From Rhodobacterales bacterium (GTDB taxonomy: Bacteria > Pseudomonadota > Alphaproteobacteria > Rhodobacterales > Rhodobacteraceae), in the NCBI GenBank assembly GCA_002746935.1, contig PDRW01000041.1:1-41647 (forward strand): a DNA stretch of 41,647 bases, written 5' to 3'. Under the pieces are notes generated by a model. The model ran no database searches, was not told the DNA's origin, and worked only from the letters and a program-made list of their open reading frames with translations. The translations under genes were made by a program, and so were the position numbers. This document shows, in pieces, positions 1-41,647 of the stretch (position 1 is its first letter; every line of letters begins with the position of its first letter).

Positions 1-21
1 GGCAGAAAGCGGGTTGGGCAT
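1..21 (-). CDS. Start of an unidentified gene, cut by the window edge
   Basis: Only the first seven codons are inside the window; they read MPNPLSA. The ATG is preceded on the minus strand by AGGAGG eight bases upstream, a strong ribosome binding site, so a real gene very probably begins here. It follows the enoyl-CoA hydratase on the same strand with an 81-base gap and could belong to the same catabolic operon. Seven residues are too few to name the product. Confidence 0.55.
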
Positions 22-102
22 GAACTGATCCTCCTGAACAGGATGAATCAGAAATCAGACCAAATGTGAACCCCGCGCGATTCAACGTAAGATGGAAGCA
101 CC

Positions 103-867
103 TCAGTCGAACTTCGCCGACCGCTTCTCGAGGAAGGCCTTCATGCCCTCCTGCTGGTCCCTGGTGCCGAACAGCCGGTGAAACATCTGCCGCTCCATAT
201 GCACACCCTCGGCGAGCGACATCTCTTCGGCGCGCATCACCATGTCGCGCGCGACCCGCACCACACGCGGGCTGTAGGCGGCGATCTGTTCCGCCGCTTC
301 CATCGCGGTCGACAGCACCGCGTCATCGGGCACCACGCGGGCGACGAGCCCGGCGGCCTTGGCCTCGGCCGCGCCCATCATCCGACCCGTAAGATGCAGA
401 TCCATCGACAGCGCCCGGCCGAGAAGCTTGGTCATCCGCTGGGTGCCGCCCATGCCGGCAATCACCCCGAGCTTGATCTCGGGCTGGCCGAATTTGGCCC
501 CCTCGCCGGCGATGGCGAAATCGCACATCTGCACCAGCTCGCAACCGCCGCCCAGCGCAAAGCCGTTGACCGCGGCGATCTTGGGGATGCGCACGGCGGT
601 GAACTCGTCCCAGCCGCGGAACATGTCGCGTTCGATCACCTGATCGGCCGTGAGATCGGCCATTTCAGCGATGTCGGCCCCGGCGGCGAAGGCGCGCTCG
701 GAGCCGGTGATGACCACCACATGCACACCCGGATCGCGGTCGAACCCACGGGTGGCATCGAGCAATTCGCCGAGCAGGGTGGAATTGAGCGCGTTCAGCG
801 CTTTCGGCCGGTTGAGGCGGATCAGCGCAACCGCGCCTGTCACCTCGGTCTTGATGGTCTCGTACAT
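103..867 (-). CDS. Enoyl-CoA hydratase (crotonase family)
   Basis: A 254-residue crotonase, the usual length for a soluble enoyl-CoA hydratase, which adds water to trans-2-enoyl-CoA in acyl-CoA or branched-chain amino acid breakdown. Visible signatures are IRLNRPKALNALN near residue 17, the oxyanion-hole AAGAD at 61-65, GGGCEL at 107-111 with catalytic Glu110, and GQPEIKLG with catalytic Glu130. Both acids of a true hydratase are present, so it is unlikely to be only an isomerase. The start has GAGGAG six bases upstream, and that site overlaps the stop codon of the thiolase gene, so the two are translationally coupled. The neighbours (thiolase, SDR, hydroxyisobutyrate enzymes) point to isoleucine/valine or short-chain acyl-CoA degradation; substrate preference is inferred. 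Confidence 0.93.
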   Translation of the reverse strand: MYETIKTEVTGAVALIRLNRPKALNALNSTLLGELLDATRGFDRDPGVHVVVITGSERAFAAGADIAEMADLTADQVIERDMFRGWDEFTAVRIPKIAAVNGFALGGGCELVQMCDFAIAGEGAKFGQPEIKLGVIAGMGGTQRMTKLLGRALSMDLHLTGRMMGAAEAKAAGLVARVVPDDAVLSTAMEAAEQIAAYSPRVVRVARDMVMRAEEMSLAEGVHMERQMFHRLFGTRDQQEGMKAFLEKRSAKFD

Positions 868-876
868 CTCTTCTCC

Positions 877-2085
877 TCACTTCATCCGTTCGACGGCCAT
901 CGCCACCGCTTCGCCGCCGCCAAGGCAGACGCTCGCGACACCGGTCCCGAGATCGTGGCGCCGGAGCGCGGCAAGCAGGGTGACCAGCACCCGCGCGCCG
1001 GAGGCACCGATCGGGTGGCCGAGCGCGCAGGCGCCGCCGTGGATATTGACCTTGTCGGCCGGAATGTCGAGATCCTGCATTGCCGCCATCGGCACCACCG
1101 CAAAGGCCTCGTTGATTTCGAACAGATCGACATCCTTCAGCGCCAGCCCGGTCTTGTCGGCGAGGTTGCGCATCGCCTGGATCGGCGCGGTGGGGAAGGC
1201 ATTGGCCGCATGGGCATGGCCGTCATGGCCGAGGATACGCGCCAGCGGCGTGAGCCCGCGCTTTTCGGCCTCGGAGGCGCGCATCATCACCAGCGCCGCC
1301 GCGCCGTCGGAGATCGACGAGGCATTGGCCGCGGTCACGGTGCCGTCGGGGGCAAAGGCGGGGCGCAGGGTCGGGATCCTGGCGATATCGGCCTTGCCTG
1401 GCTGTTCGTCGGTGTCGATCACCACGTCGCCGCGCCGGGTCTTGACGGTGACCGGCACGATTTCCCCGGCGAAAGCGCCCTCCTCGATCGCCGTCTTGGC
1501 CCGGGTCAGGCTGCGGATGGCAAATTCGTCCTGGGCCTCGCGGGTGAAGCCGTAGTCACGGGCGCAATCCTCGGCATAGGTGCCCATCAGACGGCCGGGT
1601 TCGTAGGCGTCTTCGAGCCCGTCGAAGAACATGTGGTCGAGCACCCGGCCATGGCCCATGCGCAGCCCGCCGCGGCCTTTCGGCAGCAGATAGGGGGCGT
1701 CGGTCATGCTTTCCATGCCGCCGGCGACCATCACATCTCCGGCGCCCGCGACCAGCAGGTCATGGGCGATCATCGCGGCTTTCATGCCGGAGCCGCACAT
1801 CTTGTTGACCGTGGTGGCGCGGGTCGAGGTGGCGAGCCCGGCATCGAGCAGCGCCTGACGCGCCGGCGCCTGACCGAGCCCGGCGGGCAACACGCAGCCC
1901 ATGAACACTTCGTTCACCGCGCCGTTCATCTCCTCGGCCCCGAGACCGCTGCGCTGCATCGCCCCGCCGATGGCCGTGGCGCCGAGTTTCACCGCGCCGA
2001 CGCCGGCAAACATGCCCTGGAACCCGCCCATCGCGGTGCGGGCCGCAGCAACAATCACGATCGGATCTGTCATTTCCTTGCTCAT
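877..2085 (-). CDS. Acetyl-CoA acyltransferase / thiolase
   Basis: A 402-residue thiolase that cleaves 3-ketoacyl-CoA with CoA, or runs the reverse condensation. The nucleophile is Cys97 in NKMCGSGMKAA, His357 lies in GHPIGASG, and the second acid/base Cys387 lies in CLGGGEA. The last motif is usually CxGGGxG; here the final Gly is Ala, a small deviation. I chose the start at 2085 because GGAG lies about eight bases upstream; an internal ATG at 2073 (MTDPIVIV) looks closer to family N-termini but has a badly placed ribosome site. The gene sits between an SDR and a hydratase, giving three consecutive beta-oxidation-type steps. Whether it acts on 2-methylacetoacetyl-CoA (isoleucine) or acetoacetyl-CoA cannot be read from sequence. 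Confidence 0.92.
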   Translation of the reverse strand: MSKEMTDPIVIVAAARTAMGGFQGMFAGVGAVKLGATAIGGAMQRSGLGAEEMNGAVNEVFMGCVLPAGLGQAPARQALLDAGLATSTRATTVNKMCGSGMKAAMIAHDLLVAGAGDVMVAGGMESMTDAPYLLPKGRGGLRMGHGRVLDHMFFDGLEDAYEPGRLMGTYAEDCARDYGFTREAQDEFAIRSLTRAKTAIEEGAFAGEIVPVTVKTRRGDVVIDTDEQPGKADIARIPTLRPAFAPDGTVTAANASSISDGAAALVMMRASEAEKRGLTPLARILGHDGHAHAANAFPTAPIQAMRNLADKTGLALKDVDLFEINEAFAVVPMAAMQDLDIPADKVNIHGGACALGHPIGASGARVLVTLLAALRRHDLGTGVASVCLGGGEAVAMAVERMK

Positions 2086-2099
2086 CCGGGTGTCTCCTG

Positions 2100-2867
<768 letters not shown>

Positions 2868-2890
2868 GAAAGCTCTCTCCCTGTTTTCTC

Positions 2891-2920
2891 GCCGGTCTTT
2901 ACCGGTCTTTGCCGGCCTGT
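2891..2920. promoter_or_regulatory. Three 10-bp direct repeats in a divergent promoter
   Basis: Three consecutive 10-base units read GCCGGTCTTT, ACCGGTCTTT and GCCGGCCTGT. They lie in the 132-base gap between the SDR gene and the AraC-type regulator. Ten-base phasing would put each unit on the same face of the helix, as expected for half-sites of an AraC-family activator. The repeat is seen directly; the binding role is inferred. Confidence 0.45.
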
Positions 2921-2999
2921 CGCCGGACGGCGCCGCGCTATTCTGCGAGGCCGGTCTGTCGCAAACAATGACGACAAGGGGCTTTATTTCTGAGCGCTG

Positions 3000-3995
3000 A
3001 TGCCACAGATTGGCGCCATGGAACGGCGCGCCATTACTCCGGGATTCGTCAAGGACGCGCTCGCCTGCCTCGCCGGTGCCGGGGTCAGCGAGGCCGAGGT
3101 GCTCGCCCGCGCCGGGCTGCCGGAAGACATCACCGCGCCGCTCACCGGCTCCCAGTTCGGCCGGCTCTGGGGGGCGATCGCGCGCGAGATCGACGACGAG
3201 TTTTTCGGCCTCTCCGCCCAGCCGATGCGCCCCGGCTCCTTTGCGCTGCTGGTGCATGCGGTGCTGCACACCCGCAATCTCGATCAGGCCCTGCGGCGGG
3301 CGATCCTGTTCATGCGGATCGCGATCGACGAGCCCCATGGCACCCTCACCACCGAAAACGGCGAGGCGCGGATCGTGCTGCACGACACCTCCGGCGCGCG
3401 TTCCGCCTTCGCCTACCGGACCTATTGGCTGATCCTGATGGGGGTGGCGAGCTGGCTGGTGGGGCGGCAGATCCCGCTGAGGCGGCTGGAGTTTTCCAGC
3501 CCGCCGCCGGAGCGCCTTGCCGAATACAGCCAGTTCTTCGACGCCCCGGCAAAATACGACCGCGAGACCACCTTCCTCGCCTTCAACGCCACGGCGCTGC
3601 GCTGGCCGGTGGTGCGCAGCGAAAAATCGGTGCGGTCCTTCCTGCGCAAGGCGCCCGGCAATATCGTGGTGCGCTACCGCCAGGAACACGGGCTGATCCT
3701 GCAGATCCGCGAACAGCTCCTCGCCACCCCGCCCGAAGACTGGCCCGGCTGCGAGCAGATCGCCCATGGGCTTCACATGTCTTCGGCCACCCTGCGCCGG
3801 CGGCTGGCCGCCGAGGGGCAGTCGATCGGCGAGATCAAGGACAGCATCCGCCAGGTCCGCGCCGGGCAGTTGCTGGCCGACGACCGTTATACCATCTCCG
3901 AGATCGCCGCGGAGCTCGGCTACAGCGAGCCTTCGGCCTTTCACCGCGCCTACCGCAAATGGACCGGCAAGACCCCGCGGGGCAAGGCGCATTGA
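3000..3995 (+). CDS. AraC-family transcriptional regulator
   Basis: A 331-residue regulator. The first ~200 residues resemble the arabinose-binding-like domain of the OruR/ArgR/PhbR group of AraC proteins (RAGLPED, FGLSAQPMRPGSFALL). The last ~85 residues form the double helix-turn-helix, with IAHGLHMSSATLRRRLAAEG as the first motif and ISEIAAELGYSEPSAFHRAY as the second. An alternative start at 3018 (MERRAITPGF) is equally plausible because neither ATG has a clear Shine-Dalgarno. Its divergent position relative to the SDR-thiolase-hydratase operon, with phased repeats between, suggests it controls that operon and perhaps the two hydroxyisobutyrate genes downstream. The ligand is unknown. Confidence 0.9.
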   Translation: MPQIGAMERRAITPGFVKDALACLAGAGVSEAEVLARAGLPEDITAPLTGSQFGRLWGAIAREIDDEFFGLSAQPMRPGSFALLVHAVLHTRNLDQALRRAILFMRIAIDEPHGTLTTENGEARIVLHDTSGARSAFAYRTYWLILMGVASWLVGRQIPLRRLEFSSPPPERLAEYSQFFDAPAKYDRETTFLAFNATALRWPVVRSEKSVRSFLRKAPGNIVVRYRQEHGLILQIREQLLATPPEDWPGCEQIAHGLHMSSATLRRRLAAEGQSIGEIKDSIRQVRAGQLLADDRYTISEIAAELGYSEPSAFHRAYRKWTGKTPRGKAH

Positions 3996-4190
3996 GCGGG
4001 CGATTGGTGGCAGCGGGCGGACGCAGCGGGCGGACAATGGGTCCGGTTGATTTTTCGCACAGGTTTTTGGAGCGGATGGGTCACTGACCGGCGCCGGGAA
4101 CCTTGGCACAAATACGCTCCGGCCCGAACCGGCGTTCGGGCATGACGCTGCCGGGCACGACGCTGCCGGCATGACACTGGGGAACGAAAC

Positions 4191-5225
4191 ATGGGCGACA
4201 TCGACATCCGCATGGCGGGCCGCGCCGGCCGCATCACCCTTACCCGCGAACGCGCGCTGAACGCGCTGTCTTACGACATGTGCCTGAAGGTCGATGCCGC
4301 ACTGGCCGAATGGGCCGATGACCCCAGGGTCGCGCTGGTGGTGATCGACGCCCTCGGCGAGCGCGCCTTCTGCGCCGGTGGCGATATTCAGGAACTCTAC
4401 GAGACCGGCACGAAGGGCGATTTCGCTTACGGGCGCAAGTTCTGGGCCGACGAATACCGGATGAACGACCGCATCGCCGAATACCCCAAGCCGGTGGTGA
4501 GCCTGATGCAGGGGTTCACCATGGGCGGCGGCGTCGGTCTTGGCTGCCACGCCTCGCACCGGGTGGTCTGCGAGACCAGCAAGATGTCGATGCCGGAGGT
4601 GGCCATCGGCCTCGTGCCCGACGTTGGCGGCACCGCCCTGCTCGCCCGCGCGCCGGGGCATCTCGGCGAATATCTCGCCACCACGGCGGCGCGGATGGGC
4701 CCGGGCGACGCGATCCATGCGGGCTTCGCCGACAGCTTCGTGCCGCAAGACCGCTGGCCCGCCCTGATCGAGACGCTGGAGACCACCGGCGATGCGGGCG
4801 CCGTCGCCGAAATGGCCGAGACCCCGCCGGAGGGCACCTTCAAGGCCGCGCAAGGCGGGATCGACGCGCTGTTTGCCGGCACCGCCACCGAAATCGAAGC
4901 GGCGCTGGCCGCTGCCGGCGGCGCGCTCGCCGAAAGCGCCCTGAAGGGCTTCGGTGAAGGCTCGCCGCTCTCCGTCGCCTGCACCCTGGCCAACATCCGC
5001 GCCGTGCGCGCCGCCGGCGGCGGTATCCGCGAGGCCCTCACCCGCGAATTCCGCTTCACCTGGCGTTCCGCCGAAAAAGGTGATTTCCTTGAGGGGATCC
5101 GCGCCAAGGTGATCGACAAGGACGGCGCGCCGCACTGGCAGCATGCGGGTCTTGCGGATGTGACCGAAACGGAGGTGGCGGCGATGCTGGCACCGCTCGG
5201 CGGCAACGAACTCGAACTGCCCTGA
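4191..5225 (+). CDS. 3-hydroxyisobutyryl-CoA hydrolase
   Basis: A 344-residue crotonase-fold protein, longer than hydratases and of the usual length for HIBCH, which releases 3-hydroxyisobutyrate from its CoA ester in valine breakdown. It shows AFCAGGDI at 59-66, FTMGGGVGLG at 109-118, Glu136 in MPEVAIGL and Asp144 in VPDVGG, the acidic pair typical of the hydrolase. The extended C-terminal part ending in a conserved-looking WRSAEKGDFLEGIRA region also fits HIBCH rather than a hydratase. GGGGAA lies about six bases before the ATG. The next gene encodes the dehydrogenase that uses its product, which supports the assignment. Confidence 0.92.
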   Translation: MGDIDIRMAGRAGRITLTRERALNALSYDMCLKVDAALAEWADDPRVALVVIDALGERAFCAGGDIQELYETGTKGDFAYGRKFWADEYRMNDRIAEYPKPVVSLMQGFTMGGGVGLGCHASHRVVCETSKMSMPEVAIGLVPDVGGTALLARAPGHLGEYLATTAARMGPGDAIHAGFADSFVPQDRWPALIETLETTGDAGAVAEMAETPPEGTFKAAQGGIDALFAGTATEIEAALAAAGGALAESALKGFGEGSPLSVACTLANIRAVRAAGGGIREALTREFRFTWRSAEKGDFLEGIRAKVIDKDGAPHWQHAGLADVTETEVAAMLAPLGGNELELP

Positions 5226-5311
5226 ACCCTCTGCCGGGCCCCGGGTCGGGGTGCCGGCGGGTGCTTCGGGCAAAGCATGAACGCCCCTCGGGGGCGACAG
5301 GGAGGAAGACC

Positions 5312-6187
5312 ATGAAAATCGGATTTATCGGACTGGGCAACATGGGCGCGCCGATGGCGGCCAATCTCGCCGCGGCGGGCCATGAGGTGGCGGGCTTCGA
5401 CCTCGCCGCCCCCTGCCCCGAAGGCGTCAGCAAGGCCGCTTCCGGTGCCGAAGCCGCCAGGGGCGCCGAGGTGGTGATCACCATGCTGCCCAACGGCCAG
5501 ATCCTGCGCGCGGTCGCCAGGGAGCTGATCCCGGCGATGGCCAAGGGCGCGGTGCTCTGCGATTGCTCGACGGTGGACGTGGAAAGCGCCCGCGACGTGG
5601 CCGCCGAAGCCGAAGCCGCCGGGCTCGCGGCGATCGACGCCCCGGTTTCGGGCGGCATCGGCGGCGCCGCCGGGGGCACGCTCACCTTCATGGTCGGCGG
5701 CACAGAGGCGGCCGTGGCCACGGTCCGGCCGCTGTTCGACATCATGGGCTCCAAGGCGGTGCATTGCGGCGAGGCCGGCGCCGGCCAGGCCGCCAAGATC
5801 TGCAACAACATGATCCTCGGCATCACCATGATCGGCACCTGCGAGGCCTTTGCGCTCGCCGACAAGCTCGGCCTCGACCGCGCCCGGCTGTTTGACGTGG
5901 TTTCGACCTCGTCGGGCCAGAGCTGGTCGACCACCGCCTATTGCCCGGCCCCGGGCGTCGGCCCGACCTCGCCCGCCGACAACGATTACCAGCCCGGCTT
6001 CGCCGCCGAACTGATGCTGAAAGACCTGCTGCTGTCGCAGGCGGCCGCCGAGATGGCCGATGCCGACACCCCGCTTGGCCAGCTGGCGACCGGGCTCTAT
6101 CGCCAGTTCGTCGAGGACGAAGACGGCCGCGGGCGCGACTTCTCGGCCATGCTGCCGCGCTTCGCCGCCCGCGGGCGAAACGCCTGA
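5312..6187 (+). CDS. mmsB: 3-hydroxyisobutyrate dehydrogenase
   Basis: A 291-residue beta-hydroxyacid dehydrogenase that oxidises 3-hydroxyisobutyrate to methylmalonate semialdehyde. It starts directly on the Rossmann motif GLGNMG at 7-12, with Asp30 suggesting NAD use. It carries the substrate-binding DAPVSGG at 109-115 and catalytic Lys162 in GQAAKICNNM. The start at 5312 is fixed by GGGAGGAAG upstream; the frame is open further back but has no family-like sequence. It follows the hydrolase by 86 bases and completes two successive valine-degradation steps. The next enzyme, methylmalonate-semialdehyde dehydrogenase, is not in the window. A 9-bp inverted repeat at 6227-6249 follows the stop but lacks a clear T tract. 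Confidence 0.95.
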   Translation: MKIGFIGLGNMGAPMAANLAAAGHEVAGFDLAAPCPEGVSKAASGAEAARGAEVVITMLPNGQILRAVARELIPAMAKGAVLCDCSTVDVESARDVAAEAEAAGLAAIDAPVSGGIGGAAGGTLTFMVGGTEAAVATVRPLFDIMGSKAVHCGEAGAGQAAKICNNMILGITMIGTCEAFALADKLGLDRARLFDVVSTSSGQSWSTTAYCPAPGVGPTSPADNDYQPGFAAELMLKDLLLSQAAAEMADADTPLGQLATGLYRQFVEDEDGRGRDFSAMLPRFAARGRNA

Positions 6188-6349
6188 GGCACTGTTCCGG
6201 GGCCGGGCCGGAAACGGCTTTGGCCCCGCGGGACGTTCTGCGTCCCGCGCTATCATGGCCGGGGGGCGCTTCGGTCCCGCCATTTCTCAGCGGATGGGGC
6301 GCCTGCCGCCCCATCCCCGAAGAGCCTCCTCCAGACACAGGAGCCGCCC

Positions 6350-6949
6350 ATGGCCGCAGAAACACCCCCCGAAAACACCGCCGAAAAACCGATCAGCCGC
6401 TACCCTCTCCCCGATCTCAACGCCCTGCCCGACGATCTCAGGGCCGCGATCCTCGAGGTTCAGGAGAAAACCGGCTTCGTGCCCAATGTCTTCCTGACCC
6501 TCGCCCACCGGCCCGAGGAACTGCGCGCCTTCCTCGCCTATCACGACGCGCTGATGCTGCGCGACAGCGGCCTCAGCATCGTCGAGAAGGAAATGATCGT
6601 CGTCGCCACCTCCAACGACAACGGCTGCCAGTATTGCGTGATCGCCCATGGCGCCATCCTGCGGGTCCGCGCCAAAAACCCGCTGATCGCCGATCAGGTG
6701 GCGATCAACCACCGCAAGGCCGACATCCCGCCGCGGCAGAAGGCAATGCTCGACTTCGCGCTGAAGGTCTCGCGCAATTCCCGCGCGGTCTCGGAGGAGG
6801 ATTTCGACGCCCTGCGTCCGCATGGCTTCTCCGACGAAGACATCTGGGACATCGCCGCCATCACCGCGTTTTTCGGCCTGTCGAACCGGATGGCCAACGT
6901 CACCTCGATGCGCCCGAACGACGAATTCTACCAGCTCGGCCGCGGATAG
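6350..6949 (+). CDS. AhpD-like peroxidase-related protein (carboxymuconolactone decarboxylase fold)
   Basis: A 199-residue member of the CMD/AhpD superfamily, of the 'uncharacterised peroxidase-related enzyme' type. Residues 79-100 carry EKEMIVVATS and then CQYCVIAHG, giving the CxxC...H redox triad (Cys93, Cys96, His100) with Glu81 as the likely proton-relay partner. Relatives reduce hydroperoxides or act as disulfide reductases. The start has AGGAG seven bases upstream. It stands alone between the valine genes and a membrane protein, so context gives no substrate. The family call is strong and the physiological role is unknown. Confidence 0.88.
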   Translation: MAAETPPENTAEKPISRYPLPDLNALPDDLRAAILEVQEKTGFVPNVFLTLAHRPEELRAFLAYHDALMLRDSGLSIVEKEMIVVATSNDNGCQYCVIAHGAILRVRAKNPLIADQVAINHRKADIPPRQKAMLDFALKVSRNSRAVSEEDFDALRPHGFSDEDIWDIAAITAFFGLSNRMANVTSMRPNDEFYQLGRG

Positions 6950-7048
6950 GACAAAACCGCCGCGCCGGAGCAACCCGGGCCAACTTTCGCCATCTTCCAA
7001 GGGTATACGGGCAGGGAACACTCAACCAGCGCGTTGTGGAGCCCCCGG

Positions 7049-7729
7049 ATGTCCAACACCGATTTTCAGGCACGGCTACAGCGGATCAGCGGCCACGCGA
7101 CCCAATCGCCAGACATGCCGGGCGCAGACCATGCGGGCAAACTCCGCCCTCAGCAACCGAACTACGGCCGGGCGGGTATCGGCGGTGCAATAATGATGTT
7201 CGGTGTTCAGGTGATGAAATACGCCAACCACCATTATGAATCGGTCCGGGACACCGGCGGGATCGCGGTCACGGCCGCAATCGGCATTGCCGGATTTGCG
7301 GTGACACTGGCCGGACTCATATGGATATTCCGCGCAGTTTCCCAACTGACGGCGGCAGACCAGAACGCCGTGCCAAACGCCGTACCGGTCGCAACACCGC
7401 GACGCCCCTCGACGGGGGCGCGTGTCTTTTTCTCGCTGCTCGGTTTGGTCCTGGGCGGGCTGGCATCCTTATACATGTTTCTGGCGGCGGCAGCGCGGTT
7501 TGTCGAAACCGACGCCGCCCAGAGATTTTCGGACGGCGCCGCTTTTATTGCGGTGTTTCTCGCCTTCCTGTCCTTGATATTCTGGTTCGTGGGGCTCTTG
7601 TTGCCCGGCCGCGCATTGTGGCGGGTACCGGTCTACTTCTTCTGCGGCGGTGCGTTCACCTATGCCGCGTTCCGGATCCTGAGGATAAACGTACTGGAAT
7701 GGCCGCAATTCGTCGCCGTGTTGCAGTGA
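7049..7729 (+). CDS. Hypothetical membrane protein with four hydrophobic segments
   Basis: I do not recognise a named family. The product is 226 residues. It has a polar N-terminal ~45 residues beginning MSNTDFQARLQRISG, a start pattern I associate with small conserved Rhodobacterales membrane proteins. Hydrophobic stretches follow at about 68-92, 122-148, 161-184 and 189-208. A Pro/Ala-rich soluble loop separates the first two. ATG 7049 has GGAG eight bases upstream; a TTG five codons earlier is less likely. GC content falls noticeably below that of its neighbours here (runs such as AATAATGATGTTCGG), which could indicate a more recently acquired or weakly constrained gene. Confidence 0.68.
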   Translation: MSNTDFQARLQRISGHATQSPDMPGADHAGKLRPQQPNYGRAGIGGAIMMFGVQVMKYANHHYESVRDTGGIAVTAAIGIAGFAVTLAGLIWIFRAVSQLTAADQNAVPNAVPVATPRRPSTGARVFFSLLGLVLGGLASLYMFLAAAARFVETDAAQRFSDGAAFIAVFLAFLSLIFWFVGLLLPGRALWRVPVYFFCGGAFTYAAFRILRINVLEWPQFVAVLQ

Positions 7730-7936
7730 CGGGCACGGGCAAATCCTGCACCATCGCAAGGAAAGCGGCCCGCGAACAACCGGATCAACGCCCCGGGCGC
7801 CGATCACTGATCGAGGCGCAAGGCGCAGCGCCCACGGCTCGCCAATAGCTTGCCCGCCAGCTCTGCAAGCCACGCCGTTCTGCAAGCCACACCGGGCGAA
7901 ATCGAACGCGTTCAGGTGATTGTTCTGGATGTAAAA

Positions 7937-8012
7937 TGGTGCCCCCAGAGAGACTCGAACTCCCGACCCTCTGATTACAAATCAGATGCTCTACCAGCTG
8001 AGCTATAGGGGC
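7937..8012 (-). tRNA. tRNA-Thr (anticodon TGT)
   Basis: A 76-base cloverleaf on the minus strand. The acceptor GCCCCTA pairs with TGGGGGC (one G-U pair), followed by discriminator A and an encoded CCA. The anticodon stem TCTGA/TCAGA closes the loop TTTGTAA, giving anticodon TGT for threonine ACA codons. The T arm contains GTTCGAGTC. Confidence 0.96.
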
Positions 8013-8048
8013 GCCTGAGCAGGCATAGGCATTCCCGCGGCGGCATTC

Positions 8049-8110
8049 AAGTCACTTGCTTACGCGGGCAAGTCACTTGCTCACGCGGGCACGTCACTTG
8101 CTCGTCCGCG
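8049..8110. repeat. 21-bp tandem repeat, three copies, spanning a stop codon
   Basis: Units begin at 8049, 8070 and 8091 and share GTCACTTGCT and CGCGGGC. Read on the minus strand, each unit contains AGCAAGTGA, the Ser-Lys-stop end of the permease gene. The last codons of that gene therefore exist three times in a row, and only the first copy read on the minus strand (8091-8110) is translated. Confidence 0.9.
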
Positions 8111-9779
8111 CCGCGAGCGCCACCGCGAGCAAGCCGACGGCGATGACCAGCATGGCCGCGGGGGCCGCCTGGCCGATCTGTTCGAGAGATGCCTTCTCAT
8201 AGACCCGGGTCGCGAGGGTGTTGTAGTTGAACGGCCGCAGCAGCAGGGTCGCGGGAAGCTCCTTGACGCTGTCGACGAAGACCAGGAGCAGCGCGGTGCC
8301 GACCGAGCCCTTGATGAGCGGCACATAGACCGCGCGCAGCGCCCCGCCCGCGGTGCGCCCGAGCGAACGGGCAGCGAGCGGCAGCGAGGGCGGCACCCGG
8401 TCGAGGGCGCTTTCGACCGCCCCCTGGGCAATGGCGAAGAACCGCACCGCATAGGCATAGACCACCGCAAAGGCGGTGCCGGTCAGGATCAGCCCCGGAT
8501 CCCAGCCGGTCAGCGACCAGATTGTATCGGCAATGGCGTTGTCGGCGGCGGCGAGCGGGATCAGGATGCCCACCCCCAGCACCGCGCCCGGGGCCGCGTA
8601 GCCGAGCGTGGTGACCGGCACGATCCGCTTGGCGAGACGCGAGGCGGTGAGCTTCACGCCGTAGCTCAGGAACAGCGCCGCCGCGACGGTCACCACCGCC
8701 GCCGCGCCCCCGACCACGAGGGTGTTGCGCAGGGCCGCGCCCAGACCGGGCGCCAGCCAGCCCTCCCGATTGACCACCGCATGCCAGCCGATCACCGCCA
8801 CCGGCAGCACGAAGCCCACGGCAAAGGGCAGCGTGCAGAGCGCGGTGGCGAGCCAGGCGGGCCAGCCGGTGAGGCGGATGGTCTCGACCGGGCGGCTCTG
8901 GCGGGCCGACCGGTAGAACCGGCTGCGCGAGCGCGACGCCTTTTCGAGCCCCACCAGCAGCAGCACCAGCCCCAGGATCACCAGCGCGAGCTGCGCCGCC
9001 CCCCCGGCATTGCCGAGCTCCAGCCAGGTGGTGAAGATGCCGGTGGTGAGCGTCTGCACGGCAAAGAACTCGACCACCCCGAAATCGGCCACGGTCTCCA
9101 TCATCACCAGCGCCGTACCCGCGACGATGGCCGGACGGGCGAGCGGCAGCCCCACCCGCCAGAACCGGGCCAGCGGCCCGGCGCCAAGCGCGCGGGCAAC
9201 CTCGTAGATACCGCCGGATTGTTCGCGGAAGGCGGCGCGGGCGATCAGGTAGACATAAGGGTTGAGCGCCGCCGCCAGCACCACGATCGCCGCCCAGCGC
9301 GAGCGGATCTCGGGAAACCAGTAGTCCCGCGCGCTTTCCCAGCCGAACAGCGCCCGCAGGCCGGTCTGCACCGGGCCGGGATATTCGAGAAAATCCACCA
9401 GCGCATAGGCGCCCACATAGGCCGGAATCGCCAGCGGAAACAGCAACAGCCATTCGAGCCAGCGCGAACCCGGAAAGCGGTACATGGCAATGTACCAGGC
9501 GCTCCCCGTCCCCACCATGGCCGAGATCAGCGCGACAAACCCGGCGAGGATCAGGGTATTGGTGAGGTAGCGCGGCAGCACCGTCGCGGCGAGATGCGGC
9601 CAGACATTGTCGGCGGGGTTCAGCGCCAGCCACAGGATCGCCGCCAGCGGCGCGACCACCACAAGCCCGATCGCCGCCGCCCCGGCGGACCAGGGCGACC
9701 AGCGCAGCCGGGCCACCCGGGACAACGCGCGGCGGATACCGGCATGGCCGGGGGGAACATGAGCGTTTTCGTCGGTCAT
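8094..9779 (-). CDS. Iron(III)-type ABC transporter permease, fused two-domain (FbpB/SfuB-like)
   Basis: A 561-residue inner-membrane permease with about twelve hydrophobic segments arranged as two homologous halves. Each half carries an EAA-type loop for the ATPase: EVARALGAGPLARFWRVGLP in the first and AARSLGRTAGGALRAVYVPL in the second. This duplicated layout is typical of ferric-iron permeases of the FbpB/SfuB/AfuB group (thiamine permeases are similar). No periplasmic binding protein or ATPase gene is next to it, so it is an orphan here and must find partners elsewhere. The start MTDENAH is an ATG with a weak upstream site. The neighbouring imelysin operon and ferritin favour iron over thiamine, but that is inference. 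Confidence 0.85.
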   Translation of the reverse strand: MTDENAHVPPGHAGIRRALSRVARLRWSPWSAGAAAIGLVVVAPLAAILWLALNPADNVWPHLAATVLPRYLTNTLILAGFVALISAMVGTGSAWYIAMYRFPGSRWLEWLLLFPLAIPAYVGAYALVDFLEYPGPVQTGLRALFGWESARDYWFPEIRSRWAAIVVLAAALNPYVYLIARAAFREQSGGIYEVARALGAGPLARFWRVGLPLARPAIVAGTALVMMETVADFGVVEFFAVQTLTTGIFTTWLELGNAGGAAQLALVILGLVLLLVGLEKASRSRSRFYRSARQSRPVETIRLTGWPAWLATALCTLPFAVGFVLPVAVIGWHAVVNREGWLAPGLGAALRNTLVVGGAAAVVTVAAALFLSYGVKLTASRLAKRIVPVTTLGYAAPGAVLGVGILIPLAAADNAIADTIWSLTGWDPGLILTGTAFAVVYAYAVRFFAIAQGAVESALDRVPPSLPLAARSLGRTAGGALRAVYVPLIKGSVGTALLLVFVDSVKELPATLLLRPFNYNTLATRVYEKASLEQIGQAAPAAMLVIAVGLLAVALAARTSK

Positions 9780-9802
9780 TCCCCGTCCTTACCCGCTTCA
9801 CC

Positions 9803-9878
9803 CCCGACATGAAACCCGACATGAAACCCGGCAGCCCCGCCGGCGCGCCGGTTTTGGGCCGGTTTTGGGCCGGTTTCA
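9803..9878. repeat. Two adjacent 12-bp tandem repeats upstream of the permease
   Basis: CCCGACATGAAA occurs twice at 9803-9826, followed by CCCG. GCCGGTTTTGGG occurs twice at 9847-9870, followed by a partial GCCGGTTT. Both arrays lie in the divergent gap between the permease gene and the gene at 9933. Any promoter for either gene must overlap or flank them. Confidence 0.85.
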
Positions 9879-9932
9879 CCTGTCCAGAAAAACCGATATA
9901 TTGCCGTGAAACCCTCGCATTTTTCAGGTTCG

Positions 9933-10817
9933 ATGCGCGACATGCGGATTTGCTTCCATATCGGTGCCCACGAGACCGACAATGACCAGCTGGTGAAGTC
10001 TCTGCTGAAGAACGCAAAGGTTCTGCTCGCCAACAAGGTGGCGGTGCCGGGGCCGGGGCGTTACCGGCCGGTCATCAACAAGGTGCTGGACAAGCTGCGC
10101 GGCGGACGGGCGAGCCCCGACACCCAGGACGTGCTGCTCGAACAGATCCTCGACGCCGACGAACCCGAACGCCTGGTGCTGTCGAGCCCCTATTTCCTGT
10201 CGAACCACCCGGGCGCGCTGCGCAATGGACGCCTCTACCCGCGCGCCGCCGCCGCCACCCTGGGGTTGCGCAACCTGTTTCCCGACAACGAGGTCGAATT
10301 CTTCATCGCGGTGCGCAACCCGGCCACCTTCGTGCCGGCGCTGCACATGCGGCTGCAAAGCGCCCCGTTCACCGAATATACCGCCGGGATCGACCCCGAC
10401 ATGCTGGTCTGGTCCGACGTGATCCGCGACATCCGCGCCGCCTGCCCCGACGCGCCGGTCACCGTCTGGTGCAACGAGGATACGCCGCTGATCTGGCCGG
10501 AGGTGATGCACCGGATCACCGGGATTGCGCCGGAAACCCAGCTCATGGGCGGGTTCGACATTCTCGGCCGGATCATCGCCCGGGAGGGCATGAAGCGCCT
10601 GCGCGCCTATCTCGGCGCCCACCCGCCCGCGACCGAGGACCAGCGCCGCCGCATCCTTGCCGCCTTCCTCGACAAATACGCGCTTGAAGACGAGGTCGAG
10701 GAGGAACTCGACCTGCCGGGCTGGACGCCGGACCTCGTCGCCCAGTTCGGCGAGGTCTATGACGACGACATGACCGAACTGAGCCGTATCGACGGGGTGC
10801 GGCTGATTGAAGCATAA
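9933..10817 (+). CDS. Hypothetical protein with a sulfotransferase-like N-terminus
   Basis: A ~294-residue soluble protein. It begins MRDMRICFHIGAHETDN, which resembles the HIGxHKTG P-loop that opens bacterial sulfotransferase-like proteins, but the Lys-Thr-Gly needed to bind PAPS is replaced by Glu-Thr-Asp, so classical sulfotransferase activity is doubtful. Other visible stretches are LVLSSPYFLSNHPGAL and EFFIAVRNPATFVPAL, the latter like the second strand of such folds. The acidic C-terminus has no membrane segment. ATG 9933 and ATG 9942 are both possible starts. A 9-bp inverted repeat lies 70 bases after the stop. I would call it conserved-looking but functionally unassigned. Confidence 0.7.
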   Translation: MRDMRICFHIGAHETDNDQLVKSLLKNAKVLLANKVAVPGPGRYRPVINKVLDKLRGGRASPDTQDVLLEQILDADEPERLVLSSPYFLSNHPGALRNGRLYPRAAAATLGLRNLFPDNEVEFFIAVRNPATFVPALHMRLQSAPFTEYTAGIDPDMLVWSDVIRDIRAACPDAPVTVWCNEDTPLIWPEVMHRITGIAPETQLMGGFDILGRIIAREGMKRLRAYLGAHPPATEDQRRRILAAFLDKYALEDEVEEELDLPGWTPDLVAQFGEVYDDDMTELSRIDGVRLIEA

Positions 10818-10887
10818 AGACGCACGAGGCCGAACGAACCTGCCACCGGAGCTGAAGACCGGAGCCGAAGACGGTACGAAACGCCCT

Positions 10888-10912
10888 AGAAAGCGGGGCC
10901 CGACCGCTTTCT
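10888..10912. terminator. Symmetrical terminator-like hairpin
   Basis: AGAAAGCGG and CCGCTTTCT form a perfect 9-bp stem around a 7-base loop. The A-rich and T-rich ends of the stem would serve as a weak bidirectional terminator after the gene ending at 10817. No long T run follows. Confidence 0.5.
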
Positions 10913-10948
10913 GCCGAACAGCCGAATAATTTGCCCGGCTTCTTCCCT

Positions 10949-10963
10949 TGAGCATTTTACTCA
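10949..10963. promoter_or_regulatory. Candidate iron-responsive palindrome (TGA-N9-TCA) upstream of the imelysin operon
   Basis: The sequence TGAGCATTTTACTCA is TGA, nine bases, TCA, with a symmetrical TGAG/CTCA edge. It lies 49 bases before the start codon of the first imelysin gene. This matches the general form proposed for alphaproteobacterial iron boxes bound by Rrf2-family regulators (RirA or IscR). The palindrome is seen directly; regulation by iron is inferred from the form, the position and the operon content. Confidence 0.6.
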
Positions 10964-11011
10964 GGTAAGGCTCTTTCCCACGACTGACTACAATACCAGG
11001 AAGGACCACTC

Positions 11012-12262
11012 ATGAAGTTTGCCCTCACGACCACGGTCGCCGCTCTGGCGCTGGCCGCCCCGGCCTTTGCCGAAACCGACCGGGCCGCGATTCTCGACAA
11101 TTATGCCGACATCGCCAAGGCCGGATACGAGGACAGCCTGGCTCTTGCCAGGGAACTGAAGGTCGCCATCGACGCATTCGTCGCCGCGCCCTCCGACGCC
11201 ACGCTGCAAGCCGCCAAGACCGCATGGCTCGCCGCCCGCGTGCCCTACCAGCAGACCGAAGCCTACCGTTTCGGCAACCCGACGGTCGACGACTGGGAAG
11301 GCAAGGTCAACGCCTGGCCGCTCGACGAAGGCCTGATCGACTATATCGACGGCGACACCGGCGCCAACGAGGAAAACCCGTTCTCGACCGTCAACGTCAT
11401 CGCCAACCCGAAGCTCGAGGTCGGCGGCAAGACGATCGACGCCAGCGAGATCACCCCGGCGCTGCTCGAAAGCCTGCATGAGATCGACGGCATCGAAGAA
11501 AACGTCGCCACCGGCTACCACGCGATCGAATTCCTGCTCTGGGGCCAGGACCTCAACGGCACCGGGCACGGCGCCGGCGTGCGCCCGGTCACCGATTTCG
11601 ACACCGCCAATTGCACCGGCGGCAATTGCGATCGCCGCGCCGACTACCTCGTCGCCGCCACCGATCTGCTGATCACCGACCTTGAAGAGGCCGTGGCCAA
11701 CTGGTCGGACGGCGGTCAGGGCCGCAGCGAGGTCACCGCCGACACCGGCAAGGGCCTGGTCATGGCCTTCACCGGCATCGGCTCGCTCTCCTACGGCGAA
11801 CAGGCCGGTGAGCGGATGAAGCTCGGCCTCATGCTGCACGACCCGGAAGAAGAGCACGATTGCTTCTCCGACAACACGCATAATTCGCATTTCTACGACG
11901 GTCTCGGCGTGCGCAACGTCTACACCGGCCGTTATGTGCGGACCGACGGCTCCGTGGTCTCCGGCCCGAGCCTGCACGATCTGGTGACCGAGCTCGACCC
12001 GGCCGTCGCTTCGGCGCTGCTCAACGACATGAACAACACCATGATCTCCCTCGGCGCGATCAAGACCGCCGCCGAAGCCGGCACCTCCTATGACCAGATG
12101 CTGGGCATCGACGCGCCGAGCAACGCGCTGGTTCAGGACGCGGTCGACGATCTGGTGGCCCAGACCCGCAACATCGAGCGCGCCGTGGCGCTGGTGGGTG
12201 TCGAAGGCTTCACCCTCGAAGGGTCGGATTCGCTCGACAACCCGGACGCCGTGTTCCAGTGA
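11012..12262 (+). CDS. Imelysin-family periplasmic iron-regulated protein (IrpA/ICMP-like)
   Basis: A 416-residue exported protein. The signal peptide is about residues 1-20 (MKFALTTT...AFA). The core shows the imelysin signature GYHAIEFLLWGQD at 168-180 with the HxxE pair His170 and Glu173, and a second helical repeat containing GIGSLSYGEQAGERMKLGL. Imelysins (formerly peptidase M75) are periplasmic or surface proteins expressed under iron limitation; most are thought to bind iron rather than cut proteins. GGAAGGA precedes the ATG. It is first of four overlapping or adjacent genes and lies behind a TGA-N9-TCA palindrome. A strong hairpin 20 bases after its stop may make it the most highly expressed member. 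Confidence 0.93.
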   Translation: MKFALTTTVAALALAAPAFAETDRAAILDNYADIAKAGYEDSLALARELKVAIDAFVAAPSDATLQAAKTAWLAARVPYQQTEAYRFGNPTVDDWEGKVNAWPLDEGLIDYIDGDTGANEENPFSTVNVIANPKLEVGGKTIDASEITPALLESLHEIDGIEENVATGYHAIEFLLWGQDLNGTGHGAGVRPVTDFDTANCTGGNCDRRADYLVAATDLLITDLEEAVANWSDGGQGRSEVTADTGKGLVMAFTGIGSLSYGEQAGERMKLGLMLHDPEEEHDCFSDNTHNSHFYDGLGVRNVYTGRYVRTDGSVVSGPSLHDLVTELDPAVASALLNDMNNTMISLGAIKTAAEAGTSYDQMLGIDAPSNALVQDAVDDLVAQTRNIERAVALVGVEGFTLEGSDSLDNPDAVFQ

Positions 12263-13866
12263 CCCCGGCGAAAGCGATATTGGGGAGGGCGGCCACCGCC
12301 CTCCCCTTTCTGTTGGGGCCGGGCCTGTTGGCCCCCGCACTGTTGACACTCGTTCTGTCGACACCGGCGCACGGCGAGCCCTCCGGCCCACCACCCTTCA
12401 GCCCTCCGCCCTACGGCAGCCCGCAGCTCGACGTGGTGCCCTTCACCGAAGCCGAGGCCGGGCGGATCGCCGGGGTTCTGGCACCCGTGCAGGATTTCAC
12501 CCGGTCCGAACGCTTCGAGGCACGCCCCGCCGGGGCGGCGACCCGCATGGGCGCTGACGGGCCGGACGCCTTCCTGCACCCCTCCGCCAATATGGACGAC
12601 ATCCGCGGGCTCGATTTCGAGGTCGGCCGCAGCCTGTTCGAAAAGCTCTGGGTCGCGGCGCCTTCCGCCACCACCGCGAGCGACGGGCTGGGGCCGCTCT
12701 ACAACGCCCGCGCCTGCTCCAATTGCCACCCGGCCAACGGCCGCGGCCGCCCGCCCGACAGCCCCGGCGCCGACGCGCTGACCATGGTGCTGCGGGTGTC
12801 GGTGCCCGACGCGGTGAGCGATCTCCCCCCGGAGGTGCTCGCCCGCCTGCCCAATGCGCCGGAGCCCAATTACGGCCTCCAGATGCAGGACCGCTCGCTG
12901 CCCGGCATCCCCGCCGAAGGCCGCCTGAATGTCAGCTACACCCCCCTGCCCGTCACCCTCGGCGACGGCACATCGGTCGAGCTGCGCGCGCCCGCCTACA
13001 GCGTCGCCGCGCCCGGCTATGGCCCGCTCCACCCGGAGGCGAAGCTTTCGCCCCGCGTGGCACCGCAGATGATCGGGCTCGGGCTGATCGAAGCGATCCC
13101 CGAAGCGCAGATCCTCGCCCATGCCGACCCCGACGATGCCGATGGCGACGGTATTTCCGGCCGCCCCAATGTGGTCTGGGCCCGTGGCCACGACCAATGG
13201 ATGATCGGCCGCTTCGGCCACAAGGCCGGGGCCCCCACCGTGCGGGCACAATCGATGGACGCGCTGAACGGCGACATCGGCCTGTCGAACCCGCATCACC
13301 CCGCCGCCGCCGGCGATTGCACCGGAACCCAGACCGCCTGCCAGGCCGCCCCCGATGGCAACACCGCCACCCAGGACGGGCTCGAAGCGGGCAGCATCGT
13401 TGCCGATCTGATCACCCTGTTCAGCGCCAATGTCGCCGTCCCCGCCCGGCGCGACATTGACGACCCGGAGGTGCTGCGCGGCAAGGCGCTGTTCTACGGG
13501 GCGGGCTGCACCGCCTGCCATGTGCCCAAATTCGTCACCCACCGGCTGGAGGGCGCGCCCGAACAGAGCTTCCAGCTGGTCTGGCCGTGGTCGGATTTCC
13601 TGCTGCACGACATGGGGCCGGGCCTCGCCGACGACCGGCGCGAATGGCAGGCCACGGGGCGCGAATGGCGCACCGCGCCGCTCTGGGGCATCGGCCTCAC
13701 CGAGACGGTGAGCGGGCACACGAATTTCCTGCATGACGGGCGGGCGCGCAACCTGCTCGAAGCGGTGCTCTGGCATGGCGGCGAAGCTTTCGCCGCACGC
13801 GAAGCCGTGCGCCTGATGGACAAACCCGACCGCGACGCGCTGGTCGCCTTTCTGGAGTCGCTCTGA
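12259..13866 (+). CDS. Di-haem oxidoreductase (DHOR / DUF1111 family)
   Basis: A 535-residue c-type cytochrome predicted to be periplasmic. The N-terminal ~39 residues form a signal peptide ending STPAHG. Two haem-binding CxxCH sites are present: CSNCH (Cys153, Cys156, His157) and CTACH (Cys417, Cys420, His421). An extra cysteine pair in DCTGTQTACQ may be a disulfide. Such proteins accompany imelysins and are often annotated 'thiol oxidoreductase'. The gene starts with GTG in a 4-base GTGA overlap with the imelysin stop, implying coupled translation. The codons for residues 9-16 form a GC-rich hairpin followed by TTTCTGTT, so the gene contains its own likely attenuator. It may re-oxidise or reduce iron during uptake, but the redox partner is unknown. 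Confidence 0.9.
   Translation: MTPAKAILGRAATALPFLLGPGLLAPALLTLVLSTPAHGEPSGPPPFSPPPYGSPQLDVVPFTEAEAGRIAGVLAPVQDFTRSERFEARPAGAATRMGADGPDAFLHPSANMDDIRGLDFEVGRSLFEKLWVAAPSATTASDGLGPLYNARACSNCHPANGRGRPPDSPGADALTMVLRVSVPDAVSDLPPEVLARLPNAPEPNYGLQMQDRSLPGIPAEGRLNVSYTPLPVTLGDGTSVELRAPAYSVAAPGYGPLHPEAKLSPRVAPQMIGLGLIEAIPEAQILAHADPDDADGDGISGRPNVVWARGHDQWMIGRFGHKAGAPTVRAQSMDALNGDIGLSNPHHPAAAGDCTGTQTACQAAPDGNTATQDGLEAGSIVADLITLFSANVAVPARRDIDDPEVLRGKALFYGAGCTACHVPKFVTHRLEGAPEQSFQLVWPWSDFLLHDMGPGLADDRREWQATGREWRTAPLWGIGLTETVSGHTNFLHDGRARNLLEAVLWHGGEAFAAREAVRLMDKPDRDALVAFLESL
12282..12313 (+). terminator. Terminator-like hairpin inside the di-haem oxidoreductase signal-peptide codons
   Basis: GGGGAGGGCGG and CCGCCCTCCCC make a perfect 11-bp stem with a CCA loop, followed directly by TTTCTGTT. 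It begins 20 bases after the imelysin stop codon, the usual place for an intrinsic terminator, yet lies within the next reading frame. Partial termination would give more imelysin than downstream product. Confidence 0.65.
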
Positions 13867-14919
13867 ATGATCCGTCCTGACCTTTTCCGCCACCTGCCCG
13901 CCACTGCGGGCGCCGCCCTCGCCCTTGCGGGGTTCATCGCCATGGCCCCCCCGGCCAGCGCCGGGCCCGACCATACGGCGCTGCGCGAACGCGCTCTGGG
14001 CGTGCTGGAAGCCCAGTTCGGCGCCTTCCGGCAGGAAAGCGGCAAGCTCGCCGCGGCCTCGTCGGCCTATTGCGCCGGCACCCTCGCCGAAGCCGAGTAT
14101 CTCGACCGCCTGAAAACCACCTGGCTCACCTGGGCGCCGCTTGACGCCTGGCAGTTCGGGCCCATCGAACAGCGCGCCGCGGTGCTGACCATCGCCTTCT
14201 GGCCCGACAAGAAGGATTATGTCGGCCGTGGCCTGAAGGCGCTGACCGCCCTGCCCGAAGAGCGGCTGGCCGACCCGGCGACCATCGCTGCGGGCTCTGC
14301 GGCGGCCCAGGGCCTGCCGGCCCTCGCGCGGCTCATGGTCAGCGATCTGCCCGCCTGCCCCGCGGTGATCGGAATCTCGGCGCATCTGAACGACCTCGCC
14401 GACACGCTCTACGCCGATTGGTTCGACGATAACGGCTGGGCCGATCTGATGCGCCAGGCCGGGCCGGACAATCCGGTCTATCTCACCGGGGCAGAGGTCA
14501 CCAAGGCGCTGTTTTCCTCGATCACCTTCGAGCTCACGGTGATCGCCGACATGCGCCTCGGCCGGCCGCTCGGCAGTTTCGACAAGCCGCGCCCCAAACG
14601 CGCCGAGGCCCGGCGCATCGGCCTCAGCCTCGCGATCATCGACGCCCAGCTTGCCGGCCTCGCCGACATGCTGCGCGAGGGCTTTGCGGGCGACGTGCCG
14701 GATGCGGCGCGGCAGAAACTGCTCGACGCCATCGCCGAGACCCGCAGGCGGATCGGCAAGATCGGCCTGCCGCTGGACAAGGCGGTCGACGATCCGATGA
14801 CCCGGATCCGGGTCGAAGGTTTGCAGACCCAGGTGCGCTACCTGTTCGCGCTGTTCTCCGAAGAGATCGGCCCGAGCCTCGGGGTCGAAAGCGGGTTTTC
14901 CCCCGCCGACGGCGACTGA
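13867..14919 (+). CDS. Second imelysin-family protein
   Basis: A 350-residue imelysin-like protein, shorter than the first. A signal peptide of about 32 residues ends PPASA. Recognisable imelysin features are the tryptophan-rich WLTWAPLDAWQFGPIEQR near residue 80 and the helical C-terminal half. The HxxE motif of the first copy is not evident, so metal binding may differ. It begins immediately after the preceding stop. The arrangement of two imelysins flanking a di-haem protein, followed by DUF1513, is a recurring operon in alphaproteobacteria and suggests a periplasmic iron-handling complex; the biochemical role of this copy is not established. Confidence 0.87.
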   Translation: MIRPDLFRHLPATAGAALALAGFIAMAPPASAGPDHTALRERALGVLEAQFGAFRQESGKLAAASSAYCAGTLAEAEYLDRLKTTWLTWAPLDAWQFGPIEQRAAVLTIAFWPDKKDYVGRGLKALTALPEERLADPATIAAGSAAAQGLPALARLMVSDLPACPAVIGISAHLNDLADTLYADWFDDNGWADLMRQAGPDNPVYLTGAEVTKALFSSITFELTVIADMRLGRPLGSFDKPRPKRAEARRIGLSLAIIDAQLAGLADMLREGFAGDVPDAARQKLLDAIAETRRRIGKIGLPLDKAVDDPMTRIRVEGLQTQVRYLFALFSEEIGPSLGVESGFSPADGD

Positions 14920-14923
14920 GCCT

Positions 14924-16018
14924 ATGCGCCGGCGCTATTTCCTCGGTGCCGCCGTCGCGGCGCTCGGGGCCGGATGCGCCCCGGCCTGGGCCGATATTGC
15001 CGGCCATGAGCCGCTCTGTCTCACCGCCGGAAACCGCCCGGACAACAGCACCTTTCTGATCGGGTTGTCGCTCGGCGGCCGGGTGCTGTTCAGCCACCCC
15101 CTGCCCGGACGCGGCCACGCGGCGGCAGTGCATCCCGACCGCGCCGAGGCGGTCGCCTTCGCCCGGCGGCCCGGGCGCTTCGGGCTGGTGATCGACTGCG
15201 CCACCGGCCGCGAGATCGCCCGGCTGGAAACCCCCGAAGAGACCCATTTCTACGGCCATGGCGCCTTCACCGCCGACGGCCGCTTCCTGCTCACCACCGA
15301 AAACGCCTTCGACATCCCCGATGGGCGGATCGGCATCTGGGACGCCGAAAAGCGCTATACGCGGGTGGACGATGTCGCCTCCGGCGGGCTGGGACCGCAT
15401 GAGATCATCCGGCTCGCGAGCGGCGCTTTCGCGGTGGCAAACGGCGGCATCCGCACCCATCCCGCCTTCCCCCGCGCCAAGCTCAACCTGCCCGACATGA
15501 TGACCGGGCTTGCGGTGCTCTCGGAAAGCGGCGAACTGCTGGAGGACTGGCGCTTCGACGGGTCGCAGCCTGCGGCGCAGCAGGGCGCCCTGCCCCGGAA
15601 TTCGATCCGCCATATCGCCGAGGACGCGCGCGGCGGCATCGTCGCCGCGCTGCAATGGCAGGGCGACCCGCGGGTCGCGGTGCCGCTCGCCGCCCGTTTC
15701 ACGCCGGGCCACCCGCCGGAGGTTCTCGACCACCCAGACACCCCCGCCCTCACCCATTACGCGGGCTCGGTTGCGGTGGCCGAAAGCGGCACCATCGCGG
15801 TGACCGGCCCGAAGGGCGGGCGGGTGCTGTTCTTCGACCAGAGCGGCCGGGCGGCGGGCAGCACCGCGCTCACCGAGGCCAGCGGCGTCGCCCGCGCCCC
15901 GGAGGGGCTCGCGATCACCTGCGCGGGCGGGCTGGCTCTGGCCGCGGACGGCGACATCCGGCGGGTGCCGGTGGAGGGCGACTGGCGCTGGGACAACCAT
16001 CTCGTGCGCGTGGGGTGA
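14924..16018 (+). CDS. DUF1513 periplasmic beta-propeller-like protein
   Basis: A 364-residue protein of the DUF1513 type. The start MRRRYFLGAAVAALG resembles a twin-arginine export signal, with cleavage near ADIAG or, less likely, a lipobox at LGAGC. The body has repeating strand-like blocks such as HAAAVHPDRAEAVAFARRPG and FYGHGAFTADGRFLLTTEN, consistent with a propeller. DUF1513 is the usual fourth gene of imelysin operons; its function is unknown. It starts five bases after the second imelysin stop. Tat export would imply that it folds, or binds a cofactor, before secretion. Confidence 0.85.
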   Translation: MRRRYFLGAAVAALGAGCAPAWADIAGHEPLCLTAGNRPDNSTFLIGLSLGGRVLFSHPLPGRGHAAAVHPDRAEAVAFARRPGRFGLVIDCATGREIARLETPEETHFYGHGAFTADGRFLLTTENAFDIPDGRIGIWDAEKRYTRVDDVASGGLGPHEIIRLASGAFAVANGGIRTHPAFPRAKLNLPDMMTGLAVLSESGELLEDWRFDGSQPAAQQGALPRNSIRHIAEDARGGIVAALQWQGDPRVAVPLAARFTPGHPPEVLDHPDTPALTHYAGSVAVAESGTIAVTGPKGGRVLFFDQSGRAAGSTALTEASGVARAPEGLAITCAGGLALAADGDIRRVPVEGDWRWDNHLVRVG

Positions 16019-16124
16019 GCGGCGGCGAGACCTGTCAAATACCTGAAGAAAGCCACACAACCCACTGCACGCCAAAGATTTTCCTTGCGGAGCGATCACC
16101 AGCCCGCCAGCAAAGCCAGCGCCT

Positions 16125-17264
16125 CTACTCCTCCAGCAGATGCTCGTAGCGCGCGTCGGTCAGGGTCTTGAGGAAGGCCACCAGCGCGTCCACCCGCTGA
16201 TCGTCAAGCGCCGGCCCATGGGTCAGCTCCTCCGTCGACAAGGTTGACGGCACCGGGGCGGGACGGAACATCTCGCCGGTCTCGGGATTGATCTTCCGCT
16301 TGTCGACCCGCGTGTTGTACTGGTTGTAAAACAGCACCACGGTGCGCAGATCGTGGAACACGCCGTTGTGCATGTAAGGCCCGGTCACCGCGACATTGCG
16401 CAAGGTGGGGGTGCGGAACTTGCCGCGTTCTTCCGGGGCCCCGGCAACCTCCGGGTTGAGCGCAAGCCCGTCATCCACCGTGCCCGGTTCCACCCCGTTC
16501 AGCGCCCTGAGCTCAAGGTTTTCGGGCACGCCGATATTGTGATAGCTGAAATCGGTGAAGGTCTCGCGCCGGTCCATCAGACTGTCGCCGACCTGGTGAC
16601 ACAGGTTGCAATTGGTAAACTGCTGCGAGAAGAACAACACCCGCCCGAGCTCTTCGAGATCGGTCAGCTCCGCCTCACCGGCAAGGAACCGGTCGTATTT
16701 CGAACTGAACGGGCTGAACGGGTCGGTGCGTTCGAAGGCGGCAATCGCCTGGGTCATGGCGTCATAGGCGGCGGCATCGTCGTCGAGGATGCCGGGGCCG
16801 AACACCGCCGGGAAGGCCGCGAGATAGACCGGATCTTCCTTGAGCCGCGCCACCACCGCCGCCTTGTCGGCCATGCCCATCTCGACCGGGTTGAGCGGCG
16901 GGCCACCGGCCTGATCCTCGAGCCGCGAGGCGCGCCCGTCGAGGAACTGGCCGCCGAACCAGGCGCCGTCTTCACCCCTGTGAAATTCCGGCGTGAGCGC
17001 GGCATACATCGCCGTCGGCGCGTTGCGGTCGCCGATCGAGCTGCCGTCATCGCCGAGCGACGCGTCCATGCCGCGCGGGTCGGCAAAGGCGAAGTCCGGG
17101 TCGTGGCAGGTGGCGCAGGCCTGGGTGCGGTTGGCCGAAAGGTTCACGTCGAAGAACAGCCGTTCGCCGAGGGCTTCGGGCGTGTCGGGCAGGGCCTCTT
17201 CCGCCAGCGCCCCTCCGCCGACACCGGCACTCAGAAGGCCCAGGGCCAGAAAGGTCTTTCGCAT
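16125..17264 (-). CDS. Di-haem cytochrome c peroxidase / MauG-like protein
   Basis: A 379-residue periplasmic protein. A signal peptide covers about residues 1-21 (MRKTFLALG...ALAEE). Two haem sites are visible: CATCH (Cys50, Cys53, His54) and CNLCH (Cys219, Cys222, His223). GPYMHNGVF near the C-terminus is a conserved feature of the family. Such enzymes reduce hydrogen peroxide with electrons from cytochrome c, or act as MauG-like oxidases. The start at 17264 has AAGGGGA six bases upstream; the reading frame continues upstream but without family sequence. It is convergent with the imelysin operon and divergent from the DUF2218 gene. Its place beside iron-storage genes suggests a role in peroxide defence, which is inferred. 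Confidence 0.92.
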   Translation of the reverse strand: MRKTFLALGLLSAGVGGGALAEEALPDTPEALGERLFFDVNLSANRTQACATCHDPDFAFADPRGMDASLGDDGSSIGDRNAPTAMYAALTPEFHRGEDGAWFGGQFLDGRASRLEDQAGGPPLNPVEMGMADKAAVVARLKEDPVYLAAFPAVFGPGILDDDAAAYDAMTQAIAAFERTDPFSPFSSKYDRFLAGEAELTDLEELGRVLFFSQQFTNCNLCHQVGDSLMDRRETFTDFSYHNIGVPENLELRALNGVEPGTVDDGLALNPEVAGAPEERGKFRTPTLRNVAVTGPYMHNGVFHDLRTVVLFYNQYNTRVDKRKINPETGEMFRPAPVPSTLSTEELTHGPALDDQRVDALVAFLKTLTDARYEHLLEE

Positions 17265-17415
17265 TGCTTTCCCCTTGTTTTTGTTATGTATCTGTTTCGG
17301 ACGGGCGGGCCCTGCAATGATCCATGTCAAGCGCAGGCACGGGCGGGGGTTGAAACCGCACGGCGAATCGGCGACGTCCCCGCAGCCTGACGAGGCCACG
17401 GAGACCGGAGCCGCC

Positions 17416-17808
17416 ATGTATGAAATGACAGGGAAATTTGCCACCGCCCACGGGTCGAAATACCTTCAGCAATTGTGCAAGCATTTCGGCCACAGCCAGG
17501 AGGTGGAGTTCACCCCGGAGACGGGCCGGATCCGCTTCGCGATGGGCGTGGCGCATCTGTCCGCCGATGCCACCGGCCTCACCCTGCGCTGGGAGCTTCA
17601 CAAAGACGACGCCTATGCCGGCGCGCAACATGTGATCGACAGCCACCTGCGGCGCCTTGCCTTCCGCGAGGACTTTGCCCATATGGAATGGGACCGGCCC
17701 TTGCCGTTCACGGCCCGCTCGCTGAAGGCGCGTGCAGCGGAAGCTTTCCGCAACCGCGCGCCGCGTCTTCATGCGGCACTGAAGAAGGCGGCCGGGCGCA
17801 ACAGCTGA
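17416..17808 (+). CDS. DUF2218 domain protein
   Basis: A 130-residue protein. Residues 5-95 follow the DUF2218 pattern: a GSKYLQQLCKHFGH block, then strands containing GRIRFAMGVAHLSAD, then a helix ending HLRRLAFRED. A basic C-terminal tail of ~35 residues follows and may bind nucleic acid or membrane. DUF2218 proteins often sit near siderophore-reductase or iron genes, and here the neighbours are a cytochrome peroxidase and ferritin. GGAG six bases before ATG 17416 fixes the start. Function is unknown; an iron-related role is inferred from context. Confidence 0.85.
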   Translation: MYEMTGKFATAHGSKYLQQLCKHFGHSQEVEFTPETGRIRFAMGVAHLSADATGLTLRWELHKDDAYAGAQHVIDSHLRRLAFREDFAHMEWDRPLPFTARSLKARAAEAFRNRAPRLHAALKKAAGRNS

Positions 17809-17864
17809 GCCATCGTTTTCAGGCCGCGACACTCCGTTTCCGGCCTGTCTGAACGTAGCCAACC

Positions 17865-17883
17865 CGATGCTTTCGGAGCATCG
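17865..17883 (+). promoter_or_regulatory. Hairpin just upstream of the ferritin ribosome binding site
   Basis: CGATGCT and AGCATCG form a perfect 7-bp stem with loop TTCGG. It ends about seven bases before the AAGGAA that serves the ferritin start. It could modulate translation or protect the 5' end of the message. Only the structure is seen; function is inferred. Confidence 0.45.
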
Positions 17884-17901
17884 ACATTGAAAGGAAATCA
17901 G

Positions 17902-18405
17902 ATGAAGATGAACGCCAAGGTCGCTGCGGCCCTCAACGCCCAGATCAACAACGAGCTGACCGCCTCTTACGCCTATCTGTCGATGGCCGCGTTTTTCGAC
18001 GCCAGCGGTCTGACCGGCTTTGCCTCCTGGTTCCGCGAGCACGCGACCGAGGAAATCGAACACGGCATGCGGATCTACGATTACCTCGTGCGCCGCGACG
18101 TGCGGGTCGAGCTCAAGGGCATCGACACCCCGCAACTCGACTACAAAACCCCCGTCAAGGCCCTCGTCACCGCGCTGGAAATGGAAAAGACCGTGACCGG
18201 CCAGATCCACGCACTGTTCGACCTCGCCCATGAGGAAAAGGAATTCCCCACGCTGACCATGCTGAACTGGTTCCTTGAGGAACAGATCGAGGAAGAAGAC
18301 ACCTTCCGCGACATGGTCGAGAAGGTCGAGGCCGCGGGCGACAACCGCTGGCACATGCTCACCCTCGACGCCCAGCTCGGCAAACGCGGCGGCGAGGCCG
18401 ACTGA
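17902..18405 (+). CDS. Non-haem bacterial ferritin
   Basis: A 167-residue ferritin, the family's usual size, that oxidises ferrous iron and stores it inside a 24-subunit shell. Ferroxidase ligands are recognisable: Glu18 in NNELTASYAY, Glu51 and His54 in EEIEH, Glu95 in ALEMEKT, and Gln128/Glu131 in LEEQIEEE. The Met ligand that marks haem-containing bacterioferritin is not apparent, so this is the FtnA-like class. ATG 17902 is preceded by AAGGAA; an in-frame TTG five codons earlier overlaps that site and is unlikely. It follows DUF2218 on the same strand and ends an iron-related stretch. Confidence 0.95.
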   Translation: MKMNAKVAAALNAQINNELTASYAYLSMAAFFDASGLTGFASWFREHATEEIEHGMRIYDYLVRRDVRVELKGIDTPQLDYKTPVKALVTALEMEKTVTGQIHALFDLAHEEKEFPTLTMLNWFLEEQIEEEDTFRDMVEKVEAAGDNRWHMLTLDAQLGKRGGEAD

Positions 18406-18477
18406 GCGGCAGAGCGGCCCGCCCGCGGCAGGGCCGCGCCCCTCCTGCCGGAGGTTTGAGGGAAACGAACTGCAAAC

Positions 18478-18506
18478 GCGGGGGGCGCGGCTGTCGCGCC
18501 CCCTGC
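18478..18506. terminator. GC-rich hairpin between convergent genes
   Basis: GGGGGCGCG and CGCGCCCCC pair as a 9-bp stem with a 5-base loop, between the ferritin and GapR-like genes. On the minus strand it is followed by GCGTTTGCAGTTT, so it may end transcription of the GapR-like gene. No long T tract is present. Confidence 0.5.
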
Positions 18507-18531
18507 AAGGGGTTCATATGCTCAGGCGGGG

Positions 18532-18807
18532 TCACATGCCCAGCGCTTCCTTGTACATCTCGAGCACCGCCTCTTCCTCGGCGATGTCGTCCTTGTCGCG
18601 CTTCCTCAGCGCGATCACCTTGCGCATCACCCTGGTGTCATAGCCGCGGGCCTTGGCCTCGGCCATCACCTCCTTCTGCTGCTCGGCAATGTCCTTTTTC
18701 TCGGCTTCAAGACGTTCGAAACGTTCGATGAACTGGCGCAATTCATCGGCGGTCACGCGGTAGCTGTCGGGTTTGTGGTTCTGCTCGTTCTGCTCGGTCA
18801 GGTCCAT
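18532..18807 (-). CDS. DUF2312 / GapR-family DNA-binding protein
   Basis: A 91-residue, strongly helical and charged protein with the DUF2312 pattern: YRVTADELRQFIERFERLEAEK, then IAEQQKEVMAEAKARGYD, then KVIALRKRDKDD. In Caulobacter the family member GapR is an essential nucleoid protein that tracks overtwisted DNA ahead of replication and transcription. The start at 18807 has GGAGGAC close upstream; an upstream in-frame ATG adds only non-conserved residues. It is convergent with ferritin. An 8-bp inverted repeat with a 30-base spacer lies 31-76 bases upstream. Family call is strong; cellular role is by homology. Confidence 0.9.
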   Translation of the reverse strand: MDLTEQNEQNHKPDSYRVTADELRQFIERFERLEAEKKDIAEQQKEVMAEAKARGYDTRVMRKVIALRKRDKDDIAEEEAVLEMYKEALGM

Positions 18808-19178
18808 GACGTCCTCCGGGGGAATTTGGGGGAGTTTCCAGAGCACGCCTTGCGTTCATTCGCATTCACGCCACCTGCTCTGGCGTTTTGTTTTCTTATG
18901 TCGAAATGCGCACAACCGGTGCCCGGCCCTGCGCAGGCAAGCTCTAGCTACAGCGGGCGTGGCAGGCCTTCAAGCCCGCAGTCGGTTGCCGGCGTGCCAA
19001 AGCCTGGGTTCGCCACACCGGAAAGCCGGGAGGTTTCGCCTTCCAGCCGATCCGCACCATGGCCGCCGGGCGTCAATCGCCCCCCGCAGCCCCGCAACGG
19101 CCCGTCCGGGGGGTGTGGGGGGTTTATGTCCGCAGCGTCCTGCGCTACCCCCGCGCCAGGCAGCGGGAGACCGAGAAC
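18808..19178. other. 371-bp gap: spaced inverted repeat, otherwise no feature seen
   Basis: The stretch begins with the upstream region of the GapR-like gene. CCAGAGCA at 18838-18845 and TGCTCTGG at 18876-18883 form an 8-bp inverted repeat with a 30-base spacer; on the plus strand it is followed by CGTTTTGTTTTC. Beyond 18900 I see no convincing coding frame, RNA gene or promoter, only GC-rich sequence leading to the small gene at 19179. Confidence 0.5.
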
Positions 19179-19394
19179 ATGGAATGGCTCATCATCATTG
19201 GCACACTGGTGGCCCTGACCGGGCTGGTCGGCCTGGTCGTCTCGGCGATGCGGGTGATCCGCGCCCGCCGCGCCGGGCTTGCCGGCGACGCCCTCAGGGA
19301 TGCGATCCGCGGCGCCATGGTGCTCAACATGGGCGCCTTCGCGGTCTCGGCCTTCGGGCTGACCATGGTCGTGGTCGGGGTGATCCTGGCCTGA
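19179..19394 (+). CDS. Small two-helix membrane protein
   Basis: A 71-residue protein with two hydrophobic helices, about 3-24 (LIIIGTLVALTGLVGLVVSA) and 47-70. A basic loop, RVIRARRAGLAG, lies between them, so both ends are probably periplasmic. GGGAGA lies eight bases before the ATG. I do not recognise a characterised family, although short two-helix proteins of this type recur in Rhodobacterales. It is isolated from neighbours on both sides. Confidence 0.68.
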   Translation: MEWLIIIGTLVALTGLVGLVVSAMRVIRARRAGLAGDALRDAIRGAMVLNMGAFAVSAFGLTMVVVGVILA

Positions 19395-19604
19395 CCGGAA
19401 ACCGGGACCAAGGCCCTGCCCCGCCGGATCGCCGCACGTCAGGCGGCTCAGACGCGGGCAATGTCGGTCCCGCCGAGGTCCGGGCAGGTCTGCCCCGAAG
19501 CCTGCCACCCGCCCATGCCGGCCGAGTTCGGGGCAGCACCCCCGCCACCGGCAGAGCCGGGACGCCAGGCCCAGCGAGCCGCACGAGGCCGCACGAGGTT
19601 GCAA

Positions 19605-19710
19605 GGGCGCGCGTCCCCGCCCACCGCAAACGCACCGCCGTAAGGCGGCATCCCCGCCCGCCGCAGGCGCACTGCCGTCAGGCAGCATCCCCGCCCGCCG
19701 CAGGCGCGAC
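19605..19710. repeat. 37-bp tandem repeat with variable hairpins, running into the olsA stop
   Basis: TCCCCGCCC recurs at 19614, 19651 and 19688, a period of 37. Between the copies are the hairpins CCGCC-GTAA-GGCGG and CTGCC-GTCA-GGCAG. The two hairpins differ by a matched base change on both arms, so pairing is kept. The last copy overlaps the final codons of olsA (stop at 19678-19680). Confidence 0.85.
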
Positions 19711-20517
19711 CGGGGCCCGGACCCGCTCTTCCAGCGCCCGGGCCAGGGCTTTGCGGTTCTGATAACCCGCCACCCGCAACGGGGCATGATAGACCAGTTC
19801 GACATGCCCCTGCGGCGCCTGCGCCAGCACCTTCGCAAGCGACCCGCCGAGGTTCATGTCGCCCCACCAGCCGAAGAACCGCGGGTCTTGCCCCGGGGGG
19901 GCACGGTAGATCACGCTCACCGGCTGGATGAACATGGTCTCATGCAGCGAGGGGTCGAAGAAGGCCGCAAACAGGGTGGTCTTGAACGGCAGCACCCGCT
20001 GCCCGTCGGTCGACGTCCCCTCGGGGAAGAACAACAGCCTGTGCCCCGCCCCGAGACGGCGCTTGAACAACGTCACCTGTGCCCCGGCCTCGCGCCGGTC
20101 GCGGCGGATGAAGACGGTGCCCGTCGCCCTGGCCAGCCAGCCGATCCCGGGCCAGCGCGCGACTTCGGACTTGGCCACGAAATAGACCGGTCTGCGGGAA
20201 TTCAGCACCAGAATATCGAGCCAGGACACATGGTTGGAGACCACCGCGCCATTGCGGCGCATCTGTGTGCCCTTGACCCGCAGCTTCAGCCCCATGAGCC
20301 AGAGCACGCCCCGGCAGACCGCGACGGTGATCCAGGGGGTCACGGGGCGGCCCGGGGCGAAGGCGGGCCGCTCGATCAGCCGCAGAATCAGCAGCAGGAA
20401 CAGGCCGGTCAGGATCAGCCCCAGCATCGCCCCGGCGCGCAGCAGCGCCCGGCACCACCCGAACACCCCGATCGGCCGGGCTTCGGGCGGCGGCGCGTCG
20501 CCCATCCATGGGCTCAT
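19678..20517 (-). CDS. olsA: Lyso-ornithine lipid O-acyltransferase (PlsC-like)
   Basis: A 279-residue membrane-bound acyltransferase of the PlsC family. A hydrophobic helix at about 28-50 anchors it. The catalytic motif NHVSWLD is at 95-101 and the substrate-binding FPEGTST at 164-170. Adjacent olsB makes lyso-ornithine lipid, so this enzyme most likely adds the second acyl chain to form the phosphorus-free ornithine lipid; a phosphatidic acid role is also possible because OlsA-type enzymes can do both. The start ATG overlaps the olsB stop by four bases. The last residues, APAAGGDAA, are encoded by one unit of a tandem repeat. Confidence 0.88.
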   Translation of the reverse strand: MSPWMGDAPPPEARPIGVFGWCRALLRAGAMLGLILTGLFLLLILRLIERPAFAPGRPVTPWITVAVCRGVLWLMGLKLRVKGTQMRRNGAVVSNHVSWLDILVLNSRRPVYFVAKSEVARWPGIGWLARATGTVFIRRDRREAGAQVTLFKRRLGAGHRLLFFPEGTSTDGQRVLPFKTTLFAAFFDPSLHETMFIQPVSVIYRAPPGQDPRFFGWWGDMNLGGSLAKVLAQAPQGHVELVYHAPLRVAGYQNRKALARALEERVRAPVAPAAGGDAA

Positions 20518-21281
20518 GGCATGGCACCGCCCGCATAGGCTGCACGGATCCGCTCGGGCACCAGGGTGATATCCACCACGATGCAGACATCGGTGGTGTT
20601 GAATTCGCGGTCGACCCAGGCATCCTCACCGACCCAGCCGCCGAGCCGGAGATAGCTCTTGATCAGCGGCGGCACGCCACGCATCGCCGCCCTGTCGATT
20701 GCCGATTCCGGCAACAGATCCATCCGCTGTGCCCGGTCGGCCCGGGCCTTCGCCCGCAGCTCCGGCGGGGCGAGATAGCGGTAATGCAACAGCGACAGCG
20801 CCGGGGCGAGCGCTTCCGGGTCGGTCCCGTGGAACGAGGCGACGCCGAACAGCACTTCGACCTCGTGGCGCTCCACATAGGCGAGAAGCCCCTGCCAGAG
20901 CGTCATCAGCGCCGGGCCTCCGCGATAGTCCCGATGCACGCAGGAGCGCCCGAGTTCCAGCAGCCGCCGCCCCGACGCGACAAGCGGCGCGAGATCGTAT
21001 TCGCGGGCCGAGTAGAATTCCTGCCCCGGGGCCAGACGCTCGCCGCGCATCAGCCGGTAGACCCCCACCACGGGGGCGCCGGGCACCGCCTTGTCGATCA
21101 GCAGCAGATGGTCATAGCTGTCGTCGAGCGCATCGCGTTCCAGCCGGTTCGCGTGGTCGACAAGCGGTCCGTCGCCACCAAGCTCCTCGACGAATATGTC
21201 ATAGCGCAACCGCTGGCACGCGCGCATGTCGGTGTCGTCCCGGGCCAGCCGGAGTTCGAATTCGGGTTTCCGTGGCGCCAT
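20514..21281 (-). CDS. olsB: L-ornithine N-alpha-acyltransferase
   Basis: A 255-residue GNAT-fold acyltransferase of the OlsB / haemolysin-like group. It transfers a 3-hydroxyacyl chain from acyl-ACP to the alpha-amino group of ornithine. Features are CQRLRYDIFVEELG near residue 22, VGVYRLMR and LLELGRSCVHRDYRGG around residue 108-126, and a C-terminal lobe typical of this family rather than ordinary GNATs. It is followed directly by olsA in a 4-base overlap, the standard olsBA arrangement. Ornithine lipids replace phospholipids under phosphate limitation in many bacteria; I could not identify a Pho box upstream. Confidence 0.92.
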   Translation of the reverse strand: MAPRKPEFELRLARDDTDMRACQRLRYDIFVEELGGDGPLVDHANRLERDALDDSYDHLLLIDKAVPGAPVVGVYRLMRGERLAPGQEFYSAREYDLAPLVASGRRLLELGRSCVHRDYRGGPALMTLWQGLLAYVERHEVEVLFGVASFHGTDPEALAPALSLLHYRYLAPPELRAKARADRAQRMDLLPESAIDRAAMRGVPPLIKSYLRLGGWVGEDAWVDREFNTTDVCIVVDITLVPERIRAAYAGGAMP

Positions 21282-21451
21282 CCTGCCAACCGATCCAGTC
21301 TCGTTCGTACCCGTTTAGGGTGCGGCCCCGGGAATGGCAACCGCTGAACCGGACGCCATGGCGCGCGCGGGCGCCGCACAGCGGTTGAATCGCGCCAGAG
21401 GTGTGATAGCCTCCGCGCATGTTTCCGCCGATTGCCGCCGCCCGGCCCGGT

Positions 21452-21634
21452 TCAGGGCTCGAATACCAGATCCAGCGCGACCCGGCGCGTGTCGATCACC
21501 CGTTTGCCCGCATGGGGAAAGTTCACCGTGACCCTGGCACCGATGCTGGATTGCACCTGGCCGGTGCCCCAGTCGGGCCGCTCCGGGTGGCGGACCAGAT
21601 CGCCCGGGCTCAACAGCGCCGCAAATTCGCTCAT
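21452..21634 (-). CDS. DUF3553 small protein
   Basis: A 60-residue protein with the DUF3553 pattern: LLSPGDLVRHPERPDWGTGQVQ followed by RVTVNFPHAGKRVID. Its short beta-rich, SH3-like look resembles the CarD/UvrD-tail class of protein-interaction modules, but no function is known. GGGAGACGGAAA precedes ATG 21634. It diverges from the chpT-like gene with only 31 bases between the start codons, so the two promoters must overlap. Confidence 0.85.
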   Translation of the reverse strand: MSEFAALLSPGDLVRHPERPDWGTGQVQSSIGARVTVNFPHAGKRVIDTRRVALDLVFEP

Positions 21635-21665
21635 TTTCCGTCTCCCTGACCTTGCGAGGCCCTGC

Positions 21666-22298
21666 ATGACCCCCGATCCTTCGTCCACCGCCACCGATCA
21701 GCCCCAGCCCGACCTTGTGGCGCTGGTGGGCTCGCGCATGGCGCATGACCTCAACAACCCGATCGGGGCGATCGCCAATGGGGTGGAGCTGCTCGCCCTC
21801 ACCGGCGAGGCGCAGGGGCCGGAACTCGCGCTGATCAGCGAAAGCGTGGAGAATGCACGCCGCAGGATCAAGGCCTTTCGCATCGCTTTCGGCCACGCGG
21901 CCCCCGGACAAAGCGTTTCGGCACGCGAGATCGCCGAAGCGACCGCGCCCGGACCCGGCGGGCGCCGGCTCGTGGTCGACTGGCCGCTCACAACCGATCT
22001 GCCCCGGCGCGACGCCAGGCGGGTGATGCTGGCGCTGATGTGCCTCGAAAGCGCCATGCCATGGGGCGGCCGGGCAGAGGTGCGCGCAGGTGGCGGAACG
22101 GACGCCGGCGGCTGGCAGATCATGGCAGAAGCGGAGCGGATGCAAACCGACCCCGGGCTTTGGGCGATGCTCGAAGGCGGGCCGGTGCCCGCCGGCCTCA
22201 CCGCCAATACGGTCCATTTCGCCCTGCTCGCGCGCGACCTCGGGGGACGCGTGACCCGGCTCGAAACCACCGCAACCACGGTTTCGCTCGCCTTCTGA
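21666..22298 (+). CDS. chpT: ChpT-like histidine phosphotransferase
   Basis: A 210-residue protein with an N-terminal dimerisation helix pair carrying the phospho-accepting histidine in SRMAHDLNNPIGAIANG, and a degenerate ATPase-like C-terminal domain. In alphaproteobacteria ChpT relays phosphate from the hybrid kinase CckA to CtrA and CpdR, controlling cell cycle or motility; in Rhodobacterales CtrA mainly governs motility and gene transfer agents. The start at 21666 has GCGAGG about seven bases upstream. CckA and CtrA are not in the window. The gene ends at a 14-bp perfect palindrome (22301-22314). Confidence 0.88.
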   Translation: MTPDPSSTATDQPQPDLVALVGSRMAHDLNNPIGAIANGVELLALTGEAQGPELALISESVENARRRIKAFRIAFGHAAPGQSVSAREIAEATAPGPGGRRLVVDWPLTTDLPRRDARRVMLALMCLESAMPWGGRAEVRAGGGTDAGGWQIMAEAERMQTDPGLWAMLEGGPVPAGLTANTVHFALLARDLGGRVTRLETTATTVSLAF

Positions 22299-22300
22299 AG

Positions 22301-22369
22301 CCGGCGCGCGCCGGGGAAGGCCGGAGGGAGAAAAGGTGGCAGAAGGTGGCCGGCGAAGGCCGGAGGGAG
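22301..22369. repeat. Palindrome plus a 15-bp direct repeat after chpT
   Basis: CCGGCGCGCGCCGG is a perfect 14-bp palindrome at 22301-22314. GAAGGCCGGAGGGAG occurs at 22316-22330 and again at 22355-22369, a period of 39. The region lies between convergent genes and has no T tract, so it may be a repeat rather than a terminator. Confidence 0.75.
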
Positions 22370-22434
22370 GCCGCAGCGGCGGGGCCACACCGTACCGTAA
22401 CCCTGCCGTGACGGCCGCCGCGACGAGCGTCCCG

Positions 22435-23580
22435 CTACTGCCCGGTCAGCCGGTAGGGCAGATAGGCGATCAGCAGCGTCACGTTGCCGACCGTGTTGAG
22501 CGCCTGAACCGCAATGTTGTCGCCGCCCTTGTTGGCTTCGATTCCCTGGACCAGCCGGCCGGAGGAAAACAGGCTGACCAGTTCCGGCGAGTTCTGGAAC
22601 GCGGTGTGGCCGATCAATGTGCCGTCGTTGAACTGGCTGAGGTCCACCACATAGACCCCAAGCCGGCGCAACGTTTCGAGATTGCGCCTTTCGCCGAGCC
22701 GCGGGGTGCCGCCGGCGATCAGGCTCGACACCTGAAGCGCCCGGTCGCGCCCCGAGACCATCACCGCGAGGTCGAGCCGGTTGAGGTCGAGCCCCGCGAT
22801 CTGGCTGCGGAACACATCAATGCTGATGTCGGGTTCGGCCAGCAGCACGCCGTTGATCCGGTTCAGCGTTGCCCGGTCGCGGTTCAGCACCAGCCGGTTG
22901 AGCCCCTCCATGACCAGAAAGCCGCCCATCGAATGGGCGATCACGTTGACCTCGGTCGCACGGGTTTTCGTCAGCGCTTTCAGCGTTCTGACGAACTGGT
23001 CGCGGGAATAGAGCGTGGAGTCGCGGTCGTAGAGATAATGCGTGAGCTGGTCCGCCGAAGGCCAGGCAAACAGCACCACCGGACCGGGCAGATGGTAGTC
23101 GGCGGCAAGCTGTGCGGTGTTCAGCACCGATTCGGCAAAGCTCGCCCTGTAGCCATGCACATAGAGCGTCACATGGCGTTTCGCCGGCGGCAATGGCGCC
23201 AGCGCGCGGTTTACCGCGGCAATGAACGCCGCCTCGCTCTGGTAGCGTTCGGACCCCACCATCAGGAAATCCCGCGCCGGATCGGCCTTGGCGGTGGGCA
23301 GCGCCAGAGCGCCCGGGTCGCGATCCGGCGGAACCGACATGTCGTAGCGCCCGAAATGCAGCTCCTGCCCGCGCCCGGACCCGAATTCCGGCCGCGTCCC
23401 GTCTTCTTCCCGGGCGACCTGCTGGTTGCGCGATGTGGCCATGAAAACGGTCTGCACCTTGTCGACGGGGCCGTCGAAGGGCAGAAGCCCCGGCTGCGGC
23501 GCGCAACCGGCGACGAGCCCGGAGCCGAGCAGGAGCCACATGATCCAGACAGCGCGGACCCTGCTGAACAACGCTCTCAT
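22435..23580 (-). CDS. Alpha/beta hydrolase lipoprotein (DUF900 family)
   Basis: A 381-residue secreted hydrolase. The N-terminus has a lipoprotein signal with lipobox VAGC, so the mature protein would start at lipidated Cys26. The alpha/beta hydrolase core shows VHGY at 141-144 (oxyanion region) and the nucleophile elbow AHSMGG with Ser217. The ATSRNQQ region near residue 50 and WPSADQLTHYLYDRDS are typical of DUF900 proteins, annotated as esterases of unknown substrate. It is convergent with chpT and separated from proA by a repeat-containing gap. Membrane anchoring suggests action on lipids or peptidoglycan-side esters, which is inference. Confidence 0.88.
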   Translation of the reverse strand: MRALFSRVRAVWIMWLLLGSGLVAGCAPQPGLLPFDGPVDKVQTVFMATSRNQQVAREEDGTRPEFGSGRGQELHFGRYDMSVPPDRDPGALALPTAKADPARDFLMVGSERYQSEAAFIAAVNRALAPLPPAKRHVTLYVHGYRASFAESVLNTAQLAADYHLPGPVVLFAWPSADQLTHYLYDRDSTLYSRDQFVRTLKALTKTRATEVNVIAHSMGGFLVMEGLNRLVLNRDRATLNRINGVLLAEPDISIDVFRSQIAGLDLNRLDLAVMVSGRDRALQVSSLIAGGTPRLGERRNLETLRRLGVYVVDLSQFNDGTLIGHTAFQNSPELVSLFSSGRLVQGIEANKGGDNIAVQALNTVGNVTLLIAYLPYRLTGQ

Positions 23581-23726
23581 ATCCCGCTCCCCGAAAACTG
23601 GCCGGCCACTCTGGCCTGGACGCGTAGGATAGCGGGATTCGCGCGCCTACGGCAACGCCGGGGGCAAGCGCTCTGCGGCTTCCCGCCAGATGTTGCGCAC
23701 AGGTCCGGCCCGGTCTGGGCGGCGCC

Positions 23727-23816
23727 GCGCGCGCGCCCGCACATAGCCATCGCGTCTGGGCTTTCGCCACCTCCGCCAGCGCATCCGGCCCCGCGCGCGC
23801 CCGCACATAGCCATCG
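23727..23816. repeat. 24-bp direct repeat with a 64-bp period
   Basis: GCGCGCGCCCGCACATAGCC followed by ATCG occurs ending at 23752 and again ending at 23816. The repeat lies in the 269-base gap between the DUF900 hydrolase gene and proA, where I see no gene. It occurs only twice, so it is not a CRISPR. Confidence 0.8.
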
Positions 23817-23849
23817 GCCGGCACAGGCCCGCTCAGGCCCGCCGCCCCG

Positions 23850-25124
23850 TCAGGGCCGCAGCGTGCCGTCGCCCTCGACCAGGTATTTGAAACTGGTGAG
23901 CTGTTCCGCCCCCACGGGGCCGCGCGCATGCAGCTTGCCGGTAGCGATGCCGATTTCCGCCCCCATGCCGAACTCGCCGCCATCGGCGAACTGGGTCGAG
24001 GCATTGCGCATCAGGATCGCCGAATCGATCCGCTCGAAGAAACGGGCGGCGGCGGCATCGTCCTCGGTGAGGATCGCCTCGGTGTGATGCGACGAATAGG
24101 CATTGATATGGGCAATGGCCGCATCCACATCGGCCACCAGCTTCGCGGCGATGTCCATGTCGAGATATTCCCGGCCCCAGTCTTCTTCCGTCGCCGCGAC
24201 CGTGCCCCGGAGCCCCGGCCCCGCATGGACACGCACGCCCGCCGCCATCAGATCGTCGAGCACCGACTGGCCCAGCGCCGCCGCATCCTCGTGGATCAGC
24301 AGGCATTCCGCCGCGCCGCAGATGCCGGTGCGGCGGGTCTTGGCGTTCATCACCACCGCCCGGGCTTTCTCCGGGTCGGCCGCCTTGTCGAGATAGACAT
24401 GCACGATGCCTTCGAGATGGGCAAACACCGGCACCCGCGCCTCGCGCTGCACCAGCCCCACCAGCCCCTTGCCGCCGCGCGGCACGATCACGTCGACGAA
24501 GTCGACCATGTGCAGAAGTGCGCTGACCGCCGCGCGGTCGCGGGTGGGCACCAGCTGGATCGCGTCTTCCGGCAGGCCCGCGGCCGTCAGCCCCGCCACC
24601 AGACCGGCATGGATCGCCTGCGAGGAATGGAAACTCTCCGATCCGCCGCGCAGGATCACCGCATTGCCCGCCTTCAGCGCCAGCGCCCCGGCATCGGCGG
24701 TGACATTGGGGCGGCTCTCGTAGATCACCCCGATCACGCCCAGCGGGGTGCGGACCCGCTTGATATGGAGGCCGGAGGGGCGGTCCCATTCGGCCATCAC
24801 CGCGCCCACCGGGTCGGGGAAGCCCGCCACCGCCCGGAGCCCCGCGGCGATCCCGGCGATCCGCTCCGCGTCGAGCGCGAGACGGTCCATCATCGCCGGG
24901 GTCAGCCCCTTTTCGCGGCCGAAATCGAGGTCTCTGGCATTGGCCGCAAGGATCTCCGCCTCCCCCGCAAGGATCGCCTCCGCCGCCGCCTCGAGCGCTT
25001 TGGCCTTGGCCTCGGCCGGCGCAAAAGCGAGCCCCGCCGCCGCCCGTTTCGCCCGCGCGCCGATGTCCTGCATCAGGGCCGTGATGTCCGCGATGTCCTT
25101 TTGGCTGTCCGTGCCGGTTTCCAT
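23850..25124 (-). CDS. proA: Gamma-glutamyl phosphate reductase
   Basis: A 424-residue aldehyde dehydrogenase-fold enzyme that reduces gamma-glutamyl phosphate to glutamate semialdehyde in proline synthesis. Diagnostic stretches are [18 protein letters not shown] near 129-146, catalytic Cys269 in [11 protein letters not shown], and [12 protein letters not shown]. Length and motifs are normal, so it looks functional. In many alphaproteobacteria proB and proA are adjacent after obg; here they are on the same strand but about 9.8 kb apart, with the seven-gene operon between. Immediately before its ribosome site is a 12-bp unit repeated three times, each unit containing AAAGGG on the minus strand. 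Confidence 0.96.
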
Positions 25125-25137
25125 TGCCTTTCGCCTC

Positions 25138-25173
25138 CCCTTTCAGCCGCCCTTTCAGCCGCCCTTTCAGCCG
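25138..25173. repeat. Perfect 12-bp tandem repeat, three copies, upstream of proA
   Basis: CCCTTTCAGCCG is repeated exactly at 25138, 25150 and 25162. It lies 14 bases upstream of the proA start codon. Read on the minus strand each copy offers a Shine-Dalgarno-like AAAGGG, so copy number could affect proA translation; this is inference. Confidence 0.92.
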
Positions 25174-25229
25174 CCATTGTGACCCCGCCCATAGTGCCGC
25201 GCCAGAGCCCGCGCGTCAAAGCGGTTGAT

Positions 25230-25355
25230 GGCCCCCGGGGGCCGGCGCCTGTAGCCGGTCTTTGAAATGCCCCCATGAGAACCACGCCGGGCCGTATATT
25301 GGCCACATCTTGCAGTTGAATTCGGTCATGCTCCCTTCGGTCATACCCCCGGGGG
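25230..25355. promoter_or_regulatory. Upstream region of the seven-gene operon with two CCCCCGGGGG palindromes
   Basis: A 14-bp perfect palindrome GGCCCCCGGGGGCC lies at 25230-25243, and its 10-bp core recurs at 25346-25355. Just before the second copy, CTTCGGTCAT occurs at about 25336-25345, with TTCGGTCAT also at 25321-25329. These are candidate operators between proA and the operon. I could not identify a convincing -35/-10 pair. Confidence 0.35.
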
Positions 25356-25374
25356 CACATTTGGAGGCAAGGCA

Positions 25375-26658
25375 TTGATCGTTCCGAACATCGTTCCGAA
25401 CCATGTGCAGGACATGCTGAAACGCGTCCGCGCGCTCTATTTCGGCGCCGAAGACGAAAGCCTGATGCAGCCCGACGGGGCCGATGTCGCGCCCTTTACC
25501 CGCGCCCGCAAGGCCTCGGCCGGGAGCATCCGCGCGCTCTGGGCCGCGCTCCGCGCCGCCGGCAAGGGGTCGAACGATGCTGAAGCCCTGCTGGCCGACC
25601 ACGCGACCCTCGCCAGCGCCGAGGCCTACGGACGCAATATCGAAAACATGATCGGCACGGTGAAACTGCCCGTCGGCCTCGTCGGGCCGCTGCGGGTGCG
25701 CGGCCTCCATGCGGAGGGCGATTTCCACCTGCCGCTCGCCACCACCGAAGCCGCCCTCGTGGCCTCCTATGCCCGCGGCGCCCGGGCCGCCACGCTGGCG
25801 GGCGGGATTTCCACCGCGGTGCTCTACGAAGGCGTGCTGCGCAGCCCTGCCTTCGTGTTTGCCAGCCTGCTCGACGCCGGCCGCTTCGTCGATTGGGTGG
25901 TGGAGAATGTGGCGCTTCTGAAAGACGCCGCCGAGGCCACCACACGCTTCGGCAAGCTGGTGTCGCTGGAACCGGTGATCGACAACAACGTGGTGTTTCT
26001 GCTCTGCCGCTATACCACCGGCGAGGCGGCGGGTCAGAACATGGTGACCATCGCCACCGAAGCGCTGGGGCGGATGGCCGCCGCCCGCAGCCCGGTGCCG
26101 CCCGAACGCTGGTATGTGGAGGGCAATTTCTCCGGCGACAAGAAGGCCACCTCGCTCGGCACGCTTACCGGGCGCGGCCGCAAGGTCTCGGCCTCGGTGG
26201 TGCTGCCGGAAGAGGTGGTGACGCGGGGTCTGCGCAGCAGTATCGATGCGATGCTCGATTACGGGCGCATCGCCGGGCTGGGCGCGCTTCTGTCGGGCCA
26301 GTTCGGGGCGCAGGCGCATTACGCCAATGCGCTGGCGGCCTTCTATATCGCCACCGGTCAGGACGCCGCCTGCGTCGCCGAAAGCGCGGTGGGCTTCACC
26401 CGGATGGAACGCCGTGACGACGGGCTGTTCTGCTCGGTGACCCTGCCCAACATCCTTGTGGGCAGTGTCGGCGGTGGCACCGGGTTGCCGAGCCAGCGCG
26501 CGGCGCTCGATCTGGTGGGGGTGGAGGGCGAAGGCAGCGCCGCCGCGCTTGCCGAGCTGACCGCGGCGCTCTGTCTTTGCGGCGAGATTTCCATCGTCGC
26601 CGCCATGGCCGCGGGGCATTTCACCCGCGCCCACCACAAGCTCGCGAGGGCGAGATGA
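25375..26658 (+). CDS. Hydroxymethylglutaryl-CoA reductase, class I type
   Basis: A 427-residue HMG-CoA reductase that would reduce HMG-CoA to mevalonate. Class I features are clear: ENMIGTVKLPVGLVGPL at 90-106, TTEAALVAS with catalytic Glu125, GNFSGDKKATSLG with Lys256, GQDAACVAES with Asp330, GGGTGLPSQ, and the C-terminal catalytic His420 in GHFTRAH. All four catalytic residues align with the human enzyme. The nucleotide-binding segment is TGEAAGQNMV instead of the usual TGDAMGMNMV. There is no membrane domain. It starts with TTG, with GGAGG seven bases upstream; the first residues repeat IVPN. It leads a seven-gene operon, and no other mevalonate-pathway enzyme is present. Class I in a bacterium of this group suggests horizontal origin. 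Confidence 0.9.
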   Translation: MIVPNIVPNHVQDMLKRVRALYFGAEDESLMQPDGADVAPFTRARKASAGSIRALWAALRAAGKGSNDAEALLADHATLASAEAYGRNIENMIGTVKLPVGLVGPLRVRGLHAEGDFHLPLATTEAALVASYARGARAATLAGGISTAVLYEGVLRSPAFVFASLLDAGRFVDWVVENVALLKDAAEATTRFGKLVSLEPVIDNNVVFLLCRYTTGEAAGQNMVTIATEALGRMAAARSPVPPERWYVEGNFSGDKKATSLGTLTGRGRKVSASVVLPEEVVTRGLRSSIDAMLDYGRIAGLGALLSGQFGAQAHYANALAAFYIATGQDAACVAESAVGFTRMERRDDGLFCSVTLPNILVGSVGGGTGLPSQRAALDLVGVEGEGSAAALAELTAALCLCGEISIVAAMAAGHFTRAHHKLARAR

Positions 26659-27650
26659 GCACAGCCCCTGAAACCTCCCCGCAAGGGCCTGTTGAAGAGC
26701 CCCCCAAAGCCGCCCCAAAAACCTCCCCGGCAGAGCCGCTCCTGCGCCGCCTCTGGATCTATCAGGCCGAACGCTTCCCCCTCGCCCGCACGATCCCGCT
26801 GCTGGCGGTGTTTTCGGCGGCGAGCGTCAATGTCTCCGCCCTGCTCGCCGGCCGCCCGCTCCCCGGCGCGGGCGCCTATCTCACCGCCGCGGCGCTGTCG
26901 CTCGGCATCTTCTTCCAGATGCGCGCCTTCGACGAGGCGAAAGACGCCGAAGACGACCGCCGCTTCCGCCCCGAACGCCCGATCCCGCGCGGGCTGGTGA
27001 GCCTGCGGCTGATCATCCGGCTCGCAGGCGCGACCGGTGCGGCGATGCTGGCGCTCGCCGCCGCCTGGACCCCGGGCACGCTCCTGCTGCTGCTCCTCGC
27101 CTGGAGCTGGCTCGGGCTGATGACGGCGGAGTTCTTCGCCCCCTCCTGGCTGAAGGCGCGGCCCTTGGCCTATCTGCTCAGCCATATGGCGATCATGCCG
27201 CTGATCGATCTGATGCTCACCGGGGTGGAATGGACCGCCGCGCCCGGGTCCGGCCATGTCCCCGCCATGGCGCTCTGGCTGTTCCTCGGGCTCAGCTTCG
27301 TCAACGGCACGGTGCTGGAGATCGGCCGCAAGACCTGGGCGCCGGAAAACGAACGCCCCGGAGTCGAGACCTATTCGAAGCTCTGGGGACCGGCGCGCGC
27401 CGCGCTCATCTGGCTCGCTGTGGTCGGGCTCGGGCTGGTGCTGCTGCTCACCCTCGGGCTGGCGCTTGGCGCCTTCTGGCCGATCGCGCTGGTGGGGGTC
27501 ACGGGCTTCGCCCTCGCCGCTCGGGCCGCCCTCGGCTTCCGCCGCGCACCGTCGCCCGCCGCCCAGACAAGGCTCGACACGCTCTCCGGGCTCTGGGTGC
27601 TCGCCTGCTACGGCGCCGCCGGCTTCCTGCCGCTGGTCTTCGGAGGCTGA
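26655..27650 (+). CDS. UbiA-like membrane prenyltransferase
   Basis: A 331-residue polytopic protein with a Pro-rich cytosolic N-terminus (1-28) and about eight or nine hydrophobic helices. Residues 89-112 carry the first Asp-rich motif, FDEAKDAEDD (Asp93, Asp97, Asp100), followed by RPERPIPRG, as in UbiA-family enzymes that use Mg2+ and a polyprenyl diphosphate. The second Asp-rich motif is not canonical: the matching loop reads RKTWAPENERPGVETYS, so the acceptor or the metal site may differ. The start ATG overlaps the HMG-CoA reductase stop by four bases. An isoprenoid-transfer role in the operon is inferred; the acceptor is unknown. Confidence 0.82.
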   Translation: MSTAPETSPQGPVEEPPKAAPKTSPAEPLLRRLWIYQAERFPLARTIPLLAVFSAASVNVSALLAGRPLPGAGAYLTAAALSLGIFFQMRAFDEAKDAEDDRRFRPERPIPRGLVSLRLIIRLAGATGAAMLALAAAWTPGTLLLLLLAWSWLGLMTAEFFAPSWLKARPLAYLLSHMAIMPLIDLMLTGVEWTAAPGSGHVPAMALWLFLGLSFVNGTVLEIGRKTWAPENERPGVETYSKLWGPARAALIWLAVVGLGLVLLLTLGLALGAFWPIALVGVTGFALAARAALGFRRAPSPAAQTRLDTLSGLWVLACYGAAGFLPLVFGG

Positions 27651-27655
27651 CGCCG

Positions 27656-30109
27656 ATGCACCCGATCCTCGCCCCCCATGAGATCACCCGCGCCGCCGCC
27701 GGCGGCAAGGGCGCGGCCTTGCAGGCGCTCGCGGCCGCCGGTTTCGACGTGCCGCCCTTCTTCGTGATCCGCGCCGAGGCCCTGCACCAGCAAGACACCC
27801 GCCCGGTGCTGGACGACGCCCTCACCGCCGCCCTGCCCGCCGCCCTTGCCGCCCTCGGCCCCGGACCTTACGCGGTGCGCTCCTCGGGCCGGGCCGAAGA
27901 CGGCGCCGAGCACAGCCATGCCGGCCAGTTTCACACCGCGCTCGACGTGGAGGCCGCCGCTGTGGCCGGGGCGATCGCCGAGGTCTGGGCCTCCGGCCTC
28001 ACCGACAGCCTCAGGGCCTATGCCGCGCTCAAGGGCACCGCGCCTGCGGGCGCGCCGGCCATCGTGGTGCAGCAGATGGTGCCCGCCCGCGCCGCCGGTG
28101 TGGCGTTTTCCGCCGACCCGGTGAGCGGGCTGCGCGACCGGCAGGTGGTTTCCGCCGTCGCCGGGCTGGGCGAGGCGCTGGTCTCGGGCGCGGCGGATGG
28201 CGAGGACTGGACCTTCGACGCCACCGGACCCGTCACCACCCCGCAAAACCCCGAGGTTCTCACCCTGCCCGAAGCCGAGGCTGTCGCCGCCCTCGCCACC
28301 CGGGCGGAAGCGCATTTCGGCACCCCGCAAGACATCGAATGGGCCTTCGACGGCGCCCGGCTCCACATGCTGCAATCGCGCCCGGTCACCACCCCGCTCC
28401 GGCCCCGGCCGCACCCGGACAACACTCTGGTGGTGCTCGACAATTCCAATATCGTCGAAAGCTACCCCGGGCTCGTGAGCCCGCTCACCTACAGCTTCGC
28501 CACCTATGTCTACGCCCGGGTCTACCGCGCCTTCGTCGGGCTGCTCGGGGTGCCGCCCCGCGAAATCGAAGCCAATGCTCCGGTGTTCGACAACCTGCTC
28601 GCGCGGGTCTCGGGGCGGGTCTATTACAACCTCGGCAACTGGTATCGGGCGCTGGCGCTGTTGCCGGGGTTTTCGCGCAACCGCGACCATATGGAAACCA
28701 TGATGGGGGTCGAAAGCCCCCTCCCCGACGAGCTCAAGGCCAGCATCGGCCCCGCCCCCGCCACCGGACTCACGCGCCTTGCCGAAAGCTTGCGCACCGC
28801 GCGGGTGGCGCTTGGGCTCCTCTGGGCGGCGCTGCGGCTCCCCGCCACCCGGCGCCGCTTCATGGCCCGGCTCGAAGCGGCGCTCACCGCCGGGCCGGTG
28901 CCGGAACAGGCCAGCCTCACCGAGCTTGCCGCGATCTGGCGCCGGATCGAGGCCGATCTGCTCGACCGCTGGGACGCCCCGCTGATCAATGATTTCCTCT
29001 GCATGATGGCCTATGGCGGCTCGCGCAAACTGCTTGAGCGCTGGGCCGGCGTCGAGGGGCTGGCGCTCCACAACGATGTGATGATCGGCCAGGGCGACAT
29101 CATCTCCGCCGAACCCGCCCGCGCAATCGCAGAGATGGGGCGGATGGCGGCCGACGCCGGGATTGCCGACAGGCTCACCGAAGGCCCGGAGGTGCTCGCC
29201 GCCCATCCGGCGCTGCATGCCGCCTTCGAGGCCTATCTCGCCCGTTTCGGCGACCGCTGCACCGAGGAGCTGAAGCTCGAATCGATCCCGCTGGGCGAAG
29301 ACCCGGCCGGGCTTCTTGCCGCCATTGCCGCGTCGGCCGCGCGCCCCCCGGTGCCTGCGCCGGCGCGTCCCGCCCCCGACTGGCACGCGCTGATCCCCGG
29401 GCACCCGCTGCGCCGCGCGCTCGCCCGCGCCGCCACCGCCTATGCCAAGGCCCGGGTGCGCGACCGTGAAAACCTCCGCTTCGAACGCACCCGGATCTTC
29501 GGCCATGCGCGGCGGGTGCTGCGCGCCATGGGGCGGGAATTCTGGGCCATGGGGCGTCTCGACGATCCGCGCGACGTGTTTCTGCTGACCGTCGGCGAGC
29601 TTCTCGGCGCCATCGAAGGCAACGCCCTGACCCGCGATCTGCGCGCCCTTGCCGCCGCCCGCGCCGAAGAGCGCGCCCGCGACGCGGCCACGGACGACCC
29701 GCCCGAACGCATTCTTGCGCGCGGCGCCACCCTGCCGCCGGGCCAGACCAACACCGCCGCCGCCCCGGAACCGCAGGCGCCCGGCACCACCCGCAAGGGC
29801 ACCGGCTGCTCGGCGGGCCGTGTCACCGCCCCGGCCCGGGTGATCCGCGACCCCATGCGCGAGCACCTCGCCACCGGCGAAATCCTCGTCGCCCGCAACA
29901 CCGACCCGGGCTGGATCGCGGTTTTCGCCGGCGCCAGCGCCATCGTGGTCGAAAAAGGCTCGCTGCTGTCGCATTCGGCCATCGTCGCGCGGGAACTCGG
30001 CATTCCCTGCGTGGTCGGCCTCAAGGGCGCCACCACATGGGTGCCCGATGGCGCGCGCCTCACGGTCGACGGCGAAACCGGGGAGGTGCGCCTTGCCGGT
30101 GACCAATGA
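27656..30109 (+). CDS. PEP-synthase-like dikinase lacking the PEP-binding barrel
   Basis: An 817-residue protein. Residues 1 to ~265 are an ATP-grasp domain like the N-terminus of PEP synthase (GGKGAALQAL, YAVRSSGRAEDG, AGVAFSADPVSG, DIEWAFDG, LQSRPVT). A ~450-residue middle region has no motif that I recognise. The C-terminal ~90 residues are the swivelling phosphohistidine domain, with His773 in SLLSHSAIVARELGIPCVVG. The TIM barrel of true PEP synthases is absent. This ATP-grasp / substrate / His order is that of rifampicin phosphotransferase, so it probably phosphorylates a small molecule or lipid alcohol with ATP, giving AMP and phosphate. It follows the prenyltransferase after five bases. 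The substrate is unknown. Confidence 0.85.
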   Translation: MHPILAPHEITRAAAGGKGAALQALAAAGFDVPPFFVIRAEALHQQDTRPVLDDALTAALPAALAALGPGPYAVRSSGRAEDGAEHSHAGQFHTALDVEAAAVAGAIAEVWASGLTDSLRAYAALKGTAPAGAPAIVVQQMVPARAAGVAFSADPVSGLRDRQVVSAVAGLGEALVSGAADGEDWTFDATGPVTTPQNPEVLTLPEAEAVAALATRAEAHFGTPQDIEWAFDGARLHMLQSRPVTTPLRPRPHPDNTLVVLDNSNIVESYPGLVSPLTYSFATYVYARVYRAFVGLLGVPPREIEANAPVFDNLLARVSGRVYYNLGNWYRALALLPGFSRNRDHMETMMGVESPLPDELKASIGPAPATGLTRLAESLRTARVALGLLWAALRLPATRRRFMARLEAALTAGPVPEQASLTELAAIWRRIEADLLDRWDAPLINDFLCMMAYGGSRKLLERWAGVEGLALHNDVMIGQGDIISAEPARAIAEMGRMAADAGIADRLTEGPEVLAAHPALHAAFEAYLARFGDRCTEELKLESIPLGEDPAGLLAAIAASAARPPVPAPARPAPDWHALIPGHPLRRALARAATAYAKARVRDRENLRFERTRIFGHARRVLRAMGREFWAMGRLDDPRDVFLLTVGELLGAIEGNALTRDLRALAAARAEERARDAATDDPPERILARGATLPPGQTNTAAAPEPQAPGTTRKGTGCSAGRVTAPARVIRDPMREHLATGEILVARNTDPGWIAVFAGASAIVVEKGSLLSHSAIVARELGIPCVVGLKGATTWVPDGARLTVDGETGEVRLAGDQ

Positions 30110-31187
30110 CATCGCCACCCGCGCGCGGTTCGACCATATCCGCTATGCCCAGCTCTGGGAGGATGCCGATGTGCTGGTGGCGGCGATGCGCCCCGACCCG
30201 GGCCAGCGCTTCCTCTCCATCGCCTCTGCGGGCGACAATGCGCTGGCGCTGCTGACGCTCGACCCCGAACGGGTGACGGCGGTCGATCTCTCGGCGGCGC
30301 AGCTCGATTGCCTGCGGCTGCGTATCGGCGCCATGCGCGCCCTTGACCATGGGGCGTTTCTCAAACTCATGGGATCGCGCCCGAGCCACCGCCGTGGCCC
30401 CCTGCTCGCCCGCGCCATCGCCGGTCTGCCCGCGCCCACCCGCGCCCGCTGGCAGGCGCTCGCCCCCGAGGTCGAGGCCCATGGCGCCGGCGGCATCGGC
30501 CGGTTCGAGCGCTATTTCCGCATCTTCCGCCGCTTCGTGCTGCCGCTGGTCCATTCCCGCGCCACCATCGAGGCCACCTTCATCTCGCGCCCGCCCGCCG
30601 AACGCGTCCGCTTCCTCGACACCCGCTTCGCCACCTGGCGCTGGAACCTGATGCTGAAGCTGTTCTTCTCGCGCTTCGTGATGGGCCGGCTCGGGCGGGA
30701 CGCGGCGTTTTTCGACCATGTGGAAGGCTCGCTGCCCGCGCATGTCGCCCGGCGCGTCCGCCATGCGGGGGTGACGCTCGACCCGGCCGAAAACCCTTTC
30801 CTGCACTGGATCCTCAAGGGCGGCCATGGCGCGGCGCTGCCGATGCCCTGGCGGGCCGAGAACTACGCCCTGATCCGCGAGCGGCTCGACCGGCTGGAGC
30901 TTGTCGAAGGCCCGCTCGAAGCCTGCGACACCGGGCCGGTCGACGGGTTCAACCTCTCGGACATTTTCGAATACATGTCGCCCGCCGCCGCCGAAAACGC
31001 CTATGGTGCCCTGCTCGCCCGCGCCGCCCCCGGCGCGCGGCTGGTCTACTGGAACATGATGGCCCCGCGCCGGGTGCCCGCGCCGCTTGCCGACCGGGTC
31101 ACCACGCTCACCGCGCTGGAAGACCGGCTGAAAGCGCAGGACAAGGCGTTTTTCTACGCCGATTTCGTCATCGAGGAGGTGCGGTGA
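30093..31187 (+). CDS. DUF3419 / BtaA-like SAM-dependent aminocarboxypropyl transferase
   Basis: A ~364-residue protein with the DUF3419 pattern shared with BtaA, which transfers the 3-amino-3-carboxypropyl group of SAM to diacylglycerol in betaine-lipid synthesis. It shows IRYAQLWEDADVL, then LSIASAGDNALALL and VTAVDLSAAQLDCLRLR as the SAM-binding fold, FERYFRIFRRFVLPL in the middle, and NLSDIFEYM and LVYWNMMAPRR near the end. I chose TTG 30093 because GGGAGG lies six bases upstream; GTG 30099 is the alternative. It overlaps the preceding gene by 17 bases. No BtaB-like N-methyltransferase is nearby, so the expected product would carry an unmethylated homoserine group. Acceptor unknown. Confidence 0.82.
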   Translation: MPVTNDIATRARFDHIRYAQLWEDADVLVAAMRPDPGQRFLSIASAGDNALALLTLDPERVTAVDLSAAQLDCLRLRIGAMRALDHGAFLKLMGSRPSHRRGPLLARAIAGLPAPTRARWQALAPEVEAHGAGGIGRFERYFRIFRRFVLPLVHSRATIEATFISRPPAERVRFLDTRFATWRWNLMLKLFFSRFVMGRLGRDAAFFDHVEGSLPAHVARRVRHAGVTLDPAENPFLHWILKGGHGAALPMPWRAENYALIRERLDRLELVEGPLEACDTGPVDGFNLSDIFEYMSPAAAENAYGALLARAAPGARLVYWNMMAPRRVPAPLADRVTTLTALEDRLKAQDKAFFYADFVIEEVR

Positions 31188-32512
31188 TGGCGGTTGCCCT
31201 GCCGATCCTCACCGTGCTGGGCGCGATCGGCGCGATGCTCGCCGCCATGGCGTTCCTTGCCCGCCATGCGCGGGCCGCGGGCTGGCCCGCCGAAGTGCAA
31301 CGCAAGCTCGTCCATGTGGGCGCCGGGCTGTTCGCCCTGACCCTGCCGCTCCTCTTCACCGAGGACTGGCCGGTCTATCTGCTGATCGGCGCGACCCTCG
31401 CGGCGATGGCGGCGATGCGCCTGCCGGCGCTGCGCCACGGCGGCCCCGGCGCGCTGCTCCACTCCATCGACCGCCGCTCCTGGGGCGACTACCTGCTTGC
31501 GCTTGCGGTGCTGCTGGTCTTCGTGCTCTCCGACCGCGACCCGCTGCTCTACACCCTGCCGCTCGCGGTTCTCACGCTGGGCGACAGCGCCGCCGCGCTT
31601 GCGGGTTCCGGCTACGGCCGCCGCCGTTTCGCCACCGCCGAGGGCCACAAGACCCTCGAAGGCAGCGCCATCCTGTTCATGGTCACGGTGATCCTCACCA
31701 TGGTCGCGGCGCTGCTGCTGTCCGACATTCCGCGCGAAAACGTGGTGGTGCTGGCCTTTCTCGTGGCCGGTTTCGGCGCGCTGGTGGAGGCCGACAGCTG
31801 GCGCGGCTTCGACAACCTGTTCCTGCCGCTCGGCATCTGGATCGTTCTGGCCTACCATGGCAGCGCCCCGGCGACGGAGCTGCTGGGCATCGCGGCGCTG
31901 TTTGCGCTGGCGCTGGCGGGTTTCTTCCAGATCGGCACCCGCCTCGGGGCGCCGCCTCCGGTCGCCCGGGTCTATCTGATCGCGGCGTTTCTGCTGATCT
32001 CCTCGACCGCCCTCTACAACGCCGTGCTGCCGCTGGCGATGCTGGCGGCGCATCTGATTGCCGAACGCCGCGCCCCGGGCACAGACCGCCAGCCGCAGCT
32101 CGACGCGGTGGCGGTGCTCGCCGTGCTCGGCTTCGGCTGGCTCGCCGCCGGCAATGCCACCGGACTCAACGCCATCACCTTCTTCGGCGCCTCCATGGCC
32201 GGGCTGATCGTGGCGCTGGCGGCAATCGCGCTGTCGCCGCTGTCGCTGGGGGCCGCCTCAGCGCCGCTCTCGCTCGTGGGGGCGCTCACCGCAGTGGCCT
32301 GGCTCTGGCTCATTGGCTTCAACAGCCCGGACCAGGCCTGGCTGTCACGGCCGGAACTCCTGATCATGGCCACACTGATGCCCGCCGGTTTCCTGCCGCT
32401 CCGCCTGGCGCGGCTGTTCCACCGCCAGCGGATGCTGCGCCTCGGCCTGCTCACCGCCGTCGTTCCCATCGTCGCCTATATCCTTCTCGTTCTCCACGGA
32501 GGCCCCGCATGA
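31187..32512 (+). CDS. Phytol/dolichol kinase-like integral membrane protein
   Basis: A 441-residue protein, hydrophobic throughout, with about a dozen predicted membrane helices. The first half has the signatures of CTP-dependent polyprenol kinases and related cytidylyltransferases: EVQRKLVHVGAGLF near residue 40, LTLGDSAAALAGSGYG near 125-140, and HKTLEGSAILF soon after. The second half is extra hydrophobic sequence not expected in a single-domain phytol kinase (usually ~200-300 residues), suggesting a fused or duplicated membrane domain. GAGGAGG lies seven bases before the ATG, and the start overlaps the DUF3419 stop by one base. It would phosphorylate or activate a lipid alcohol; the specific substrate is inferred to be isoprenoid. 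Confidence 0.78.
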   Translation: MAVALPILTVLGAIGAMLAAMAFLARHARAAGWPAEVQRKLVHVGAGLFALTLPLLFTEDWPVYLLIGATLAAMAAMRLPALRHGGPGALLHSIDRRSWGDYLLALAVLLVFVLSDRDPLLYTLPLAVLTLGDSAAALAGSGYGRRRFATAEGHKTLEGSAILFMVTVILTMVAALLLSDIPRENVVVLAFLVAGFGALVEADSWRGFDNLFLPLGIWIVLAYHGSAPATELLGIAALFALALAGFFQIGTRLGAPPPVARVYLIAAFLLISSTALYNAVLPLAMLAAHLIAERRAPGTDRQPQLDAVAVLAVLGFGWLAAGNATGLNAITFFGASMAGLIVALAAIALSPLSLGAASAPLSLVGALTAVAWLWLIGFNSPDQAWLSRPELLIMATLMPAGFLPLRLARLFHRQRMLRLGLLTAVVPIVAYILLVLHGGPA

Positions 32513-33348
32513 GTGAGACGTTTTCCGTAACCAATCCCGCCGCCCGTGTCACAGTGTTCCCGGATGCGCCACACTGGGACGGACACCGCACCATGGCGCT
32601 CGGGGGTTTCGCCTGTGACACGGGCCCAGCCGGGGCGGCGGTGCTCGCCGAGGCCGAGGCGGCGGCGCGGGCGCAGGGGGCCGAACGCCTGCTCGCGCCG
32701 ATGGACGGCACCACCTGGAACCCCTACCGGCTGGTGACCGAAAGCGACGCCACCCCGCCCTTCCTGATGGAACCGGTCTCCGGCCCCGAGGACGAAGCCG
32801 CTTTCGCCGCTGCCGGTTTCACCCCCGTCGCGCGGTATTTCTCGGCCCGCCTGAGCCTTGCCACGATGCACAACCCGGCCCCGCTGCGGCCCTTCGAGAT
32901 CGAGATCTGGGACGGCAAGGATCCGGAGGCCCGGTTCGGCGAGGTCTACGAGCTTTCGCTCGAAGCCTTCGCCCGCAATGCCTTCTACACCCCGATCTCC
33001 CGCGCCGCCTTCCTCGGCCTCTACATGCCCCATGTGCCGATGATGCGGCCCGAATTTCTGCTGTTCGCCCGCGACCCTTCAGGGCGGCTCGCGGGCTTCC
33101 TGTTCGGCATCCCCAATTTCGCCGAAGGCCCCCGGCCCACATCGGTGATCCTCAAGACCTATGCCAGCCGCGCCCCCGGCGCCGGTCAGGCGCTGGCCTG
33201 GGCGTTCCACAACACCGCCCGCGACGCCGGCTTCACCCATGCGATCCACGCGCTGATCCACGAGACCAACGGCTCCGCCCGCCGCAGCGCCCGGCTTGGC
33301 GCCGAGGTCTTCCGCCGCTATGCGCTCCTCGGCAAGAGGCTCGCGTGA
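32509..33348 (+). CDS. GNAT-family N-acyltransferase
   Basis: A 279-residue protein with a GNAT-like C-terminal half: PEFLLFARDPSGRLAGFLFGIP for the central strands, then SRAPGAGQALAWAFHNTARDAG in place of the acetyl-CoA-binding loop, and ETNGSARRSARLGAEVFRRY at the end. The N-terminal half has RLLAPMDGTTWNPYRL, which also occurs in GNATs that act on hydrophobic or amino-acid substrates. It begins in a 4-base ATGA overlap with the kinase-like gene. In this operon it may acylate the amino group introduced by the DUF3419 enzyme, which is inference. Confidence 0.75.
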   Translation: MSETFSVTNPAARVTVFPDAPHWDGHRTMALGGFACDTGPAGAAVLAEAEAAARAQGAERLLAPMDGTTWNPYRLVTESDATPPFLMEPVSGPEDEAAFAAAGFTPVARYFSARLSLATMHNPAPLRPFEIEIWDGKDPEARFGEVYELSLEAFARNAFYTPISRAAFLGLYMPHVPMMRPEFLLFARDPSGRLAGFLFGIPNFAEGPRPTSVILKTYASRAPGAGQALAWAFHNTARDAGFTHAIHALIHETNGSARRSARLGAEVFRRYALLGKRLA

Positions 33349-34820
33349 CCACGCCCCCCGGCCCCACCGTGCCCACTGTGCCTCCCGGCCCCCCTGCCCC
33401 CCCGGCCACGCTGGTCGCGGCCTTCGCCCGCGCCGTCGCCGCGCATCCCACCCGCGACGCCCTCGTCGACGCCCGCCACGGCGCCACAAGCTTCGCCGAA
33501 CTCGACCGCCAGTCAGACGCTTTCGCCGCCCGCCTCCAGACCCGCGGCCTCACCAAAGGCGACCGCGTGCTGGTCGCCGCCCCGGTCTCGGCCGCGCTCT
33601 ACATCATCCTTGCCGGGCTCTGGAAGGCCGGGCTGGTCGCGGTCTTCCCCGAACCCGCCATGGGGCTCAAAGGCCTGTTCCACGCGATCCGCGCCACCCG
33701 GCCCAAGGCCTTCGCCGCGGCCGGCCCCTACCGCGCGCTGTCGCTCCTGCCGCCGCTCTGGGGGCTCACCCGCCTTGCCCCCGGCGGCACCGGCCGGCCG
33801 GCCCCGACCCCGCTTTCCGCCGAAGACCCGGCGCTGATCTCCTTCACCTCCGGCTCCAGCGGCACCCCCAAGGGGATCAGCCGCAGCCATGGTTTCCTGA
33901 TGGCCCAGAACGCCGCCGTCGCGCCGCTGCTCTCCAGCGAAGGCACGGTGCGCCCGGTGCGTGACCTCGTGGGCTTCCCGGTCTTCGTGCTGGTGAACCT
34001 CGCCGCCGGACGCCCCTCGGTGCTGCCCAACTGGCGCCTCACACGGCAGGACCGCGCCAATGGCCGCGCGATCCGCGACTGGATCGCCCGCTCCGGCGCC
34101 ACCCGCGCCCTGCTGCCGCCCTCGATCTGCGAACACCTCACCGAGGTGGGCCTGCCGGAGGGGCTCACCGACATCTTCACCGGCGGTGGCCCGGTCTTCC
34201 CCGACACCATGCGCCGCCTCCTCGCCGCACGCCCCGGCCTCCGCCTCACCGCGGTCTACGGCTCCACCGAGGCCGAACCCATCGCCGAAATCGCGTGTCA
34301 CGACCTCGCGCCGGACGACTGGGCGGAGATGGAGGCGGGCGGCGGGTTGCTCGCCGGCCGCCCGGTCCCCGGGCTTGCGCTCAGGCTGGTCGACGGCGAA
34401 ATCCAGGTCGCGGGGCCCCATGTGAACCCGGGCTATCTCGACCCGCGCCACGACGCCGCCAACAAGATCCGCGACGGCGACCGCATCTGGCACCGCACCG
34501 GCGACGCCGGCCGCCTCGACGCCCGGGGCCGCCTCTGGCTTCTCGGCCGCTGGCGCCCCGAGGCCGCATCCCCGATGCCGCTGCAAATCGAAACCGCCGC
34601 CCGCACATGGCCCGGCGTCCGCCGCGCCGCCCTGCTGCGCGATCATACCCCTCCGGTGCTCGCCATCGAAGGCGACCCCTCGGGGCGCGCCTCATGGCAA
34701 ACCCGCGCCAAAGCCCTCGGCATCGCCCGCGTCGTCTCCGTCAGACACATCCCGCTCGACCGTCGCCACGCCTCCAAGACCGACGAAAAACGCCTCATTC
34801 GGATGATCGACGCCAAATAG
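33345..34820 (+). CDS. AMP-forming acyl-CoA synthetase / ligase
   Basis: A 491-residue adenylate-forming enzyme. After a Pro-rich first 20 residues it shows the P-loop ISFTSGSSGTPKG at 165-177, YGSTEAEP for adenine binding, the hinge region RTGDAGRLDARGRLWLLGR, and the C-terminal catalytic Lys478 in HASKTDEKRL. All steps for acyl-adenylate formation and transfer appear intact. It starts with GTG in a 4-base overlap with the GNAT gene and is the last gene of the operon. It probably activates a fatty or isoprenoid acid for the pathway. Convergent proB follows after 106 bases. Confidence 0.87.
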   Translation: MTTPPGPTVPTVPPGPPAPPATLVAAFARAVAAHPTRDALVDARHGATSFAELDRQSDAFAARLQTRGLTKGDRVLVAAPVSAALYIILAGLWKAGLVAVFPEPAMGLKGLFHAIRATRPKAFAAAGPYRALSLLPPLWGLTRLAPGGTGRPAPTPLSAEDPALISFTSGSSGTPKGISRSHGFLMAQNAAVAPLLSSEGTVRPVRDLVGFPVFVLVNLAAGRPSVLPNWRLTRQDRANGRAIRDWIARSGATRALLPPSICEHLTEVGLPEGLTDIFTGGGPVFPDTMRRLLAARPGLRLTAVYGSTEAEPIAEIACHDLAPDDWAEMEAGGGLLAGRPVPGLALRLVDGEIQVAGPHVNPGYLDPRHDAANKIRDGDRIWHRTGDAGRLDARGRLWLLGRWRPEAASPMPLQIETAARTWPGVRRAALLRDHTPPVLAIEGDPSGRASWQTRAKALGIARVVSVRHIPLDRRHASKTDEKRLIRMIDAK

Positions 34821-34926
34821 ACGCCAATCGCCAGCCCCTTTTTCCTGGCAAAAATACTCACAGCCCGCCCGCGCAACCGACACTGCCGGCAGGCATGTCA
34901 CCCGGACCCGTCCACAGGCCCGGAGC

Positions 34927-37491
<2,565 letters not shown>

Positions 37492-38007
37492 TCATCCACC
37501 GGGTGGCCGCACCAGCCTGAAGCAGCGCATCGGCAACGCGCACCCCCGCGCCGCGCAAGGGCCGACAGAGCGGCCGGTCTCGGTAAACCCCAGCTTTTCC
37601 AGCACCCGGGATGAGGCCGGATTACCTTCGAAGGCGCAGGCCTCGATCACAGGCCAGTCGTAGCGGGCAAAGGCTTCGGCGAGGAGCGCCTGGCCGATCT
37701 CGGTGGCATAGCCCCGGCCCCAATGGGCACGGGCGAACATGTAGCCCATATCGCCCCCGGCCCCGCCCGCGCTCACGCCCATCGCACCGACCAGCTCGGC
37801 CCCGCAAAACACCAGCCCGACCAGCCCGTTTTCAAGCGGAAAGGGCGCCACGCGGGCGGCGGTGAAGGCAGGCTCCGGCGGCCAGGGCCAGGTGGCGGTG
37901 TTCTTTACCACCTCGCGGTCGGAAACCAGAGCGTGGAACGCGTCGAGGTCGGCCGGCCGCGAACGGCGCCAGCGCAGGCGCCGGGTGGTGAGGACGGGGT
38001 CAGCCAT
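37492..38007 (-). CDS. GNAT-family N-acetyltransferase (RimJ/RimL-like)
   Basis: A 171-residue acetyltransferase. The opening MADPVLTTRRLRWRRSRPAD is typical of the RimJ/RimL subgroup. MGYMFARAHWGRGYATEIGQALL is the acetyl-CoA-binding loop and helix, and EGNPASSRVLEKLGFTETGR is the conserved C-terminal segment. It overlaps the preceding GNAT gene by eight bases. It is the third of three consecutive GNAT genes below rplU-rpmA, so ribosomal-protein acetylation is possible; the substrate is unknown. Confidence 0.9.
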   Translation of the reverse strand: MADPVLTTRRLRWRRSRPADLDAFHALVSDREVVKNTATWPWPPEPAFTAARVAPFPLENGLVGLVFCGAELVGAMGVSAGGAGGDMGYMFARAHWGRGYATEIGQALLAEAFARYDWPVIEACAFEGNPASSRVLEKLGFTETGRSVGPCAARGCALPMRCFRLVRPPGG

Positions 38008-38557
38008 CCGCCCCGCCCTTGCGCCGCTGCCAGTCCGCGCGGGTGAGACGCATCCGGTGCAGGGTCACCTCCGCGTCACGGGCGCGGGCATGGACCCGTT
38101 CGTCGTGGCTGGGCCGGAAACCGAGCTTGCCGAGCACCCGGGCCGAGGCGGCATTGCCCTCGAAACAGCCCGACGTCAGCGCCGCCGCGCCGGTCTCGGC
38201 GAACCAGGCCCCCACCAGAGCCGCCGCGGCCTCGCTCATGTAGCCGTGACCGTGATGCGCCCGGGCGAGCCAGTAGCCGAGGCCGTCACCGATCCCGATG
38301 ACCCCGATCACCGGGCCGCCATCGTTGGTCGTGGCTCTGGTCGGGGCGCGGGTGATACTGAGAGCCCCGAACCCCGACCCGGACGCGACAGCATCAACAA
38401 ACGCCGCGGCATCCGCCGCCGTGTAAGGAAAGGGCACCACGGTCAGCCATTTCGACACGGAAAAATCATTCAGCCCGGCGACGAGCGCGGGGATGTCGGC
38501 GCGGGTGAGGCTCCGGAGCACCAGCCGCTCCGTGCGGAGGGGCCGGCACATCGGCAT
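38000..38557 (-). CDS. GNAT-family N-acetyltransferase
   Basis: A 185-residue paralogue of the adjacent genes, opening PLRTERLVLRSLTRADIPAL. The acetyl-CoA loop is LGYWLARAHHGHGYMSEAAAAL and the end segment EGNAASARVLGKLGFRPS. I placed the start at ATG 38557, four bases after the upstream gene's stop; ATG 38551 is nearly as good. It is translationally linked on both sides by overlaps or near-overlaps. Substrate unknown. Confidence 0.88.
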   Translation of the reverse strand: MPMCRPLRTERLVLRSLTRADIPALVAGLNDFSVSKWLTVVPFPYTAADAAAFVDAVASGSGFGALSITRAPTRATTNDGGPVIGVIGIGDGLGYWLARAHHGHGYMSEAAAALVGAWFAETGAAALTSGCFEGNAASARVLGKLGFRPSHDERVHARARDAEVTLHRMRLTRADWQRRKGGADG

Positions 38558-38561
38558 CGCT

Positions 38562-39107
38562 TCAGCCCATCCGCCGGCAATAGGTCCAGGTCGGCACATT
38601 GGCGCCGCGCGCCACCGAATGCGCCTCGGCCTCGCCGATATACTGGAAGCCCGCATTGGTCAGCACCCGCGCAGAAGCGGGGTTGTCCTGAAACACTTCG
38701 GCAAACAGCGTCTCGTTGCCGAGCGGGTTGGCGGCGACCAGAGCGGTCACCGCTTCCGACGCAAGCCCGGTGTTCCACAGCGCCGGCGCCACCCAATAGC
38801 CGAGCTGCGACTGGTTGCGGTCCATCCGCCGCAGCGAAATCACGCCGAGCACCTCATGGCCCTTGTCGCCGCCGTCGAGCACCCAGACGTCTTCCTCGCG
38901 CTCCGGCGCCAGCGCCCGGGCGACATAGCTTTCCGAGACCCCGGGCGGCAGCGGATGCGGGATCGAGCGCGACCCGCGCGCCACCCGCTCATCGCCGGCA
39001 TACATCTCCAGCATGCCGATGTCGCCGCTGCGGGGCGGGCGCAGGGTAAAGCGCCCGGCCTCGATGACCGGTTGTTCCTGCGTTTCGACGACGCTTTTTC
39101 CCAGCAT
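38562..39107 (-). CDS. GNAT-family N-acetyltransferase
   Basis: A 181-residue GNAT, first of the three tandem copies. FTLRPPRSGDIGMLEM starts the fold, LGYWVAPALWNTGLASEAVTAL is the cofactor-binding part (the usual Arg/Gln-x-x-Gly-x-Gly/Ala is partly altered), and DNPASARVLTNAGFQYIGE closes it. The start at 39107 has GAGGAGG six bases upstream; longer forms have no conserved sequence. It follows rpmA after a terminator-like hairpin, so the three GNAT genes may have their own promoter. Confidence 0.88.
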   Translation of the reverse strand: MLGKSVVETQEQPVIEAGRFTLRPPRSGDIGMLEMYAGDERVARGSRSIPHPLPPGVSESYVARALAPEREEDVWVLDGGDKGHEVLGVISLRRMDRNQSQLGYWVAPALWNTGLASEAVTALVAANPLGNETLFAEVFQDNPASARVLTNAGFQYIGEAEAHSVARGANVPTWTYCRRMG

Positions 39108-39198
39108 GTCAGACCTCCTCTGTAACCCCGGCGGCGCCCGGGCCTCTGCCGGGCCATCCGGGTACGGCGCCGGGCGGCCCCCTGAAACCGAAAGAGAC

Positions 39199-39233
39199 CA
39201 AAAGCAGGGGGACCGGCGTTTCCGCCGATCCCC
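39199..39233 (-). terminator. Intrinsic terminator after rpmA
   Basis: On the minus strand GGGGATCGGCG and CGCCGGTCCCC pair over 11 bp (one G-T) with a GAAA loop, followed by CTGCTTTTGG. It lies 29 bases after the rpmA stop. Confidence 0.8.
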
Positions 39234-39261
39234 TTCGTATCTCGTCAAGCCGGGGCTCGGC

Positions 39262-39531
39262 TTACTCTGCGGCTTCGGTCACCGGAACCACCGAAATGAA
39301 GGTCCGGCCCTTCAGCCCCTTGCGGAACGACACCCGGCCTTCGGCGGTCGCGAAGATGGTATGGTCCTTGCCCATGCCCACGCCTTCGCCCGGCCACATC
39401 CTGGTGCCGCGCTGACGCACGATGATGTTGCCCGGGATCACGGCCTGGCCGCCCGACTTCTTCACGCCGAGGCGACGGCCGGCGGAATCGCGGCCGTTAC
39501 GGGAGCTGCCGCCTGCTTTTTTATGTGCCAT
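39262..39531 (-). CDS. rpmA: 50S ribosomal protein L27
   Basis: An 89-residue L27. It opens [16 protein letters not shown], with the flexible N-terminal tail that reaches the peptidyl-transferase centre and no cleavable leader of the Firmicutes kind. [22 protein letters not shown] and GKDHTIFA are the conserved core. It starts six bases after the rplU stop, forming the standard rplU-rpmA pair, and is followed by a terminator hairpin. Confidence 0.98.
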
Positions 39532-39537
39532 CTGGTG

Positions 39538-40245
39538 TTACTCCTGTTCGGCGGCAAGCTTCGCGGCCTGCTCGATCCAGTTGTCGCGTTCGATGCGGCC
39601 CTTGAACGACAGCCTGTCATCCATATAGGCGATCTCGTCGCCCTTCCAGGCGGCGATCTGGTCGAAGTGGAAGACGCCGATTTCGTGCAGCACGCCTTCG
39701 AGCTTCGGACCGACGCCGGAGATCTTCTTGAGATCGTCGGGCTTGCCGCCGCGGGCCTCGGTGAGGAGGTTGGCCGGCTTGGTGCCTTCGGCCGGGGCTT
39801 CGGCGGCCGGGGCTTTGGCGGGCTTTTCGGCCTTCTTCGCGGCCGGTTTCGCAGGCTTCTTCGCCGGAGCGGCGGCAGCCACGGCCACGGCGGCCACGGA
39901 GCCCGCACCGATCGCCGCCATCACGCCCGACGCCTCCGCGCCCTTTTCGAGAATGTCGGTCACCCGCAGCAGGGTAAGCTGCTGGCGGTGGCCTTTGGTG
40001 CGCTTCGAGCTGTGCTTGCGGCGGCGCTTGACGAAGCTGATCGTCTTGGCGCCCTTGATCTGGTCGATCACCTCGGCCTGAACGCCCGCGCCCTCCACGA
40101 GGGGGGTGCCCACGGTCTCGCCGACCATGAGAATATCGTTGAACTGAACCTTGTCACCGGCATTGGCAGCGAGCTTTTCCACGCGCAGCACATCGCCCGC
40201 CTGAACCCGATACTGCTTGCCACCGGTCTTGAGGACCGCGAACAT
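39538..40245 (-). CDS. rplU: 50S ribosomal protein L21 with a C-terminal helix-hairpin-helix extension
   Basis: A 235-residue protein, more than twice the normal L21 length. Residues 1-103 are canonical L21 ([40 protein letters not shown]). A linker rich in Ala, Lys and Pro follows to ~165 ([20 protein letters not shown]). Residues ~175-235 contain [21 protein letters not shown], a helix-hairpin-helix of the type found in DNA-binding and NuoE-tail domains. The start at 40245 is the family start. The extension could bind rRNA or DNA, or link to another process; related forms occur in this lineage as far as I recall. Confidence 0.95.
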
Positions 40246-40367
40246 GTTGTCTTCCTTCTTTCTCCCGCGTCCTTCGGCCCCGGTTTCCCGGCGTTGGGCG
40301 GGCTGCCAGAACACTGACCCCGCCGCCCCGAACAGCGCACCCTTCGCCCGGGTGTTGTGTAAACGTC

Positions 40368-40403
40368 CGACTTCCGGTCACGGGATGCCCCGTCCGGAAG
40401 TCG
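40368..40403. promoter_or_regulatory. Long imperfect palindrome over the rplU start site
   Basis: CGACTTCCGG and CCGGAAGTCG are perfect 10-bp arms. Inside them ACGGG and CCCGT pair around a 4-base loop, with a 2-base bulge, giving 15 bp of stem in 36 bases. It begins about where transcription from the predicted promoter would start. It may be a DNA operator or a 5' leader hairpin for rplU-rpmA. Confidence 0.6.
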
Positions 40404-40405
40404 CG

Positions 40406-40434
40406 CTTATGTGCGGGAACCGCCCCGAAGTCAA
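40406..40434 (-). promoter_or_regulatory. Sigma70-type promoter for rplU-rpmA
   Basis: On the minus strand TTGACT (40429-40434) and CATAAG (40406-40411) are separated by exactly 17 bases. The leader to the rplU ATG would be about 155 bases. Confidence 0.6.
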
Positions 40435-40490
40435 GCGGATTCGCCGCAGGCCCCGCCCCCGGGCGCACACCGCCGGGCGCCTCGGAGCGC

Positions 40491-41348
40491 CTACAGATCG
40501 ACCTGCGGCGAAAGCTCCGCGAGCCGGCCCGCAAGCAGCTCGTAACGTTCGGCCATCACCTGATACTGGATCGCGTTCAGCGCCTCGTAAACCTGCCGCA
40601 TCAGCGGTTGTTCCAGTGCTTCGCGATAGGCCCGGATGTCGTCATCGCTGATGTCACGGTAGGTCCAGGCCGCGCCGACGATCGAATTGCGCAGCATCTC
40701 TGCGCGCATTTCCTCCGCCTGCGCGGCGATCAGCGCGCGCAGTTCCGCTTCCGAAAGCCCGAAATCCATCGTTCCCGCGGCCATGGCCGCCATAAGGTAG
40801 CGGATCTGCACCTCGGTGAGCGCCCGCAGACTCGCATCGACCCCGCCAATGGCGTCCATCATCGCCTGATAATCCTCGAGGCGTTCCGGGTTGGTCTCCA
40901 TCAGCTTCGCAACGATCGCCTCGCCCGCCTCGCGCCGGGTTTCGGCGTCGGTCAGGTGGCTCGCGTTTTCAACGGCCACCAGCCGCTGGCCCAGGTCGGA
41001 AGCGTAGAAACCCGCGCCATGCCCGACAAGCTCGTCGGAAAGCACCGCCTCCATCATGTCGACGGCGCGTTCCAGCATCACCTCCGGGTCGAACACCTCC
41101 TCGGCCAGCGCCACATACTGGCTGCCGAAATCCTCCGCCTCCTGGCCCGAGATGCCCGGCGCCGACATGACCTCCTGCTGCACCGAGGTGATCGCCACGT
41201 CAAAGCCGGTGGTCTCCAGAAACTCACGGCAGGCCTCACGCTCCGCAGCCTGCACCGGCGCGAGCGCCATCGTGACACCCAACAGCGCGGCCCCGACCGC
41301 AGCCGCTGCCCCCCTGAGCGCCCCACGGGGGCGTGATGTGATGCGCAT
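40491..41348 (-). CDS. DUF2059 exported protein
   Basis: A 285-residue protein with a signal peptide of about 40 residues (MRITSRPRGALRG...PVQAAE). The mature part is helical and includes VGHGAGFYASDLGQRLVAVENAS, which matches the DUF2059 core, in two roughly repeated halves. Function of the family is unknown. The start at 41348 has GGAGGAG seven bases upstream. It lies between tRNA-Ser and the rplU promoter and seems to be a single-gene unit. Confidence 0.83.
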   Translation of the reverse strand: MRITSRPRGALRGAAAAVGAALLGVTMALAPVQAAEREACREFLETTGFDVAITSVQQEVMSAPGISGQEAEDFGSQYVALAEEVFDPEVMLERAVDMMEAVLSDELVGHGAGFYASDLGQRLVAVENASHLTDAETRREAGEAIVAKLMETNPERLEDYQAMMDAIGGVDASLRALTEVQIRYLMAAMAAGTMDFGLSEAELRALIAAQAEEMRAEMLRNSIVGAAWTYRDISDDDIRAYREALEQPLMRQVYEALNAIQYQVMAERYELLAGRLAELSPQVDL

Positions 41349-41563
41349 GTCTCTACTCCTCCGCTGGCGCCCTGGCCGTCCGGCGGCCTTCGCAAGAGAA
41401 TTAGGGGCGCCACGCCCCGCCCGCAAGACCCGCGAGGCCCGTACCGCCCTCTCCCGCCACAACGGCGGCGCCACGCCCCACTCTGCCCGACTGGCACTGC
41501 GTTTCGCCAAAAAACCGGTTGCACTGGCCCGCTCGGCCCATTACATCGCCGCCAGACCCCCGC

Positions 41564-41647
41564 GGAGAGGTGCCGGAGTGGTCGAACGGGGCGGTCTCGA
41601 AAACCGTTGTCCCTTCACGGGGACCCAGGGTTCGAATCCCTGTCTCT
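41564..41647 (+). tRNA. tRNA-Ser (anticodon CGA), 3' end beyond the window
   Basis: The acceptor GGAGAGG, a D arm with GTGGTCGAACGG, anticodon loop CTCGAAA (anticodon CGA, codon UCG), the long variable arm GTCCCTTCACGGGGAC and T arm GGTTCGAATCC are all present. The acceptor 3' strand TCTCT stops at the window edge, so the last two pairs, discriminator and CCA are missing. Confidence 0.95.

Follow-up and report, generated by a model that had tools for sequence, protein, structure and literature searches.

A conserved seven-gene operon with an HMG-CoA-reductase-like protein that probably does not make mevalonate

Seven genes kept in order and strand

What might be made by seven tightly packed genes that bring together relatives of HMG-CoA reductase (HMGR), UbiA prenyltransferases, phospho-His dikinases, DUF3419 proteins, membrane kinases, GNAT acyltransferases and AMP-forming ligases? 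We found this set in a 41,647-nucleotide stretch of DNA from a Rhodobacterales bacterium, referred to here as the window. The genes lie on the plus strand at positions 25375-34820, where an initial annotation had correctly placed seven adjoining open reading frames, and are joined by overlaps or by gaps of at most five bases. In gene order, the junctions are an overlap of 4 bases, a gap of 5, an overlap of 11 and three overlaps of 4; the overlap of 11, between genes 3 and 4, presumes a GTG start at 30099. The operon separates proA (23850..25124, minus strand, aldehyde dehydrogenase family match), to the left of the insertion site, from proB (34927..36300, minus strand, AA_kinase and PUA matches), to its right; the two are adjacent in 5 out of 6 congeners. 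We found neither a description of the seven-gene set nor a characterised pathway matching it among the titles listed, at most 15 to 40 per search, in the open-licence literature searched, where absence is weak evidence; to that extent the initial view that no such pathway has been described still stands. Other UbiA and HMGR neighbourhoods are described in PMC12419801.

Conservation in other genomes, a check proposed with the initial annotation, was clear. Among the best 80 of at least 508 relatives, the complete set was present in the same order and on the same strand at 74 out of 80 loci, and the remaining 6 loci were truncated by contig ends. Such constancy indicates an operon far beyond chance, despite flanks that mostly differ among the 80 loci. 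It refutes a chance assemblage, and the probability that the seven genes are unrelated neighbours with no joint function is close to nil. Depending on the junction, the distance between adjacent genes was 10 bases or less in 55/65 to 74/75 loci. Pairwise distances among the seven genes correlated at 0.77-0.94 over the 58 loci in which all seven copies passed our filters (21 pairs), with 0 of 200 permutations reaching such a value for any pair, a pattern that also follows from shared ancestry. Apart from the window's genome, the ligase had an orthologue in 5 of the 59 relatives searched, and all five carried the seven genes in the same order and on the same strand.

A predicted change in the acyl pocket

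Residue counts here and below exclude copies cut by contig ends, of out-of-range length or for which no start codon was selected, leaving 65 to 81 rows of at most 81, with the window's row counted. The 73-row HMGR count was drawn from loci L038-L117 plus the window, with loci L032-L036 excluded; L034 (G019) was omitted from alignment A3.

The HMGR-like protein (25375..26658, plus strand; 427 aa, TTG start; PF00368, 348 bits) has 6hr7 as its closest solved relative. Like class I HMG-CoA reductases, it retains the catalytic residues, with E90, K256, D330 and H420 (equivalent to Glu559, Lys691, Asp767 and His866) invariant in 73/73 aligned rows, as are the equivalents of Arg590, Asp690, Lys692 and Asn755. 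It departs from them at two places: the position of Ser684 is occupied by Glu (E249) and that of Lys735 by Ala (A300), each in all 73 rows. Placing a one-residue gap differently turned the Lys735 column into I (13), V (55) and M (5), again with no Lys. Both Ser and Lys were retained in the five PDB chains compared, which represent three enzymes. PMC9500038 gives Ser684 and Lys735 as contacts of HMG, and the pocket residues listed for human HMGR in PMC3875450 include Ser684. From sequence, we predict that the HMGR-like protein is a four-electron acyl-thioester reductase with an altered acyl pocket. In HMGR, the target of statin drugs, the altered residues touch both HMG and statins; their change here would mean that nature has given a textbook enzyme a new substrate.

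We searched six host genomes for the rest of the mevalonate pathway. HMG-CoA synthase and diphosphomevalonate decarboxylase were each found in 0 out of 6, and mevalonate kinase above the cut-off in 0 out of 6, with sub-threshold matches in 2 out of 6 including the window's genome (83.9% complete). By contrast, IspH, of the MEP route, was present in all six. Taking these undetected partners together with the Ser684 and Lys735 changes, we conclude that the HMGR-like protein probably does not make mevalonate, and the initial reading of this gene as a mevalonate source is not supported. We rejected a supply of mevalonate for bulk isoprenoids, given the enzymes not found in the six genomes and the presence of IspH.

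On a mevalonate role in line with the initial reading, HMG-CoA, perhaps from leucine breakdown, would be reduced to mevalonate for an isoprenoid-homoserine lipid or a branched building block. The invariant catalytic residues, the four other invariant equivalents and the sub-threshold kinase matches would fit it, and so would position 298, close to the Lys735 place, which is R in 47, Q in 22, K in 2 and E in 2 of the 73 rows; the basic residue present in 49/73 might still bind a carboxylate. Against it stand the two substituted HMG contacts and the pathway partners not found in the six genomes, and we regard this role as improbable.

A proposed SAM-derived head group

The DUF3419 protein (30099..31187, plus strand; 362 aa, GTG start; PF11899, 173 bits) is predicted to transfer the 3-amino-3-carboxypropyl group of SAM and to belong to a clade apart from BtaA-like proteins. 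Scores within the family split accordingly, with BtaA-like proteins at 585 bits or more and the others at 119 or less, and genomes G452 and G504 contain both types. Membership of the family of BtaA, the first enzyme of the betaine lipid DGTS, makes the same group transfer probable. Unlike BtaA/BtaB loci, however, the operon has no BtaB-type methyltransferase family among its seven genes; a BtaB-like methyltransferase adjoined 4 of 11 BtaA-like loci, as judged by eye in the frame picked. On these two grounds, we rejected DGTS as the product. At 11 other DUF3419 loci, none of the other six genes was detected at E 0.001 within 19.9 kb.

One sister cluster carries the dikinase, DUF3419, UbiA and GNAT genes followed by a phosphatidylserine-decarboxylase homologue (PF02666, 162 bits). 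This homologue fits an amino-acid head and supports the initial proposal that the DUF3419 protein performs a SAM-derived aminocarboxypropyl step. The sister contig has neither an HMGR-like gene nor the ligase, and its lack of the former also argues against the mevalonate role. The contig is 14.9 kb long and its genome is 90% complete with 5% contamination, so the absent genes could lie elsewhere. Samples at class, phylum and order level yielded just this one sister cluster; the DUF3419 profile used in the sampling includes the G219 sequence, making the G219 score partly one of construction.

Prenyltransferase-like and dikinase-like proteins

The UbiA-family membrane protein (26655..27650, plus strand; 331 aa) matches PF01040 at 42 bits (cut-off 34.2), and its best PDB match has an E value of 0.057. 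In common with digeranylgeranylglyceryl phosphate synthase and other UbiA prenyltransferases, it has a first motif DxxxDxxxD, in which D93, D97 and D101 are invariant (65/65 rows). UbiA prenyltransferases usually carry a second Asp-rich motif as well. Here, that motif is replaced by E..RK......E, with E222, R225, K226, E233 and, further on, Y240 invariant in 65/65 rows. The initial label of UbiA-like prenyltransferase is sound for the family, but the usual second Asp motif is missing.

The third gene (27656..30109, plus strand) encodes an 817-aa phosphotransferase or ligase of the ATP-grasp/phospho-His dikinase type, with PF01326 (PPDK_N) and PF00391 (PEP-utilizers) as its only Pfam domains; no C-terminal PEP/pyruvate-binding barrel was matched by Pfam at E 0.01. 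His773 is conserved in 73 of 74 rows, with a gap in the other. The best NCBIfam model was NF004881, "phosphoenolpyruvate synthase" (632 bits, below its cut-off of 883). Despite that name, we rejected PEP synthase, given the missing barrel and a His domain that is C-terminal, as in 5fbs. The closest solved relatives are 5fbs and 5hv2, which we take to be rifampin phosphotransferase. The dikinase shares its ATP-grasp, middle and phospho-His domains with that enzyme and with the prodigiosin ligase PigC/RedH, but its scores are low: 153 bits to 5fbs, and 242 and 219 bits for the RedH and PigC models, far below their curated cut-offs.

The membrane protein, GNAT and ligase

Genes 5 and 6 had no Pfam or NCBIfam match at E 0.01. 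Gene 5 (31184..32512, plus strand; 442 aa) encodes a polytopic membrane protein whose N-terminal half is probably phytol/dolichol-kinase-like, with a C-terminal membrane part of about 200 residues. Foldseek gave no PDB match at E 0.001; there was a weak match to a CDP-DAG-synthase-like fold, and a second alignment ranked pyrophosphatases above CdsA. We use the name "kinase" presumptively, from motifs associated with that family and the weak fold match. Gene 6 (32509..33348, plus strand; 279 aa) encodes a tandem GNAT acyltransferase, and an AlphaFold model confirmed the fold, bearing out the initial family assignment and making N-acylation possible. Roseobacter aminolipids (ornithine, glutamine and the sulfur-containing SAL) are amino-acid lipids from the same bacterial family. 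PMC11631085 attributes them to a PF13444 N-acyltransferase and an O-acyltransferase, with SalA covered in PMC8319176. The operon differs from OlsBA-type pathways in that a scan of four GNAT proteins did not detect PF13444.

Gene 7 (33345..34820, plus strand; 491 aa; PF00501, 139 bits) encodes an AMP-forming acid:CoA ligase-like protein of the PRK09274/OleC-like kind, in which K478, D387 and E309 are invariant (76/76 rows). It scored 256 bits against NF006754 (cut-off 478) and 146 and 128 bits against OleC equivalogs (cut-offs 900 and 850); with scores so far below the curated cut-offs, we rejected an OleC olefin pathway. Because an amino-acid-binding Asp was not seen at the aligned place (in a gapped alignment) and the curated models nearest to it are those of fatty-acid and olefin beta-lactone enzymes, the ligase may serve the GNAT rather than the reductase.

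On such a reading, the ligase would make acyl-CoA for the GNAT, and the substrate reduced by the HMGR-like protein would be a small hydroxyacyl-CoA, for instance 3-hydroxybutyryl-CoA. The resulting diol would be phosphorylated by the kinases and used as the backbone. HMG-CoA minus its carboxylate resembles 3-hydroxybutyryl-CoA, and at 72 out of 76 loci the GNAT gene is 10 bases or less from the ligase gene. However, the invariant Glu249 suggests an NH or OH partner where this substrate has a plain methyl, and the sister contig carries a GNAT without a ligase. We consider this reading unlikely, if worth keeping in view.

A proposed route to a lipid-like product

We consider it likely that the operon directs the synthesis of an unusual lipid-like product. 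In the route that we propose, the DUF3419 protein would transfer the 3-amino-3-carboxypropyl group of SAM to a lipid or prenyl alcohol at a hydroxyl. This would create a head of the homoserine type, with its amine acylated by the tandem GNAT. The ligase would convert the head carboxylate into a CoA thioester. The HMGR-like protein, with its Glu249 turned towards the amine or amide, would use NAD(P)H to reduce this thioester to a primary alcohol; in the sister cluster, the carboxylate would instead be decarboxylated. The UbiA-like protein would attach a prenyl chain, and the dikinase and the membrane kinase would phosphorylate hydroxyls. Some strains would also hydroxylate the product with a P450 and sulfate it with a sulfotransferase. 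The order of these steps and the acceptor are guesses, and we know of no precedent for reducing a carboxyl in two steps with a ligase and an enzyme of the HMGR fold.

Of the readings considered, we tentatively favour a single transferable biosynthetic operon with an undescribed lipid-like product made by these steps, while rating it at less than an even chance. For the isoprenoid and homoserine-type, possibly N-acylated lipid pathway first proposed, the analysis supports one conserved pathway with DUF3419, GNAT and UbiA-family proteins, and terpene-type P450s lie beside some copies; mevalonate from HMGR is not supported. As a lipid, the product would add a class to those of bacterial membranes. 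The boldest version is a long shot: an HMGR fold co-opted to reduce a homoserine head, derived from SAM, at its activated carboxylate, yielding a sphingoid-like N-acyl amino alcohol ether-joined to a phosphorylated prenyl lipid, hydroxylated and sulfated in some strains, and hence a new bacterial lipid class made without serine palmitoyltransferase or mevalonate.

Flanking genes, spread and hosts

A P450 gene lies immediately beside 21 of the 80 loci, 14 of which also have a sulfotransferase gene, and these P450s are closest to terpene-oxidising P450s. In mycobacterial sulfomenaquinone, a P450 and sulfotransferase pair presumably acts on the prenyl chain, as the flanking pair might here; the analogy is limited to the tailoring pair beside 14/80 loci. 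An ABC-transporter ATPase family recurred in the flanks of 27/80 loci. Its median distance was 3 to 4 kb both to the left and to the right, with no fixed position, and the operon therefore has no transporter linked to it; the search left most other recurrent flank families unnamed.

The spread of the operon is patchy. A plasmid collection contained one copy at 62% and seven weaker DUF3419 records, and in one plasmid copy six of the seven genes were annotated. Patchiness, the plasmid copy, the proB/proA site and the variable tailoring genes are typical of specialised metabolism, and the product could be a small prenylated signal or antibiotic instead of a membrane lipid. The dikinase would then work as a ligase, like that of prodigiosin synthesis, and end products would differ from strain to strain through the P450 and sulfotransferase. 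A signal or antibiotic would represent a new biosynthetic family. The sub-cut-off RedH and PigC matches and the recurrent ABC family point the same way, but that family is distant and has no fixed place, and the presence of two integral membrane enzymes suggests that the substrate is hydrophobic. We judge a signal or antibiotic decidedly unlikely.

By record title, hosts include Ruegeria, Paracoccus, Thioclava, Devosia and Bosea, many of them culturable, so that a pathway common to many culturable bacteria appears to be without a described product. The operon's hosts comprise dozens of marine and soil bacteria.

Conservation and spread of the operon

We searched 60 genomes for the ligase encoded by the last gene of the operon (25375-34820 in the window) and found orthologues in five of the 59 genomes besides the window's own, at 52-61% identity; no orthologue was detected in any of the six congeners, the genomes of the window's genus, included in this search. 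All five relatives with a ligase orthologue carried all seven genes in identical order. The HMGR-like gene of one of these copies (L034 6303-7558, in genome G019) matched in two frames, reflecting either a frameshift or a sequence error.

A DUF3419 search of 84,980 species genomes yielded at least 508 relatives, the best 80 of which were read. The seven families that the initial annotation had grouped into one pathway do co-occur in fixed order elsewhere: the genes had the same strand and order in 74 of these best 80 loci, and the remaining six loci were truncated where the contig stops, 0 to 41 bases remaining on that side. Fourteen of the 80 loci came from beyond the Rhodobacteraceae-type genera, their carriers being Hyphomicrobium, Bosea, Devosia, Chelativorans, Dongia, Anderseniella, Bauldia, and Taklimakanibacter. 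With start codons chosen by script, the junctions measured 10 bases or less in 58/63, 55/65, 74/75, 65/79, 73/78, and 72/76 loci, in gene order. Across 58 rows, the pairwise distances of the seven genes correlated at 0.77 to 0.94, and for none of the 21 gene pairs did any of 200 permutations reach the observed value. Shared ancestry alone would produce the same pattern.

When the family was sampled evenly (394 genomes), 22 genomes, the window's counted, had a DUF3419 protein scoring at least 585 bits, and one further genome had a DUF3419 fragment next to a contig end. The remaining 32 matching genomes scored 119 bits or less. In the class and phylum samples, only two genomes were strong for DUF3419: that of the window and, among the 385 genomes sampled from the class, G219, which belongs to another family of the same class. 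Taking the order counts together with these sample searches, the operon is therefore patchy in spread yet fixed in content. It represents a real, conserved pathway that is apparently undescribed: in agreement with the initial annotation, which knew of no pathway with this set, we found no description of the gene set or pathway in the open-licence literature, by titles and abstract starts, and the subscription literature may hold one. Within the open-licence literature, the word DUF3419 occurs in four papers. An aminolipid review (PMC11631085) and the SAL paper (PMC8319176) concern enzymes other than those of the operon.

The HMGR-like protein and the other enzymes

We aligned the HMGR-like protein (73 operon rows) with solved HMG-CoA reductases, using the numbering of the human enzyme. 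The equivalents of Glu559, Arg590, Asp690, Lys691, Lys692, Asn755, Asp767, and His866 were kept in all 73 rows. Unlike the solved enzymes (five PDB chains, three enzymes), which keep both Ser684 and Lys735, the operon proteins had Glu at the place of Ser684 and Ala at that of Lys735, each in 73 out of 73 rows. Ser684 and Lys735 both contact the HMG group (PMC9500038). The Glu lies six residues ahead of the invariant Asp-Lys-Lys partner, ungapped between. The exact partner of Lys735 is uncertain owing to a neighbouring one-residue gap; the alternative column holds Ile (13), Val (55), or Met (5), Lys being absent with either placement, and nearby position 298 is Arg (47), Gln (22), Lys (2), or Glu (2) in the 73 rows.

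In none of six host genomes did we find HMG-CoA synthase, diphosphomevalonate decarboxylase, or a mevalonate kinase over the cut-off (two, including the window's, had sub-threshold kinase matches), and all six had IspH. Given the two residues changed throughout, the failure to find the synthase and decarboxylase in these six genomes, and the presence of IspH, the mevalonate step assigned by the initial annotation is probably wrong. We infer that the protein is an HMGR-fold reductase acting on another acyl thioester. In its pocket, a cation that partners a carboxylate has been lost, and an anion with the potential to bind an amine or amide has appeared at the other position. At its start, the gene carries a 12-base direct repeat (window 25378-25401), which results in a doubled N-terminal IVPNIVPN, which is missing from the four orthologues compared.

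The dikinase combined an ATP-grasp domain with a phospho-His domain, whose His773 was present in 73 of 74 rows and gapped in the other; a PEP-binding barrel was not found at E 0.01. Its best NCBIfam model was PEP synthase (632 bits, below the cut-off of 883), and its nearest solved relatives, 5fbs and 5hv2, were deposited as PEP synthase; we take both to be rifampin phosphotransferases. All 65 rows of the UbiA-like protein kept D93, D97, and D101 and had E222, R225, K226, and E233 where the second Asp motif was expected. The ligase kept Glu309, Asp387, and Lys478 in 76 out of 76 rows, and its closest models were PRK09274 and OleC, with scores beneath their cut-offs.

DUF3419 types and a sister cluster

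The operon DUF3419 proteins were separated by score from BtaA-like ones, and two genomes (G452 and G504) held both types. A BtaB-like methyltransferase was next door in 4 of 11 BtaA-like loci (in the frame picked, judged by eye); none of the other six operon genes was found at E 0.001 in any of these 11 loci. Loci L132, L133, L134, and L135, from four family members, had DUF3419 proteins of 101-119 bits at around position 10000, with no BtaB-like protein seen next to them (frame picked, by eye) and, in L132, an aminotransferase-like ORF beside the gene, also by eye. These proteins possibly have a third role for the family.

Genome G219 contained a sister cluster (L131 6810-13655) with consecutive genes for the dikinase (784 bits), DUF3419 (425), UbiA (85), and GNAT (60), after which comes a homologue of phosphatidylserine decarboxylase (PF02666, 162 bits). 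The second UbiA motif was common to this cluster and the operon; the 14.9-kb contig yielded no HMGR-like, kinase, or ligase gene. We treat the gene swap as a lead because a single genome, 90% complete and 5% contaminated, shows it. A decarboxylated 3-amino-3-carboxypropyl group would be an aminopropyl group, which supports the reading that DUF3419 transfers 3-amino-3-carboxypropyl from SAM. The carboxylate that DUF3419 would make would meet two alternative fates, one per cluster type; these fates and the changed HMGR-like pocket are what hold the model together. The decarboxylase homologue strengthens the homoserine-type head of the lipid proposed earlier. That the ligase might act on the DUF3419-derived carboxylate is a guess, the main rival being that it feeds the GNAT instead.

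Flanking modules and insertion site

By raw count, a cytochrome P450 was present in the flanks of 22 of the 80 loci. A P450 and sulfotransferase pair directly adjoined the operon in 14 loci (for example, L045 2939-5328) and a second P450 type in seven (for example, L043 3991-5367), one of them a mere fragment; the last was a weak match 1.7 kb away. Both modules occurred on either side of the operon; neither adjoined the window's copy. For one P450 per type, the nearest NCBIfam models were albaflavenone monooxygenase and pentalenene oxygenase, below cut-off, with a RiPP P450 third. The first type came closest in the PDB to two "putative P450" entries; next were CYP175A1 and a carotenoid P450 from a plant, and sterol demethylases ranked below these. 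These sequence affinities favour a prenyl part in the product.

In the window, the operon separates proB (34927-36300, minus strand) from proA (23850-25124, minus strand). The two genes adjoin in five of the six congeners, and the sixth has scaffold Ns at this site. They also adjoin in 4 of 5 operon-bearing relatives, so the operon sits elsewhere in those four; in the fifth, G032, proB was not found within the 1.5 kb examined. The GC content of the operon was 71.5%, versus 67.9% and 68.3% on its sides, with third-position GC alike. Among the 80 loci, operon flanks were mostly unlike, the commonest flank family being an ABC-transporter ATPase family (27 loci, position not fixed), followed by the P450 and sulfotransferase families. 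One operon copy lay on a 136.7-kb plasmid of Roseinatronobacter, with six of the seven genes annotated and the expected place of the HMGR-like gene running past the record's end. Near the window's operon are genes for a DUF900 alpha/beta hydrolase (22435-23580) and a ChpT-like histidine phosphotransferase (PF10090, 21432-22298), which we judged to be unrelated to it.
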